From Pandoraea pulmonicola (GTDB lineage Bacteria > Pseudomonadota > Gammaproteobacteria > Burkholderiales > Burkholderiaceae): a stretch of 64,000 nt of DNA. Below the pieces are notes generated by a model. It was not told where the DNA came from, searched no databases, and saw only the letters and a list, made by a program, of their open reading frames with translations. Made by a program: the position numbers and the translations under genes. The stretch covers positions 3,162,001 to 3,226,000 of the forward strand of contig NZ_CP010310.2 of NCBI RefSeq assembly GCF_000815105.2, written 5' to 3'. Shown here one piece after another: positions 1 to 64,000 of the stretch (position 1 is the first letter of the stretch; each line of letters opens with the position of its first letter).

Positions 1-1122
1 CCCGTCACCGCGCGCTGGCGCTCCGAGGCCGGCGTGACGCCGCCGCGCCGCGTCGAAGTCGTCGACGACACGCTGACCGCCGACGATGCCTATCACCTCG
101 CCTGCGGCGGCACCGCGTTGCTGTATCGCGGCGATTATCAAAATGCCCGCCAGTTGATGCAGGCCATGGCGCGCCGAATCGACCGCCCGCCCCATCGCCA
201 GCGCCGCAAGTCCGGCGGCAGGGACGCGGCACCCGCTGCCGGCCCGGCGGACGCCTTCCACAAGCACCGCATGGCGCAGGCGCAACGCGCGCGCATTCTC
301 GGCATGGTGCTTATCCCGCTCGAGGGCGACTACGGCATTCCGCTGCGGCGCGCGCCGGACGTGCGCGATGCCTGCACCGAAGCCTGGGGGGCACCGGAGG
401 GGACGCCCTCGGTCGCGTCGCTGCGTGAAATTCTCGGTCTGATCGGCGCGCACGAATGGCGCAAGAAAGGGGTGACGATTCCGGCGCTGGGCGCCTCGAT
501 CCACCCGTGGTATGGCGTGTTCTCGCCCGTGCGCGGCGAGTATCTCGATCTCATCGATCAGGCGCCACTGCCCGACAAGTCGATGGCGTTCGACATCGGG
601 ACAGGTACAGGCGTCATCGCCGCGCTGCTCGCCCGCCGCGGCGTGCAACACGTGATCGGCACCGACCGCGATCCCCGCGCGCTGGCATGCGCCCGCGAGA
701 ACATCGCGCGCCTGGGTTACGAGCGCTCGGTGAAGATCGTGGACGTCGACCTGTTCCCGGAAGGTCGTGCACCGCTCGTGGTGTGCAACCCGCCATGGCT
801 GCCCGCCAAGGCGAACGCGCCCATCGAGCATGCCATCTACGATCCCGACAGCCAGATGCTCAAGGGCTTCCTGAACGGCCTGGCCGCCCACCTGAGCCCC
901 GGCGGCGAAGGCTGGTTGATTCTGTCCGATCTGGCGGAACACCTCGGCCTGCGCACGCGCGAGACGTTGCTCTCATGGATTCACGCGGCCGGGCTGGTCG
1001 TGCTCGCGCGTCACGATGTGCGGCCGCATCATCCGAAGGCCGGGGACGCCAACGATCCTTTGCACGCCGCGCGGCGCGCCGAAGTCACGTCGCTGTGGCG
1101 TCTCGGCGCGCGGCCGGCATAG
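1..1122 (+). CDS. Class I SAM-dependent methyltransferase (5' end cut by window)
   Basis: The reading frame is open from base 1. A GTG at 34 could serve as a start, but the 11 codons before it look coding, so the gene most likely begins outside the window. Counting from that GTG, the SAM-binding motif I (DIGTGTG) is at about residues 187-193 and an NPPW motif at 252-255. NPPW/NPPY is the signature of N- and glutamine-methylating Rossmann enzymes such as PrmC/HemK and RsmC. The first 150 residues are family-specific and I do not recognise them, so the substrate (protein, rRNA or small molecule) is unknown. The next gene converges from the other strand after a 68-bp gap. Confidence 0.85.
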   Translation, partial: PVTARWRSEAGVTPPRRVEVVDDTLTADDAYHLACGGTALLYRGDYQNARQLMQAMARRIDRPPHRQRRKSGGRDAAPAAGPADAFHKHRMAQAQRARILGMVLIPLEGDYGIPLRRAPDVRDACTEAWGAPEGTPSVASLREILGLIGAHEWRKKGVTIPALGASIHPWYGVFSPVRGEYLDLIDQAPLPDKSMAFDIGTGTGVIAALLARRGVQHVIGTDRDPRALACARENIARLGYERSVKIVDVDLFPEGRAPLVVCNPPWLPAKANAPIEHAIYDPDSQMLKGFLNGLAAHLSPGGEGWLILSDLAEHLGLRTRETLLSWIHAAGLVVLARHDVRPHHPKAGDANDPLHAARRAEVTSLWRLGARPA

Positions 1123-1190
1123 ATCGGACGAGCGACGTCAGCGCAACGAACGGACGACCATCGACAACTGTCGATGGCGCGTCCGGCCGC

Positions 1191-2495
1191 TCAACGCGGC
1201 GTCTGGAGATAGGCTGCCGCGGCGTCCGCGGCGACGCAGGCGCTGGCAAAGCAGGCCGTGAGCAGATAGCCGCCGGTCGGCGCTTCCCAGTCGAGCATCT
1301 CGCCCGCAAAGAACACGCCGGGCAGTGCGCGCGCCATCAATCCATCATCGAGCCCTTCGAGCGCCACGCCGCCCGCGCTGCTGATCACTTCCGCGATAGG
1401 GCGCGTGCGCCGCAGCGTCAGCGGCAAGCGTTTGATGCCTGCGGCGAGCGCCGTCGGATCGTTGAACGTGTCGCGCGACAGGCATTCGCGCAGCAGCCCC
1501 GCCTTGACGCCGGCGATCCCCAGCCGGCTTTGCAGATGGCTAGCCATCGAGCGCGAGCCACGCCCGCGCGACACTTCCGCAAGCACTCGCTGCGCCGACC
1601 AATCGGGCAGCAGATCGAGATACACCTGGGCACTGCCGTGGCCAAGAATGGCGTCGCGAATCGGCGCACACAGCGCATACACGAGACTGCCTTCGACGCC
1701 GTGCTCCGAAATCACGAACTCACCCTGCCGCGTCGTGCCGTCAGGCAGCGTCATGGTGACCGACTTCACCGGCTGGCCCGCGAAACGCTCGCGCATGTGC
1801 GGCGTCCAGTCGATCTCGAAACCCGCGTTCGCCGGCCGCAGCGGCGTCACGTCCACCCCATGCGCGCGCAGCCACGGCACCCACGCCGCGTCCGAGCCGA
1901 GCTGCGGCCAACTCGCACCGCCGAGCGCCAGCACCACGGCCTTGGCCCGTACGAGACGCTCGCCCTGCGGCGCCGAGAAGCGCAGATTGTCCGGCCGTGC
2001 CGGCAGGTCGGCCGACCAGCCGAGCCACCGATGCCGCACGTGCAGGCGCACACCGGCCGCACGCAGACGCGTGAGCCACGCCCGCAACAGCGGCGCCGCT
2101 TTCATGTCGATGGGGAAGACGCGCCCCGAAGTGCCCACGAAGGTGTCGACGCCCAGACGATGCGCCCATGTACGCACGTCGTCCGCACTGAAGCGGCGCA
2201 ACCACTGCCCGACCACTGACGCCCGCTTGCCGTAGCGGGTCACGAAGGCGTCGGCGCTCTCGCTATGCGTGAGATTCATGCCGCCCTTGCCCGCCATCAG
2301 GAACTTGCGGCCGACCGACGGCATGGCGTCGAAGACGTCGACGCGCCGACCCGCCGAGGACAGCACCTCGGCCGCCATCAGCCCGGCGGGCCCGGCGCCG
2401 ATGATGGCGACATCGGTGTCGAGCGTGCGGACATTCGGACTGCCGGAGGGGTCGGAGGCAATGGAGGATCGCGAAGCGGCGCTGGATACGGTCAT
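1191..2495 (-). CDS. FAD-dependent oxidoreductase, HI0933/BaiN-like family
   Basis: A 434-residue flavoprotein. The N-terminal dinucleotide-binding motif GAGPAG is at residues 33-38. It is followed by the family motif GRKFLMAGKGGMNLT (about 62-76), and near the C-terminus comes the FAD-contacting stretch FFAGEMLDWEAPTGGY. These three blocks define the HI0933-like group (TIGR03862-type 'NAD(P)/FAD-dependent oxidoreductase'); the physiological substrate of most members is unknown. I chose the ATG at 2495. The frame stays open further upstream, but that part is Arg/Cys/Pro-rich with no domain. The gene stands alone, convergent with the methyltransferase on its left and divergent from the one on its right. 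Confidence 0.88.
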   Translation of the reverse strand: MTVSSAASRSSIASDPSGSPNVRTLDTDVAIIGAGPAGLMAAEVLSSAGRRVDVFDAMPSVGRKFLMAGKGGMNLTHSESADAFVTRYGKRASVVGQWLRRFSADDVRTWAHRLGVDTFVGTSGRVFPIDMKAAPLLRAWLTRLRAAGVRLHVRHRWLGWSADLPARPDNLRFSAPQGERLVRAKAVVLALGGASWPQLGSDAAWVPWLRAHGVDVTPLRPANAGFEIDWTPHMRERFAGQPVKSVTMTLPDGTTRQGEFVISEHGVEGSLVYALCAPIRDAILGHGSAQVYLDLLPDWSAQRVLAEVSRGRGSRSMASHLQSRLGIAGVKAGLLRECLSRDTFNDPTALAAGIKRLPLTLRRTRPIAEVISSAGGVALEGLDDGLMARALPGVFFAGEMLDWEAPTGGYLLTACFASACVAADAAAAYLQTPR

Positions 2496-2864
2496 GCTTG
2501 GGATGGATAACAGGCAGGTCTGTGCGCACGGCGCCCCGGGGAGCGCGCTGGGACGTCGAGCACCGCGGTACAGACGGGTCAGGCATGTCGGACATGCCGG
2601 GCATGCGAGTCGGCACGCGTGACGTCGAAGGTCTGCATTGTCCCATATCGGTGCCACAGCGGTCATTCGATTCGCACCGCGGGCCGATGACACTGGAATG
2701 CGTGGAATGCCGTAAAACGCGTTTCTCGCCTCACAGGGTGAAGGCCGTGCCAAGAAGATTCGACGTCTTTGGCGTTACAATCGCTCCCCCGCTGTTGTTC
2801 ACCCTGCCCCGTGCCCGCGCTGTCGTTGTCGCGCGAGCGCAGAGGCGCCTCCCCGGAGCTTCGC

Positions 2865-3614
2865 ATGTCGTCATCCGATTCCGCGTCGATGGGACGCACC
2901 GCCTACGCCAGTTTCGCCGAACGTTACGCCGAGATTGCCGTCACCAAACCCCACAACGCGCTGTACGAGCGCCCGGCCACGCGTCAATTGCTCGGCGGCG
3001 TCGCGGGCCTGCACGTGCTCGACGCCGGCTGCGGCCCCGGCATCAACAGCGCCTGGCTGGCCGAACAAGGCGCCACGGTGCACGGCATCGACGTCACGCC
3101 CGAAATGATCGAGCTCGCTCGCCGGCGCTGCGAAGGACTGGCCGCCACCTTCGACATACAGGATCTCGCGCAGCCGTTCGCCGCGCTCGAAGCGGCGCGC
3201 TTCGACGCCATCGTGAGCGCGCTGGCACTCGACTATGTGGAGGATCTCGGCCCGACGTTTCGCGAGTTCGCCCGCGTGGCCAAACCGGGGGCGACGCTCG
3301 TGTGGTCGATGGGGCACCCCATGCGCGACTGGCTCGACGAGCGCACGCACCGCAATCGTCCCTACTTCGACACCACCCGTTTCGGGATGTACTGGAGCGG
3401 GTTCGGCGAACCGAAACCGTTCGTGGAATCGTATCGACGCCCGCTCGCCGGCATTCTCAACGCAGCCGCCAACGCGGGCTGGCAACTCGAGCAGATGGTC
3501 GAACCGCTGCCGCAGCCCGAAATGAAGACCATCGATCCGCGGCTCTACAATGAGTTGTCGCAGGTGCCGGCGTTCATGTGCCTGCGTGCGCGGCTCGCGC
3601 CCGCTGCGCGCTGA
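2865..3614 (+). CDS. Class I SAM-dependent methyltransferase
   Basis: A 249-residue protein with the classic motif I VLDAGCGPG at residues 51-59 and an acidic post-motif (HGIDVTPEM). It resembles UbiE/Coq5-like or SmtA-like small-molecule methyltransferases. The C-terminal part contains a conserved-looking stretch (DTTRFGMYWSGFGEPKPF). The start at 2865 is preceded by GGAG at a normal distance. The acceptor substrate cannot be read from the sequence. The divergent neighbour is the flavoprotein gene, and the roughly 370 bp between the two start codons must hold both promoters. Confidence 0.85.
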   Translation: MSSSDSASMGRTAYASFAERYAEIAVTKPHNALYERPATRQLLGGVAGLHVLDAGCGPGINSAWLAEQGATVHGIDVTPEMIELARRRCEGLAATFDIQDLAQPFAALEAARFDAIVSALALDYVEDLGPTFREFARVAKPGATLVWSMGHPMRDWLDERTHRNRPYFDTTRFGMYWSGFGEPKPFVESYRRPLAGILNAAANAGWQLEQMVEPLPQPEMKTIDPRLYNELSQVPAFMCLRARLAPAAR

Positions 3615-3649
3615 CGCGGCGGGACAACGACCGTGGCACGCCGCCCCAG

Positions 3650-3841
3650 TCAGGACTCGTCTTGCGTTCCCCACGGAATGAGCATCGTCGCCGCGGTGGT
3701 CGCCCCCAGGAGGACGGCGGCCACGCCGTAGCGCGAAACTTCGGGGAGATTGAACAGCAGGCCGTGGATGGTGGCAAAGATGCCGCCCAGCATCACGAAT
3801 GCCGCGACGGAGGCAATGAAGACGCGGGTATCGGAGCACAT
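3650..3841 (-). CDS. Small two-helix membrane protein (paralogue A)
   Basis: A 63-residue protein with two hydrophobic segments (about residues 7-28 and 39-55) separated by a short loop. It shares the pattern RV-IAS-AAF, FATIHGLL and ML-PW with the neighbouring gene at 4015-4224, so the two are paralogues. A GAGGTGA ribosome site precedes the ATG. The function is unknown; size and topology suit a small inner-membrane protein. Both copies keep a charged C-terminal tail, shorter here (GTQDES). The high similarity over the first helix and the strong ribosome sites argue that both are expressed. Confidence 0.7.
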   Translation of the reverse strand: MCSDTRVFIASVAAFVMLGGIFATIHGLLFNLPEVSRYGVAAVLLGATTAATMLIPWGTQDES

Positions 3842-4014
3842 ACGTCACCTCGCAACGAGGCCACGTCCGTTGCGAAGCGCTGTGGCGCAGGGATCGGCAA
3901 GCCCGACGGCGCGGGCGTCGTGAGCCCGTGCGGGGCTGCGCGCCCCGGCTGGCTTCGGCGGCGTCCCTCGATTCCAGTGTAGGACGCCCTACGCCAAACA
4001 GTAGGCCGCGCGGC

Positions 4015-4224
4015 TCAGGGTTTGCTGGGAGTTTCGCGATCCTCGTCGCGCGCCCACGGCGTGAGCATCACGACGACGAACAAGATTCCGAACAGAACGG
4101 TGATCACGCCACCGTTCATGACGTTCGACCTGTCGTACAGCAAACCGTGAATGGTGGCGAATGCGCCCGCCAGCGTCATGAAGGCCGCAATCGAAGCGAT
4201 GACGACACGAAATTCCGAGCCCAT
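4015..4224 (-). CDS. Small two-helix membrane protein (paralogue B)
   Basis: A 69-residue protein with two predicted transmembrane helices and a charged tail (DEDRETPSKP). It is about half identical by eye to the 63-residue product of the next gene downstream, including the block FATIHGLL. An AGGAG ribosome site lies just before the ATG. The two genes are in tandem on the minus strand, about 170 bp apart, so each may have its own promoter. I do not recognise the family and assign no function. Confidence 0.7.
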   Translation of the reverse strand: MGSEFRVVIASIAAFMTLAGAFATIHGLLYDRSNVMNGGVITVLFGILFVVVMLTPWARDEDRETPSKP

Positions 4225-4516
4225 GGCGACTCCTTGTAGTTATCGACAATGCGACCGTTCGGACACCGTCTTGCAGCGCCTTCTCGAACGGCAATTTCAG
4301 TGTACGCCGATGACGGAGGTCCGGCCGTTGCGTGGCCACCCTACGCAGCCTCACTTTTGACGCAGATCAACGAGACCGTCCGCTGGGCGATCTCGCGGCG
4401 TTTGACAGCGTTTGACGGCGGAGAATGAGGCGAAGAAGTGGACGGCAAGGCCACCGCCGCGCGGCAGGCGCGGCGTCGTGGTGCGCCCGGAAAGTGTGGC
4501 GAACGGCCGGCGCGGC

Positions 4517-4819
4517 TTATCGCCGCGCCTCTTGACGCTTGGCCTCGCGCACCCAGCGAAAATGGCCGCTGCGCAGCAGCACGGGGCCCGACAGTCCCAT
4601 GGAGAGGTATTGCCTCGTGAGCGCTTGGATGTCGGTACGGCCGTGCTCGAAGGCGTGCAACAGATCGTCGGCACGGGCGGAATAGGCACCGAAATGATCT
4701 TCCAGCGCTTCCGCCGACACCGCGCAATCGATCGGCCGGCCGTTGACGACGACGGCAAACTCGATCGTCAGATCTTCGTAATTGAACACGGGTCGGTGAT
4801 CCGGAAATTCGATTTGCAT
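4517..4819 (-). CDS. DUF1488 family protein
   Basis: A 100-residue protein starting at an ATG at 4819. The pattern MQIEFPDHRPVFNYEDLTIEF followed by V-VNGRPIDCAVSAEALEDHFG is what I know from DUF1488 proteins, which are small, soluble, of unknown function and common in Burkholderiaceae, usually 85-100 residues. The frame is open for 24 more codons upstream, but the ATG at 4819 begins directly with the family N-terminus. It is a single gene with no obvious operon partner. Confidence 0.72.
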   Translation of the reverse strand: MQIEFPDHRPVFNYEDLTIEFAVVVNGRPIDCAVSAEALEDHFGAYSARADDLLHAFEHGRTDIQALTRQYLSMGLSGPVLLRSGHFRWVREAKRQEARR

Positions 4820-5109
4820 GGCGGCACCCCCGGTTGGACGAAATGACGCGATCGACGTGTCGGCCGACACGTTCCATCCAGCATAGTGCATCGCTGCAGA
4901 TTGGGAAAATCGCGTCGCTTATCGGTTCGTCAACGGCGATTGGCGAAGGTTCAGTTCTGCGTTTGATTGGAGAAATTACATCAAAAAATCAATATAACCA
5001 ATTGTTTTACTTGAAAATCAAGCCGACATGCAAATGCAAAACACTTCCAGCTACCCGCTCCCGCTCATGGAGGTTCCCAACGATTCACCGGGTGGATTTG
5101 CTGCCGCCA
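4820..5109. other. AT-rich intergenic gap
   Basis: This 290-bp gap lies between the 3' end of astB and the start of the DUF1488 gene. The middle part (about 4960-5040) is strikingly A+T-rich against the surrounding GC-rich coding DNA. It must hold the promoter of the DUF1488 gene and the end of the astDB transcript. I see no convincing hairpin with a T-tract, no ORF with codon bias and no known motif. Confidence 0.5.
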
Positions 5110-6474
5110 CTATGCATCCCGCTGAAACGGGTAAAGATCGCTGCCCAGACCGAGCAGGCGCGTGAGTTCGTCGAGCGCGGTGCGACATTCGTCGAGCAGA
5201 GCCGGGTCAGCCAAATCGTCCACCGCCAGCCGGTCGCGGTAATGGCGCGTCACCCAATCGGTCAGCGCGGCATAACGCGCGTCATCGACCCACAATCCCG
5301 CGTTCGCCGCCCTGCGCTCCTCGTCGGTGAGCACCACGCGCAAGCGCAGGCACGCGGGACCGCCACCGTTGCGCATGCTCTCGCGCAGGTCGAACACATG
5401 CAGCTCGCGGATCGGCCCGCCGCTCGCCACCAGCGACTCGAGATAGCGCCACACCGCCGGACGCTCCCGGCACTCCTGCGGCACGACCAGCCGCATCCCC
5501 CCACCGGCTTCCGGCGTGCGAGCGAGCAGTTGGCTGTTGAAGAGGTAGCTGCCCACGGTGTCTTCGAGGGAAACGTCCTCGGACGTGACTTCGATCACCT
5601 CCAGCGCCACACCTCGGACGGTGAGCCGCTCGCGCAACGCCGCCAATACGGCTGGCTGATCGACGAAGGCCTGCGCGTGACAAAACAGCACATTGCCGTT
5701 GCCGACCGCGATCACGTCGTTGTGAAACACGCCGGCGTCGATGGCGTCGGGATGCTGCTGTGCAAAGACCACGTCGCCCTCCGACAGGCCGTGCAGACGC
5801 GCGATCGCCTGACTCGCCTGCAAGGTCTGACGCGCGGGAAACCGGCGCGGCACGGGCGCACTCGCGAGATCGTCGCGGCCATACACGAAAAATTCGACAC
5901 CGCGCTCACCGTAGGCGCCACAGAAGCGCGTATGGTTGGCCGCCCCCTCGTCGCCCAACGACGGCCAACCCGGCAGCGCGTCATGGTGAGCAAAGCGCGA
6001 CTCGTCGGGAAAGGCGGCGCGCAGGATGCGCGACGTCGTCTCGTGTTCGATCGCGCGGTGCAGCTTGCTGCACAGGTTGGCCGAGGTGAAATGCACACGG
6101 CCGTCGGCCGTATCCGCCGACGGGCTGACCGTCGCGGCATTGGCCGTCCACATACTCGCCGCCGAACTGGCCGCGCCGAGCAATCCCGGCGCCGTGCGGG
6201 CGGCATCGCGGATGACCGCGCGATCGTCGCCCGAGAAGCCCAGCGTGCGCAGCAAGGCGACCGACGGGCGCTCCTGCGGCGGCAGCACGCCCTGTGCGTA
6301 GCCCAGGTCGGCCAACGCCTTCATCTTCGCAAGCCCCTGCAACGCCGCCTCGCGCGGATTCGACGTGCGGTTGGCGTTGTTCGCCGAGGCCACGTTGCCG
6401 AACGACAAACCGGCGTAGTTGTGGGTGGGGCCGACCAATCCGTCGAAGTTTGCTTCGAGGGCAAAACGCGTCAT
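5110..6474 (-). CDS. astB: N-succinylarginine dihydrolase
   Basis: The second enzyme of the arginine succinyltransferase pathway: it converts N2-succinylarginine to N2-succinylornithine, CO2 and two ammonia. At 454 residues it is close to E. coli AstB (447). The amidinotransferase-fold catalytic triad is visible: Glu176 in DEGAANH, His251 in FHNDVI and Cys375 in [12 protein letters not shown]. The N-terminal [16 protein letters not shown] is also typical. The ATG at 6474 gives the family N-terminus; the longer open frame to 6534 adds only an unconserved stretch. It lies 66 bp downstream of astD on the same strand, so the two are probably co-transcribed. Confidence 0.95.
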
Positions 6475-6540
6475 GTCAAATCCTGAAAAAAGCAGAAAAC
6501 AAACCCTTGGGCCTCCGACCGCAGCTTGCGGCATCGCGCA

Positions 6541-9223
<2,683 letters not shown>

Positions 9224-9342
9224 TCCGGTCCAGGGGGCCCGCGTGCGGCGGGCCGCGCTCCGAAACGCCGTCGGAGACGCCCTACGCACAAACGCGGCTG
9301 AACGTCTTCAAACGTCTGTCGGAGTGTCGTCACCACGCAGGG

Positions 9343-11421
9343 ATGCGGGTAGCATCGCCCCTTCTTTTCATCAACGAGAAGGCGCCTGGCGAGGCATCCG
9401 CACCGAGCGCTGCATCGCTCCGACCCGCCACCGACGACATGCCCCACGGTTTATTTCGTTCCCTGACCTGCCGCGATCGCTCCACGAGTTTCAGCGCCGA
9501 CGCGCCCGTCCTTGCACCGCACTCCGCGCGGCATCGGAATCTCGCACTCGACCTCACCGTGGTACAGCAGAAGATGGCCACCCCGGCCTCCCACGTCAGT
9601 ATGAAAGTCGACATCAATGGCAACACGCGGCGCGCAGCGCCCGGATGTGTCGAATTCGCCCTCGTCGCCCGACATGTCACCAACTCGCGCCCAGGCAGCG
9701 ACGGCGCCCTTGCCAGCAGCCGCGCCGAAAACGGTGACGCCTTTGCCCGAGCGCGGCACATCTACGCAGCGCTGCGCGACGAAATCGCCGCGCCTGCGTT
9801 GCGCAGACGCACGCACACGACGCAGGTTGCGAAGGGGCACGTCCCCTCGCCCCGCGGCGCGCGACGCGCGGCGGCCCAGGAAGACGCCATCATGTCGCTG
9901 CCGTGGTACGAGGCGCTGCAGCCACACCTGCGTGCCGAAGCGCAAGCCCTCGCACAACGCGGACTCGACGTGGGCGAAGTCCGTCGTCGCTTCGACGCGC
10001 TCATGCGACACGAGCGCCCGGGCCTGTCGCTGCGATCGTTGCGCGTGGGCACGGAACGCGATGCGCTGCCGTTCGCCGTCGGCTCCGCCCTGATCGCGCT
10101 CCTCGTCGACAGCGTGGATCCCGAGCGTACGCAGTCTGCGATGTGGCCGGCGGTGGAGGCTACGAGCGTCGTTTTCATCAATTTGCTGGGGATGGCTCGC
10201 TTCAACGCGTGCTATCCGGCGCTGCGCAGGAAGGTGCAGCGAATCACGCCGGCGCAGGGCCAGGAGGCGCTGAGCTGGATGCTCCGTCACCCTGCGCGCG
10301 AGGTCGTCGCCCATGTGCTGGGGTTCGTGTTCTGTTACGGCGTGATGCGAAACGGCATGCGGCTGGGCGTGGAGGCGGGACTGTCCGCCGCGCTGCCGGG
10401 TGTGATGTCGCATCGGTTCGCGAACACGATACATGCCGGGCTGGAAATTCTTCTCGCCCCGATTCCCGGCATGCTGTTGTTGCCGATGATCGAACGTATC
10501 GGCATGCCACCGGAAGACGCGCGCCTGGAGCTCCTTATCCAGGATCGGTTTGCGGATCTGATCACCGGAGCCGGCGTGCAGCCCGGTGTCGCGACGCCGG
10601 GCTGCTGGTCCGTCTTCTGGCAGAACCTGAGGCTTCTTCTGGGCTCGGGAGCGCCGCGCGCGATATGGCTCACGCTGACCTTGGGCTTCTATTTTCTGTC
10701 GTCGTTGCGCGAAGGCGCCTGCACCGCCTCTTTTACCGACGACGATGCATTGCCGTTCGCCGGGAACTCGACCCCTTTCGATGCACCGTCCGTCGACGAC
10801 GGCACGGGCATCGACTGGCACGTGCAGGCACTCCTCGCGGTGATCTACGGCACGATCGCGACGGCCCTCGGCCTACAGGGAGTGTCGTCCCGACACGAGG
10901 ACATCAGCTCGGCACACACGCGGCGGCGCGGGCGGCCGAAGATCAGCACCATCACCATGACTTCGCAAGCGGACTCCGGCCACTCGTCCGCGAGCTCGTT
11001 CTCCGGCATGACCGTTGATCACGGCGATCCGCTCGGCGACGGTGGCGACGCTTCTGGCGGCACATCTGCCGACAGGTCTTTCGGCGACACATCGGGCGAT
11101 ACGTCGGGTGACGATATGGTCTTCCTGTCGATAGGCGAAACATCTGGCGCCTGCACGCAGGCCGGCTGTCGGACAGCGCCCGACGCCTCTGCGCGTTCGT
11201 CGCCCTCGGCGCACGCCACGCGGCCGGCACACTCGGCGCGTCGACACGGGACGGCAGTCGCACCGGCCGACATTCCGCGGCGCCGGGTGGGCGCCGCGGA
11301 CGATCCTGGCAGCCCCAACGATCCGCAAGCGTCGGGAGACCCAGGCAACCCACGTGACTCAAGCGGCCGCACGGTGGTTACCCCCGCCGGCAGCCTGTCC
11401 GATTTGACGACACCTTTGTGA
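9343..11421 (+). CDS. Large hypothetical protein with hydrophobic core and low-complexity tail
   Basis: I do not recognise this 692-residue protein. Residues 1 to about 185 are Ala/Arg/His/Thr-rich and probably disordered. Residues about 185-520 look folded, with several hydrophobic segments (for example around AVGSALIALLV, VLGFVFCYGV, ILLAPIPGMLLLPMI, AIWLTLTLGFYFLSS and ALLAVIYGTIATAL), so it may be a membrane or membrane-inserting protein. Residues about 525-692 are Ser/Gly/Asp/Thr/Pro-rich with short DTSGD repeats. High G+C at third codon positions supports real coding, clearest from about 9895. The start is uncertain: ATG 9343 has a poor ribosome site, and 9439 or 9604 are alternatives. 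No operon partner is evident. A secreted or surface protein is only a guess. Confidence 0.55.
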   Translation: MRVASPLLFINEKAPGEASAPSAASLRPATDDMPHGLFRSLTCRDRSTSFSADAPVLAPHSARHRNLALDLTVVQQKMATPASHVSMKVDINGNTRRAAPGCVEFALVARHVTNSRPGSDGALASSRAENGDAFARARHIYAALRDEIAAPALRRRTHTTQVAKGHVPSPRGARRAAAQEDAIMSLPWYEALQPHLRAEAQALAQRGLDVGEVRRRFDALMRHERPGLSLRSLRVGTERDALPFAVGSALIALLVDSVDPERTQSAMWPAVEATSVVFINLLGMARFNACYPALRRKVQRITPAQGQEALSWMLRHPAREVVAHVLGFVFCYGVMRNGMRLGVEAGLSAALPGVMSHRFANTIHAGLEILLAPIPGMLLLPMIERIGMPPEDARLELLIQDRFADLITGAGVQPGVATPGCWSVFWQNLRLLLGSGAPRAIWLTLTLGFYFLSSLREGACTASFTDDDALPFAGNSTPFDAPSVDDGTGIDWHVQALLAVIYGTIATALGLQGVSSRHEDISSAHTRRRGRPKISTITMTSQADSGHSSASSFSGMTVDHGDPLGDGGDASGGTSADRSFGDTSGDTSGDDMVFLSIGETSGACTQAGCRTAPDASARSSPSAHATRPAHSARRHGTAVAPADIPRRRVGAADDPGSPNDPQASGDPGNPRDSSGRTVVTPAGSLSDLTTPL

Positions 11422-11550
11422 CGAAGTGTTGCAGCGCACTTGCCGTGACTGCCCCGGCATGGCATCTTCCTTCACGAGCGCGCCCACTGCGCATGAAAAA
11501 TCCGCCGGACGCGCCTTTTCGGCGCGCCGCCCCCGCCTGCTGGAGCGCCT

Positions 11551-12759
11551 ATGATTTCCACCACCCCGAGCGAACTCGCCCGTAATCTGCTGATCATTCT
11601 GGTACTCAGCCTGCTGATGATCGGCACCCTGTGGGTCCTGTTGCCGTTTCTGCCCGCGCTGATCTGGGCGGTCACGATCGTCGCCTCGACCTGGCCCCTG
11701 CTCATCGGCCTGGAACGCCGCCTCTGGGGCCGTCGCTGGCTTGCCACGACCATCATGATCGTTGGCATGCTGATCATCGTCGTCGCACCGCTGTCGGCCG
11801 CCATCGGCACGCTGATCGGACACGCGAGCGACATCAGCGAACAGGTGCATTCGATCGGACAGCGCGGTCTGCCCACGGCGCCCGACTGGCTCGCGCGCAT
11901 TCCCGTGATCGGACAACGCGCCAGCGACGAATGGCAGGCGCTGGCCGCCGCCGGTCCCGGCGGGCTCGTCGCCAAGGTCCAGCCATACGCGGTCAAGGCG
12001 GCATCGTGGGGGTTCTCCAAGCTCGGCTCGATCGGCCTGCTCTTCGTCCATCTGGGATTGACGCTGATCATCTCCGCCATCCTCTTCATGCAGGGGGACC
12101 GCGCCGCACGCGCGCTCATCCGCACGGCCCGACGTCTGGGCGGCGATCGGGGTGAAGAATCGGTGCGGCTGGCCGGCATGTCGATTCGGGCGGTGGCGCT
12201 CGGCATCGTGGTCACGGCCGTGACGCAATCGCTGCTCGGTGGACTGGGGTTGTGGCTGACCGGCGTTCCGCTGCCGGGCTTCCTCACGGCGCTCATGCTG
12301 GTGCTGTGCATCGCGCAAATCGGACCGTTCCCGGTGCTGCTCTCCAGCGTGGGGTGGCTCTACTGGCAGGACAGCCCGACGCTCGCCACGCTGCTGCTCG
12401 TGCTCTCGGTGTTCATCGGCATGCTCGATAACGTGATGCGTCCAATGCTCATCCGCCGCGGTGCGGATCTGCCGATGACGCTGATTCTCGCCGGCGTGCT
12501 CGGCGGCATGCTCACGTTCGGGATCGTGGGTCTGTTCGTGGGCCCCGTCATCCTCGCCGTGACGTACACGCTGTTGATGGCCTGGATCAACGACGGCTTG
12601 AACCGGCCAACGCTGGCGCCCACGGGCGCACCGGCCGTCTCGCCGGAACCGTCGGTAGCACCAGTGACGCCGAATAATAGCGCTCCCGCTGCGGAGGCTT
12701 CGACGCCCGCCCAACCTGCGGCCAAGACAATGGATGCTCACGACGATACGCGCGCCTAG
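11551..12759 (+). CDS. AI-2E family transporter (YdiK/PerM-like permease)
   Basis: A 402-residue inner-membrane protein with the AI-2E transporter layout. Paired N-terminal helices (about residues 14-50) and one near 65-85 are followed by a soluble amphipathic middle region (about 90-165). A C-terminal bundle of four to five helices ends near residue 345. The motif GPFPVLLSSVGWLYW and the DNVMRPMLIRRGADLP block are typical of YdiK-like members (about 370 residues). The last 50 residues are Ala/Pro/Thr-rich and probably a disordered cytoplasmic tail. GGAG lies upstream of the ATG. The family was named for autoinducer-2 export, but many members move other ions or small molecules, so the substrate is open. 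Confidence 0.88.
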   Translation: MISTTPSELARNLLIILVLSLLMIGTLWVLLPFLPALIWAVTIVASTWPLLIGLERRLWGRRWLATTIMIVGMLIIVVAPLSAAIGTLIGHASDISEQVHSIGQRGLPTAPDWLARIPVIGQRASDEWQALAAAGPGGLVAKVQPYAVKAASWGFSKLGSIGLLFVHLGLTLIISAILFMQGDRAARALIRTARRLGGDRGEESVRLAGMSIRAVALGIVVTAVTQSLLGGLGLWLTGVPLPGFLTALMLVLCIAQIGPFPVLLSSVGWLYWQDSPTLATLLLVLSVFIGMLDNVMRPMLIRRGADLPMTLILAGVLGGMLTFGIVGLFVGPVILAVTYTLLMAWINDGLNRPTLAPTGAPAVSPEPSVAPVTPNNSAPAAEASTPAQPAAKTMDAHDDTRA

Positions 12760-12872
12760 GAGACATCCTTGTCACGTGGAGCGGACGTATTTTTCGGATC
12801 GCTTCACCTGTCGCCACACGACGCGGCATGGCTAAATGGTCTCCATCATCACACGACGCCAGGAGCCATCGA

Positions 12873-13136
12873 ATGCCCAATACCTCAACCCAACAGGTCA
12901 ACGCCAAACCCGCGCGGCGATCGCTGCGCGTGCCCCGCCGGGCACGACTGGGCGACCCACCACTGCTGCGACGCGTGGGCGACGAACTGGCCTACACCCC
13001 CACGCGTTGCCGCGTCACCGCGAGTCTGACCATCCTGCGCTCGGGGACATGGTGGCAACACCTTGCAGCGACAGCGCTCACCGACGTGTGCATGCACATG
13101 CAAAAGCAGGCATCGGAACCTGAGCCACCGAAATGA
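12873..13136 (+). CDS. Small basic hypothetical protein (87 aa)
   Basis: An ATG at 12873 follows AGGAG at a 7-nt spacing, and codon third positions are strongly G/C, so I think this short frame is a gene. The product is Arg-rich (RRSLRVPRRARLGD, LLRRVGDEL) with a mildly hydrophobic stretch near residue 60. No domain is recognised. It follows the permease gene after 113 bp, and its stop codon overlaps the left arm of a strong hairpin (13135-13171). Overlapping frames nearby have poorer codon use and no ribosome site. Confidence 0.5.
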   Translation: MPNTSTQQVNAKPARRSLRVPRRARLGDPPLLRRVGDELAYTPTRCRVTASLTILRSGTWWQHLAATALTDVCMHMQKQASEPEPPK

Positions 13137-13171
13137 AACGCGCCGCCCGGCGAACCGGTGCGGCGCGTTTC
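13135..13171. terminator. Bidirectional hairpin terminator between convergent genes
   Basis: The 12-bp arms GAAACGCGCCGC (13135-13146) and GCGGCGCGTTTC (13160-13171) are perfect inverted repeats. The intervening 13 nt contain a second small hairpin (CCGG-CGAA-CCGG). It sits between the 3' ends of the small hypothetical gene (+) and fahA (-). The A/T-rich stem base gives a short T-run on both strands. Confidence 0.75.
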
Positions 13172-13195
13172 TCCCGACTTGATCGACGCAGCGAC

Positions 13196-14470
13196 TTATC
13201 GCGCCTTCGCCGGCAGAATCTTGCCGGCGACTTCGCCAAAGCCCACGCGATAGCCGTCGCCCTGGCACCAACCCGCCATCACGACGGTGTCGCCGTCCTC
13301 GATAAACGTGCGCTGCGCGCCGCTGGCGAGCGTGATCGGGTTCTTGCCGTTCCAGGTGAGTTCGAGCAGGCTGCCGAACGAGTCAGGCGTCGGCCCACTG
13401 ATCGTGCCCGATCCCATCAGATCGCCCACGCGCACGTTGCAGCCCGACACCGTGTGGTGTGCGAACTGCTGGGCCATGCTCCAGTACATATGGCGGAAGT
13501 TGGTGCGGCAGATCGACGTCGGCTGCGCGTCGCTTTCGGCCTGCAGGAGCACTTCGAGTTCGATGTCGAACGCATGCTTGCCCTGCTGTTGCAGGTATGA
13601 GAGCGGTTGCGGCGTCTGCTCTGGACCGGCAACGCGGAACGGCTCGAGCGCGTCCATCGTGACCACCCACGGCGAAATGGACGTACCGAACGTCTTGGCG
13701 TTGAACGGGCCGAGTGGCACGTATTCCCACTGCTGCAGGTCGCGTGCCGACCAGTCGTTGAGCAACACCATGCCGAAGATGGCCGCTTCGGCGGCCTCGA
13801 CGCTGAGCGCTTCGCCGAGCGAAGTGTCGCGGCCGACGATGAAGCCGGTTTCGAGTTCGAAATCGAGCTTGCGGCACGCGTCGAAGATCGGACGTGGCTG
13901 GTCAGGCAGCTTGATCTGTCCGTTCGGACGATGAATGTTCGTGCCGCTCACGACCACCGAGCTGGCGCGACCGTTGTAGCCGATCGGGATTTCGAGCCAG
14001 TTCGGCAGCAGCGCATTGGCCGGGTCGCGGAACATGCTGCCCACGTTGGTCGCGTGCTCTTTCGACGAGTAGAAGTCGGTGTAGCCCGGCACCTGCACTG
14101 GCAGATGCAGCGTCGCGTCGGCAAGTGGCACGAGTGCCTGTGCGCGCAACGCGGCGTTATCGCGCAACGCGGCGTCGCCGTCGGTGGCCAGCAGCGAGGT
14201 CAGGCGCGCGCGCGTGGCGCGCCACGCGGCGCTGCCCAGCGACACGAAGGCGTTGATCGACGACTGGTTGAAGACGAGTGTCTCGTCGGCCTTGAGCACG
14301 CCGGCCGCTTCGAGGGCGGCCAGATCAAGCACCTGATCGCCAATGGCCACGCCCACGCGCGGCGACGGCTGCGCCTGAGTCGAGAACACGCCATACGGCA
14401 GGTTTTGCAGCGGGAAATCCGTCACACCGGTATTGGCGGACGCGACCCAGCTTTGCGGGAGAGCGGACAT
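13196..14470 (-). CDS. fahA: Fumarylacetoacetase
   Basis: Hydrolyses fumarylacetoacetate to fumarate and acetoacetate, the last step of tyrosine/homogentisate degradation. At 424 residues it is the usual length for FAH. Characteristic blocks are visible: VPGYTDFYSSKEHATNVG (substrate and metal site, about residues 125-140), NDWSARDLQQWEYVPLGPF and GSGTISGP near the C-terminus. The start at 14470 gives MSALPQSWV. It is 94 bp downstream of hmgA on the same strand and so probably in an hmgA-fahA operon. A maleylacetoacetate isomerase gene, needed between the two steps, is not seen in this window. Confidence 0.95.
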   Translation of the reverse strand: MSALPQSWVASANTGVTDFPLQNLPYGVFSTQAQPSPRVGVAIGDQVLDLAALEAAGVLKADETLVFNQSSINAFVSLGSAAWRATRARLTSLLATDGDAALRDNAALRAQALVPLADATLHLPVQVPGYTDFYSSKEHATNVGSMFRDPANALLPNWLEIPIGYNGRASSVVVSGTNIHRPNGQIKLPDQPRPIFDACRKLDFELETGFIVGRDTSLGEALSVEAAEAAIFGMVLLNDWSARDLQQWEYVPLGPFNAKTFGTSISPWVVTMDALEPFRVAGPEQTPQPLSYLQQQGKHAFDIELEVLLQAESDAQPTSICRTNFRHMYWSMAQQFAHHTVSGCNVRVGDLMGSGTISGPTPDSFGSLLELTWNGKNPITLASGAQRTFIEDGDTVVMAGWCQGDGYRVGFGEVAGKILPAKAR

Positions 14471-14564
14471 ATGAATTCCTTTTTCGGGGAAGTGCTGCGG
14501 CCGGCGCGGCGGGAATCGCCGGGCCGGCCGTCTCAATGGTGGCGATGTGGTAAGCGAACGCCGC

Positions 14565-15884
14565 TTACTTCTGGCTCGGATTGAAGTGCTTTTTCAAACC
14601 TTGCCAGCACGTGTAGTAGTTGCCTTGCAGTTGCGGCGACTCCAGCGCGAATCGCGTCGGACGAATGACCGCGGGCGTCTCGAACATGAAGGCCATCGTG
14701 GCATCGACCTTGTGCGGCTTGCTCGTGTCGGCCGCGGAGGCCTTCTCGAACGTATCCGCATCGGGGCCGTGGCCCGACATGCAGTTGTGCAGGCTCGCGC
14801 CGCCCGGCACGAAGCCCTCGGCCTTGGCGTCGTACACGCCATGGATCAGGCCCATGAACTCACTCGCAATGTTGCGGTGGAACCAGGGCGGACGGAATGA
14901 GTTTTCCATCGCGAGCCAGCGCGGCGGGAAGATCACGAAGTCGATGTCGTCGACACCCGGCGCGTTGCTCTGCGATTGCAGCACCAGGAAGATGGACGGA
15001 TCCGGGTGGTCGTAACTGATCGAGCCGATGGTGTTGAAGCGGCGCAGGTCGTACTTGTACGGCGCATAGTTGCCGTGCCACGCCACCACGTCCAGCGGCG
15101 AGTGACCGATGTCCGCACGCCAAAGCTCACCGCCGAACTTCGCCACCAGTTCGAAGTCGCCTTCGACGTCTTCATAGGCCGCCACGGGCGTGAGAAAGTC
15201 GCGCGGATTTGCCAGGCCGTTCGAGCCGATCGGGCCGAGATCGGGCAGGCGGAACAAGGCGCCGTAGTTCTCGCAGACGTAGCCGCGAGCGCGGCCGTCG
15301 AGCAGCGTGACGCGAAAACGTACGCCGCGCGGCAGCACAACGATCTCGTAAGGCTCGACATCAAGCACGCCGAACTCGGTCGCAATACGCAGCCGGCCGT
15401 CCTGAGGCACGACCAGCAGCTCGCCGTCGGCATTGTAGAAAAAGCGGCCTTCCATCGACTTGTTGGCCGCGTAGAGGTGGATGCCGCAACCGTGCCCGGC
15501 ATCCGGGCCGCCGTTGCCGGCCATCGTCACCATGCCGTCGACGAAATCGGTCGGCACGTCGGGCATCGGCAGCGGGTCCCAGCGCAGTTGGTTAGGCGGC
15601 GCGGGAACGTCGCCGAAGTGGCTCAACCAACGGGACTGTTCGATGGCCGTGAACGGCTGATGGACCGCGGCGGGGCGAATGCGATACACCCAGGAGCGGC
15701 GGTTATGGCCGCGCGGCGCGGTAAACGCCGTGCCCGAGAGTTGTTCCGCATAAAGTCCATACGGCGCGCGTTGCGGCGAGTTTTGTCCGATGGGCAGTGC
15801 ACCGGGCAATGCCTCGGACGCGAATTCGTTGGCGAATCCGGACAAATAGCCCAGTTCCCCCTGGATTTGATCAGCTTGGCGCAT
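14565..15884 (-). CDS. hmgA: Homogentisate 1,2-dioxygenase
   Basis: A non-haem iron dioxygenase that cleaves the ring of homogentisate to maleylacetoacetate. It has 439 residues, within the family norm. Iron-ligand regions of the cupin fold are present: His in [16 protein letters not shown] together with the Glu of the same block, and the downstream His in [12 protein letters not shown]. The N-terminal [13 protein letters not shown] is highly typical. The ATG at 15884 starts MRQADQIQ; the longer open frame to 15974 runs through the divergent promoter and is not coding. The first gene of hmgA-fahA, facing away from a LysR-type regulator. Confidence 0.96.
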
Positions 15885-15997
15885 GACTGGCCTCGTCTCC
15901 TGGTTTCGAATGCGACCATTGTCTGACAAGACACCACATTTTGCGATATAAATAGACAAATCCACTATATTCACAATGCGAATAATACAACCGCACC
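15885..15997. promoter_or_regulatory. Divergent hmgA / LysR promoter region
   Basis: The 113-bp gap between hmgA and the LysR gene turns A+T-rich near the regulator. It contains the dyad ATAG (15952-15955), N9, CTAT (15965-15968). A small dyad with a 9-bp centre in a shared promoter is the usual arrangement for LysR-family binding. This is inferred from position and symmetry only. Confidence 0.45.
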
Positions 15998-16903
15998 ATG
16001 ATTTCCTTGCGCGATGTCGATCTGAACCTGCTGGTGGTTTTTCATGCGGTGCTCACACATCGGAGCATTTCCCAGGCCGCGCGTGAACTGGGGCTGTCGC
16101 AGCCTGCGGTCAGCAACGGGCTGGCGCGACTGCGCCAAACGTTCGATGACGAGTTGTTCACGCGCACGGGCACGGGCATGCAGCCGACGCCGTTCGGCGA
16201 GGCGCTGGCTGAGCCCGTATCGGCGGCACTGGCGGGGATTTCACGCGCGATAAACCATCGCGAGGCCTTCGATCCCGCGACCAGTCAACGCGCCTTCACG
16301 TTGGCAATGACAGACGTCGGCGAGGTATATTTCATGCCCGCGCTCGTCGATCTGTGCACCCGGCTCGCGCCGGGCGTACGCATCAGCACGGTGCGCGCGA
16401 CGCTGCCCGACCTGAAGGAGGAGATGGCCGCCGGCCGCATCGATCTCGCGGTCGGGGCGTTCGACGACCTGACCGGCCCCTTCTTCCAGCGCCGCCTGTT
16501 TCGCCAGCAGTACGTCAGCATGTTTCGCATCGGGCATGCACTGGACAAGCCTGGCGCAGGCCTCGCGGCGTTTCAGGCGGCTCGGCATCTGTTCGTCTCG
16601 ACGGGCGACAATCCCTACGCGCGGGTCAATCAATTGCTCGCGCAAGCCGGCTTCGGTGCGGACGCCAATTTCTGGGTTCCGCACTTCATCGCCGTGCCAT
16701 ATGTCGTGAGCGTCAACGACCTCGTCGTGACCGTTCCGCAGAAGTTCGCCGAACGCGCCGCGGCGCCCTTCGGACTACGCTTCGTCAAACCGCCGTTGCG
16801 CCTGCCGGCATTGCAGACGAACGTGTTCTGGCATCGCCGGTACCACCAGGACGCCGGCAATCAATGGCTGCGGCAAATCATCTCGGAGCACTTCGTGGAG
16901 TAG
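15998..16903 (+). CDS. LysR family transcriptional regulator beside hmgA
   Basis: A 301-residue regulator. The N-terminal winged helix-turn-helix is at about residues 6-65 ([38 protein letters not shown]), and the periplasmic-binding-protein-like effector domain covers about 90-295. The pattern is close to the NodD/PcpR/LinR branch, which respond to aromatic compounds. Its divergence from hmgA makes it the likely regulator of homogentisate catabolism. The effector could be homogentisate or a precursor (inference). Its 3' end converges on the phosphorelay kinase with only 12 bp between. Confidence 0.92.
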
Positions 16904-16915
16904 GTGCTGCGGGAA

Positions 16916-19900
16916 TCAGGCGTCGCTGACGATGGCGTGCCCTTGCGAACGCAGCCATTCGTTCCAGGCGATATCGAGCGCATCGAGCGCCGCCTCCATC
17001 TGCCCTGGCGACGCCTGCGGGGCGAGGTGTTCGACCTGTGCGGCAAGCGTCGCGAGTGAACTCAGTCCGAAGGTCATGTAACCGCCGCGAAGCCGGTGCG
17101 CCGAATGGCGCAGCGTCTCGCGCGATAATGCGGCCAGCGCCGCACGGCAATTGGCGATGTCCTGATCGGCGATGTTCACGAATGCGTCGAGCATATCCGA
17201 TAGCGGCATCCGCCCCTCGTTCGACGCCGGGGCGTCCGGTGCATGCTCCGCATCGGGTTCGGCGAGAGGCGCCGGCAGCGGCGCGATCTCGCCGCACAGC
17301 GATGGGTAACGTCGCCGCACGACTTCTATGACGCGCATCAGCGAACGCGCGTCGACGGGCTTGTAGACGACCGCATCGTACGGCGACTTCGCATCGCGAT
17401 CGTGGCGCAACGTCACGTCGGCCGTCGCCGCCACCACCGGCACGTGCTCGGCGCGCGCCTTGATCTCTGTCGCGAGCGCATGACCGGACATGTGAGGCAT
17501 GTTGGCGTCGGTGATCACGAGCATGTGAGACTCGGCGTCAAACGCGTCCAGGGCCTCGCGCGGGTCATGGTAGCAATCGACGATCGCGCCCAACCCTTCC
17601 AACTGACGGGAAAGCAGCATGCCGCTGATGGGATGATCGTCGGCGACCAGCACGTACCACCCTGCCAGCGGCTGCGCACGCGCTTGCGCATCCGGGGCCG
17701 GCAGTTCCCCGTGAGCTGTCAGCCCCGGATGCGGCATCGAACCCAGTGCGTCCCACAACTCCGCTTGCTGAAAGAGCGCGATGTCGCGCGGCCACGCACG
17801 TGTCGCGCCCGTTGGTCGATCGACCGGCGCGGAGCGCAGCAGATAGACGTCCGTGCCTGCCATGCCGCGCACCGGCCACTCGTCGGCGAACATCAGCAGA
17901 CCGGCGTCCTGCGCGCGGCCCGCTCCCGTGGACCACGACACCGCATCGCCATGTCGCACCGGCACATAACCGGCGCGACGAATCAGGGCTTCGAGATACC
18001 AATGCCGGCGCGACAGCGCGCTGACATAACCGAACGTTTCGCCGGATTCGATCACGACCGGCGCTTCACTTTCTGGCGCCCATGGCAAGCGCAGCGTGAA
18101 GGTCATCGTCGTACCCTCTCCCTCGCGGCTGTCCACCTGCAATTGGCCACCGAGCATGCCCACGAACTGCTGTGAGATGGCCAGTCCCAATCCTGTGCCG
18201 TGCTGCATGCCGGGCTCGTTCGTGCTTTTGCCGAACGGACGGAACAGATCGGCAAGATCCTCCGCAGCGATGCCTGCTCCGCTGTCGTTCACGGCAAAGG
18301 TCACGTCGCAGCCCTGCGCGTCGGCGCGTGCGAGCATGGCACTGAACGCGACGTGCCCCTTCTCGGTGAACTTGATGGCATTGCCGACCAGGTTGGTGAC
18401 GACTTGCCCGATCCGCAATGCGTCGGTATGCACGGCACGCACAAGCGCCGGGTCGATCATCCAGTCGAGCGTCAGACCCTGCAAGCGCGCACGTCCGGTA
18501 AACGACAGCCCCACGGCCTCGAGCTCCTTGAGCAACGAGCAATCGCGGGCGTTGAGCTCGAAACGCCCGACCTGCATGCGGGAATAATCGAGCAGATCGT
18601 TGATGAGGTCGAGCAGGTTGCGCGTCGAGCTTTCCATCACATCGACGTAGTAGCGATGATCGTCGCCAAGGTTCTGCGCGCTCAGCAACTCCAGCGACGC
18701 CAGCGTGCCATAGAGCGGCGTGCGCATTTCGTGGCTGACCGTGGTCAGGAAGACGTCCTTCGCCCGGTTGGCGGACTCGGCCGCCAGACGCGCCTTGCGT
18801 TGTTCCAGCTCGAACCGGCGTTGCTCGGTCACGTCGGAGAGCGTGGCGATGAGCACCGGCGCCTCGCGGAAGACCGTATCGACGAAGCTCACGGCGTAAT
18901 GGCGCTCGCCGGCATCGTCCATTGCGCTGAGCAGGCGCCGCACCGGACGCGTGACCACCCCGCTGTTCAGTTGACGATACATGCGGGTGAGCTCACCGTC
19001 GCCCAGTTGCCGCAACAGGTCGACCGTGCCCGCATAGGCCGGATTGCTCATGACGACGGCGGGCTCGAACGGATCGAGGATCGCCATGCCGACGGGCGCC
19101 GTCTCGATGAGCGTCTGCGTGAAGGCGTCGCGCTCGAGCAGCGTCGTCGTGCGCTGACTTGCCGGCTCGATGATGCGCTGACGTATGTAACGCATACCGG
19201 CGTACACGCCGCCAGCGTACAGAAGCAGGAGCAAGGTGGCGCCGAACAGCAGAGGCGCATTCTGGTGCAGCAGGCTCGACGGCCGCGTGGCATAGCGCAC
19301 AAACCACGGCGCCGACGGGAGGCGTCGCTCGAAGACGATGCGCTGGCCGTCGCTGCGAAGTGCCATTTGCGCACCGCCGAACAGTGGCAACGTGACAAGC
19401 GTACGCAGGCGGCCAAGCGTTGAGAGCGGTATGCCGGCGGTGGCGATGACCAGACCATCGTCCGAAATCAGCTGCAGGGATTCCCCGGTCTGCTGGAAGT
19501 TGCGCATGCGCGGCGGTACCAGCATCTCGGGCGACATGCTCGTGCCGATGTACAACAGCAGATGTCCGTCCAGATCGCGAATCGGCATGAAGTTCGCGAC
19601 AGTCTTCAGATGCGTGACGGGGTGTTCGTAGTTGTAGGTCCAGAACGGACCGTCGTGATTGCCATGCGCCCGCGCATGATAGCGCTCAACCTTGTTGATT
19701 TCGGCGAGCATCATGCGTGTGTCCTGCGCCAGCTTGGCGGAGTTGAACGCATCCCGCCCGGCTGCCGGACGATAGGCCGCAAAAGCGCCGTCGGGCGACA
19801 TGATGAACGTCTCGTCCTGTCCGTCGAGCGGGCTCCAGAAGTTGGCGTCGAGCACCATGAGCCGCAGGGTCAGCCGCGCGTAGAGTTCCGCGCGCTCGAG

Positions 19901-20296
19901 CGGAATCTCGGCGAGCTTGACGATCTCGAACTGGCCATCCCAGCCGACACCGTTGATTCGCCTGGCCGTGCCGACAGGCATCTGCGACAGCGGTTGCAGA
20001 ACACGATCGGTCAGCGCCTGCGTCACGCCACCCTGGCGAGCCTGTCTGGACTGCGTGGACTGCGCCATCGCCCGCGCCTGCTCGTTGAAGATCTCGAGAT
20101 CGCGAATCTCGCGACCCACGGCCGCAAAAAATGCCTCGGTCTTCTGACCGCCCTGCCAAAGCGCGCCAAACAGCGCATACGACACGGCCGCGCCCCAGAC
20201 CGACAGGCCAAAGAGCAGCGCAAGCAGGCCGCCTACACGAAGCAGGCGGCCTGCAATGGCGATGTCACGCATCATGGTCCTGGCGGGCATTGACAC
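16916..20296 (-). CDS. RcsC-like hybrid sensor histidine kinase with receiver and HPt domains
   Basis: A 1126-residue phosphorelay kinase. Transmembrane helix 1 is at about 21-47, a periplasmic sensor region at 48-345, and helix 2 at about 347-368. A PAS-like linker (390-490) leads to HisKA with phospho-acceptor His522 in VSHEMRTPLYG and an ATPase (N-box 633-644, G1 DSGAGI 671, G2 GTGLGL about 700). Residues 745-870 match the position of the RcsC ABL linker. The receiver spans about 880-995 (Asp886/887, Asp930, Lys979) and the HPt domain about 1030-1120 (His1067 in SAHRLRGG). RcsC itself passes phosphate to the separate HPt protein RcsD; here the HPt domain is fused. The gene lies 23 bp downstream of the RcsB-like regulator, so they form one operon. 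Confidence 0.92.
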   Translation of the reverse strand: MSMPARTMMRDIAIAGRLLRVGGLLALLFGLSVWGAAVSYALFGALWQGGQKTEAFFAAVGREIRDLEIFNEQARAMAQSTQSRQARQGGVTQALTDRVLQPLSQMPVGTARRINGVGWDGQFEIVKLAEIPLERAELYARLTLRLMVLDANFWSPLDGQDETFIMSPDGAFAAYRPAAGRDAFNSAKLAQDTRMMLAEINKVERYHARAHGNHDGPFWTYNYEHPVTHLKTVANFMPIRDLDGHLLLYIGTSMSPEMLVPPRMRNFQQTGESLQLISDDGLVIATAGIPLSTLGRLRTLVTLPLFGGAQMALRSDGQRIVFERRLPSAPWFVRYATRPSSLLHQNAPLLFGATLLLLLYAGGVYAGMRYIRQRIIEPASQRTTTLLERDAFTQTLIETAPVGMAILDPFEPAVVMSNPAYAGTVDLLRQLGDGELTRMYRQLNSGVVTRPVRRLLSAMDDAGERHYAVSFVDTVFREAPVLIATLSDVTEQRRFELEQRKARLAAESANRAKDVFLTTVSHEMRTPLYGTLASLELLSAQNLGDDHRYYVDVMESSTRNLLDLINDLLDYSRMQVGRFELNARDCSLLKELEAVGLSFTGRARLQGLTLDWMIDPALVRAVHTDALRIGQVVTNLVGNAIKFTEKGHVAFSAMLARADAQGCDVTFAVNDSGAGIAAEDLADLFRPFGKSTNEPGMQHGTGLGLAISQQFVGMLGGQLQVDSREGEGTTMTFTLRLPWAPESEAPVVIESGETFGYVSALSRRHWYLEALIRRAGYVPVRHGDAVSWSTGAGRAQDAGLLMFADEWPVRGMAGTDVYLLRSAPVDRPTGATRAWPRDIALFQQAELWDALGSMPHPGLTAHGELPAPDAQARAQPLAGWYVLVADDHPISGMLLSRQLEGLGAIVDCYHDPREALDAFDAESHMLVITDANMPHMSGHALATEIKARAEHVPVVAATADVTLRHDRDAKSPYDAVVYKPVDARSLMRVIEVVRRRYPSLCGEIAPLPAPLAEPDAEHAPDAPASNEGRMPLSDMLDAFVNIADQDIANCRAALAALSRETLRHSAHRLRGGYMTFGLSSLATLAAQVEHLAPQASPGQMEAALDALDIAWNEWLRSQGHAIVSDA

Positions 20297-20319
20297 CAGT
20301 GCCCGGTGGCGGCGCGGAC

Positions 20320-21000
20320 TCAGGCTGCGCTCGCTGTTTCGGTTTCGGCTTCGCCTTCATGCCCGAACTGGACCGGACTCGAGACGTGCAGCTTGAACAA
20401 CTCCATGTCGGTGCGGCAGCCCAGCTTGCACATGGCCATGCGCTTCTGGTTGTTGATCGTCTTGGCCGAGCGCTTGAGCGCTGCGGCGATCTGCGACACG
20501 TTCTGGCCATCCAGATACATGCGCAGCACTTCCATCTCCTTGGGCGAGAGCGGGCGGCGAGCCGTCGGCTTGCGGCGCATCTGCTCCTCGAGGATCTGTT
20601 CGGCGCGGCCGCCGCGATAGCTCATGCCACGCCGGCAGCGTTCCACGCAGACGGTGATTTCGCGCAGATCGTCGGACTTGGTCATCACGCCGAGCACGCC
20701 GCAGTCGTCGAGCGCGCGGAGGATGGCCGGCTGCTCGATCGAGGTGAAGACGATGATCTTGACGTCGCGGTAGTTGCGACGCACGCGATTGATCATCCCG
20801 AGACCATCACCGAAAATGCCGCCGGGCATGCAGTAATCCGTGATGAGCACATCCACGGAGTTCTTCTCCAGTGCCTCGAACAGTTCGGTGGAGTTGGACA
20901 CTGGCGGCAGCACATGGAAGCCGGGATCCGAGGAAAGCATTTCACGCAGCGTGGAGGCAATGATCGGGTGATCGTCGGCAATCAGAATTTTTACCATCAT
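20320..21000 (-). CDS. RcsB-like response regulator (NarL/FixJ type)
   Basis: A 226-residue regulator. The receiver has Asp9/Asp10, phospho-acceptor Asp55 in VLITDYCMPGG and Lys108. The GerE/LuxR helix-turn-helix lies at about 150-200. The blocks MPGGIFGDG, SPKEMEVLR and KTINNQKRMAMCKLG parallel E. coli RcsB (MPGDKYGDG, SPKESEVLR, KTISSQKKSAMMKLG) more closely than generic NarL regulators, so I call it RcsB-like. Two adjacent ATGs (21000 and 20997) are possible starts, with AAGGA upstream. The tail beyond residue 205 is Glu/Thr/Ala-rich. It pairs with the downstream hybrid kinase. Likely targets include its own locus, given the Rcs-box-like dyad at 21823-21877. Confidence 0.92.
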   Translation of the reverse strand: MMVKILIADDHPIIASTLREMLSSDPGFHVLPPVSNSTELFEALEKNSVDVLITDYCMPGGIFGDGLGMINRVRRNYRDVKIIVFTSIEQPAILRALDDCGVLGVMTKSDDLREITVCVERCRRGMSYRGGRAEQILEEQMRRKPTARRPLSPKEMEVLRMYLDGQNVSQIAAALKRSAKTINNQKRMAMCKLGCRTDMELFKLHVSSPVQFGHEGEAETETASAA

Positions 21001-21088
21001 GTGCAGAATCCTTTTCAAAGAAGTCAGCCGTGGGCGCGCGCGATCCTCCGCCGTGTCTACGCGTCATGGCCTCCTAAAAGAGGAATGC

Positions 21089-21128
21089 GTGTCGGGCTGA
21101 CACACTCGTTGGTCACTGGCGAGTGACC
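21089..21128. repeat. Two adjacent inverted repeats in the lipoprotein-rcsB-like gap
   Basis: GTGTC (21089-21093) pairs with GACAC (21099-21103), and GGTCACT (21111-21117) pairs perfectly with AGTGACC (21122-21128) around a 4-nt loop. Both lie in the 186-bp gap between the lipoprotein gene and the RcsB-like gene. They could attenuate read-through or bind a regulator. There is no T-tract, so a simple intrinsic terminator is doubtful. Confidence 0.5.
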
Positions 21129-21186
21129 GCGTTGTCGTTACGCGATGTCTTGCGGGGCACCGGCACTGCCGACACCCGGCCTCGCG

Positions 21187-21714
21187 TTATCCTGCGGCGT
21201 CGGGCGACCTCGCGTCGCCGACCGTTGTCCACGCGGAGCACGTCTTGTACCCCGCGAGCCGCGTGTCCCCCTGTCCGGTGACCGGCTTGACGCAGTAGCG
21301 GATCCGCACCCCGCGCAGGCCGGCAGACGGCATCATTTCCCGGGCGCGTCCTACGACCCGGATACGCGTCGGCCCGGACGCCGCTTCCCACAGATGCACG
21401 CTATCGGTCTCAGGCCAGTCGGCCATCCATCGATAAGTCCCGTTCACGACGCGGCCCACTTGTGGCGTACCGCTCATTGCGACGGCAGCGGCTACCGGCC
21501 GCAAACGGGCATCGAGGTCCTTCGTTACCACCGGCGAACGGGCCGCTTCCGAGAGCGATGCCCCTGCGCTCTCCGCTTCCGCGCCCGGCCCCGTGCTGTT
21601 CACCGTTGGCGGCTGGTACTCGCTACATCCCGCGAGCCACATCGCCACCGCGGCACCAATCAGGCCTGTGCGAACCTGCCGCACCGTTGCGCGCACCGCA
21701 CTTGCGGATTGCAT
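21187..21714 (-). CDS. Hypothetical lipoprotein upstream of the RcsB/RcsC-like genes
   Basis: A 175-residue protein from the ATG at 21714. Basic N-terminal residues precede a hydrophobic run and a lipobox LAGC with the lipidated Cys at position 30, so it should be an outer- or inner-membrane lipoprotein. The mature part (residues 31-175) has a mid-region YRWMADWPETDSVHLWE and two Cys (RYCVKP and KTCSAW) that could form a disulfide. I do not recognise the family; it is not obviously RcsF. Its position, same strand and directly upstream of the phosphorelay genes, suggests it could be an accessory sensor (inference). Alternative starts at 21753 and 21795 would lengthen the signal peptide. Confidence 0.7.
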   Translation of the reverse strand: MQSASAVRATVRQVRTGLIGAAVAMWLAGCSEYQPPTVNSTGPGAEAESAGASLSEAARSPVVTKDLDARLRPVAAAVAMSGTPQVGRVVNGTYRWMADWPETDSVHLWEAASGPTRIRVVGRAREMMPSAGLRGVRIRYCVKPVTGQGDTRLAGYKTCSAWTTVGDARSPDAAG

Positions 21715-21822
21715 GAAACCTGAAAGGAGAGCGTCAATGTGTGTCGTGGTCATCAATGAAATACTGACCCAGCGACGAGTGACGATCAATGCCATCTGTC
21801 GCTTTTACGATCAGCACGAATA

Positions 21823-21877
21823 TAGGATAAATCTATAAAACCCGACCAATTTGAACTTATTTATAGGAAACATCCTA
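21823..21877. promoter_or_regulatory. Rcs-box-like inverted pair
   Basis: The left arm TAGGAT-N4-CTATAAA (21823-21839) and right arm TTTATAG-N5-ATCCTA (21860-21877) form a large dyad with a 20-nt centre. Read on the minus strand, the right arm is TAGGATGTTTCCTATAAA. Its first 14 bases match the published enterobacterial RcsAB box (TAAGAATATTCCTA) at 10 of 14 positions by my count. It lies 109-163 bp upstream of the lipoprotein start, the right place for an operator of the lipoprotein-rcsB-rcsC-like locus. Confidence 0.5.
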
Positions 21878-21950
21878 GTTCAGAATAGGCGGATTACCGA
21901 CTTTGGTTCGCGCACTGCACGCATGCGACGGCGTTTTAACGCAGGATTTA

Positions 21951-22125
21951 CTTAATTCCCGCGAGCCGCGTGCTTCAGGCACGTTCCAATGGACAGTCAC
22001 GTGATGAAAAGATTCATTCAATGTGACATCAATAACGACTGTCGGTTTGAGATGGCGCCGCTATGTACGTTTCAACCGAAAGGGCAATTCACTCGAAAAG
22101 CGTTGTGATTTTCGAGGGAATTAAG
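21951..22125. repeat. Spaced inverted repeat with internal hairpin, no gene
   Basis: CTTAATTCCC (21951-21960) is repeated in perfect inversion as GGGAATTAAG (22116-22125), extending to 13 of 14 matches. Just inside the right copy, CTCGAAAA (22092-22099) and TTTTCGAG (22109-22116) form an 8-bp hairpin. The whole gap 21715-22229 (515 bp) between the lipoprotein and TauE genes is A+T-richer than its surroundings and has no frame with coding bias. It could hold a small RNA, a remnant of a short mobile element, or regulatory sites. Confidence 0.45.
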
Positions 22126-22229
22126 TCGGCATGGAAATGCGCCCTACATCTCGCGGGTGCAACCATGCGTGTATGCACGTATTCCGGCGCTCGCCCGATG
22201 ACCTGATGACATGCCGGCTTTCGACAATG

Positions 22230-23072
22230 TCAGCCGCCGAAGGCCTTCACGAACATGCCCGCTGCAACAAAGGCCATCAAGGCGGAGAAAATCTGCTGCA
22301 ATCGCGCAGCGGCGAGGCGCGGCGCAAGCGCGCGCCCCAGAATCATTCCTGTGACGGCGCCCGCGACAAACAGCCAGCCCCGCTCTCCGGGATGCATGCC
22401 GTGCCACCATGCGTTCGCCACCGTTCCGGCGGAAATCAGCGCGATGACGAACAACGACGTTGCCACCACACCGTGCACCGTGATGTCGGAAAAGCGGCGC
22501 AGCGCGGGAACGATAACGAAGCCGCCGCCAACGCCTAGCAATCCCGAGGCAAATCCGGAAACCGCGCCGATGGCGCCGAGCGTACCTGCGACGCGGCGCG
22601 TCCAGTGCAGGCGTCCCGTTGCAGGATCAAGCCGGCACGGCGGCAGCGGCACGGCGCTGTCCGTCGCGCCACCCACCGGTGCGCAGGCGCGATTGCCGCG
22701 AGAGGCGCGATACATCCGTGCGGCGACGACCAGCATGGCCGCGGCAAACAGGCCGACGAGCCATCGTTCGGGCAGACGATGTGCCATCCAGGTGCCAAGC
22801 GGCGCAACGCACACACCGATCCCCGCCATGAGCATGGCAGCCCGGTAACGCACGAGGCCGGCACGCAGGCCTTGCGCACTGCCGACAGCGGCGCTCGCAC
22901 CGACGGCGAGAAGCGCCACCGGCCCGGCTTGCGGCACTCCCCAACCCAGCCCGAACACCAGCGCAGGCACTGCAAAGATCCCGCCTCCCGCTCCCGTCAA
23001 TCCCAGCACCAGACCGACGGCCGCGCCCAGCAGGGCCGCCATCGGAGACACGCTCGAAATTTCAGGGAACAT
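22230..23072 (-). CDS. TauE/SafE family sulfite/organosulfur exporter-like permease
   Basis: A 280-residue inner-membrane protein made of two homologous halves of about four helices. Each half opens with a Gly-rich motif: GLTGAGGGIFAVPAL near residue 25 and GLLGVGGGFVIVPAL near 177. This is the signature of the TauE/SafE (DUF81) family, whose members export sulfite, sulfoacetate or related anions. Residues about 124-155 form a longer, polar mid-loop. It is separated from the SEL1 gene upstream by about 220 bp holding the palindrome at 23120-23137. The transported substrate is not identifiable from sequence. Confidence 0.88.
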   Translation of the reverse strand: MFPEISSVSPMAALLGAAVGLVLGLTGAGGGIFAVPALVFGLGWGVPQAGPVALLAVGASAAVGSAQGLRAGLVRYRAAMLMAGIGVCVAPLGTWMAHRLPERWLVGLFAAAMLVVAARMYRASRGNRACAPVGGATDSAVPLPPCRLDPATGRLHWTRRVAGTLGAIGAVSGFASGLLGVGGGFVIVPALRRFSDITVHGVVATSLFVIALISAGTVANAWWHGMHPGERGWLFVAGAVTGMILGRALAPRLAAARLQQIFSALMAFVAAGMFVKAFGG

Positions 23073-23119
23073 GGGCGATATCCAGCAAAAAGTGGCTTGG
23101 CACCACCCAAATCACTAAT

Positions 23120-23137
23120 AGTCATATGCTTATGACT
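23120..23137. promoter_or_regulatory. Palindromic operator-like site before the TauE gene
   Basis: AGTCATA (23120-23126), TGCT, TATGACT (23131-23137) is a perfect 7-bp inverted repeat, 48 bp upstream of the TauE/SafE start codon and inside an A+T-rich patch. The position suits a repressor operator over the core promoter. Sulfur-linked TauE genes are often controlled by ArsR/BigR-type repressors, but none is encoded nearby. Confidence 0.45.
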
Positions 23138-23295
23138 GTGGATTATATAGAAACCAACCTGAACAGAAAAGTCCGGGATGGCGTTGGCGTCGCCGGGGGA
23201 CGCCCACCGGCCGCGGCTCCCAAGCCATTTCGACCCGACTTTCAATCGTATTCGGGCGACTCGCCGGCCTTTTTTCAAGTCGCTTACGGCCGTTT

Positions 23296-24066
23296 TCAGG
23301 CCGCTCTGGTCGACGTCCTGTCGGACGCCGTCCTCGGCACCGCCCAGACTTCGGCCAACGCCCGAATCCGCCTGTCCGGGACTCGGGACAGGAAGTCCGC
23401 CGCCTTCTCGAGAAACGCCGGGGTGGCCGTTGCCGGCACTTGGGACAGCCACGTCAGCGCCACGTCGAACTGTTCCTGCCCGATCAGCAGACGCGCAACA
23501 TTGAATTGCCCGCGAAAGTCGCCGCCCAGCGCCGCCTGCCGATACCAGTCGAAGGCGTGCGCCATGTCGCGCTGGACTTCCCAGCCGTCCTCGAAGAAGC
23601 CGCCCAGCAGATTCTGCGACTTGGCGTGTCCGAGCGCCGCGGCCTTCTCCAACCAGTCGAGCGCCGCCTTGCGATCCGTCTCGCCGCCACGCCCGAGCGC
23701 GAGCAGCGTAGCAAGGTTGTACATGCCCCACGGCTCGTTGCGACGCGCGGACTGCCGGTACCAGTAACGTGCCACGTCGTCGCTGACGGGCACGCCCCAA
23801 CCGTTCTCATAGCACCGCCCGACCATGTTCGCCGCCATGCCGTGACCGGCGTGTGCGGCGCGCTTGAACCAGTCGAGTGCGGCCACGGGATCGGGCGCAA
23901 CCCCGCGGCCGTCCAGCAACCATTGCGCGTACACCGTTTGCGCCTCGGTATGCCCCGCCTGTGCAGCCGTCGCAAGCCACGCGAGCGCCGTTTCCGGCGG
24001 TCCGGCGAGGATTTCCCGAATCTGCGCGGAGGTGAGCGTCGCGATTTGCGACGGCGTAACGCGCAT
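23296..24066 (-). CDS. SEL1-repeat (TPR-like) protein coupled to the TonB receptor
   Basis: A 256-residue soluble protein with about five SEL1-like repeats between residues 25 and 200 (recurring A---G---AQ---A-WLLDGRG and AA--GH--A-N--G-CYENGWGV patterns). The start ATG overlaps the receptor stop codon as TGATG, so translation is coupled. SEL1 genes commonly sit between a Fiu/PiuA-type catecholate receptor and a PKHD-type Fe(II)/2-oxoglutarate hydroxylase gene (piuC/ybiX). Here the hydroxylase gene does not follow. The role is unknown; SEL1 repeats usually mediate protein-protein contacts. Confidence 0.88.
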   Translation of the reverse strand: MRVTPSQIATLTSAQIREILAGPPETALAWLATAAQAGHTEAQTVYAQWLLDGRGVAPDPVAALDWFKRAAHAGHGMAANMVGRCYENGWGVPVSDDVARYWYRQSARRNEPWGMYNLATLLALGRGGETDRKAALDWLEKAAALGHAKSQNLLGGFFEDGWEVQRDMAHAFDWYRQAALGGDFRGQFNVARLLIGQEQFDVALTWLSQVPATATPAFLEKAADFLSRVPDRRIRALAEVWAVPRTASDRTSTRAA

Positions 24067-26312
24067 CAGTAACGCGCGGTGAGCGAGACGATCGCGCTGC
24101 GCCCCGGCGCCATCGACGCGTAGTGCGCCGGGTAGGCCTGGTCGAAATAGCGGCGATTGAAGATGTTCTGCACGTTGAGCTGCGCCGTGATCTTCTTGTT
24201 GATGCGCCATGCGGCCATCGCATCGAAACGCCAGTACGCCGGAATCTCGCGCAGATTGGCCGGATCGCCGAACACGCTCGACGTGTAGAACGCGCCGCCA
24301 CCGACGGTCACCGCCGGAATGATGTCGTAGGTCGTCCACAGGCTGAAGCTGTTGCGCGGCGTATTCGGGAACTGCTTGCCGTTGTTCGACGCCGCCGTGC
24401 CGGTGCCGTTATCCGTGAGCTCGCTCTTCATGTACGTGTAGCCGCCGAACACCTGCCACTTGTCCGTGAGCTTGCCGGCGAAGCCCAGCTCGAGCCCCTT
24501 CACGTTCTTGCCGCCGACCATCGCATACGTGTTGTCCGCCATCGTCACACGGGCGTTGGTCGTTTCGATGTAGAACAGCGCGGCGGTGAGCAACAAGCGT
24601 TCGCCAAGCACGTTCCACTTCGTTCCGATCTCGTACGAACGGTTCTTCTCGGGGGCGAGATCGGCCGCGTTCACACCCACGCCGCCGCGGCCGGGCAGCA
24701 GACTCTGCCCTTCGCTCCCTTCACCGAGCAGCGAGCCCGCCGGCACCGACGACGTGGCATACGACGCGTAGATACTGCCATTGGGCAGCGGCTTGTACGT
24801 CACGCCGGCCTGCCAGTTGAACAGCGTATCGTCGCGCGAAGTGGTCTTGCCGCCGTTGGCGCGCGTATCGGTGAAATCCGTGGAGTAACGATCGACACGG
24901 GCGCCGAGGTTGATTTGCCACTCCTTCGACAGATCGATGGTATCGAAACCGTAGACGGCGGCCGTGAGCGTGCGCTGGAAGGCCGGATCGTCGTTCAGAC
25001 GAATGCTGCCGGTCCACGGATCGTACGGATTCGGGTTGTACAGGCTCGTGCAGTTGTAACCCGATGCCGCGCCGATACCCCGCAGACACGAGTTCGTCGC
25101 CCCCGAACCGCTGCCCGACGCCACGGTGTAAGTGTCCTTGCGGCTCGATTCGCGTGAGAACTCGGCGCCGATGTTGAAGCTGTGCTTGAAGCGTCCGGTG
25201 TGCGCCTCGCCGAACAGTTCGGTCTGGTTTGCAATGCTCCACACGTTGCTGTCGCGCGTATTGGTGCGGCGCCAGACCTTGCCGTTGGCCACGTTGCCCT
25301 GGCTGTCGTCGGGCTGCGTCCAGATGTAGCTCTGCGAGGACTTCGTGTAGCGCGTCATGTTGCGCACGGTGAGCGTCGGCGAGATGTCGTGCTCGATCTT
25401 GATCGTGCCGATGTCCGACGACGTGCGACGGAAATCGCGATTGTCCAGGCCGTAGAAGTTGTTCGCGTTGACGGCAGCCGGTCCCGTACGGCGCCCCGGC
25501 GCGTAGTTGTACGGAATACCCGAGTCGGGCAGGCCGTCCGACTGCATGTGATAGAAACTTGCGACCACTCGCGTGGGGGTGCCCAGCCCGAACGCGACCG
25601 ACGGCGCAATCCCCCAGCGCGAATCGTAGATGGCGTCGCGACCGGCCACTCCGGCGTCGTGGCCCATGAGGTTCAGGCGGAAGGCGGCGTGATCGCCGAC
25701 CTGCCAGTTGCCGTCGGCCGTCAGGCGTTTGTACTTCGCGTTGCCCAGGCCGACCGTGCCTTCGGCGAAGGTGCCGAGCTTGGCTTCCTTGCTCACGATG
25801 TTCACGCTTCCGCCCGCCCCGCCGCGCCCGCCGTAGGCGCCGCTTGCGCCCTTCACGATTTCGACGGCCTCGGTGTTGAACATCTCGTGCGTGGTCGCGC
25901 CAACGTCGCGCATACCGTCGACGAACAGGCTGCCCTGCGTGTCGTAGCCGCGCAGGAATGGACGATCGCCCAGCGGATTGCCCCCCTCGCCCGCGCCAAA
26001 GGTGATGCCGGGCACGGTACGCAACGCTTCGGTCAAAGTGCTCGAGCCGGTGCTTTGCAGCAGGGGTTCGGGGATGACGGTGACGGCGCGCGGCGTGTCG
26101 AGAATCGGCGCGGTGAATTTCTGCGACGACGAGTAATCGGTCTTGAAACTGTCCCGTTCGCCGGTGACATTGAGGCTGGGCAGTTGCACGTCGGCCGCAG
26201 TGTTCCTGTTCGTGGTCCCGGCGTCGGCCGCCATCGCGCCTTGCGCGCTCAGAATGCCCACCAATGCGGCGCTCAACTGCGAGCGGCGCAGCGTCATCGG
26301 TCCTGCTTGCAT
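24066..26312 (-). CDS. TonB-dependent siderophore receptor, Fiu/PiuA-like
   Basis: A 748-residue outer-membrane receptor. A signal peptide (residues 1 to about 28, ending AMA-AD) is followed by a TonB-interacting N-terminus. The plug domain (about 60-190) has TEALRTVPGITFG and IEIVKG-like (VEIVKGASGAYGGRGGAGG) motifs. A 22-strand barrel ends in an aromatic residue (TARY). The plug and barrel pattern resembles Fiu/PiuA receptors for catecholates and their breakdown products. I chose the ATG at 26312 because it has an AAGGGGGGA ribosome site and starts the signal peptide. The frame is open to 26732, but that stretch covers the Fur-box-like site and is not conserved. Energy would come from a TonB-ExbBD complex encoded elsewhere. 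Confidence 0.93.
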   Translation of the reverse strand: MQAGPMTLRRSQLSAALVGILSAQGAMAADAGTTNRNTAADVQLPSLNVTGERDSFKTDYSSSQKFTAPILDTPRAVTVIPEPLLQSTGSSTLTEALRTVPGITFGAGEGGNPLGDRPFLRGYDTQGSLFVDGMRDVGATTHEMFNTEAVEIVKGASGAYGGRGGAGGSVNIVSKEAKLGTFAEGTVGLGNAKYKRLTADGNWQVGDHAAFRLNLMGHDAGVAGRDAIYDSRWGIAPSVAFGLGTPTRVVASFYHMQSDGLPDSGIPYNYAPGRRTGPAAVNANNFYGLDNRDFRRTSSDIGTIKIEHDISPTLTVRNMTRYTKSSQSYIWTQPDDSQGNVANGKVWRRTNTRDSNVWSIANQTELFGEAHTGRFKHSFNIGAEFSRESSRKDTYTVASGSGSGATNSCLRGIGAASGYNCTSLYNPNPYDPWTGSIRLNDDPAFQRTLTAAVYGFDTIDLSKEWQINLGARVDRYSTDFTDTRANGGKTTSRDDTLFNWQAGVTYKPLPNGSIYASYATSSVPAGSLLGEGSEGQSLLPGRGGVGVNAADLAPEKNRSYEIGTKWNVLGERLLLTAALFYIETTNARVTMADNTYAMVGGKNVKGLELGFAGKLTDKWQVFGGYTYMKSELTDNGTGTAASNNGKQFPNTPRNSFSLWTTYDIIPAVTVGGGAFYTSSVFGDPANLREIPAYWRFDAMAAWRINKKITAQLNVQNIFNRRYFDQAYPAHYASMAPGRSAIVSLTARY

Positions 26313-26500
26313 CTCGGATTTCCCCCCTTGGAGATCACTGGATATCGGCGATCCGCGAACCGTACGTGTTCTGTCGTTGTTCTGTACCTGCAAGGGAAAA
26401 GGAACGACATGCGGCGTTGCGCCATCGTCGCCCGGTCTACTGCCATTGCCAGCCACAGCCGTCGAATCAGTCAATACTGAACCGGAATCGTCCTTAGCGA

Positions 26501-26519
26501 AATGCGAATTATTCCTATT
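26501..26519. promoter_or_regulatory. Fur-box-like site upstream of the TonB receptor
   Basis: AATGCGAATTATTCCTATT is a 19-bp imperfect palindrome with 14 of 19 positions self-complementary. It has the spacing and A/T core (GAATTATTC) of proteobacterial Fur boxes. It lies about 190 bp upstream of the receptor ATG in a markedly A+T-rich patch (26500-26560). A second weaker AT-rich dyad (ATTATT/AATAAT) overlaps it. The long distance implies a leader of 100 nt or more. Confidence 0.5.
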
Positions 26520-26679
26520 TTTAATAATAGTTGCAAATGGTTTGTAATATTCGCGAAGCGACGGCGTGATTTCCGGGGTATGTGTGGAGGGCGCCGAAGC
26601 GGGCCGAAGCCGCGTCGGCCTTGCCTGATAGGGTTGACGGCGCGCTCGCGCGCTCAACGCATCGGAAAGAAAACGACCG

Positions 26680-28002
26680 CTACCGACGGACTTCGACGTT
26701 GGCGGGCAGCGCACCGGCGGTGTCTCCAGCACCGTCGGCGCGAAGTTCCGCGAGGATATCGCCGGTATGTGCGCCGGGGGCCGGTGGATCGACGTGCGTC
26801 ACGGGACTCCGCCCATTGAGCCGCACGGGCGACGCGATCGTGTGCGTCGTCTCTCCGCTGGGCAGCACCATGGGACGCACCCAGCCCATGTGAGCGACCT
26901 GCGGATCGGCCAGCACCCGCGAGTACGTGCTGATAGCGGTGCAAGGCACGCCGACGGCATGCAGGCGCGCAAGCCAGACGCCTCGGTCTTCCAGCATGAA
27001 CACGGCTTCGAGCACGTCGCGCAGCGCCGCCTGATGACGCGCACGCTCGCGCGCACTGGCAAAACGCGAATCGTCGAGCAGGTCGACGCGGTGCACCAGC
27101 GCACAGATGGCCTGCCAGTGCGCCGGTCCGTCGAGATCCATGCCGAAGTAGCCGTCGCGGGCGCGGAACGTCGGCCAGGGCGCCGACGGACCGCCGAAGC
27201 GGGCTTGGTCGTCTTCCAATGCATTCGCCAGAGGCGAAACCGTGCCGTGCACCACTCCCTCACCCGACGCCTGGGGATTCGTTTTTGCACCGTTGCCCGC
27301 GCCATCCCCCGCCTGCCCCATGCCGCCAGGCGTCTGCACAGGCACCAGACCGGCACGCTGGGCCGCCTCGGCACCTTCGTCGCCCGCGCGCAATGCCGCG
27401 ATGGCCAGCGTGGCACCGAGCATCGGCACGTCGATGTGCACGCCGCGCCCATGCTGTTGCGCGGCGACGAGCGCGGCCGACACGGAGAATGCCGCGTAGA
27501 GGCCTGCCGCCAGATCGGCGACCGGCAGGTCGCGCGGGGGTTCGAGCCGGCCCGAGGCCGTCCCCAGCATGCCGCGCAACGCCTCGAGCGCAGGCACGTC
27601 GGGCTGCGACGCGGAGCGCGGCCCGTCCTGGCCGAAGGCGGAAATGGAAGCGTAGACGAGATGCGGCTGAACCGCGGACAGGGCGTCGTACCCGAGACCC
27701 GCGCGGGCCAGCGTGCCGGACGGCAGACATTCGATGACGACGTGCGCTCCGCGCACCAGCGTATGGGCCAGACTCCGGCCTTCGAGGGTGAGCAGATCCA
27801 GCGCGACGGAGCGCTTGTTGCGACGCAGGCCGGCCTGCGCTGGCGCACCGAGTGGACTCTGGTTATCGATGGAAAACTCGTCGACCGGATCGTCGACCAT
27901 GATGACGTCCGCGCCCATGTCGGCGAGCAGCATGCCGCAGTAGGCACCCGCCGCGCCTCGACAGAACTCGATGACGCGAATCCCCGAAAGTGGTGCGTTC
28001 AA
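26680..28002 (-). CDS. Family III CoA-transferase (CaiB/BaiF)
   Basis: A 440-residue enzyme of the formyl-CoA transferase fold. The N-terminal LSGIRVIEFCRGAAGAYCGMLLADMGADVI is diagnostic, and the expected catalytic Asp is Asp135 in QPDVPALEALRG. The family moves CoA between organic acids. Slightly longer than usual because of a Gly/Ala/Asn-rich insert at about residues 225-250 that looks like a disordered loop. No neighbour in the same pathway is present (corA upstream, TonB receptor downstream), so the acid substrate cannot be named. Confidence 0.9.
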   Translation of the reverse strand: MNAPLSGIRVIEFCRGAAGAYCGMLLADMGADVIMVDDPVDEFSIDNQSPLGAPAQAGLRRNKRSVALDLLTLEGRSLAHTLVRGAHVVIECLPSGTLARAGLGYDALSAVQPHLVYASISAFGQDGPRSASQPDVPALEALRGMLGTASGRLEPPRDLPVADLAAGLYAAFSVSAALVAAQQHGRGVHIDVPMLGATLAIAALRAGDEGAEAAQRAGLVPVQTPGGMGQAGDGAGNGAKTNPQASGEGVVHGTVSPLANALEDDQARFGGPSAPWPTFRARDGYFGMDLDGPAHWQAICALVHRVDLLDDSRFASARERARHQAALRDVLEAVFMLEDRGVWLARLHAVGVPCTAISTYSRVLADPQVAHMGWVRPMVLPSGETTHTIASPVRLNGRSPVTHVDPPAPGAHTGDILAELRADGAGDTAGALPANVEVRR

Positions 28003-28268
28003 TATCCGCCCCCTATTTGCCTGGCGCTTGTTGTAGTTCTTACCCTTGGCAACCGTCTGACGCAGTGTTGGCGCATTTTAGTGTAAATATTCCACGCCAG
28101 TCACTGCGAAAAAAGGGAGGGGTTGCACCCCGTTGCCACCGGGCAACAAGGCGCATGGACGCGCGTCGACGACATGTGCCTGACACATCATCGGCAACGC
28201 CGGATGCCCGACGCCGTTCTGCCATTCCACTAGTCTGCCAGTCCGCCAATCCGCCTTTACGCGGCCCC

Positions 28269-29246
28269 TCACAGCCACCCTGCCTTGCGGAATTTCAGGA
28301 ACAGCAGCACGTCGATGACGATCATCGCGGTAATGCATAGCGGATAGCCATACGGGAACTTCAGCTCGGGGATATCGGCGAAGTTCATGCCGTAGATGCC
28401 CGCGATCATCGTCGGCACGGCGAACAGCGCGGCGAACGAACCGAGCCGCTTGGTCGTTTCGTTCTCCGTGAGCGAGATCATGCCGAGATTGACGGAGAGC
28501 GCGGTGGTCACCATTTCCCGCAGCAGATCGATGTTCTTCGTAATGCGTTGCAGATGATCGAACACGTCTCGGAAGTACTCCTGCATGCCGCCGCACAGCT
28601 TGGGGGCCATCGCACCGAACAGCTTGCTGACGGCTTCCATGAGCGGCACGCACGCGTGTTGCAACGTGATCAGACGGCGCTTGAGCTGGTACAGGTCTTC
28701 GATGATCGCCCGGCCCTTGGCCGGCGCGTTGGGCGTGAAGATCTGCTCCTCGATCGCTTCGAGCTGCGCTTCGAGGTCGTCGAATACGGGGAAGTAACTG
28801 TCGACGATGGCGTCCATGAGCGCGTAGAGCACGAAGATCGAGCCCTGCTTGAGCAGATGCGGCTCCTTCTCGGCGCGCGCTCTCACCGCACCCAGCCCTT
28901 GCGTCGCGTTCGAGCGCACCGAGAGCACGTAGTTGTGCCCCGCAAAGATGGCGACTTCGCCGAGCGTGAAATCGCCGTCGGCATCCTTGTTCAGCACGTG
29001 GAGCACTGCGAAAAGCGAGTCGCCGTATTGCTCGATCTTCGGACGCTGGTGGCCGTGCCGGGCGTCTTCCACGGCAAGGTCGTGCAGATCGAACTCGTGC
29101 TGCATCTGCGCCAACTCACCCGGTGCGGGGTCCTTGAGCGCCACCCACACAAAGCAATGCGGACGCGCCAGATAGTCCGAGATTTCGTCGGGGTGCAGAT
29201 CCGCGATCTTGCGGCCATCCTCATAGGCCACGCAATTCACTAGCAT
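28269..29246 (-). CDS. corA: CorA family magnesium/cobalt transporter
   Basis: A 325-residue pentameric divalent-cation channel. A cytoplasmic alpha/beta domain occupies residues 1 to about 255. Two C-terminal helices follow, the first ending in the selectivity motif GMN within IYGMNFADIPEL. The usual acidic/polar periplasmic loop leads into the second helix, and the C-terminus carries the basic KFRKAGWL tail. The ATG at 29246 gives MLVNCVAYEDG. Near-normal length (E. coli CorA 316). Monocistronic, with Mg2+ as the likely main substrate. Confidence 0.92.
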   Translation of the reverse strand: MLVNCVAYEDGRKIADLHPDEISDYLARPHCFVWVALKDPAPGELAQMQHEFDLHDLAVEDARHGHQRPKIEQYGDSLFAVLHVLNKDADGDFTLGEVAIFAGHNYVLSVRSNATQGLGAVRARAEKEPHLLKQGSIFVLYALMDAIVDSYFPVFDDLEAQLEAIEEQIFTPNAPAKGRAIIEDLYQLKRRLITLQHACVPLMEAVSKLFGAMAPKLCGGMQEYFRDVFDHLQRITKNIDLLREMVTTALSVNLGMISLTENETTKRLGSFAALFAVPTMIAGIYGMNFADIPELKFPYGYPLCITAMIVIDVLLFLKFRKAGWL

Positions 29247-29328
29247 TCTTGTTCCTGTTCGATGCGGCTGCCCTGCCCTCACGCGCGCGCCCCAGGCGCC
29301 AGAGCCGGCAGGCGTGCGGCCGCGACCG

Positions 29329-32034
29329 TCACCCCTTGCGTGTCTCCTGCGCCTGCGCCGTCTGTTGCAGCGGCAGCCGGATATGAAGGATGCCCGCCTC
29401 CATCTCCTTGGCCTCCCGGAAGCCGAGATGACGGGCGAGTGTCAGCATACGCGTATTTGCCGTGAGGACATAGCCGATGAGTTCCCCGGTGCCGCGCTTG
29501 CGGCTGTAGTCGATGATGTGCTCCATGAGCGCGCGCCCCAACCCCCTGCCTTGCGCGGCCGGGCTCACCGTCACCGCGAACTCGGCCACGGTGTTGTCCG
29601 GATCGGCCAGCGCCTGCACCACGCCGAGCAGGCGCGTGTTGCCGCTCTCGTCCTTTTCGGTGGCCACGAATGTCATCGCACGGTCGTAGTCGATCTGCGT
29701 GACGCGCGCCATCTGCGAGTGCGACAACTCCTTGATGAGACCGAAGTAGCGGAACTGCACGTCCTGCGGCGTGAGCGTGTGGAAGAACGCGTTGTAGGCC
29801 GGCTCATCCTCGGGACGGATCGGGCGCACGCGTACCGGCTTGCCGCCCGCGTCGACCGTGCTCTCGAGTTCCTCTGGATAGGGACGAATGGCGAGCCGCG
29901 CATGTCCCGGCACGCTCGGCGTGCGGGCAACGATACGCGCGTCGAGCGCGAGTACGCCGTGCGCGTCGGCGAACAACGGATTGATGTCGAGCTCGGCGAT
30001 CTCCGGCACATCGCACACGAGTTGCGAGAGCTTCACGAGCGTGAGATAAATGGCGTCGTGATCGGCAGCCGGACGGTTGCGATAGCCGGCGAGCAGCCTG
30101 GACACGCGCGCACGCGCCACCATGTCGCGCGCAAGGTTCAGGTTCAGCGGCGGCAGGCCGATCGTGCGATCGGCAATCACCTCGACGGCCGTGCCCCCCT
30201 GCCCGAACAGCAACACCGGACCGAAGACGTTGTCCGTCGCCACGCCGACGATCAGCTCGAACGCCTCGGCCCCGTTGGCCATGCGCTGCACGGAGTAGCC
30301 CGTCACGCGTGCATCCGGCCTGGCGGCGAGCGCACGCTTGCGGATCTGGCACGCCGCCTCGCGCGCCTGCTCCGCTGTCTCGATGTTGAGCACCACGCCA
30401 CCGACATCGGACTTGTGCGTGATGTCGGGCGACACCAGCTTGACGGCCACGGGAAAGCCGATGCCCTGGGCCAGTTCGCCGGCCTGCTCCGGTGTCTGCG
30501 CCACGAGCGTCTCGACGACCGGAACGCCGTAAGCGGCGAGCACGCCCTTGGCCTCCGGTTCGGAGAGCAGTTCGCGCCCCTCGCGCATGGCGCTCTCGAC
30601 GATCGCCCGCACGCGCGCGATGTCGGGCGCGAAACCCGGCGGAATCGATGGCGGCGTCTCCATCAGCAACGCCTGGTTACGCCGGTAGTTCACGGCTTCG
30701 AGGAAGGCTCGCGCCGCATTCTCCGGCGTGTCGTAGGTCGGCAATCCGGCTTCGCGACAGACGCGCCGCGCGCGCTCGGCCGTCTCGCCGCCGAGCCAGC
30801 ATGTGAACACGTTCTTCGACGGCCGTGGCAGCGCCGCGAGTGCATTGGCCACGTCAAGGCTCGGCATGACCGCCGTCGGCGCCTGGATGAACAGCACCGC
30901 GGCGGTCTCGGAATCCTCGCACAGCGCAGCCAGCGTCTGCGTATAACGGGCGAGATCGGCATCGCCGCCGATGTCGACCGGATTGACGCGGCCGAGCGTG
31001 CCGGGCAGCACCGCATCGAGGGCCTCCCGCGTCTTCCCGCCCAGATGCGCGAGCTTGCCGCCGTCGAGCACGAGCGCATCGGTGGCCATCACGCCGGCGC
31101 CACCGCCGTTGGTCATGATCGAGAGCTTGTCGCCATGGAACGGACGCAGGCGCGCGAGCGTCTCGACCGCGGCAAACAGTTCGTCGGTCGTGTCCACGCG
31201 CAGCATGCCCGCGCGCCGAATCGCGGCGTCGTAGACGTCGTCCGCGCCAGCCAGGGCGCCCGTGTGAGACGCCGCGGCCTGCGCACCTTCCGGCACTCGG
31301 CCCGACTTGATGACGACCACAGGCTTGTTGCGGGCGGCGGCGCGCGCGGCCGACATGAACTTGCGCGCGTCGCGAATCGATTCCATGTACATCAGAATGG
31401 CATCCGTGCCCGGGTCGCTCGCGAGATAGTCGAGCATGTCACCGAAGTCCACATCCGCACTGTCGCCCATCGAGACGAAGTGCGAGAAGCCGATCTCGCG
31501 GGCGTCCGCCCAGTCAAGCACGGCGGTGGTCAGCGCCCCCGATTGCGAGACGAAGGCGAGCTTGCCTGCGCGCGCGCCCATGTGCGCGAAGCTCGCGTTA
31601 AGACCGATGCCGGGGCTCAGCAGCCCGATGCAGTTCGGCCCGAGAATGCGCAGTACGTGGGGCTTGGCGGACTTGAGCATGCGTTCCTGCAGCGTCACGC
31701 CGTGGCGATCGCGCTCGCGGGCCAGCCCCGAGGTGAGCACCACCGCGGCGCGCGTACCGCGTGCACCGAGCTCGCGAATCAGGTCGGGCACGGTGGCCGG
31801 CGGCGTACAGATCACCGCAAGATCGGGGGCTTGCGGCAGGTCGGCGACATTGCGATAGCACTTCCGGTCTGCGAGCATCGCGTACTTCGGATTGACCGGG
31901 TAGATGTCGCCCTGAAACCCCCCGTCGACGATGTTCTGCAGCACGGTCGTGCCCACACGGCGCTCCCGGTTGGACGCGCCGATCACGGCGACCGACTTCG
32001 GCTGGAACATCTGACTCAGGTTACGGGTGGTCAT
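29329..32034 (-). CDS. Pat-like fused acyl-CoA synthetase (NDP-forming) and GNAT acetyltransferase
   Basis: A 901-residue fusion like the Pat/YfiQ lysine acetyltransferases. A CoA-binding Rossmann domain comes first (residues about 10-130, VAVIGASNRERRVG). A ligase-CoA domain follows (about 150-460, with SHTGALAGADDVYDA, where the family's phospho-His lies). An ATP-grasp domain covers about 485-700 and a C-terminal GNAT domain about 735-885 (SPAAQGRGLGRALMEHII, the acetyl-CoA loop). In Salmonella and E. coli the synthetase part is catalytically dead and senses acetyl-CoA while the GNAT part acetylates enzymes such as Acs. Here the synthetase part keeps the His, so activity is open. Start at 32034. 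Confidence 0.92.
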   Translation of the reverse strand: MTTRNLSQMFQPKSVAVIGASNRERRVGTTVLQNIVDGGFQGDIYPVNPKYAMLADRKCYRNVADLPQAPDLAVICTPPATVPDLIRELGARGTRAAVVLTSGLARERDRHGVTLQERMLKSAKPHVLRILGPNCIGLLSPGIGLNASFAHMGARAGKLAFVSQSGALTTAVLDWADAREIGFSHFVSMGDSADVDFGDMLDYLASDPGTDAILMYMESIRDARKFMSAARAAARNKPVVVIKSGRVPEGAQAAASHTGALAGADDVYDAAIRRAGMLRVDTTDELFAAVETLARLRPFHGDKLSIMTNGGGAGVMATDALVLDGGKLAHLGGKTREALDAVLPGTLGRVNPVDIGGDADLARYTQTLAALCEDSETAAVLFIQAPTAVMPSLDVANALAALPRPSKNVFTCWLGGETAERARRVCREAGLPTYDTPENAARAFLEAVNYRRNQALLMETPPSIPPGFAPDIARVRAIVESAMREGRELLSEPEAKGVLAAYGVPVVETLVAQTPEQAGELAQGIGFPVAVKLVSPDITHKSDVGGVVLNIETAEQAREAACQIRKRALAARPDARVTGYSVQRMANGAEAFELIVGVATDNVFGPVLLFGQGGTAVEVIADRTIGLPPLNLNLARDMVARARVSRLLAGYRNRPAADHDAIYLTLVKLSQLVCDVPEIAELDINPLFADAHGVLALDARIVARTPSVPGHARLAIRPYPEELESTVDAGGKPVRVRPIRPEDEPAYNAFFHTLTPQDVQFRYFGLIKELSHSQMARVTQIDYDRAMTFVATEKDESGNTRLLGVVQALADPDNTVAEFAVTVSPAAQGRGLGRALMEHIIDYSRKRGTGELIGYVLTANTRMLTLARHLGFREAKEMEAGILHIRLPLQQTAQAQETRKG

Positions 32035-32181
32035 GGCAACTCCGGGGGGATCGGCAAATCGGAAAATCGGCATGCGAACGCGCGCACCGGCAAAGCCTGG
32101 TGCGCGCGTTCGTCGCAGGATGACGCGTGGCGGGATCGGCGGACGGCGCCCGGCCATCCGCATCAGGCGAATCAGTCCAGA

Positions 32182-32667
32182 TCAGTCGCCGCGCAGGTGC
32201 GCTTCCACCTTCCACAGATGATCGTCCACGCCGCGCGAGATTTCGGTGAACACATCCGACGTGGTGGCGTCGCCGATCTCGGCCGACGCATCGATCAAGC
32301 CGCGAATGATCTCACCGTAGGCAGCGAGCGCTTCGGCCAGCGCCGCGGCGTGATCGATGCCCCGCTTGAACTCGTTCTTGTACACCGGCAGTTCCGTCTT
32401 CTGCGCCACGGTCTGCACGCGACCGTCCGCCACACCGCCGAGCGCCACAAGCCGCTCGGCGCACAGATCGGCCCACTCGACGGCCGCGTTATAGACCTCG
32501 TCGAACAACAGGTGGAGTTCGATGAAGCCCGGGCCGTGGACGTTCCAGTGCGCCTGCTTGGCTTGACGCTGAACGTCGATACCGTTGGTCAGCCCGCGAT
32601 TGAGCTGATTGACCGATTCGATGCGAATCTTTTCACCAAGGGTGTTGCGCGTATGATTCAGTGCCAT
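32182..32667 (-). CDS. dps: Dps DNA-binding ferritin-like protein
   Basis: A 161-residue mini-ferritin. The inter-subunit ferroxidase residues are present: His in KQAHWNVHGPGF, the downstream His in IELHLLFDEVY, and the Asp and Glu of that helix. The protein oxidises and stores Fe(II) using hydrogen peroxide and protects DNA in stationary phase; dodecameric in the family. The short basic N-terminus (MALNHTRNTLGEK) is a candidate DNA-contact tail. It follows hdeD and precedes the Pat-like gene on the same strand, making a small stress-related group with gaps of 126 and 147 bp. Confidence 0.93.
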   Translation of the reverse strand: MALNHTRNTLGEKIRIESVNQLNRGLTNGIDVQRQAKQAHWNVHGPGFIELHLLFDEVYNAAVEWADLCAERLVALGGVADGRVQTVAQKTELPVYKNEFKRGIDHAAALAEALAAYGEIIRGLIDASAEIGDATTSDVFTEISRGVDDHLWKVEAHLRGD

Positions 32668-32793
32668 TTGAGACTCCTGACGTCTGGCAGCCGGCGGGCT
32701 GCGGGAAAGCCGTCGGCATCGTGCGTCGCTGACGCCCGTGCGGACGAAGGGAAACCTGCAAGGCGGCCGGCAACGCGCCGCGTGCGCCCGGGA

Positions 32794-33366
32794 CTAGGAA
32801 GGCAGTTCCCCCGGGGATGGGTGAGACGCGCCATGCGCCGCGCCACGCAATTTGATACCCGCCATCACCAGCAACACGCCCCAGATGATGGCCCACGATC
32901 CGATGGCCCAGATAAGCGCAAGCGCGCCCGCGCCCGGCTGCCACATGATGAAGATGGCAAACAGAATGCTGAACACACCGGAGAGAATGATCCAGAGTTC
33001 GCCTTTGACTTCGCGTCGCAACGCGATGCCGGCCGCGACCTGCAGGACGCCGGTGACAAAACTCCAGGCCACGATATAGATAAGCAGTGCGACGGCGGTC
33101 AACGCCGGATTGAGATAGGTAAGGACGCCGATGACGATGCCGGCAATGCCCTGCAACAGGGGCAGCCACCAGTCGGCGTGCTCGCGGCGCGCGCTCCATG
33201 CGCCGCTGAGCGAGAAGATTCCGTCCACGAACGAAAAGGCGCCGAAACACAGCACCAGGACGGCAATCGTGACACCCGGCAATGCGAACGCCGCAATACC
33301 GAAAATCACGGCCAGTACACCGCGCAGCACAAGCAACCACCAGTATTTCGACAGAAGTCTGAGCAT
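32794..33366 (-). CDS. hdeD: HdeD family membrane protein
   Basis: A 190-residue protein with six closely spaced transmembrane helices and the HdeD pattern (WWLLVLRGVLAVIFGIAAF near the N-terminus, then repeated G--SI-FAI). In E. coli HdeD contributes to acid resistance at high cell density. In betaproteobacteria the name is by homology only. Begins directly with MLRLLSKYWW. The upstream 560 bp are non-coding and shared with the divergent pilus operon. Confidence 0.87.
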   Translation of the reverse strand: MLRLLSKYWWLLVLRGVLAVIFGIAAFALPGVTIAVLVLCFGAFSFVDGIFSLSGAWSARREHADWWLPLLQGIAGIVIGVLTYLNPALTAVALLIYIVAWSFVTGVLQVAAGIALRREVKGELWIILSGVFSILFAIFIMWQPGAGALALIWAIGSWAIIWGVLLVMAGIKLRGAAHGASHPSPGELPS

Positions 33367-33925
33367 GGCATCCCTCTCTCGTGAAATATCCGCGGGTAGC
33401 GAACATGAGCCATCGACGGGCCCATATCACAAGTACGACACGGGCGACAGCAATGGCGTCCAAGGCGCGTCAAGAGGTCATTCTAGAGACGGCAACGCGG
33501 CAAGATCAAGTGAAAAATGTGCGAATGCCCATGCCGCGCGCAGGTGCTTTGACCCGCATCATCCCGCTCCGCTTTGTCGCGCGAAACCGCATCATCGCTA
33601 CCGTGAATTTTCGCCGTCGATTCAACGGTTACGCCGGGTGACGACCGGGCGTGACGCCACCGCGTCCCGCTCACATCCCGCAGAACATGCGCGCTGCGTG
33701 ACACTGAAACATGCGCGTTGCGCGTATGCGGGCGACACTCGATGCGAGGTATTCCGCCATTCCAATGGGATGATTCCGAAAGACCGCGTTATCGGCAGTT
33801 TTCAGGCGAATGCCTTCATAAACTACGCAGGAAGCGTCTGAAAGTGACTTGAGACTCAACGCGAAATACGTAGCCTCGATTGATTTCCCTCATGGCATCA
33901 GATAGGACTCCAAAGGAGAATGACG
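33367..33925. promoter_or_regulatory. Long divergent region hdeD / pilus operon with direct repeats
   Basis: A gene-free 559 bp. It contains two direct copies of AACATGCGCGYTGCG (33684-33698 and 33708-33722, 14 of 15 identical, 24 bp apart). The palindrome TTGAGACTCAA (33849-33859) lies 67 bp before the pilin start. No frame here has coding bias. It probably carries the regulatory input for the pilus operon, but no regulator family can be assigned from the sequence. Confidence 0.4.
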
Positions 33926-34453
33926 ATGAACAGATCCCTGCTTTGTCTGGCATTGCCCGCGGCCCTGGCCGCTCTGGGTCCGAGCGCATCGGTGCGAGCC
34001 GCCGTCTACAGCAACGGCTCGGCGACCGCGCAGATGCAGGTACAGCTCACGATTCTGCCGGGCTGTACCGTTGCCACTACGCCCATGACGTTCAATCCGG
34101 TACAGGGCTCTGGCACCGGTCCGGTGTCGAGCACGTCGTCGCTCACTGCGATCTGCACCGCGTCGACGGGATACAACATCGGGCTGAACGCCGGTACGAC
34201 GCTCAATTCCACCGAAACCAACCGCCTGCTCGCCGGCACGACGACCGGCAACACGACGACGATCCCGTTCGGCCTGTTTCAGGACGCCAGCTACGCCACG
34301 CCATGGGGCAACACGCAAGGCACGAATACGCTGGCCGACTCGGGCACCGGTTCGCTCAAGACGTACACCGTCTACGGACGCGCCACGCTCTCCGACACGA
34401 TGCCTGCGCCGGACGTCTATTCATCGACGGTCACCGCGACGGTCTACTTCTGA
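33926..34453 (+). CDS. Spore coat U domain pilin (major subunit candidate)
   Basis: A 175-residue exported protein with a Sec signal peptide (residues 1 to about 24) and one spore-coat-U (SCPU) domain. The two Cys (GCTVATTPM and AICTAS) form the expected disulfide, and the C-terminal YSSTVTATVYF looks like the last beta strand. The donor strand at the N-terminus (AVYSNGSATAQMQVQLTI) fits donor-strand exchange. The start at 33926 has AAGGAG at 7 nt; the earlier ATG at 33920 is too close to it. First gene of a four-gene chaperone-usher operon of the archaic Csu type, where the abundant subunit comes first. Expected to polymerise into thin pili for attachment and biofilm. Confidence 0.88.
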   Translation: MNRSLLCLALPAALAALGPSASVRAAVYSNGSATAQMQVQLTILPGCTVATTPMTFNPVQGSGTGPVSSTSSLTAICTASTGYNIGLNAGTTLNSTETNRLLAGTTTGNTTTIPFGLFQDASYATPWGNTQGTNTLADSGTGSLKTYTVYGRATLSDTMPAPDVYSSTVTATVYF

Positions 34454-34466
34454 GGCCGCGATCATC

Positions 34467-35225
34467 ATGCGCACATCGGGATCTGCCATTCGCCGGCCGA
34501 GCCGCTATGCTTGCGGCAGCGCCGTCGCCGCCCTGTTCATGCTGTGCGTGACGGACGGCCACGGCGCAGCACTGCAGGTCTCGCCGGTCATCGTCAACAT
34601 TCTTCCCTCGCAGCCCGCCACGACGCTCACGCTCGGCAACTCGGGGGAGCGACCCATCCACGGACAACTGCGCGTCTATGCGTGGACGCAGCGCAAGGGC
34701 GAGAACGTGCTCAGGCCGACGGACGCGCTCATCGCCAGCCCGCCGATCCTGCGGATCGAGCCGGGGGAAAAGCAGATCGTGCGCCTGGTCCACGTCGCGC
34801 CGAAACCGGAGCACCGCGAGCAGAGTTATCGACTCCTCGTCGACGAACTGCCGTCTCTTGGCGCGGCCGACCCCGAGGGCATTTCGATTCGGCTGCGCTA
34901 CTCGTTGCCGGTGTTCGTGCACGCCAGCCAGACGCATGCGCCGTCGCTGCGCTTCGAGGTGCATTTGGTACAGGGCCAGTTGGAGGTGCGCAACGATGGC
35001 GAGCGGCACGCACAGCTCGGCGCCACTCGCGTGGTCGACGCGTCGGGGCGCAGCGTCGAACTCACGCGCGGACTGCTAGGTTACGTGCTCGCCGGTCAGG
35101 CGCGACGCTTTCCCATGCATTGGCCGGCCGGCGCACCTCCCGTGGCACCGTTCACCGTCGAATCGCGCGTCGACGCCGTGCCCCTGAGTTTTGCCGCCGG
35201 CGCGTTGTCGGATGCCGTGCGCTGA
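34467..35225 (+). CDS. Periplasmic pilus chaperone (PapD-like)
   Basis: A 252-residue protein with a signal peptide (about 1-35) and two immunoglobulin-like domains. The first domain has the F-G region SPPILRIEPGEKQIVRLVHV and a conserved-looking YRLLVDELP, the chaperone signature. In the Csu class this protein donates a strand to SCPU pilins and carries them to the usher. It starts 13 bp after the pilin stop, and the usher start lies inside its last codons (35212), so expression is coupled. Confidence 0.9.
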   Translation: MRTSGSAIRRPSRYACGSAVAALFMLCVTDGHGAALQVSPVIVNILPSQPATTLTLGNSGERPIHGQLRVYAWTQRKGENVLRPTDALIASPPILRIEPGEKQIVRLVHVAPKPEHREQSYRLLVDELPSLGAADPEGISIRLRYSLPVFVHASQTHAPSLRFEVHLVQGQLEVRNDGERHAQLGATRVVDASGRSVELTRGLLGYVLAGQARRFPMHWPAGAPPVAPFTVESRVDAVPLSFAAGALSDAVR

Positions 35226-37719
35226 TCTCGCGTCCGCCCGCGCCGCATCCGCCTTGGGTAGACGGGTGCGGGAGGTGTCCGGGGCGGCCGCGGTCGCAGT
35301 CATGGCCACCCTGGCGCCTGACGCCTTCGGGCTCGACGCCACGTCCGACACGAGCGATCCGCACGGTATGTCGAATGCACCGAACATGCTGCCACACTCG
35401 TCCTCGCCTTCGCTCCCACCATTGCCATCGCCACCCGGCCGATCGTCGCGACTCGACGGACGCTACGTCCTGGAGGTCGTCGTCAACGGCCATGCCAATG
35501 GATACCTCGCGCCGTTCGAACGACGGTCAGGCCGATGGTTCGTACGCGCGGGCGACCTGCGTGCGCTGGGCCTGCGCGCCGATGCCCTGCCGCAGAGCGA
35601 CGCCGCCAAAGTCGCGCTCGATACGCTGGACGGCATTCGGGCCACCTACGACGCCACTCACCAGACGCTCGCGCTGCAAGTCGACGACGGCTGGCTCACA
35701 CCCTACCGGCTCGGCGGCACCCGGCGACGCGTCGTCGAAGCCACCGCCAACACCGGCTTGGTCGTCAACTACGACGGATATCTGCAACGCGATCGGTTCA
35801 CGCGCGCCTCGGTGTGGAGCGAAGTCCGCGGTTTCTGGCCGGGCGGCACGGTGCGTCAGACCGGCATCGTCGAGCATTCACGCTGGCGGCGCGGCTACCG
35901 TCGCTACGACACATGGTGGCAACACGACGACCCAACCCGGCTCACGACCTGGACGGCGGGCGACCTCATCACCGGCTCGCTCGCGTGGACCCGATCGTTG
36001 CGCATCGCCGGGCTGCAGTGGCGGCGCAACTTCAGCCTGCGCCCCGATCTGGTCACGTTTCCCGTGCCCGCGTTGCGTGGCAGCGCGGTCGTGCCCTCGT
36101 CCGTCGACCTCTATCTCGACGGCGTGCGGCGCATGGGCGGACACGTGCCTCCCGGCCCCTTCGTCATCCAGGAGGCGCCTGGACTCACGGGCGATCTGCA
36201 GGCCAGTCTCGTCACACGCGACGCGCTGGGCCGCGAGCAGATCACCACCGTGCCGCTCTATATCGATCCGCGATTGCTCGCGCGGGGTCTGTCGAGCTTC
36301 TCCGTCGAAGCCGGCCTGCCGCGCGATCAATACGGCTTGCGGTCGTTCTCCTATCGTCACTCCCCCGTCGCCTCGGTAGCGGCCCGCTACGGCGTGACCG
36401 ACACCCTCACGCTGGAGACGCAGGCACAGGCCGGCAAACGCCTTGCACTTGGTGGCGCGGGCGCGCTGATGGCCATCGGCCAGGCCGGTGTGATAAGCCT
36501 CTCGGCGGCCGTCTCCGGCGGCATGGGCAGCGGTGCGCAGTGGAGCGCCGGCTATCAGTATCTGTCCCGGCGCTTCGGGATCGACATGCAGATGATTCGG
36601 ACCACTGGGCGCTATCGCGATATCGCGTCGCTCGACGGTGTGCCCGCCCCGCGCGCCAGCGACCGGGCCAGCCTTTCGATGCCGGTCGGCCGCAACAGCA
36701 CGGCGTCGCTCGCCTGGTTTGCACAGCGCTCCCCCGGTCAGGCCGCCACGCGCGTGCTCTCCGCGAGCCTGTCGCTGCCGGCCACCGCGCGCGGCATGCT
36801 GTCCATCGGCGGCTTCCGCGACTTCGCACGGCGCGGCGCGCACGGGGTCTTCGCCATGCTCAGCGTGCTCCTCGGCGGCGGCGCCTTGGGCAGCGCCTCG
36901 GTCACGCAGCAGGACGGCCGGACGCAGGCCTGGGCCGCAGCCAGCCGCACGCCGGACTACGGCGGCGGCTGGGGCTGGCAGGTGCTTGGCGGGCACGCCT
37001 TCGCGCAACGCACCGTGCAGGCGGAAGTGCAGTATCTCGGCCGTCACGGCCAGGTCTCCGCGCTTGCCCAGCAAGTCGGCAAACAAGCGGGCGCGGCACT
37101 CGGAATGACCGGGGCGCTCGTTGTCGTCGACGACAGTCTTCATGCAACGCGACGCACCTACGATGCCTTCGCGCTGGTGAGCACCGACGGTCGCGGCGAC
37201 GTGCCCGTGCTGCGCGAGTCGGTGCCCGTCGGCCGCACGGACTCGCGCGGCTACTATCTCGTGCCCGACCTGAACGGCTTCGAAGCGGCACGCATCGGCA
37301 TCGACCCCATGCATCTGCCGGCCGACCTCGAAGTGCTGACCACCGAGCGCCGCATCGTCCCCCAGGCCGGAAGCGGCGTTCTGGTGCGATTCCCCGTGCG
37401 GCGCTATCGCGCGGCGCTCGTCACTCTGGTCGACGACACCGGCGCGCCCCTGCGGCCCGGCACGGCGGTGCGCCACGTGCAGACGGGTTTCGTGACGGTG
37501 GTCGGGTACGACGGAGAGGTCTTCATCGACACACTCGCGCCGCGCAACACACTCGAATCGCGCGATGCGCGACAACGATGCCGTGTGTCGTTCGACGCCG
37601 CTTCGCCGCCCGAAGGCCGCATCGCCCGCATCGGACCGCTGGCGTGTGTGGCATTCGGCACGCTCGCCGACGACCGGGTCCAGACGCCCGGCCCTACCGT
37701 AGCTGGAGGCCGGTCGTGA
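35212..37719 (+). CDS. Outer-membrane usher of the pilus system
   Basis: An 835-residue usher. An N-terminal signal region leads to a chaperone-binding domain (about 70-190, LEVVVNGHANGYLAPF) and the 24-strand barrel with plug (DLYLDGVRRMGGHVPPGPFVIQEAPGLTGDLQASLVTRDALGRE). The C-terminal domains end near 830 (RPGTAVRH, GYDGEVFIDTL). I start it at the ATG 35212, 14 bp inside the chaperone gene; a TTG at 35191 is the alternative. The long Pro/Ser-rich stretch after the signal (about residues 50-75) is unusual. Forms the secretion pore for pilus subunits. Confidence 0.9.
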   Translation: MPCADLASARAASALGRRVREVSGAAAVAVMATLAPDAFGLDATSDTSDPHGMSNAPNMLPHSSSPSLPPLPSPPGRSSRLDGRYVLEVVVNGHANGYLAPFERRSGRWFVRAGDLRALGLRADALPQSDAAKVALDTLDGIRATYDATHQTLALQVDDGWLTPYRLGGTRRRVVEATANTGLVVNYDGYLQRDRFTRASVWSEVRGFWPGGTVRQTGIVEHSRWRRGYRRYDTWWQHDDPTRLTTWTAGDLITGSLAWTRSLRIAGLQWRRNFSLRPDLVTFPVPALRGSAVVPSSVDLYLDGVRRMGGHVPPGPFVIQEAPGLTGDLQASLVTRDALGREQITTVPLYIDPRLLARGLSSFSVEAGLPRDQYGLRSFSYRHSPVASVAARYGVTDTLTLETQAQAGKRLALGGAGALMAIGQAGVISLSAAVSGGMGSGAQWSAGYQYLSRRFGIDMQMIRTTGRYRDIASLDGVPAPRASDRASLSMPVGRNSTASLAWFAQRSPGQAATRVLSASLSLPATARGMLSIGGFRDFARRGAHGVFAMLSVLLGGGALGSASVTQQDGRTQAWAAASRTPDYGGGWGWQVLGGHAFAQRTVQAEVQYLGRHGQVSALAQQVGKQAGAALGMTGALVVVDDSLHATRRTYDAFALVSTDGRGDVPVLRESVPVGRTDSRGYYLVPDLNGFEAARIGIDPMHLPADLEVLTTERRIVPQAGSGVLVRFPVRRYRAALVTLVDDTGAPLRPGTAVRHVQTGFVTVVGYDGEVFIDTLAPRNTLESRDARQRCRVSFDAASPPEGRIARIGPLACVAFGTLADDRVQTPGPTVAGGRS

Positions 37720-38747
37720 AGCCGCGCACGGTTTGGACAATGCGAGCAAAGCGAGCACCACGCGAGCGTGCAGGTGACGCACACACCACGCCGGTCATGC
37801 TCGCCGCGCTGTGTGCCGCCGCCACGCTGACGTGCGCGAGCCCACACGCCTCGGCGCAAACATGCTCGGTCGGCACCCCCAGCCTCGCATTCGCCGCGTT
37901 CAGTCCGATCTCGGGCGCGGCGCTTTCGGCCACCGGCACGCTCCCCGTGTCGTGCACATGGCCACTGCTCGGCGGCAATCCGAACGTGAAGCTCTGTCTC
38001 GCGCTCAACGCCAGTCAGCCGCTCGTACTCACGAATGCGGGCAAAGGCATCAATTTCGGACTCTTCATCGATCCCGCGTTCTCCAACGCGTGGGGCAAGG
38101 CGGCGTCCAATGTGATCGCCGTCACGATGGTGCGCAATGTGCTGGGCGGTACGGTGACGCAAAACGTCAATTTCTACGGACGCATCGCGCCGGCGCAAAC
38201 GACCGTATCGACCGACGGCAGCAGCAACACCGTGTACGCGCGCGCGTTTTCGGCGGCGGATACCAGCCTGCAATACGCGTCGTATCCGGCGCTATCGCCC
38301 GAGCCGGCATGCGGGAGCGCTATGACGGCGGCGCCCGGCATGCCGTTTACCGCCAACGTGACCGTGATCAACAACTGCACCATTGGAGCGACGAACATCA
38401 CTTTCGCCACGCAGTCGACATTGGCAAGCCCCGTGGCGAGCAGCGGCACGCTGTCGGTGCAATGCACGAACAACGATGCGTACCGTGTGAGCCTGTCGGG
38501 TGGACGGCTCGGCACCGTCATCGCGCGCACCATGACGGGACCGACGGGCGCCGGCATCGGCTATCAGTTGTACCTGGACGGCGGCTACACGACGATCTGG
38601 GGCGACGGCACGGCGGGCACATCGCAACTGACGGCCGTCGGCACGGGACTCCTGCAGTCCATTCCGGTCTACGCCCGCGTGCCCTCGCAATCGACACCGG
38701 CGCCCGGCGTCTACACGGACGCTGTCACGGCCACGATCCAGTTCTGA
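37716..38747 (+). CDS. Two-domain spore coat U protein, probable tip adhesin
   Basis: A 343-residue exported protein with a GTG start at 37716 that overlaps the usher stop as GTGA, preceded by GGAGG at an ideal distance. After a basic leader and signal peptide (cleavage near ASAQTC) there are two SCPU domains (about residues 50-200 and 208-343). Each has paired Cys, and the second ends YTDAVTATIQF like the first-gene pilin. In archaic Csu-type systems the last gene encodes a two-domain tip adhesin, and size and position fit that here. Earlier open sequence in this frame is only an antisense-like shadow of the usher. Confidence 0.85.
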   Translation: MKPRTVWTMRAKRAPRERAGDAHTTPVMLAALCAAATLTCASPHASAQTCSVGTPSLAFAAFSPISGAALSATGTLPVSCTWPLLGGNPNVKLCLALNASQPLVLTNAGKGINFGLFIDPAFSNAWGKAASNVIAVTMVRNVLGGTVTQNVNFYGRIAPAQTTVSTDGSSNTVYARAFSAADTSLQYASYPALSPEPACGSAMTAAPGMPFTANVTVINNCTIGATNITFATQSTLASPVASSGTLSVQCTNNDAYRVSLSGGRLGTVIARTMTGPTGAGIGYQLYLDGGYTTIWGDGTAGTSQLTAVGTGLLQSIPVYARVPSQSTPAPGVYTDAVTATIQF

Positions 38748-38810
38748 GAACATCGACGCTCACTCGACGGATGGGGCGCGGCGAATGTGTGCGCAAAAGA
38801 TCGATGCGTC

Positions 38811-38840
38811 AGGGTAAGCGATGGACGGTCTGCTTGCCCT
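38811..38840. terminator. Hairpin between pilus operon and astA ends
   Basis: AGGGTAAGC (38811-38819) pairs with GCTTGCCCT (38832-38840) with one G-T pair and a 12-nt loop, in the 110-bp gap where the two convergent transcripts meet. There is no clear T-run, so it is a modest candidate for a shared terminator. Confidence 0.35.
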
Positions 38841-38857
38841 CCCACGGCGACGACATC

Positions 38858-39943
38858 TCAGATCGCGTCGGCGCGTGGTGGTTTGAGCGGGAGCACCTGC
38901 ACGCGATCGCCCTGCTCGACGCCCAACGCCTTCGCCGCCAGCGGCGTCATCGCGAACGCGCGCCGTTCGGGACGGCCCGTGATCAGCGTGGCCCGGAAAC
39001 TCGCCAGCCCCAGGCGCGCCACCAGATACGCCTCGCCGGCGGGGACAGCCGGCAAGGGGGCTGCGCCACCATTCTGGCTGGCGGCAGGGTCCACGATGTT
39101 CACACTGAGATAGCGGCTGTCGCGCGCCGCGCGCAGATCGGCTACGCGGGCCTCGAGCACCGGACCGCTGTCGAAGATGTCGACGTGCGTCCCCGAGCGC
39201 ATGCCCTCCTGCTCGAGCAGCCGGCGTGCAGGCAACGTATCGCGATGCGTCACGCCGATGGCCGCCTGCGCCTGCGGCGAGAGGAAGTCGACATAGATGG
39301 GGTACTTCGGCATCAGCTCGGCGACGAACGATTTCTTGCCAATGGACGTGAGGTAATCCGCCTGATCGAAATCGATCTTGAAGAAATGCTGGCCGAGCGA
39401 GCGCCAGAACGGGCTTTGGCCGTCGTCGTCGAAATAGCCGCGCAGTTCCGCGCACACCTGCGGCCCGAAACGCTCGGGGAACTGCGCCATGAACAGAAAG
39501 CGCGCCTTCGAGAGCAACGCGCCGTTGCCATGGCCGCGCCACGCGGGATCGAGCAGCAGCGAACACAGCTCGCTGTAACCGGTGAGGTCGTTCGAGAGCG
39601 ACAACGTGAGCATGCGCGACCAGACGTTCAGTTCGCGACTCGCATGCACGATCGTGTCCTTCCGATACGTATAGAACGGTTGCTCCAGCCCGACAGCCGC
39701 CTCCAGGCCGCACACGCCGGCGATCTCCCCCGTCTCGACATCCTCCATGACGAACAGATACCCCTGCTCGGCCGTGGGCGCCTGCCCGTCGAGCGTGGCC
39801 GCGACGCGCGCCAGCCGCGCTTCGAGCGCCGCCCGATCGGGCTTGAACGACGTCATGCCCGGCCCGGCCAGCTCGGCGAGCTTGAGCAGCGCGGGCAGAT
39901 CGTCCTGGCGCGCCAGACGCACCACCCGCAACGACGACGCCAT
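38858..39943 (-). CDS. astA: Arginine N-succinyltransferase
   Basis: First AST enzyme: succinyl-CoA plus arginine gives N2-succinylarginine. Family blocks visible are LPALLKLAELAGPGMTSFKPDR at the N-terminus, SELCSLLLDPAWRGHGNGALLSKARFLFMA (acyl-CoA site) and FWRSLGQHFFKIDFDQADYL. I place the start at the ATG at 39943 (361 residues; GGAAG upstream), where the family N-terminus begins. The frame is open to an ATG at 40012, which would add 23 Ser/Pro/Gln-rich residues. It lies downstream of astC on the same strand. The second subunit gene (aruG type) found in pseudomonads is absent here, so a single-subunit enzyme is implied. Confidence 0.93.
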   Translation of the reverse strand: MASSLRVVRLARQDDLPALLKLAELAGPGMTSFKPDRAALEARLARVAATLDGQAPTAEQGYLFVMEDVETGEIAGVCGLEAAVGLEQPFYTYRKDTIVHASRELNVWSRMLTLSLSNDLTGYSELCSLLLDPAWRGHGNGALLSKARFLFMAQFPERFGPQVCAELRGYFDDDGQSPFWRSLGQHFFKIDFDQADYLTSIGKKSFVAELMPKYPIYVDFLSPQAQAAIGVTHRDTLPARRLLEQEGMRSGTHVDIFDSGPVLEARVADLRAARDSRYLSVNIVDPAASQNGGAAPLPAVPAGEAYLVARLGLASFRATLITGRPERRAFAMTPLAAKALGVEQGDRVQVLPLKPPRADAI

Positions 39944-40145
39944 TGCGACATCTTCCGCCGAAGGCTGGTCAACTTGCGGGAGCGGCGACGGCGATTTCGA
40001 TTGACGTGTCATGGGAGAATCCGGCGAGGTTGATGAAACAAGGGCCGGAGCGACGTGATCCGTCGGTCCGGCCCGGAGTCCCGCGTGCTGGCATCCGCGC
40101 GGAGGTTCAGTGCAACTCAGCCCGACTCGGCCTGCGAACCTGGCG

Positions 40146-41387
40146 TCAGGCGGCTTTCGCCGTCGCCGCCACCGTTGCGACCGCCTTGTCGAGCGACGCG
40201 AGACCCGCGTCGATGTCGGCGAACGGAATGTTCAGCGACGGCGCAAAACGCACCACGTCACCGCCCGCCACCAGCAGCATCAGACCGTTCTTCTCGGCTT
40301 CCACGACGATGTCCTTCGCGCGGCCCGCGAATGCCGGCTTGAGCACCGCACCGATGAGCAGGCCCATGCCGCGCACGGACTCGAACACGCCATGACGCGC
40401 GTTGATCGCTTCGATGCCCTTGATGAAGTAATCGTGACGAGTCTTCACGCCGTTGAGCGTGTCGGCCGTGTTGATCAGCTCGAGCACGCGCCCGGCGATG
40501 GCCGTGGCAAGCGGGTTGCCGCCGTACGTGCAGCCGTGCGTGCCCGGCGAGAAACTCGCCGCAATCTTGCTCGTGGTGAGAATGCCGCCGATCGGATAGC
40601 CGTTGCCCAGCGCCTTGGCCGTGGTCAGGATGTCGGGCGTCACGCCGTACTGTTCGTAGGCGTAGAGCGTGCCCGTGCGGCCGACGCCCGTCTGCACTTC
40701 GTCGAAAATGAGCAACGCACCGTGTTTGTCGCACAGCGTACGCAGGCCCTTGAGGAAGGCCGGATCGGCGGGCAGCACACCGCCCTCGCCCTGCACCGGC
40801 TCGACGATCACGGCGGCCGTGGCGTCCGAGAGGGTCGCTTCGACCGTCTTCAGATCGTTGTACGGCAGATGCATGATGCCGGCCGGCAGCGGACCGAAAC
40901 CTTCGGTGTACTTGGCCTGACCGCCCACGCTCACCGTAAACAGCGAACGGCCGTGGAACGAGTTGTAGAACGAGATGATCTCGCTTTTTTCCTTGCCGCC
41001 GCGCTCGGCGGCGTGATCGTATGCGTAGCGGCGCGCGAGCTTGAGCGCGGCCTCATTGGCTTCGAGCCCCGAATTGCAGAAGAACGCCTTGTCGGCAAAG
41101 GTCGCCTCGGTGAGTGCCCTGGCCAGGCGCAGCACAGGCTCGTTCGTATAGCCGTTGCCGATGTGCCAGACCTTGCGCGCCTGCTCCTCGATGACCTTCA
41201 CCAGTTCCGGGTGGGCGTGGCCCAGCGCGTTCACCGCGATGCCGCCGGTGAAATCGACATACTCGCGACCTTCCTGATCCCACATGCGCGAGCCTTCGCC
41301 GCGCACCGGCACCATCTGGGCGGGAGCGTAATTGGGGACCATCACGTCGTCGAACGTCTGGCGGGTCACGGGAATGGACTGGCTCAT
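40146..41387 (-). CDS. astC: Succinylornithine / acetylornithine transaminase
   Basis: A class III PLP aminotransferase of 413 residues. It has the cofactor-site [12 protein letters not shown] (about 228-239) and the PLP lysine Lys258 in TTAKALGNG. The FHGR motif and the substrate-site [16 protein letters not shown] also match the ArgD/AstC/AruC group. ArgD and AstC cannot be separated by sequence alone. The neighbouring astA and the upstream amino acid ABC transporter favour the catabolic role of converting succinylornithine to succinylglutamate semialdehyde. Start at the ATG 41387. Confidence 0.9.
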
Positions 41388-41609
41388 GACAACCTCATGA
41401 AGTCGGGGGTGCAATCTGCGATTGCGGAGCAGGCTGCAAAGCGGTCACTGCTCAATGAAAGAAACCTGGCTGGGAGCTCAGGACGCCGGCGTCGCGCCGC
41501 GGCCGTCACGATTCGACCGACACCTGGCGCGCGTACCCTCGCATTGTAATCAGATGCGGCGCGCGGATACACCCTTGCGCGCGCCCGCGTCGTGAGAATG
41601 CGTCGGCCG

Positions 41610-42332
41610 TTACAGGACTTTGCGCAGGAATTCGCGCGTGCGCTCGTGCTTGGGCGCCGAGAAGATCTGTTCCGGCGCGCCCTCTTCCATGATCACGCCC
41701 TGATCGATGAAGAGCACGCGATCGGAGACTTCACGGGCAAAGCCCATTTCGTGGGTGACGACCACCATCGTCATGCCCTCTTCGGCAAGCGACTTCATGA
41801 CTTCGAGCACCTCGCCCACGAGTTCCGGGTCGAGCGCCGAGGTCGGTTCGTCGAACAGCATGACGGTGGGCTTCATCGCGAGCGCGCGGGCAATCGCCAC
41901 GCGCTGCTGCTGACCACCCGAGAGCTGGTTCGGGAAAGCGTCGATCTTGTCGATCAGGCCGACCTTGCGCAACAGTTGCTCGGCGATGATCTCCGCTTCG
42001 GCACGTTTGATGCCGGTCACCTGCATCGGCGCCAGAATCAGGTTCTCGAGCACCGACATGTGCGGGAACAGGTTGAAGCGCTGGAACACCATGCCCACGC
42101 TCGCGCGCATGGCGTTCATGTCCGTCTTCGGGTCTTCCACGTGAAAGCCGTTGACGAGCACTTCCCCGCCGCTCACCTCTTCGAGTCCGTTCAGGCAACG
42201 CAGGAACGTGCTCTTGCCAGAGCCCGACGGGCCAATCACGCAAACGACTTCGCTCTCTTCGATGCGGCACGAAATGCCGCGCAGCACGTGCGCATCGCCG
42301 TACTGCTTCTGCAGGTTATTGACGACGATCAC
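41610..42332 (-). CDS. Polar amino acid ABC transporter, ATP-binding protein
   Basis: A 240-residue ATPase of the HisP/GlnQ group: Walker [11 protein letters not shown]-loop [13 protein letters not shown], signature LSGGQQQR, Walker [14 protein letters not shown] and switch His in VVTHEMGF. It energises the inner-membrane importer encoded with the permease and binding protein just upstream. Its start overlaps the permease end by 17 bp. It lies 222 bp before astC on the same strand, which suggests arginine/ornithine import feeding the AST pathway (inference from context). Confidence 0.93.
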
Positions 42333-43068
42333 CTTTGCCGTACCTCAATTCCAGATGTTGAACAAATGCCGACAGCACCAGCGTGATCACCCAGTAGATG
42401 AGCGAAATCGTCAGATACGGCTCCCAGTAACGTGCGTAGGCGCCGGACACGGTGCGCGCCGCATACGCCAGTTCGGCCAGGCCGATGGCGGAGGCCAGCG
42501 ACGAGTCCTTCACGATCGCGATGGCGTTGTTGCCCAGCGGCGGCAGCATGCGGCGAAACGCCTGCGGCAGCACCACCTTGCGCAGCGTCTGCATGTAGGT
42601 CATGCCCAGCGAGCGGGCCGCTTCGGCCTGGCCGCGATCGATCGACTGGATACCCGCGCGGAAGATCTCCGAGACGTAGGCGCCGGCGTTCAGCGAAATG
42701 GCCAGCACGGCCGACATGAACGCGCCGTATTGCGAGCGGATTTCACGCGCGAATTCGCCGCTGACGATAAGGCCGCCCGACGGGTTGATCAACATCGGCA
42801 TGAGCGCGAAGTGGATCAGCAGGATCTGCACGAACAACGGCGTGCCGCGGAAGAAGCTGACGTAGAAGCGCACCGGATATTGCACCGCGTAGCGCAGGAA
42901 ATACTTGTAGAAGCCGTGACGCGCTTCGGCCAGACGGCCGACGCCGAGCACGAGCCCGAGGAACGTGCCGACGATCACGCAGATCACCGTGCACTTGAGC
43001 GTCATCAGCGTGCCCTCGACAAACAGGGGCATGTACTCGCTGATGATGTTCCACTGGAACCCACCCAT
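42316..43068 (-). CDS. Polar amino acid ABC transporter, permease
   Basis: A 250-residue HisM/GlnP-type permease with about five helices. The EAA loop that docks the ATPase is [32 protein letters not shown]. Only one permease gene is present, whereas histidine/arginine systems of enterics use two (HisQ and HisM), so this one should homodimerise. It follows the binding-protein gene after 150 bp and overlaps the ATPase gene. Confidence 0.92.
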
Positions 43069-43218
43069 GAAGCACCTTTCTCACAAAATGGAACGAACCG
43101 GCTGACCGGCGGAAAAACGCTCGCGGCCCGGGGGTTGACGTCGGAGAACGACGATCAGCTCACGGGCCGCGAGAGGCCAGGTATCTGGCGTGCGTGGCGC
43201 GAATCTTACACGCGTTGC

Positions 43219-43998
43219 TTATTGTTGCGGCAGCGTCGGCACGTCGGCGTCGAACCACTGCTTGTAGATCTTGGCGTAGGTGCCGTCAGCCACGATCTTC
43301 TTCAGACCCGTATTGATCTTGTCGAGCGCCACCTTGTTGCCCTTCTTCACCGCAATACCGAAGTACTGACGCTTGAACTTGTTGTCGTAGACGAGCTTGA
43401 ACGGCTTTTCCGGATGGCTCTTGATGTAGAACTTGATCACGCCGACGTCGCCCACGGCGGCGTCCACGCCACCGCGATAGAGCTCTTCGAGCATGAGCGG
43501 CGTGTTGTCGAAGCGACGGATGGCGGTGCTCGCCTTGCCCAGTTCTTCCGACACGGCGATGTCGCCCGTGCTCGAGTTGACCACGCCCACTTGCAGCTTC
43601 TTCAGATCGGCCAGTCCGGCGACCTTGGCGCCCGGCGACGTGATGATCACCTGGTCGGCCGGGAAGTACGGCGCCGAGAAGTCGACCATTTCACGGCGCT
43701 TGTCGGTAATGGTGATGCCGGAAATGATGATGTCGCGATCGCCCTGGTCGAGGGTTGCGAAGATGCCTTCCCACGGCGTGCTGATCAGCTTCACGTTGAA
43801 CCCGCCAGCCTTGCCGACCGCCTTGATCACGTCGATGTCGAAACCCACCAGTTCCTTTTGCGGGGTTTCGAACTCGAACGGGCGATACGTACCGCCGGCG
43901 CCCACGGTGTAAGTGGGATCGGCGGCCTGCGCTGCCGGCACCGCGGCGAAGGTCGTCAGAAAACAGGCGGCGGCCAGCACGAGGCGCTTGGTCAACAT
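43219..43998 (-). CDS. Polar amino acid ABC transporter, periplasmic binding protein
   Basis: A 259-residue family-3 solute-binding protein. The signal peptide is residues 1-25 (AAQA-ADPTY). The N-lobe starts TYTVGAGGTYRPFEF, and the ligand-site block is DIIISGITITDKRREMVDFSAPYF, the pattern of ArgT/HisJ/GlnH proteins. AAGGA sits before the ATG 43998. The conserved Asp/Arg ligand residues expected for an alpha-amino acid are in place; specificity for arginine, ornithine or histidine is inferred from the astCA neighbours. First gene of the SBP-permease-ATPase-astC-astA run. Confidence 0.92.
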   Translation of the reverse strand: MLTKRLVLAAACFLTTFAAVPAAQAADPTYTVGAGGTYRPFEFETPQKELVGFDIDVIKAVGKAGGFNVKLISTPWEGIFATLDQGDRDIIISGITITDKRREMVDFSAPYFPADQVIITSPGAKVAGLADLKKLQVGVVNSSTGDIAVSEELGKASTAIRRFDNTPLMLEELYRGGVDAAVGDVGVIKFYIKSHPEKPFKLVYDNKFKRQYFGIAVKKGNKVALDKINTGLKKIVADGTYAKIYKQWFDADVPTLPQQ

Positions 43999-44061
43999 GT
44001 TGATTTCCTTGGCGAGAATTCGTAAAAGAGCGCAATGATACTCCTCACCGCCCCCGAAACG

Positions 44062-44084
44062 AAAAAAACCCGCCGAAGCGGGTT
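44062..44084 (-). terminator. Intrinsic terminator downstream of the acetolactate synthase gene
   Basis: AACCCGC (44067-44073), CGAA tetraloop, GCGGGTT (44078-44084). On the minus strand the hairpin is followed by a run of seven T, the classical Rho-independent form. It lies about 155 nt after the acetolactate synthase stop and before the binding-protein gene, so it separates the two transcripts. Confidence 0.8.
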
Positions 44085-44239
44085 CTCTCGTTGCGATCTC
44101 GCGACGTGCGCCACGATTCTCACTCGACGGTAACGTCTGGGCGAGCCGGCGGCGTACGCCATGGCGCAAAACACCGCGCATATCGCGGCGCCTTGCCCAT
44201 CCTCCGTCGCGCTCTCTCGCTCATTCTGTCGCGCGCCCG

Positions 44240-46072
44240 TCAGAACGCGCCCGCGGCGATGGGCCCGGCCGCCTGCCCCGGTCCGAAGACCACGTCACGA
44301 TAACTCTTGCCTGCGGGAATCATCGGATAGACGTCGTCCTCGCGGGCCACCAGCACATCGAGCAGATACGGCTCGCTCGGGTCCGCCAGCATGCGCTCGA
44401 GGGCTGCCGGCAGGTCCGCCGCGCGCGTCACGCGTGCGCCGGCCACACCGTAACCCGCGGCGATGGTCACGAAGTCCGGATACGGCCGGCCGTCGTCGGC
44501 ACCGTCGGGCACGTTGGGGTCGACCAGTGAGGACGCCACGCGGTTACGGGCGTAGATCATGTCCTGCCACTGACGCACCATCCCCAGCCACTGGTTGTTG
44601 ATGACCAGCACCTTCACGCCAAGCCCATAGCGCCGGCACGTCGAGAGCTCGTTGACCGACATGTTGAGGCTGCCGTCGCCGTCGATGTCGATCACCGGCA
44701 CGTCCGGCAGCGCGACCTTGGCGCCGATGGCCGCCGGCAGGCCGAAGCCCATCGTGCCAAAGCCGGCGCTCGACAGAAAGGTGCGCGGCTTGCGCAGGCG
44801 CAGGTGCTGCATCGCCCACATCTGGTGCTGCCCCACGCCCGTGGTCACCACGGCCTCGGGCGGCAGCAGCGCGGCCAGCGCCGTGATGACCTCCACGCCC
44901 GTAAGCACGTCGCCGCTTTGCGAATCCGCGCCCTGAGCCTCACCGGGAGCGGCGCGCAACGGATGCGCCTCGCGGCGCTCGCGCAGATAGGCATGCCACT
45001 GCGGCACCTCGCGGCGCTTCGCGTGGGCGAGCAGACCGACGAACGCATCGCGAAGATCGGCATGCACGCCCAGGGTGACGGGCTTGTTCTTGCCGATCTC
45101 GGCCGCATCGACGTCGATGTGCACGATCTTCGCGTGACGCGCGAACGACGCCGGATCGCCAATGACCCGATCGTCGAAACGCACGCCGAGCGCGAGTACG
45201 AGATCTGCCTCGTTGACCGCCACATTGGCGGCATAGGCGCCGTGCATGCCGAGCGGCCCGAGCAACAGCGGGTGATCGTCCGGCATCGCGCCCAATCCCA
45301 TCATCGTGAGTGCGACCGGACAGTCGAGCGCTTCGGCCAGCGCAACCAGTTGCGCACCGGTGCCCGACGCGATGACGCCGCCACCGGCGTAGACGACGGG
45401 TCGCTCGCTATTTGCCAGCAATGCCGCGATGCGCTCGGCCGTCTCGTCGCTCATGCCGGCCGGCACCGGCGCCGTGAAACGCTTGTCGGTCGGCTGATCC
45501 GGGCGGGCCTGTTGAATGTCCTTCGGGAAATCGAGCAACACGGGACCGGGACGCCCGGCCAGCGCACACGCGGCGGCTTCGCGCAGCGCCGCCGGGATGT
45601 CGCGCGCTTCGCGCACCTGCCGGGCGAGCTTCGTCACCGGCTTGGTGACGGCCACGATGTCGACCTCCTGGAACGCGTTCTTGCCCAGCCAGTGCGTTGC
45701 CACGTTGCCAGTGATGGCAAGGACCGGCACGGAATCGCTGGCGGCGTCCGCGATCCCGGTCACGAGGTTGGTCGCGCCGGGGCCCGAGGTCGCCAGGCAA
45801 ACACCCAGCCTGCCCGTGGCGCGTGCGTAGCCCTGCGCGCCAAAGACCGAACCCTGCTCGTGTTCCGTGCGCACCAGTGCGACGTCCACCCGCGAGAGCG
45901 CATCGAGCATCTCGAGATTGGCCCCGCCCGGATAGCAGAACACCGTGTCGACGCCAATCTCGACCAGGGTGCGCGCAATCAGGTCCGCACCTTTGGCGGA
46001 CAGCGGAGCAACGGGCTGGGCGACGGCACCGGTCGCGGTTTCGGCAGCGGGCAGAGTCAGGTCGAGTTTCAT
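44240..46072 (-). CDS. Acetolactate synthase large subunit, orphan
   Basis: A 610-residue ThDP enzyme joining two pyruvates (or pyruvate and 2-oxobutyrate) in branched-chain amino acid synthesis. Visible are the catalytic Glu in RTEHEQGSVFGAQGYAR, GPGATNLVTGIADA, the ALS-specific VRFDDRVIGDPASFA and the ThDP/Mg motif GDGSLN...NNQ. I start at 46072 (MKLDLTL); an ATG at 46099 is possible but lacks a ribosome site. No small regulatory subunit (ilvH/ilvN) or ilvC is adjacent, unlike the usual ilvBHC cluster. Divergent from a Lrp-family regulator that probably controls it. Confidence 0.9.
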   Translation of the reverse strand: MKLDLTLPAAETATGAVAQPVAPLSAKGADLIARTLVEIGVDTVFCYPGGANLEMLDALSRVDVALVRTEHEQGSVFGAQGYARATGRLGVCLATSGPGATNLVTGIADAASDSVPVLAITGNVATHWLGKNAFQEVDIVAVTKPVTKLARQVREARDIPAALREAAACALAGRPGPVLLDFPKDIQQARPDQPTDKRFTAPVPAGMSDETAERIAALLANSERPVVYAGGGVIASGTGAQLVALAEALDCPVALTMMGLGAMPDDHPLLLGPLGMHGAYAANVAVNEADLVLALGVRFDDRVIGDPASFARHAKIVHIDVDAAEIGKNKPVTLGVHADLRDAFVGLLAHAKRREVPQWHAYLRERREAHPLRAAPGEAQGADSQSGDVLTGVEVITALAALLPPEAVVTTGVGQHQMWAMQHLRLRKPRTFLSSAGFGTMGFGLPAAIGAKVALPDVPVIDIDGDGSLNMSVNELSTCRRYGLGVKVLVINNQWLGMVRQWQDMIYARNRVASSLVDPNVPDGADDGRPYPDFVTIAAGYGVAGARVTRAADLPAALERMLADPSEPYLLDVLVAREDDVYPMIPAGKSYRDVVFGPGQAAGPIAAGAF

Positions 46073-46180
46073 GAGTACGTGGTTTCCTGCGGTTTTCAAC
46101 GAACGACGGCGAGGATTGCGTCACCTCGCCTGATGACGTTCAAGCTTACGGGCTTTGCACGGTAATTGCTTCGCGTATCG

Positions 46181-46209
46181 TTGACAAATTTGCGCCGGTT
46201 TCACATGAT
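46181..46209 (+). promoter_or_regulatory. Sigma-70-like promoter of the Lrp-family gene
   Basis: A perfect TTGACA (46181-46186) is followed after 17 bp by CATGAT (46204-46209). The predicted start of transcription is near 46216, giving a leader of about 27 nt to the ATG at 46243. The surrounding 100 bp are A+T-rich and shared with the divergent acetolactate synthase gene. Confidence 0.5.
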
Positions 46210-46242
46210 TCATTCAACAAAACTACATTTTGAGAATTAAAC

Positions 46243-46791
46243 ATGCAACTTGACGAGTTCGACGAGAAAATTCTCGCAATCCTGCAGGAAGACGCCTCGC
46301 TGTCCGCTGCGCAGATCGGCGAGCGCATCGGTCTGTCGCAGTCGCAATGCTGGCGACGGATCGACCGACTCGACGCCGAGGGTGTCATCGAGCGTCGGGT
46401 CGCGCTGGTCGATCGCAAGAAGGTCGGGCTGAACGTGATGCTGTTCGCGCATGTGAAGCTGGCCGGACACAATCGCAACGCGCTGCCGGAATTCTCGAAG
46501 GCGATCCAGGCGTTTCCGGAGGTCCTCGAATGCCACGTGCTCATGGGCAACGTGGACTTTCTGCTGCGCATCGTCACGCGCGACGTCGATGCCTACGAGC
46601 GATTCTTCTTCGAACGACTCTCGCAATTGCCGATGGTCCAGGAAGTCAACTCGATGATCGCGCTCTCGCAGATCAAATCGACGACGGTGCTACCCATCGG
46701 CGATCGCGCGGTCGGCCTCGGCGCCGGCGGTGCCGGCAATATCGGTAACGCGAGTGGTTCGAGTGGTGCGAGTAATGCAGGTAATTCATGA
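46243..46791 (+). CDS. Lrp/AsnC family transcriptional regulator
   Basis: A 182-residue regulator. The winged helix is at about residues 3-60 (DEKILAILQEDASLSAAQIGERIGLSQSQCWRRI), and the RAM ligand-binding/oligomerisation domain covers about 65-150 (ILECHVLMGNVDFLLRIV-like). Typical Lrp proteins are 150-165 residues; this one adds a Gly/Ser/Asn/Ala-rich tail from about 155 to 182. Divergent position suggests control of the orphan acetolactate synthase gene in response to an amino acid such as leucine (inference, by analogy with Lrp control of ilvIH). Confidence 0.92.
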   Translation: MQLDEFDEKILAILQEDASLSAAQIGERIGLSQSQCWRRIDRLDAEGVIERRVALVDRKKVGLNVMLFAHVKLAGHNRNALPEFSKAIQAFPEVLECHVLMGNVDFLLRIVTRDVDAYERFFFERLSQLPMVQEVNSMIALSQIKSTTVLPIGDRAVGLGAGGAGNIGNASGSSGASNAGNS

Positions 46792-46882
46792 CACCGGCAT
46801 GACCGCCGGGTGGCGGGGCGCCGTCGTTCGGCGGGCGAAGCGTCGGCGAACGTCGCATGACCGCGACGCACGGCCCGCGAGG

Positions 46883-46918
46883 TTGGACACTGCCGTTGCA
46901 AGCCTCTATGCTTAAGCA
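46883..46918 (+). promoter_or_regulatory. Sigma-70-like promoter and palindrome before the peroxiredoxin gene
   Basis: TTGGAC (46883-46888), 18 bp, TATGCT (46907-46912), overlapped by the perfect palindrome TGCTTAAGCA (46909-46918), just upstream of the peroxiredoxin ATG at 46939. The palindrome sits at the transcription start and could be an operator. Confidence 0.4.
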
Positions 46919-46938
46919 TCCACCTATGGGAGCCATGC

Positions 46939-47496
46939 ATGAAACGTTGGTTAGGAATGACCGCAGTCGCCGCCATCCTGGGTATCACGGCCTGGTGTTT
47001 CATCCCCGCTCACGCAGCCCTCAAGAACGGCGCGCAGGCCCCTGACTTCGCGACTCAGGCGTCGCTCGGCGGGCAGGTCTTCACATTTTCCCTCGCCGAT
47101 GCCCTGAAGAAGGGCCCGGTCGTGCTGTACTTCTATCCGGCCGCCTTCACCACCGGCTGCACCATCGAAGCGCATGATTTCGCCGAAGCGACCGACACGT
47201 TCAAATCGCTGGGCGCGACCGTGATCGGCGTTTCGCACGACAACATCGAGACGCTCAACAAGTTCTCCGTGTCGGAATGCCGCAGCAAGTTCGCCGTGGC
47301 CGCCGACACCGACCAGCACATCATGCGCGCCTACGACGCCGTGCTGGCCCTCAAACCCGATCTGGCCAACCGCGTCTCGTACGTCATCGCCCCCGACGGC
47401 AAGGTGATCTACAGCTACGTGAGCCTCAATCCCGAAAAGCACGTCGCCAACACGCTCGATGCCGTGCGCAAGTGGCGCGCCGCCCATCCTTCGTGA
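46939..47496 (+). CDS. Exported BCP/PrxQ-type peroxiredoxin
   Basis: A 185-residue thiol peroxidase. The peroxidatic Cys is Cys74 in PAAFTTGCTIEAHDF and a candidate resolving Cys is Cys114 in SVSECRSKF, about 40 residues later, near the spacing seen in helix-3-type PrxQ enzymes. Unlike cytoplasmic BCP, it begins with a signal peptide (residues 1-26, ending AHA-AL), so it should work in the periplasm, reducing hydrogen or organic peroxides. The reductant there is unknown. Nine bases before the haemolysin-III gene on the same strand. Confidence 0.9.
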   Translation: MKRWLGMTAVAAILGITAWCFIPAHAALKNGAQAPDFATQASLGGQVFTFSLADALKKGPVVLYFYPAAFTTGCTIEAHDFAEATDTFKSLGATVIGVSHDNIETLNKFSVSECRSKFAVAADTDQHIMRAYDAVLALKPDLANRVSYVIAPDGKVIYSYVSLNPEKHVANTLDAVRKWRAAHPS

Positions 47497-47504
47497 GGGC
47501 AGCC

Positions 47505-48149
47505 ATGAAAGTGTCAGCACGCGCCCAGACGCGTAGCGAGGAACTCGCCAACAGCGTCAGCCACGGCATCGCCTGTCTCGCCGCGCTCGCAGCGATTCCG
47601 TTCCTCTTCACGGCGGTGCGCCCGCCGATGCCCACCACCGTGCAGCAGATCGGCATCGGCGTGTTCGCTGCGACGATGGTCATCGTCTATCTGGCGTCGG
47701 CGCTGTATCACGGGCTCCCCGACGGTCGGGCGAAGCGCCTTTTCATGCGGGTGGATCACTGCGCCATCTTTCTCTTCATCGCCGGCACCTACACGCCCTT
47801 CACCATCAAGATTCTTCACGATCCGTGGGGCTGGCCGCTGCTCACCGGCGTGTGGAGCATGGCCATTGCGGGACTCATCGCCAAGTCGCTCGGGCTGCTC
47901 GATCGGCCGCTCGTCTCCACGTTGCTCTACATCGCGCTCGGCTGGATCGCCGTGCTCGTGGCAGGACCGGTCCTCGCCGCGATTCCCGGGCCGGGCGCGG
48001 GATGGCTCTACGCGGGCGGCGCCGCCTACACGATCGGCGCGATCTTCTATTCGTTCGACGGGCACATCAAGTTCGGCCATCTGGTCTGGCACCTGTTCGC
48101 CATCGGCGGCACCGCCTGCCATTACCTCGCGGTGTGCCGCTACCTCTGA
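47505..48149 (+). CDS. Haemolysin III family (PAQR-like) membrane protein
   Basis: A 214-residue protein with seven transmembrane helices. The PAQR/HlyIII metal-site residues are visible: SHG near residue 19, SALYHG around 64, the Asp in MRVDHCAIFLFIAGTYTPF and the C-terminal HLVWHLFAIGGTACHY. Family members are probable zinc-dependent hydrolases; YqfA in E. coli is of uncertain function and true haemolysin activity is rarely shown. Start at the ATG 47505, after the peroxiredoxin stop. Its last 10 bases overlap the convergent kinase gene. Confidence 0.9.
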   Translation: MKVSARAQTRSEELANSVSHGIACLAALAAIPFLFTAVRPPMPTTVQQIGIGVFAATMVIVYLASALYHGLPDGRAKRLFMRVDHCAIFLFIAGTYTPFTIKILHDPWGWPLLTGVWSMAIAGLIAKSLGLLDRPLVSTLLYIALGWIAVLVAGPVLAAIPGPGAGWLYAGGAAYTIGAIFYSFDGHIKFGHLVWHLFAIGGTACHYLAVCRYL

Positions 48150-50206
48150 CGGCCGGTATCGGTGGCGTCGGCTGCGAGCGCCCCGCCTCGCGCCGCAAGC
48201 TTCTCGGCAAGTTTCCCCGCCAGGTGGTCGCATCGAGCGATGAGCGCCGGATCGCCGAACATCCGGCACGCCCCTCGCATGCGATGCACGACTTCCTGTG
48301 CCGCCGTCAGATCCTCGTCGCGCCGCCCAGCCAGCAGACGTCGAAAGCGGGCGAGATCCTTTGCCATTTCGCCCCGCATCAAACGACGCGCATAAGGATC
48401 GTCTCGCAGCGCGGTGATACCCCTGCCGCCCGATGAGGACGTGGGGTCCGCCCCAGTCCTGCCCCCGCCCCTGCCTGCCGCCCTGCTCGTCGTCGCGTCG
48501 ACCCGGTCCGGGCTGTCGGCATCGCCCGCTTCACCGAACGACGGCCAGCGCGCAGCCAGCGCCTGCGTCAACCGCTGGCGCGAGACGGGTTTGGTCAGCA
48601 CCCCGTCGAGCCCGGCCTCTCGTGCGGCGCGCGCCGACACCACCGAGCCGGTGATCGCCAGCACGACAGGCACCCGCCGCGCCAGGACAGGCCCCAGGAC
48701 ATGCAAGCTTTTGGCGAGCGTCAGACCCGAGCCCTCGCCGAGTTGGATATCGGTAAGCACGACGTCGAAATCATCGGTGATCCACCTCAGCAACGCCTCG
48801 GTGAAATCCGCCGCGCGGTGCACCTCACAGCCGAGTGCGCCGAGCTGGTCGGCAAGCACTGCGCGGTTCATGACGTGGTCGTCGACCACCATCGCACGCA
48901 ATCCACGCCGCACACCGACATCGACGACCGGCACCTCGCCGGGATCCACCGCTGGCCATGGCGCCGGCGTGCCGCCGGTAGCAAGGCGCGGCGCAATCGT
49001 CTCGGGCGCCGCCGCCGCTCCGGCCGCGGCGATCGGAGCGACTGGACCTTTTGCATCAAGGGGTCCTACCGGTCCGTCTGGTTCGTCCGGTCGGTCCGGT
49101 CCGAACGATCTGAACGGCGCGCATGGCGTGGACAGTGCGGCTGCCGCAAACGGCGCGAACGGAACGGACAGGCGAAAGTGCGCCCCGGTCGATGACGGTT
49201 CCGCGCGCAGCACGCCCCCCAGGCGCTGAGCCCATTGCCGCGCAATCCACAGGCCCAGTCCGACGCCAGGTGTTTCGCGATCTGCGCGAGAGAACGCCGA
49301 GAACACGGCATTCTCCATACCCGCCGGAACGCCGGGGCCGCTGTCGGCGACATCGAGCGTCAAGTGCCCTGCACGCGCGCGGCCTGACGTCTGCCCCGCA
49401 ATCCGCTCGTCACCGTCTTTCGCGGTCGTTTCTTCCACCGCCGTCCACGATGCGGCGACCGCGACACCGCCGCAAACGGTGTACTTCAACGCGTTGTCGA
49501 GCAACACCCGCAGGATCTGCCGCAAGCGCGCGGCGTCGCCGTGCAGCATGACGGGGACGTCGTCGGCAATGGAGCAGGTGAGATCGAGGCCCTTTGCGTG
49601 CGCCTTCGTCACGAACCAACCGACCTCTTCGTCCAGGCAGGCGCGCACCTCGAAGGCCGCTTCGCGCAGCGGCAGGCACGGGGCGTCGCCCTGCCCCAGA
49701 TGCAACACGTCGTCGACGGCCGAGGCCACCACATCGAGCATATTGCGCATGGCACCGAATCGTTCGCGTACCGAAGCGAGTTCACCGCCGGGCCTCCGCT
49801 CGCCTCGGGCTCCCCGATGCCGCCGTCGGCCTCGACCATTCGCGTCGCCCCGTCCGTCTCCTTTGTGCTGCCTTACCGGATCGTCGAGATCGCTGGAATC
49901 GCTGGAATCGCCCGAACCGTCCGGGCCACCGACTTCGGCCCGCCCGCCAGACCCGCCCCGCTCGGCCTGCGCACAGAGCGCGTCGAGATGGCTCTGCAGC
50001 ACCTGCAGCGGCGCCCGCAGTTCGTGGACCAGGGCGAGATGGAAGGTGGCCATATCGAGCGCCCCCGTGCCGGACGCCGCCCCCGGTCCCGAGCCCGCCC
50101 CGCCAGCCATGCCATCGCCCGGACCGTCCCCCGGACCGGTTGCTTCGAGTTCGCCGCGCCCCACCCCGGGATCGCCGCGCAAGGATTTGAAGTTATCGAG
50201 ATTCAT
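48140..50206 (-). CDS. Sensorless hybrid histidine kinase with receiver and HPt domains
   Basis: A 688-residue soluble kinase with no transmembrane or sensor domain before the HisKA helix. His61 lies in ALVHELRAPLQVL. Residues 84-142 are a Gly/Asp/Ser/Arg-rich insert between the two HisKA helices, where homologues have a short turn. The ATPase follows (Asn238 in LLDNALKYT, G1 DSGPGVP about 288, G2 GVGLGLW about 314). A Pro/Ala/Gly-rich linker (355-430), receiver (Asp442/443, Asp486, Lys539) and HPt (His641 in VVHRMRGACRMFGD) complete the chain. The order kinase-receiver-HPt implies an output regulator elsewhere. Its start faces the chemoreceptor gene 271 bp away. Confidence 0.85.
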   Translation of the reverse strand: MNLDNFKSLRGDPGVGRGELEATGPGDGPGDGMAGGAGSGPGAASGTGALDMATFHLALVHELRAPLQVLQSHLDALCAQAERGGSGGRAEVGGPDGSGDSSDSSDLDDPVRQHKGDGRGDANGRGRRRHRGARGERRPGGELASVRERFGAMRNMLDVVASAVDDVLHLGQGDAPCLPLREAAFEVRACLDEEVGWFVTKAHAKGLDLTCSIADDVPVMLHGDAARLRQILRVLLDNALKYTVCGGVAVAASWTAVEETTAKDGDERIAGQTSGRARAGHLTLDVADSGPGVPAGMENAVFSAFSRADRETPGVGLGLWIARQWAQRLGGVLRAEPSSTGAHFRLSVPFAPFAAAALSTPCAPFRSFGPDRPDEPDGPVGPLDAKGPVAPIAAAGAAAAPETIAPRLATGGTPAPWPAVDPGEVPVVDVGVRRGLRAMVVDDHVMNRAVLADQLGALGCEVHRAADFTEALLRWITDDFDVVLTDIQLGEGSGLTLAKSLHVLGPVLARRVPVVLAITGSVVSARAAREAGLDGVLTKPVSRQRLTQALAARWPSFGEAGDADSPDRVDATTSRAAGRGGGRTGADPTSSSGGRGITALRDDPYARRLMRGEMAKDLARFRRLLAGRRDEDLTAAQEVVHRMRGACRMFGDPALIARCDHLAGKLAEKLAARGGALAADATDTGRQR

Positions 50207-50363
50207 CGCGTCGTTGACGCCTCGTCACGATTCATGCGCTTCGGCGTCCTGAAGAACAGGAAGAAGCCCTGAGTGTGGGCGTTTGCCGGCGCTTTGCGGT
50301 CGAGCAAATTCCGATCTTCGCTTGCGTACCCCGCGCTTTCGGATTCGCCCGAGGCGAGACGAC

Positions 50364-50391
50364 TCAAGTTCTGCCTCCCATCTGCCGATAA
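50364..50391 (+). promoter_or_regulatory. Sigma-28 (FliA) promoter of the chemoreceptor gene
   Basis: TCAAGTTC (50364-50371) and, after 12 bp, GCCGATAA (50384-50391). The second element is an exact match to the enterobacterial sigma-28 -10 element, and the first matches TAAAGTTT at six of eight positions (usual spacing 11). It lies about 87 bp upstream of the chemoreceptor ATG. This places the receptor in the flagellar/chemotaxis regulon. Confidence 0.7.
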
Positions 50392-50477
50392 TCCCTATGC
50401 CCCGTCATGCAATCTCCGACAGACGGGGAGGCCGCGCGCACTCCTACGCGACCCGGGCACACAATCCATCGATCCAT

Positions 50478-52115
50478 ATGTATAAAAACATTACGATTCG
50501 GACCAGCCTGACACTGGTCTTAGGTTTGCTTGGTGCACTGCTTGTACTCGTCAGCGTTCTGGGCCTTCAGGCACTGAGCTCCAGCAACGACTCCCTGAGC
50601 AGGATGGCCACGGAAGACACTCCGGCGCTGGCCGAACTCAAAGGCTCGAGCGAGCAGATCCTGCGAACTCGCCTGTCGATGGCGACCTACGCGTCGTACG
50701 TCAGCCTGGGGGCGGACCCCGACGAATCGGACAAGGTCCTCAAGCGCGGCACCCAATACATCGCGACGTCGGATGCGCTCTGGAAGGATTATCTGAATCG
50801 TCCCAAAGAAGATGCGCACGAAGCGGAGGTCGCCAAGACCACCGACGAGAAGCGCAAGGCCTTCTTCGACAAAGTCATCACCCCCGCGCTCAATGCCCTC
50901 AAACAGGGCGACGTGGCCGGCTTCCATCAGATTCAGGCGCGTGTCGCGCCGGCCGCCTACAACGCGCTCGACACGGGTATACGCGAGTTGCAGGACATCC
51001 AGATCGCCCGCCAGAAGGCCCGCTACGAGGCCGCACAGCAGCGCTACAACCTGATGCGTATCGCGCTGGCCGCCACGCTGATCGTCGCGCTGGGCCTCGC
51101 CCTGTGGGGCCGCGCCATGCTCGCGCGCGCCGTGCTGCGGCCGATCCGCGAGGTCATTTCGCATTTCGAACGCATCGCGGCGGGCGACCTCAGCCAACGC
51201 GTCGAGCAACGCACCAACAACGAGATGGGCCAGCTCTTCGGGGCGCTGGGTCGCATGCGCGACGGCCTCGCCAGCACGGTCGGCACCGTCCGCGAGAGCA
51301 CCGAGGCGATTCACGCCAGCGCCCGCGAGATTGCGGACGGCAACGCCGATCTGTCGCAGCGCACCGAATCGCAGGCGTCGTCGCTGGAGCAGACGGCCGC
51401 GAGCATGGAAGAGCTCACCGCCGTCGTCAAGCAAAACGCCGAGAACGCCCGCGCCGCGAGCCAGTTGGCCGTGACGGCATCGGATACCGCGTCACGCGGT
51501 GGTGAAGTCGTGCAGGAAGTCGTGACGACGATGCACGACATTGCCGAGGCGTCGCAGAAGGTCACCGACATCCTGACGGTCATCGACGGCATCGCGTTCC
51601 AGACCAACATCCTCGCGCTCAACGCCGCGGTGGAAGCCGCCCGCGCGGGCGAGCAAGGCCGCGGCTTCGCCGTGGTGGCCGGCGAGGTCCGCACACTGGC
51701 GCAGCGCAGCGCGTCGGCGGCCAAGGAAATCAAGGGCTTGATCGAAGCCTCGGGTAGCCGTGTGGAGACCGGCACCCGCCTGGTGGAGCGCGCCGGCGCA
51801 ACGATGGTGGAGGTCGTGCAGTCGGTCAGGCGCGTGACCGACATCATGGGCGAGATCTCCGCGGCCAGCGTCGAACAGTCGAGCGGGATCGAGCAGGTCA
51901 ACCGCGCGGTCACACAGATGGATGAAATGACGCAGCAGAACGCCGCGCTGGTGGAAGAAGCGTCAGCCGCCGCCGCGGCACTCGAAGCGCAAGCGGCACG
52001 TCTGCGCGAGTCGGTTGCGTTGTTCCGTCTGTCGTCGCATGAAGCCGTGTCTGCTGCCGCTACCATCGACAGCGGCAACGCCACCCCGTCGGGCTCACTC
52101 GCCCTCGCCGCCTGA
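50478..52115 (+). CDS. Methyl-accepting chemotaxis protein (Tsr/Tar-like)
   Basis: A 545-residue chemoreceptor. TM1 is at about 10-32, with a periplasmic four-helix-bundle ligand domain (33-187, TarH-like) and TM2 at about 190-210. HAMP (212-263) leads to the long cytoplasmic coiled coil with the highly conserved tip [32 protein letters not shown]. Methylation-region Glu/Gln pairs flank the tip. There is no C-terminal NWETF-type pentapeptide, so it lacks the CheR/CheB tether. The ATG at 50478 begins [11 protein letters not shown], the usual receptor N-terminus; no strong ribosome site is visible. Ligand unknown. Confidence 0.93.
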
Positions 52116-52137
52116 GATCCGCGCGCCGCAGACGGCT

Positions 52138-52175
52138 TGCGGTACCCCCTATGTGAAATGGTCGGGGGTGCCGCA
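52138..52175. terminator. Hairpin terminator between chemoreceptor and acylphosphatase genes
   Basis: TGCGGTACCCCC (52138-52149) pairs with GGGGGTGCCGCA (52164-52175), 12 bp with one G-T pair and a 14-nt loop. A second CGGGG/CCCCG hairpin follows at 52184-52200. Both are in the gap between two convergent genes. Confidence 0.55.
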
Positions 52176-52251
52176 GGCGACCTCGGGGTCCCTATCCCCG
52201 TCGGAACTCGCCGACCTCCCCGCGCGCCCACCACAAGCGATGCGGGCAGCC

Positions 52252-52536
52252 TCAGAGGCTTGCGCGCTGCTCGAATCCCGCCAGCGGCGTCTCGTCCACC
52301 CACGCCTTGTCGACGTCGCAAGACGACACCTGCGCGCCCGGGGGCCCATGGCGCATCCAGTCGCAAAACGCCAGCAGTTGCGTGGCGTCGCCCTGCGCGA
52401 TCGCCTCGACCGTGCCGTCGCGCCGGTTGCGCACCCAGCCGCGCACACCGATCCTGCGAGCCTCGGCCACGCACGCAGCGCGAAAGCCCACCCCCTGCAC
52501 CCGTCCATGCGCCACGATCTGCCAAGTTGCCGTCAT
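52252..52536 (-). CDS. acyP: Acylphosphatase
   Basis: A 94-residue enzyme hydrolysing acyl phosphates such as acetyl or carbamoyl phosphate. The phosphate loop HGRVQGVGFR (about residues 10-19) has the catalytic Arg at 19, and the catalytic Asn is in WVRNRRDGTVEA (about 37). Normal length. A single gene, convergent with the chemoreceptor. Confidence 0.93.
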   Translation of the reverse strand: MTATWQIVAHGRVQGVGFRAACVAEARRIGVRGWVRNRRDGTVEAIAQGDATQLLAFCDWMRHGPPGAQVSSCDVDKAWVDETPLAGFEQRASL

Positions 52537-52675
52537 GGGTCCTCCCGCGATGAATCGACAGTAGGCGCGGATGTGCGCGACCCGCTGCCGACGCTCGATT
52601 TCCGGACGATCAAAAAAGGGCCTGATATCGTGCAGGCCCCGTCATTCATCAAGTTAGCACACGCGGTGCGTCCGT

Positions 52676-55284
52676 CTAGTAGATGTCGCGTCGATAGCGC
52701 CCCTGCGCCGACAGATCGAGCAGCACGTCCGCGCCGATCGCCTCGGCGAGTGCGGCGTCGACCGCGGGCGCCATGCCGGCGAGGCTGCCGCAGACGTAGA
52801 TCGATGCCCCATCGGCCACCCAGGCGGCGATGTCCTGCGCCGACTCGCGCACCTTGTCCTGCACGTAGACGCGTTGCGCCTGGTCACGCGAAAAGACGCG
52901 ATCGAGCCGTGCGATGCCGCCATCGGCCAGCCATTCGCGCAGGGTGGCGTCGTGGAAGCTGTCGTGGGCCGCCTGACGCTCGCCGAAGATCAGCCAGTTG
53001 CGCACGTGCCCCTGTGCGATACGCTCGGCCAGATGCGCGCGCAGCCCGGCCAGCCCGGTACCGTTGCCGATGAGGATCATGCCGCGCGCGTCGTCGGGGC
53101 CGTGGAAACCCGGATTCGGGCGCACGCGCATCGTCACCCCCTCGCCCGACGCCACCCCGTGAGTCAGCCAGCCGGAGCCGAGCCCCAGCGCGCCGTCGGA
53201 ATTGCGGGCCTGGCGAACCAGCAGCATCAACTTGCCCTCGGCGGGCGTCGAGGCGATCGAGTATTCACGTTCGGGCAACGGCGCGAGACGTTCCAGCCAG
53301 TCCTGCAGATCGATGCCGGCGGGCGGCGCGGCAGCGGGCAGCACGCGTTCGCGCAGCGCTTCGCCGAGCGTGGCATCACGCCCGGCCACGTTGACGCGCA
53401 CATCGGACGCCCAGACGCTGCCCGACAGGAACGCGTCGATGCGCGCGGCGGTGTGGCGCGGCAGCACTTCGACCAGATCGCCGGCAACCCATGTGGCGCC
53501 CGGCGGCGGCGTGAACGCCAGGTGATAGACGGGCAAGCCGGCACTGCCCGGATTGAGCTCGGTGCGTTCGACGAGCGGCCACGCCTGGAAGCCCCGCGCG
53601 TCGTCCAGTTTCGACGCCACGAGCGGACGGCCCAGCCATTCGCCCAGACGTTCCTGCCAACGCGCCCAGGCGCCGGGGTCGCCGCGATCGACCTCGATGG
53701 GCTCGAACGCCGCCACACCGCCCTGCGCGCGCAGCCAACCGTCGAGCTTGCGGCCGAAGCCGCAGAAGCGGTCGTAATGACTGTCGCCGAGCGAGAGCAT
53801 GGCGAAACGCAACGTCGGCAGCGCCATGGCCTGATTCATCAGTTGCTGTGCGAAACGACGCGCGCTGTCGGGCGGCTCACCATCGCCGAAAGTGCTCACG
53901 ATGAAGAGCGCCCGCCGTGCGTTGCCGAGTTGCGCCTCGCCGATGCGCGCGAGCGGCTGGATTTGCGCAGGCACGCCCGCGCCCTGCAGCATGCCGGCCG
54001 TCTGCCATGCGAGACCTTCCGCCACGCCGCTCTGACTCGCGTAGCCGATCAGCACCCCGTCGTCCGCCAGCGCGCTCGCGCCGGCGTTCGCCCCCTCTCT
54101 CGCGCCTGCCGGGCGCGAGGCGGCCAATGCGCGTTTCTTCTTGCGGCGGTCGAGATAGAGCATCCAGCCCGTCACGAAAAAGACCGGCATCATCAAGCTC
54201 GAGAGCATCATGATGATGACGCCCGCCTGCCCGAAGAAACTGCCGCGATGCAGTGCATAGATACTGGTCATCAACTGCCCGCCCAGCGTCTTCTGACCGT
54301 AGCGCTCCTCGTTCCGGATTTCGCCGGACGCCGGTACGACGTCCATGCGGCTGAAGGCACGTTCGTGCGGCACGGTGTCGTCGAGCCAGGTCACCTGCAC
54401 CGGGCCGCCAGGCTTTTGCGACGGACGCACATAGGCCTTGGTGTAGTTCGGCACGCGCGCGCTGAAACTATCCCAGACCACGCCCATGTCGTTGGTAGAG
54501 GTCGACGCAAGATCCGGCAACGCGGGTTTCCTGCCTTCGCCACGCGTCCCCTGCCCCCCTTCTTGCCGTCACCGGCCTTCGGCGCCTGCGCCGGACGATT
54601 GCGAACCGGTTGCTCCACGCCCGCGATCGAGAACAGCATGCCGCGCCACCAGTCGTACGACCAGTACAGGCCGGTCGTGGCCGAAAGCAGGTACGGCACC
54701 AGCACCACCGTGCCGACGACCGCGTGCAGATTCCAGAGGAACGGACGGCCGCGCTTCTTGAAGTCGATGTGCAGCCAGGCGCGCCAGTTGCCGATGCGGC
54801 GCGGCCAGCGCAGATACAACCCGGAGAGCGCGAGCAGGAACAGCAACAGCGTGGCCGCCGCCGTGATCTGCTTGCCGATGCCGTCGATCGTCAGGAAACG
54901 GTGGATGTCCATGATGAAGCGAAAGACGACGTCCGCTTTCGAGCGCCCCAGCATCTGCCCCGTGTACGGGTCGACGAAGTAGGTTTCGCCGCGCGGCCCA
55001 TCGCCGGTGGATAGGCGCACCCCGACCGCATCTTCGGGCGAGCGCGAGACCATCATGAGCAGAATGCGCCGGTCGGGCACCGCTTCATGCACCCGTGCGA
55101 CGAGCGCCGGAATGGGCAGCGGCGCCGTATCGCGTACTGGCACCGTCATCACGCCCGGGCTCAGGGCACGGGTCAGTTCGTCGTCGTAGGAAAGCAGCGC
55201 GCCGGTCAGGCCGACCACTGCCAGCACCAGTCCGGCCGTAATGCCGAAGAACCAGTGCAACTGAAACCACAGTCTTTTCATCAT
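52676..55284 (-). pseudogene. PepSY-TM / flavodoxin reductase (PiuB-like iron reductase), frame broken
   Basis: One gene in two frames. The 5' part (55284 down to a stop at 54391) has a PepSY-TM region: a first helix (LHWFFGITAGLVLAVVGLTGALLSYDDEL), HRFLTIDG and two or three further helices (LLFLLALSGLYLRW, LLSATTGLYWSYDWW). The 3' part (to 52676) continues with another helix, a flavodoxin domain (GYASQSGVAEGLAWQTA, STFGDGEPPDSA) and an FAD/NADPH reductase domain (REYSIAS, GNGTGLAGLRAHLAE). The frames meet at the GGGGGGC tract (54553-54559 region); one extra G, or a -1 slip there, joins them into about 875 residues, the size of PiuB-type proteins. Such reductases use NADPH to reduce ferric siderophores. 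A Fur-box-like site lies upstream. Whether it is a true mutation, sequencing error or programmed slip cannot be settled here. Confidence 0.8.
54554..54559. repeat. C6 homopolymer at the reductase frame break
   Basis: Six C on the plus strand (six G on the coding strand, followed by C, giving GGGGGGC in the zero frame as GGG GGC). A 1-base expansion restores the full reductase frame. The heptamer also fits the X-XXY-YYZ form of a -1 ribosomal slippery site, and the -1 frame is exactly the one that continues into the flavodoxin domain. Confidence 0.85.
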
Positions 55285-55391
55285 TTTTGTCGTCCGACGC
55301 ACGTCCGTACGCCGAAGGTGGCGCGTGCGTGGCAGGTATGTGCCGTGCCGCCGTCCCCGATGGAGCCCTCAGCGGCAATATCGCATGTTAT

Positions 55392-55410
55392 TGCAAACGA
55401 TTCTCATATT
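55392..55410. promoter_or_regulatory. Fur-box-like site upstream of the PepSY reductase
   Basis: TGCAAACGATTCTCATATT has the GCAAA-N-GATTCTCAT core typical of Fur boxes in betaproteobacteria and pseudomonads. It is about 110 bp upstream of the reductase start, in an A+T-rich patch within the 440-bp region divergent from otsBA. This supports iron control of the reductase. Confidence 0.6.
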
Positions 55411-55433
55411 CAATATCGACTTTACTTTCGTCG

Positions 55434-55455
55434 CCTTGTAGGCCCCTTGTAGGCC
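55434..55455. repeat. Exact 11-bp tandem duplication
   Basis: CCTTGTAGGCC occurs twice head to tail (55434-55444 and 55445-55455). A perfect dyad, CGGAC-GACT-GTCCG, follows at 55480-55493. All are in the gene-free region between the reductase and otsB. Confidence 0.7.
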
Positions 55456-55531
55456 TCATCCGACAGCAATTTCATAGATCGGACGACTGTCCGCCACTTT
55501 CCGGCCGGTTAGGATGAATTTATCCGCGCGG

Positions 55532-55597
55532 TCTGAATGCATTCTGAATTCGCTATGAACACGATCTGAATGAAGTCTGAACGCGCTCTGACCGGGC
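55532..55597 (+). promoter_or_regulatory. Six-copy, 11-bp-phased TCTGAA array upstream of otsBA
   Basis: TCTGAA occurs at 55532, 55543, 55565 and 55576. TATGAA is at 55554 and TCTGAC at 55587. All six are in the same orientation with an exact 11-bp period, one DNA helical turn. A -10-like TACACT at 55611-55616 follows the last repeat with a 17-bp spacer from CTGACC (55588-55593). This is the geometry of tandem half-sites for OmpR/PhoB-type regulators overlapping an activator-dependent -35 region. It points at otsB, whose ATG is at 55724. No regulator of that family is in the window. Confidence 0.7.
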
Positions 55598-55723
55598 CAT
55601 TACACCCAGTTACACTCATCGAACCGCCGCACGTCTCGTCTACCCCTTGCCCATGTCCGCCTGATGCTCCGGAACGGCATCGGATACGACCGATCGACCT
55701 GCGGCACGAAGCGACGGAGTGCC

Positions 55724-56554
55724 ATGAAGCCCTTAGCGCCAAGCCAGTCCGCCACGTCTGCCGCGTTCGCGACCACGCCGGCCGACACGTGCGACGTCGA
55801 CGTTGCCACGACGGCCTTCTTCTTCGACCTCGACGGCACGCTCGCCCCACTCGCCGAGCGTCCCGGTGCGGTCCACCTGCCGCACGACACGGCCGCGGTA
55901 CTCGCCAGCCTGTTCGAGCGCACCTCCGGCGCCGTGGCGGTCGTCTCTGGGCGCACCATCGACGACATCGACGGTCTGCTCGCCCCGCTCAAGGTGCCTG
56001 CCGCGGGCCTGCACGGCGCCGAGATCCGCCACGGCGACGGCCAATGGCGGCGCGCGGACGGCCATGCCGAAGACACGGCACAGGTCGCGGCGATGGTCGC
56101 GCCGCTGCAGGCGCTGGTCGCCCAACATCCGGGGTTGCTGCTCGAGAACAAGGGCTGCGCCGTCGCCCTGCACTATCGCGGTGCGCCGGAGCTGGCGAGC
56201 ATGGCACGCGACACCATGCGCGCGCTGGCCGATCTGCACGCGGATCGTTTCGCCCTGCAGCCCGGCAAGCTCGTCTTCGAACTGCGCCCCCGCCATGTCA
56301 GCAAGGGCCGCGCCATTACCACGTTATTGAAGGAGCCTCCGTTCGCCGGGCGCACACCGCTTTTCGCCGGTGACGACCTCACGGACGAGGCAGGTTTTGC
56401 CGACGTGAACGCCCTTGGCGGCGTCACGATCAAGATCGGCGAGGGGCAGACCTGTGCCCACCATCGTTTGCCGTCGCCCGAGGCGCTCACCGCCTGGCTG
56501 CTGACGTTGCGGCACGGCCCGCCTCGCCACACCTCACAGGAGAAAGGAGTATGA
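55724..56554 (+). CDS. otsB: Trehalose-6-phosphate phosphatase
   Basis: Dephosphorylates trehalose 6-phosphate to trehalose. 276 residues. HAD-superfamily motif I FFFDLDGTLAPL (nucleophile Asp near residue 34), motif II VVSGRTIDDID and motif IV GDDLTDEAGF are present, as is the trehalose-phosphatase block GLHGAEIRHGDGQW. GGAG precedes the ATG. The frame upstream of 55724 is not conserved. The stop overlaps the otsA start as ATGA, so translation is coupled in otsBA. Trehalose is an osmotic and desiccation protectant, and the phased array upstream suggests response-regulator control. Confidence 0.94.
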   Translation: MKPLAPSQSATSAAFATTPADTCDVDVATTAFFFDLDGTLAPLAERPGAVHLPHDTAAVLASLFERTSGAVAVVSGRTIDDIDGLLAPLKVPAAGLHGAEIRHGDGQWRRADGHAEDTAQVAAMVAPLQALVAQHPGLLLENKGCAVALHYRGAPELASMARDTMRALADLHADRFALQPGKLVFELRPRHVSKGRAITTLLKEPPFAGRTPLFAGDDLTDEAGFADVNALGGVTIKIGEGQTCAHHRLPSPEALTAWLLTLRHGPPRHTSQEKGV

Positions 56555-57972
56555 GCCGCTTAGTCATCGTGTCGAACCGGGTAGCCCCGATCACCGAGGG
56601 CAAACCTACCGCCGGCGGACTGGCCATCGGGGTGTTCGATGCGCTCAAGGACACCGGGGGCATGTGGTTCGGCTGGAACGGCGAGATCGACGCGGAGCCT
56701 GCCACCGCTCCCGAGATCGCACACCGCAACAACGTCACCTTCGCCACGGTGCCGCTCACGCGACGCGACTACAACACCTACTATCGCGGCTTCTCCAATG
56801 CGACCCTGTGGCCCACGTTCCACTACCGGGACGACCTGACGCGATTCGAGCGCGACGACTACAACGGTTATCGTCACGTCAACGCCCGCTTCGCCGCGCT
56901 GCTCGCGCCGCTGCTCGAGCGCGACGACCTCATCTGGGTGCACGATTACCACCTGCTGCCTTTCGCGCAGGCGTGCCGCCAGATCGGCGTGAAGCAGCGC
57001 ATCGGCTTCTTCCTGCACATTCCGTTCCCGTCGCCGCAGGTGCTGATGACCGTGCCGCCCCACGAGGCGCTCGTGCGCGCGATGTGCGAGTACGATCTCG
57101 TCGGCTTCCAGACGGAGATCGACCGCACCGCTTTTACCGATTACCTCGTGCGCTACGCCGGGGCCACGAAGAACGACGACGGCACCCTCACCGCTTACGG
57201 ACGCAGCCTGCGCACCGGTGTGTATCCGATCGGCGTGTACCCCGACGAGATCCAGCAGCAGGCGACCGCGCGCGCGACCGTCAAGCACATCCTCGATCTG
57301 AAGCAGGGCCTGCAGGAACGCAAGCTCATCATGAGCGTCGACCGTCTCGACTATTCAAAGGGGATGCTCGAACGGTTCCGCGCCTTCGAGCGCATGCTCG
57401 AGTTATGGCCGAACCAGCAGGGCACGGTCAGCTTCGTGCAGATCGCGCCGCCGAGCCGATCTGACGTAGCCGGTTACGGCGAAATCCGCCGTCAGCTCGA
57501 AACGGAGGCGGGCCACATCAATGGCCGCTTCTCCGACATGGCGTGGACGCCGCTGCGCTATGTGAACAAGCGCTACGAGCACGAGGTGCTGATGTCCTTC
57601 TTCCGGGCGTCGCAGGTCGGGTACGTCACACCACTGCGCGACGGCATGAACCTGGTGGCCAAGGAATACGTCGCCTCGCAGGATCCTGCCGATCCAGGCG
57701 TGCTCGTCCTGTCGTGTTTCGCCGGAGCGGCGCAGGAACTCGACGGCGCGCTGATCGTGAACCCGTACGACATCGACGGCATGGCCGAAGCGCTGCGCAC
57801 GGCGCTCAACATGTCGCTCTCCGAGCGGCAGTCCCGCTACGAGAGCATGATGGCGAAGCTTCGCGAGCATAATCTGTCCACATGGCGCGACCGCTTCATC
57901 GCCGACCTTCGTCAGCCGACGGTCGCCGCCTGCCCAGCCTTGTTGCGCTGCGCCCATCCGGCCGCGGCCTGA
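56551..57972 (+). CDS. otsA: Trehalose-6-phosphate synthase
   Basis: A GT20 glycosyltransferase that joins UDP-glucose and glucose 6-phosphate. 473 residues, like E. coli OtsA (474). Visible are the N-terminal VSNRVAP, GWNGEI, the acceptor-site [19 protein letters not shown], the donor-site [14 protein letters not shown] and C-terminal [19 protein letters not shown] within the end of otsB provides the ribosome site. Together with otsB it completes the pathway to trehalose. The following 227 bp up to the crotonase gene hold no gene. Confidence 0.96.
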
Positions 57973-58199
57973 CGCGCGGTCCGATGCCGCCATCGGCCGA
58001 TCCTGCACCACCCGCCCCGCGCGGGCGGCGGTGCAACGACCGTTGGCTCGCTGGGTCGGGTCGGCGCACACCCTTGCGCCGGATCGTCGCCGACGGCGGC
58101 ATTCGCTCAGCGTGCGATGCAGGCGGGCAGGCGATGCGTGCGCCCCTGCGCGCCACCCGGCACTTGCCGGGTTCTCGCGAGACCGTAAGGAGACAAACC

Positions 58200-59018
58200 A
58201 TGAGCCCAAGCTCCGGAGATCCGGACCCCGCGGCCACCCCCTATGTCGAAGTGGAGACCGACGGGGCCGTCGCCATCATCACCCTCGCGCGCCCCGGGCG
58301 GCGCAACGCCGTGGACCGGGACATGGCCGCCGCGCTGCGCGACGCCCTCCTCGCCTTCGAGCAGGACGACAACGTGAGCGTCGCCGTGCTCTGCGGCAAG
58401 GGCGCCGGGTTCTGCGCGGGCGCGGATCTGTCGGCGTTCGACGACCCGCAGCGGCGCAACGTCGTCACCCCCGACGGCAGCGGCGACGGGCCGATGGGCC
58501 TCACGCGACGGCACCTCGACAAGCCGGTGATTGCCGCCGTCAGCGGCCACGCCGTGGCCGGCGGGCTGGAACTGGCCCTGTGGTGCGATCTGCGCGTGGC
58601 GGACGACTCGGCGACGTTCGGCGTCTTTTGCCGCCGCTTCGGCGTGCCGCTCATCGATGGCGGCACCGTGCGTTTGCCACGGCTGATCGGCATGAGCCGC
58701 GCGCTGGATCTGATCCTCACCGGCCGCGCGGTCGGCGCACAGGAAGCGTTTGAAATCGGACTGGTGAACCGCCTCGTGCCCGAGGGTATGGCGCGTCAGG
58801 GCGCAGTGGCGCTCGCGCGGCAACTCGCGGCGCTGCCGCAGGGCGCGCTGCGCGCCGACCGTCGGGCCGCCTATGCGCAGTGGGATCTATCGCTGGAAGA
58901 GGCACTGCGCCGGGAAGGCGCCGCGGGACATGCAGTGGTGTTTTCGGAGGGAATTGCGGGAGCGAGGGCGTTTCTCAGCGGCGCGGGCCGTCACGGCGCG
59001 CCGCGCGACGCCTCCTGA
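58200..59018 (+). CDS. Enoyl-CoA hydratase/isomerase family protein (crotonase)
   Basis: A 272-residue crotonase-fold protein. The oxyanion-hole motif GKGAGFCAGADLSAF (about residues 65-79) and SGHAVAGGLELALWCDLRVA (about 115-135) are typical. The catalytic Glu of hydratases (about 144/164 in rat numbering) is not clear: the second site reads RRFGVPLIDGG, so it may be an isomerase, hydrolase or hydratase-like protein rather than a classical hydratase. TAAGGAG lies 8 nt before the ATG. The substrate is unknown. Confidence 0.88.
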   Translation: MSPSSGDPDPAATPYVEVETDGAVAIITLARPGRRNAVDRDMAAALRDALLAFEQDDNVSVAVLCGKGAGFCAGADLSAFDDPQRRNVVTPDGSGDGPMGLTRRHLDKPVIAAVSGHAVAGGLELALWCDLRVADDSATFGVFCRRFGVPLIDGGTVRLPRLIGMSRALDLILTGRAVGAQEAFEIGLVNRLVPEGMARQGAVALARQLAALPQGALRADRRAAYAQWDLSLEEALRREGAAGHAVVFSEGIAGARAFLSGAGRHGAPRDAS

Positions 59019-59075
59019 CCCGGTCGGGCCGGAGAACCAACGCTGGCGCGTACCGAACACGTTGCCGAAGCACAG

Positions 59076-59090
59076 GGCGGCTCGGCCGCC
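59076..59090. terminator. Compact hairpin between crotonase and ankyrin genes
   Basis: GGCGGC (59076-59081), TCG, GCCGCC (59085-59090): a very stable hairpin directly after the minus-strand ankyrin stop and 57 bp after the plus-strand crotonase stop. No T-run, so it is a terminator candidate rather than a certain one. Confidence 0.4.
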
Positions 59091-59765
59091 TTACTTGCCG
59101 GCCGGACGCGTCTGCTTCAGCAATTCCATACGCTTGCGCAAGCCGTCGGCGATTTCCGTCTGGTGGGCCTGGTTGGCGAAGTCCACGGCCGTCATACCGA
59201 TCTGGTTCTTCAGACGAACGTCGGCGCCGCCGTCGAGCAGCACCTTGCAGGTGGTGATGTGGCCGCCGCGCGCTGCCATCATGAGCGGCGTGGTGCCGTT
59301 GGGCGATTCGGCATCGACGTAGGCGGAGGCGTCCAGCAGCATCTGCACGATGTCGTCATGCCCGTTCGTCGCGGCATAGTGCAGCGGCGCCCAGCCCTTC
59401 TTGTTGACCTCGGCGTCCTTGTCGATGAGCAGCTTCACCATCGGCGCGAGTCCCTGCAGCGACGCGATCATCATCGCGTTTTCGTCCGCCGCGTTGGTTG
59501 CGTCCAGATCCGTACGCTTGTCGTTGATCAGCAGACGCGCCACGTCCACCGACTTCTCGCGCATGGCGACGAGCAGCAGCGGATTGCCCTTGTCGTCGGT
59601 CGAATTCGGGTCGACACCCGCCTTGAGCGCTTCGGCCACCGCCTTCGTATCGTTGAAGACGACGGCCTTGACCAGCGCCGTATTGGACGTGGCCGCCGTG
59701 GCACAGGCGGTGAGCCAAAGCAGGCTGAGCAACATCCAGGCTCGGATCATCGAGAATTTACGCAT
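59091..59765 (-). CDS. Ankyrin-repeat lipoprotein
   Basis: A 224-residue exported protein. The N-terminus MRKFSMIRAWMLLSLLWLTAC ends in a lipobox (LTAC, Cys21). Five ankyrin repeats follow between residues about 30 and 210, with clear G-TPLMMAARGGHITTCKVLLDGGADV and GWAPLHYAATNGHDDIVQMLLD consensus. AGGAG precedes the ATG. Ankyrin genes often follow tatD in Burkholderiaceae. Periplasmic ankyrin proteins are usually scaffolds or protect catalases; here the role is unknown. It is 68 bp downstream of tatD on the same strand. Confidence 0.9.
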   Translation of the reverse strand: MRKFSMIRAWMLLSLLWLTACATAATSNTALVKAVVFNDTKAVAEALKAGVDPNSTDDKGNPLLLVAMREKSVDVARLLINDKRTDLDATNAADENAMMIASLQGLAPMVKLLIDKDAEVNKKGWAPLHYAATNGHDDIVQMLLDASAYVDAESPNGTTPLMMAARGGHITTCKVLLDGGADVRLKNQIGMTAVDFANQAHQTEIADGLRKRMELLKQTRPAGK

Positions 59766-59833
59766 CTGGGGCTCCTGTCGGTAGTCCGTGGAAAAGCGTC
59801 GGGGCAACGCGGTGAATCGGGAATCGGGTGAGT

Positions 59834-60616
59834 TCAGTGCTTCGCCGTGGCGAACAGACGGAAGAAGTTCTCCGTCGTGGCGTCGGCGATCCTCTGCAGC
59901 GGTTCGCCACGCAGATCGGCGATGAATTCGGCCACGTGGCGCACATAGCCGGGTTGGTTCAGCTTGCCGCGATACGGTACCGGCGCGAGGTACGGCGAAT
60001 CCGTTTCGATCAGCATGCGCTCGAGCGGCACGCGGCGCGCCACGTCCTGCAGATCGCGTGCGCTCTTGAACGTGACGATGCCCGAGAAAGAGATATAGAA
60101 GTTCTGGTCGAGCGCCCCTTCGGCGACGTCCCAGCTCTCGGTGAAGCAGTGCATGACGCCCGCCGGCTCGCCCGCATGCTCTTCGCGCATGATGCGCAGC
60201 GTGTCGTCGGCGGCTGAGCGCGTATGGATGATCAGCGGCTTGCCCGTGGCGCGCGCGGCGCGGATATGCGTACGAAAGCGCTCGCGCTGCCATTCCATGT
60301 CGTCGATGCTACGGCCTTCGAGCCGGTAATAATCGAGGCCCGTCTCGCCGATGGCCACGACCTTCGGCGTGGCGGCCAGCTTCACCAGATCATCGACGCT
60401 CGGCTCCGGCGTGTCCTCGTAATCGGGGTGCACGCCGACCGAAGCGTAGACGTTCTCATGTTGCGCGGCGATCTCCAGCACCTGCGGCAGCGTGGGCAGA
60501 TCGACCGACACGCACAGCGCATGACTGACCTTGTTCTCGCGCATGCGTTCGAGCAAAGCGGGCATCTGCGCCGCAAGCTCCGGAAAATTGATGTGACAGT
60601 GTGAATCGATGAACAT
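59834..60616 (-). CDS. TatD family metal-dependent hydrolase
   Basis: A 260-residue TIM-barrel phosphohydrolase/DNase. The metal ligands are visible: FIDSHCHI at the N-terminus, Glu in AIGETGLDYY, His in IIHTRSA, His in MHCFTES and Asp in ETDSPYLAP. TatD proteins act as 3'-5' exonucleases or DNases in quality control. It follows holB by 29 bp and precedes the ankyrin gene. In many relatives a pilZ gene lies between holB and tatD; none is present here. Confidence 0.93.
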   Translation of the reverse strand: MFIDSHCHINFPELAAQMPALLERMRENKVSHALCVSVDLPTLPQVLEIAAQHENVYASVGVHPDYEDTPEPSVDDLVKLAATPKVVAIGETGLDYYRLEGRSIDDMEWQRERFRTHIRAARATGKPLIIHTRSAADDTLRIMREEHAGEPAGVMHCFTESWDVAEGALDQNFYISFSGIVTFKSARDLQDVARRVPLERMLIETDSPYLAPVPYRGKLNQPGYVRHVAEFIADLRGEPLQRIADATTENFFRLFATAKH

Positions 60617-60645
60617 GATGTGCGATCGGTCGGCGGCGGTGCGCG

Positions 60646-61686
60646 TCAGAGCGACGCCGGGCCGCCGAACAACTGTTTGTATTGCAGGAAGAGCGCCTCG
60701 AGCAGCACGCGCGCATTGAGCGGGTGGTTCTGCACCTGACGTTGCTGCGCCAGCTCACGCAGAAATCCGAGCAGACGAACGTCATCCGTCGCGTCGCCGC
60801 AGCGCTGCAGTGCCTGCGCGTGGCTCGGGAAAAAGCGCGCCGTGCCGGCCATGCGCTCGGCGAGCACGTCGAAGCACCAGCGTTGCAGGGTCTCCAGAAT
60901 GCCCGGCAGATTGCCCTTGTGCAATTGCTCGGCGCAGGCGAAGCCGTCGATGGCGCCGCCTTGCGCGAGTTGCCCCAGCAGCCAGTCGCGCCAGCCGCGC
61001 TCGTCCGGCTCGGCCAGCGCACGCGCGGCGAGCGGCGCACCGCCCGCTTCGGCGAGCACGGCTGCCGCGGTCGCGGCATCGAGCCCGGCATCGCCCATCA
61101 GCCATTGCGTCGCCTGGGCGCCGTCCGGACGCGTAAGCACCACGCGGCGGCACCGCGAGAGGATCGTCGGCAGCAGGCGGTCGGGCTGCGTGGTGACGAG
61201 CAGGAAGACTACCCCCTCTGGAGGCTCTTCGAGTGTCTTGAGCAATGCGTTCGCGGCGTGCACGTTGAGCGCTTCGGCCGGAAAGAGCAACACCACGCGC
61301 CGTCCTTGCCGATGCGATCCGAGGCTCGCGAAGTCGATGACCTCACGGACCTGCTCGATCTTGATTTCCTTGCTTGGCGTCTTGGTCTTCTTGTCGCCGT
61401 CGGCATCGGCACGGGCGTCGGCGCCGGGCAACGTATCGGCGAGGACTTCCGGGCACACGCCCCGAAAGTCCGGGTGGTTGCCGCTCGCCAACCACTGGCA
61501 CGCACCGCAGGTGCCGCACGGCAAATGGTCGGCGTGCGGCGATTCGCACAGCAATCCCTGCGCAAACGTGCGCGCGAACTCGACCTCGCCGATGCCGGGC
61601 ACGGCCTGCAGCAGCAGCGCGTGCGGCATCTGGGCGCGAAGGTCGTTAAGGCGTGTCCAGTCCTGTGACTGCCACGGATACAGCAT
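60646..61686 (-). CDS. holB: DNA polymerase III subunit delta'
   Basis: A 346-residue clamp-loader subunit. The AAA+ core lacks a working Walker A, as expected for delta' (HALLLQAVPGIGEVEFA). The zinc-binding module is CGTCGACQWLASGNHPDF and the sensor region has LLKTLEEPPEGVVFLLVT and SRCRRV. Residues about 90-112 form an Asp/Lys-rich loop (ADADGDKKTKTPSKE) that is longer than usual. Start at 61686. It is 67 bp downstream of tmk in the mltG-tmk-holB-tatD run. Confidence 0.94.
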   Translation of the reverse strand: MLYPWQSQDWTRLNDLRAQMPHALLLQAVPGIGEVEFARTFAQGLLCESPHADHLPCGTCGACQWLASGNHPDFRGVCPEVLADTLPGADARADADGDKKTKTPSKEIKIEQVREVIDFASLGSHRQGRRVVLLFPAEALNVHAANALLKTLEEPPEGVVFLLVTTQPDRLLPTILSRCRRVVLTRPDGAQATQWLMGDAGLDAATAAAVLAEAGGAPLAARALAEPDERGWRDWLLGQLAQGGAIDGFACAEQLHKGNLPGILETLQRWCFDVLAERMAGTARFFPSHAQALQRCGDATDDVRLLGFLRELAQQRQVQNHPLNARVLLEALFLQYKQLFGGPASL

Positions 61687-61753
61687 GTGGGCTCCTTGGC
61701 CGGAAGGGTGACGCGGAATCGGCAAAGTGTGTGGATGTGGGGATTATCGCGCG

Positions 61754-62425
61754 TCAGCGCGCGCCGTGCCCAGGCAATCCCAGTCGGGCGAACACGTCGG
61801 CGAGCTCGGCCGCGATGGCGTCGACGCTCTGCGCGGCGTCGATCACGACGAAGCGCCCCGCGGACGCCTCCGCCCGACGCAGGTATTCTTCGCGCACCCG
61901 CGTGAAAAAGGCTGCCGACTCGCGCTCGAACTTGTCCGGCGCGCGCGCGCCGGCGAGTCGCGCCGCGGCGATTGCCGGATCGAGATCGAACAGGATGGTC
62001 AGGTCGGGCTGGCGCGTGCCTTGCACCCAGCGCTCCAGCGTCGCCAGCTTCTCGAGCGACAGCCCTCGCCCGCCCCCCTGATACGCGAACGTGGCGTCGG
62101 TGAAGCGATCGGAGACGACCCAGTCGCCGCGCGCAAGCGCGGGCTCGATGACCTTGACCAGATGCTCGCGGCGGCCGGCAAACATCAGCAGCGCCTCCGT
62201 CTCGAGGTCCATCGGCTCATCGAGCACCAGCTTGCGCAGCGCCTCGCCCAGCGGAGTGCCGCCCGGCTCACGCGTGGCCACGACACTGCGGCCCACGCTC
62301 TCGAGCCCCTGGCGCAGCGTGTCGACGAAGGCATTGACGTGGGTGCTTTTGCCCGCGCCGTCGATGCCTTCGAAGGTCACGAACTTGCCCGGCACGGCGG
62401 CCGGCGTCTCGTGCGATTGCGTCAT
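61754..62425 (-). CDS. tmk: Thymidylate kinase
   Basis: Phosphorylates dTMP to dTDP. A 223-residue P-loop kinase: [13 protein letters not shown] (Walker A), the substrate motif [27 protein letters not shown] (DRY-like motif and lid) and a LID region with RAPDKFERE. The ATG overlaps the mltG stop as ATGA, so the two are translationally coupled. Confidence 0.96.
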
Positions 62426-63417
62426 TGATCACCTCGCTGATATTTGTCCACGGCCCGATTGTGCTCCTGAAGATTCGTCGAGAAATGGCTCGTGCCATCG
62501 CCTCGCGCCACGAAGTACAGCGCATCGGTCGGTGCCGGATTGAGCGCGGCGGACAGCGAGGCCACCCCGGGCAGCGCGATCGGCGTGGGCGGCAGACCGG
62601 CGCGCGTGTAGGTGTTGTACGGCGTATCCGTCTGGAGGTCGCGCTTGCGCAGACGCCCTGTGTACAGATCGCCCATGCCGTAGATCACCGTGGGATCCGT
62701 CTGCAGCAGCATGCGCTTGCGCAGGCGGTTCACGAACACGGCGGCCACCTGCCCGCGCTCGACGGCCTGACCCGTTTCCTTCTCGACGAGCGAGGCCATG
62801 ATGAGCGCCTCGTACGGCGTGGCGTACGGCAGCCCCGGCGCGCGCGACGCCCAGGCTTCGTCCAGCCGCTTCTGCATCAGGCGATACGCGCGCTTGTAGA
62901 TGTCGACGTCGCTGGTGCCTTTGGGAAAAAGGTACGTATCGGGGAAGAACATGCCCTCGGCTTCGGCGCGGTCCGCCCCGACGAGTTGCATGACATCGGC
63001 GTCGGGCAGCCCGGCGGTGTCGTGACGCAACGCGGGATTGACGTCGATCTCGCTGCGCATTTTCTTGAACGTCCAGCCTTCGATGATCGTCACCACATAC
63101 TGGTTGACATCGCCGCGCGCGAGCTTCTCCATCACCTCGTAGGGCGTGATGCCAGTGGCGAATTCGTAGTTGCCGGACTTGAGGCGCGTGCCCACGTCCA
63201 TGACGCGCGCCAGCAGATTGAACAGCAATGGCGACACCGGTACGCCGCCCGCGCGCAATTGCGTCGCCACGCTGCGCACCGAGCTGTAGGGCTTGATCGT
63301 GACGTCGAGCGTGGGCTTGCCGAGTTGCAGCGGGGCTTGCGCCCAGTAATAGAAAGCGCCGCCCGCCGCCAGTGCGGCGACTATCAACAGGACGAACAAG
63401 CGTTTGATGAAAGACAT
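62422..63417 (-). CDS. mltG: Endolytic murein transglycosylase
   Basis: A 331-residue inner-membrane-anchored enzyme that cuts nascent peptidoglycan glycan strands and acts as a terminator of elongation. One N-terminal helix (residues 5-27) leads to a LysM-like subdomain and the YceG domain. The catalytic Glu is in [14 protein letters not shown] (about 212). The C-terminal TDPTVIYG and [17 protein letters not shown] blocks are typical. Start at 63417; the open frame beyond runs into the ygfZ promoter. First gene of the mltG-tmk-holB-tatD operon and divergent from ygfZ. Confidence 0.95.
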
Positions 63418-63561
63418 GAATTGCAGGGTAAGCCGCGAGACGGCGGCAGCGGGTTCGGGGGACTCGGTCCGCCGCAGGCATGCAGGCGAAGGCCGCAAGG
63501 CCACATTAAGGCGCGCGTTTTGCGCGTCGAACCGGCTCGCACGTCCTGGCGGAAGACCCAA

Positions 63562-63567
63562 TATAAT
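63562..63567 (+). promoter_or_regulatory. TATAAT -10 hexamer before ygfZ
   Basis: A perfect TATAAT at 63562-63567, 46 bp upstream of the ygfZ ATG, in the 195-bp region divergent from mltG. No good -35 hexamer is present at the 17-bp distance, so the promoter assignment is tentative. Confidence 0.35.
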
Positions 63568-63612
63568 ACTTTGACTTGCCAAACCCTCACAGATTGACAG
63601 GCACCCTCGTTT

Positions 63613-64000
63613 ATGACCTCCCATTGGCATGATCTTCTGCCGCAAGCGGCAGCCGCGGCCTCCTCCGACCGTTCGTCCGACGCTAGTGCGCGCGCCACGC
63701 AATTTCAGGCGCTGCAGCGCGGCAGCTTCGTCTCGCTCGCGAGCGACACTGGCCTCATCGCAGTGAACGGCGCGGACGCCGCCGCCTTCCTGCACGGCCA
63801 ATTGACCAACGACGTCGAACGTCTCTCGCCGGCACAGGCCCGCCTTGCCGGCTATTGCTCGGCCAAGGGGCGTTTGCTCGCCACGTTCCTGATGTGGCGC
63901 GATGCGTCGCCCGAAGGCACGATCTACCTCGCCTGCGACGCCGCGGTGCAGGCCAGCGTGCAAAAGCGCCTCTCGATGTTCGTGCTGCGCGCCAAGGCCA
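63613..64000 (+). CDS. ygfZ: YgfZ-like folate-binding protein (3' end cut by window)
   Basis: The first 129 codons of a YgfZ/GcvT-like protein, open to the window end. The tetrahydrofolate-binding N-terminal blocks are visible: VNGADAAAFLHGQLTNDVERL (about 50-70) and YCSAKGRLLATFLMW (about 80-95). The diagnostic C-terminal KGC-x-GQE motif lies outside the window. YgfZ supports repair or assembly of certain Fe-S enzymes such as MiaB. ygfZ next to mltG is a common pair in proteobacteria. Confidence 0.9.
   Translation, partial: MTSHWHDLLPQAAAAASSDRSSDASARATQFQALQRGSFVSLASDTGLIAVNGADAAAFLHGQLTNDVERLSPAQARLAGYCSAKGRLLATFLMWRDASPEGTIYLACDAAVQASVQKRLSMFVLRAKA

Follow-up and report, generated by a model that had tools for sequence, protein, structure and literature searches.

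A lineage-specific row of six phased TCTGAA repeats upstream of otsBA in Pandoraea pulmonicola, possibly half-sites for an OmpR/PhoB-type regulator

The intergenic region upstream of the trehalose genes otsBA of Pandoraea pulmonicola contains six direct repeats of the hexamer TCTGAA, each one helical turn after the other. We regard them as a candidate for a lineage-specific row of direct-repeat half-sites in which the hexamer is constrained, perhaps serving a regulator of the OmpR/PhoB type, and assign this reading a probability of roughly 0.4. A selected half-site array is our best reading, narrowly ahead of a decaying minisatellite. Overall, the sequence looks like a young, putative protein-binding array that has grown by small duplications.

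Positions refer to the window, i.e. the whole stretch of 64,000 nucleotides that was analysed. Read directly, the units starting at 55532, 55543, 55554, 55565, 55576 and 55587 are TCTGAA, TCTGAA, TATGAA, TCTGAA, TCTGAA and TCTGAC. All six lie on the plus strand at a step of exactly 11 bp, and 34 of the 36 letters agree with a perfect TCTGAA repeat. Tandem Repeats Finder (TRF) delimited the array to 55527-55591 with a period of 11, 5.9 copies and 62% matches; direct reading and TRF together bear out the first-pass annotation in its description of six TCTGAA hexamers or one-base variants in the same orientation at exact 11-bp steps. By a rough calculation that admits any hexamer, periods of 8-14 and at most two mismatches in 36, random DNA with 63% GC would contain about 4e-9 such arrays per 5.87 Mb. 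The six-repeat array is far beyond chance, which is no credible source for it. In pattern searches of the organism's own 5.87-Mb genome, a single contig of 5,867,621 bases, no other TCTGAA array of comparable quality turned up. The literature covered, mainly titles and abstract openings, holds no description of the otsBA array, and nowhere are otsBA, promoter and direct repeats combined in it. The identity of the gene pair downstream as otsB-otsA, proposed earlier from the reading frames, was corroborated by Pfam (Table 1).

Table 1 Features of the otsBA upstream region and operon in the window
Feature	Position	Strand	Basis
Exact 11-bp tandem duplication CCTTGTAGGCC x2, intergenic	55434..55455	+	TRF, alignment
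Candidate ancestral otsBA core-promoter element TTAGGAT	55509..55515	+	Conservation among alignable relatives
GCGCGG, left arm of the inverted repeat of the relatives, whose arms the array separates here	55526..55531	+	Alignment
Six direct repeats, consensus TCTGAA, 11-bp steps, last unit TCTGAC	55532..55592	+	Direct reading, TRF, chance estimate
CGCGC, probably left over from the right arm, equal to the spacer after unit 5	55582..55586	+	Inference from alignment
Second direct repeat TTACACCCAG/TTACACTCAT, 10-bp step, in the lineage-specific insert, holds TACACT	55600..55619	+	Reading, alignment
otsB, trehalose-6-phosphate phosphatase	55724..56554	+	Pfam PF02358, Trehalose_PPase, 7.7e-33
otsA, trehalose-6-phosphate synthase, overlaps the end of otsB	56551..57972	+	Pfam PF00982, Glyco_transf_20, 1.3e-124

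A match to OtsB was obtained in 30 of 32 Pandoraea genomes, that of P. pulmonicola included, and in neither G018 nor G025; the closest homolog, from P. nosoerga LMG 31109 (G017), shares 88% identity. Upstream of otsB the array is absent from all 29 other OtsB-positive genomes, P. pulmonicola being represented by one genome. Within the 600 bp upstream of the OtsB match, the best six-unit score reaches 34/36 in P. pulmonicola and at most 21/36 in the 29 others, there at other positions. The array is likewise missing base by base from each of the 26 relatives that were aligned, a set from which the most distant genomes (G028, G030 and G023) were left out. The first-pass annotation had suggested a cooperative regulator of trehalose synthesis, possibly one responding to osmotic or envelope stress, and had named absence of the array from close relatives as an observation that would refute it; since this is what the relatives display, conserved control of otsBA through the array is given up. 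A genus-wide otsBA box is thereby refuted for the Pandoraea genomes compared (0/29 upstream scans, 0/26 alignments), and repeats in exact helical phase before a gene are no sure sign of conserved regulation.

The relatives share a different element at the site of the array, namely an inverted repeat next to TTAGGAT. Its commonest form is GCGCGGATGTCCGCGC, present in 15 of the 26 alignable relatives; GCGCGGATATCCGCGC and GCGCGGAAGTTCGCGC occur in four genomes each, GCGCGGATGACCGCGC and GCGCAGATGTCCGCGT in one each, and the inverted repeat of P. nosoerga is the 17-bp sequence GCGCGGCCTGACCGCGC. In its position beside TTAGGAT the inverted repeat is probably a regulatory element of otsBA across the genus. 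Its use as a genome-wide operator was rejected: an exact GCGCGGATNTCCGCGC occurs at one place, near otsB by position, in five of eight genomes and is absent from three, and with one mismatch allowed the eight genomes yielded 2 to 11 rows each versus 0 to 19 for the control, which does not show a regulon.

In comparison with P. nosoerga, P. pulmonicola has 65 extra bp in one alignment stretch, which reads as 5x11 + 10. At the spot of the array P. nosoerga holds the one-unit form CCTGACCGCGC, the C of which is kept in the last array unit TCTGAC, and in P. pulmonicola the left arm GCGCGG directly adjoins unit 1. The last, 10-bp step makes the direct repeat TTACACCCAG/TTACACTCAT, and the TACACT therein therefore belongs to the insert. 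About 80 bp upstream of the array lies the exact duplication of CCTTGTAGGCC, of which P. nosoerga has a single copy. Judged from these alignments, the otsB intergenic region of P. pulmonicola appears to have undergone duplications of 10 and 11 bp repeatedly. A mobile or foreign origin of the array was rejected, the sole strong match in 32 Pandoraea genomes being the locus itself (E 2e-46) and all others having E values of at least 0.14; phage and plasmid records contained no match to the array region up to E=1.

The hexamers and the spacers of the array differ strongly in conservation. Mean pairwise identity between units is 89% for the hexamers and 37% for the six spacers (0.36 for the five between hexamers). 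The half-site is thus kept and the spacer free, as in sites of the OmpR/PhoB type, and the whole unit with its spacer is not repeated in the manner of a minisatellite. Random spacers of 50-65% GC would be 25-27% identical, and the observed 37% has a P of 0.02-0.06 under this expectation; the spacers are therefore nearly, perhaps not wholly, unrelated. With 14 mismatches spread evenly over the 66 cells, a circular six-column window holding at most two of them arises at P=0.007. In otsB, 42 of 165 fourfold sites differ between P. pulmonicola and P. nosoerga (JC 0.31), and neutral drift of six copies since that split leaves spacers with an average identity of 74%; a spacer identity of 37% or less was reached in a fraction of 0.00015 of 20,000 neutral runs at this age. 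At twice the assumed age it was reached in 3% of the runs (P 0.03), and in 5% (P 0.05) when the origin of the array was dated to the separation from the other species. At both of these ages the spacer divergence by itself ceases to be remarkable. The observed spacers and hexamers together were produced by none of the neutral runs in five age settings (20,000 each), a joint simulation that treated the hexamer columns as fixed, these having been picked after inspection of the data.

Twenty other CTGAA-type 11-bp arrays, hand-picked from 105 rows and hence not random, served as controls. Spacer identity ranged from 0.53 to 1.0 in the nine arrays with four or more units, compared with 0.36 here; among the eleven arrays with three units, five had values of 0.40 or less, one of which (0.20) lies below the 0.36 of the otsBA array. 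The hexamer values of the controls are biased upward because the search that yielded them used this very hexamer pattern, and their spacer values are biased solely through the choice of regions.

The main rival explanation is a neutral, ageing minisatellite in a slippage-prone intergenic region, whose 11-bp slippage copies are decaying, with the better-kept hexamer partly a matter of luck and no dedicated binding protein involved; it is a genuine possibility, against which we would still bet. The short-period minisatellites of Pandoraea resemble the otsBA array in their 11-bp period and their lineage-specific occurrence, and the array itself represents a lineage-specific gain of copies at one site. 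Short tandem repeats with many different sequences abound in the sampled part of P. nosoerga: TRF, run with periods up to 30, returned 295 rows in 400 kb of that species (one contig) and 145 in 400 kb of the P. pulmonicola genome (20 samples of 20 kb), and the same intergenic region carries the exact 11-bp duplication and the 10-bp one listed in Table 1. The single unit of P. nosoerga and the C retained by TCTGAC are in line with such an origin, as are the 15 of 20 control arrays with a spacer identity of at least 0.53, the outcome expected of whole-unit duplication. What tells against it is the coexistence of nearly random spacers with hexamers that are 89% identical, a pattern that no neutral run gave in both its parts, and the better retention of spacers in the nine controls with four or more units: these measured minisatellites keep their spacers, whereas the otsBA array keeps mainly its hexamer.

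As a further alternative, AA/TG steps in helical phase may bend the DNA, and the promoter may be tuned by this curvature or by a nucleoid protein with a preference for bent DNA, an explanation we hold to be improbable. In a wedge-parameter model the 66-bp array is predicted to bend by 40 degrees, which places it in the top 2.3% of the 66-mers of the window, whose average is 17, and when the hexamers are kept and the spacer letters shuffled most of the bend is retained (mean 33 degrees). However, when all letters of the array are shuffled, about 10% of the resulting sequences bend as strongly, long A-tracts are absent from the array, and a phased AA suffices for bending without the need for a whole hexamer. 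A function at the RNA level, in which the repeated UCUGAA of the otsBA leader binds an RNA-binding protein or forms a structure, appears very improbable. A transcript starting after the conserved TTAGGAT would include the array, but the segment 55520-55640 folds no better than its shuffles (z 0.02), a comparison of 55300-55800 with Rfam gave nothing up to E=1, and the exact helical phase is without obvious meaning in RNA. Finally, a conserved osmotic-stress box of otsBA across Pandoraea is suggested by the geometry alone, and its absence upstream of otsB in the 29 other genomes leaves it with practically no probability.

With respect to the preferred reading as a row of regulator half-sites, the likeness to OmpR/PhoB-type boxes noted in the first-pass annotation holds for the direct repeats spaced by about 11 bp, one turn of the helix, and for the better conservation of the hexamer relative to the spacers; it is accompanied by no clear regulon, and the array is absent upstream of otsB in the relatives compared. 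The PhoB box consists of CTGTCAT-N4 repeated at 11 bp. This consensus shares with the array the spacing and the CTG at the start of the half-site; by eye 3 of 7 letters correspond and the rest differs. The repeat sequence of ArcA differs from TCTGAA. In architecture, the sites of E. coli ArcA, a member of the OmpR/PhoB family, are similar to the otsBA array in comprising several direct repeats about 11 bp apart from centre to centre; of the 158 regions bound by ArcA, 92 contain between three and five repeats, most of them at an 11-bp distance (PMC3798270). The ArcA repeats are described as degenerate and number two to five, whereas the otsBA array has six nearly perfect copies and no clear regulon. 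On the minus strand the array reads TTCAG-N6-TTCAG, which has the spacing and four of five letters per half-site in common with the cre/blr-tag of CreB/BlrA, given as TTCAC-N6-TTCAC (PMC3660660). That tag has two half-sites with C as the last letter, in contrast to six with G in the array, and the motif TTCAC-N6-TTCAC itself does not occur in the array. CreD (PF06123), the usual partner of CreB, had no match in 32/32 Pandoraea genomes, the E. coli control being positive; the CreB reading of the array, checked through CreD as its single marker, has lost support.

A search for the array elsewhere in the genome disclosed no clear regulon when pair, triple and TNTGAA patterns were set against controls. 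Pairs of the form TCTGAA-N5-TCTGAA with at most one mismatch gave 14 rows in the P. pulmonicola genome, five within the array and nine at eight other sites, some of which fall inside open frames; the control gave four. Triples of TCTGAA with up to three mismatches were found four times in the array and once elsewhere (reversed control: one), and triples of TNTGAA with up to two mismatches four times in the array and four times elsewhere (control: one). Similar arrays in this genome are near background apart from two places, 2853817 (one mismatch) and 2857220 (two mismatches), each with a triple of TNTGAA-like half-sites at 11 bp. Each place precedes one of a pair of neighbouring, related low-GC3 open reading frames (935 and 903 aa) that have no Pfam or NCBIfam match. 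The regions upstream of these frames are alike beyond the sites, and the shared sites are therefore no proof of a shared regulator. On the local extract L182 the two half-site regions span 7817-7880 and 11220-11247, respectively, and by eye the region at 2853817 contains a second set of half-sites with one 10-bp step. In G014, an open frame that is related but shorter is preceded by a site similar to that at 2857220.

Further 11-bp patterns were seen in the genus. The sequence TTTGAG-N5-TCTGAA-N5-TGTGAG or a close variant occupies one intergenic place, orthologous by its neighbours, in G003, G010, G014, G021 and G024, and is followed in these five Pandoraea genomes by a GC-rich sequence that appears hairpin-like by eye. 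Another diversified 11-bp array is visible in G014, where an intergenic region around position 6521 of L186 contains, by eye, about nine units of 11 bp that are degenerate and share a TYTGMA-like core. A genus-wide family of CTGAA arrays was considered and rejected. The CTGAA triple at 11 bp had 105 matches versus 45 for the reversed control, yet the frequencies of the hexamers are unequal, with 47 occurrences of the reversed hexamer and 108 of the hexamer on both strands of a 400-kb sample of the P. pulmonicola genome. Among the matches listed, the triple pattern occurred at a 10-bp step in at least 25 of 32 genomes, at 11 bp in at least 26 of 32 and at 12 bp in 32 of 32. Exact CTGAA triples at 11 bp numbered zero in 400 kb of P. 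nosoerga and zero in 400 kb plus the window of P. pulmonicola. Because the reversed control is rarer in itself, the 10- and 12-bp patterns are widespread and the CTGAA core is not favoured in the stretches sampled, no special CTGAA family is claimed. A four-unit pattern had a match in at least 82 of 200 genomes of the bacterial family.

The first-pass annotation had also assigned the last hexamer TCTGAC and TACACT as the -35 and -10 elements of an otsBA promoter. TACACT is located at 55611-55616, 18 bp past the last hexamer, and according to the alignment with P. nosoerga this proposed -10 element sits within the lineage-specific insert. A sigma-70 scan of 55300-55760 returned no sites and TCTGAC matches TTGACA at one of six positions (by eye), so that this promoter could not be confirmed. 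We take TTACACT to resemble the -10 elements used by sigma-S, and otsBA of E. coli is under sigma-S control. Upstream of the inverted repeat, 21 of the 26 alignable relatives carry TTAGGAT; the others have TAGGAT (two genomes) or TTACGAT (three). Since TTAGGAT and the sequence preceding it are conserved, this element would be a better candidate than TACACT for the ancestral core promoter of otsBA, with no -35 hexamer evident. Should transcription start after TTAGGAT, the array would lie in the 5' leader, where binding would repress more easily than activate; should the new TACACT be in use, the activator arrangement proposed earlier would apply.

The origin of the array can be pictured as follows. 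After the split from P. nosoerga, short tandem duplications amounting to 65 bp may have been added inside the inverted repeat of the relatives; the difference itself comes from the comparison, while its direction as a gain and its mechanism are our reconstruction. TCTGAA would then have been kept or selected once per helical turn with the spacers left free, a presumed constraint behind the pattern described above. The array could offer consecutive half-sites to a dimeric protein that binds direct repeats, for which a response regulator of the OmpR/PhoB type would be the most economical candidate, and this protein may coat the DNA cooperatively and thereby change otsBA expression in P. pulmonicola. 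A more far-reaching joint version is unlikely, according to which the array is newborn: within roughly the divergence of two sister species, slippage of one CTGA-containing unit inside the inverted repeat gave rise to six phased half-sites, selection fixed the hexamer and released the spacers, and trehalose synthesis gained an additional, species-specific regulator together with a new -10 element. If the array does bind a regulator, P. nosoerga with one unit and P. pulmonicola with six would constitute a before/after pair at a defined operon, and it could be tested directly there how a bacterial promoter with multiple sites originates by tandem duplication.

Upstream of the array, on the opposite strand, Pfam identified a PepSY/flavodoxin reductase region. 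The corresponding divergent gene (52676-55302, minus strand) is present in two overlapping frames of 303 and 614 aa, and its counterpart in P. nosoerga is a single open frame of at least 870 aa; the split in P. pulmonicola represents a frame break or a sequencing error. Before this reductase gene, at about 55390-55415, lies ATTGCAAACGATTCTCATATTCAAT, which is mostly kept in the relatives compared and presumably resembles a Fur box.
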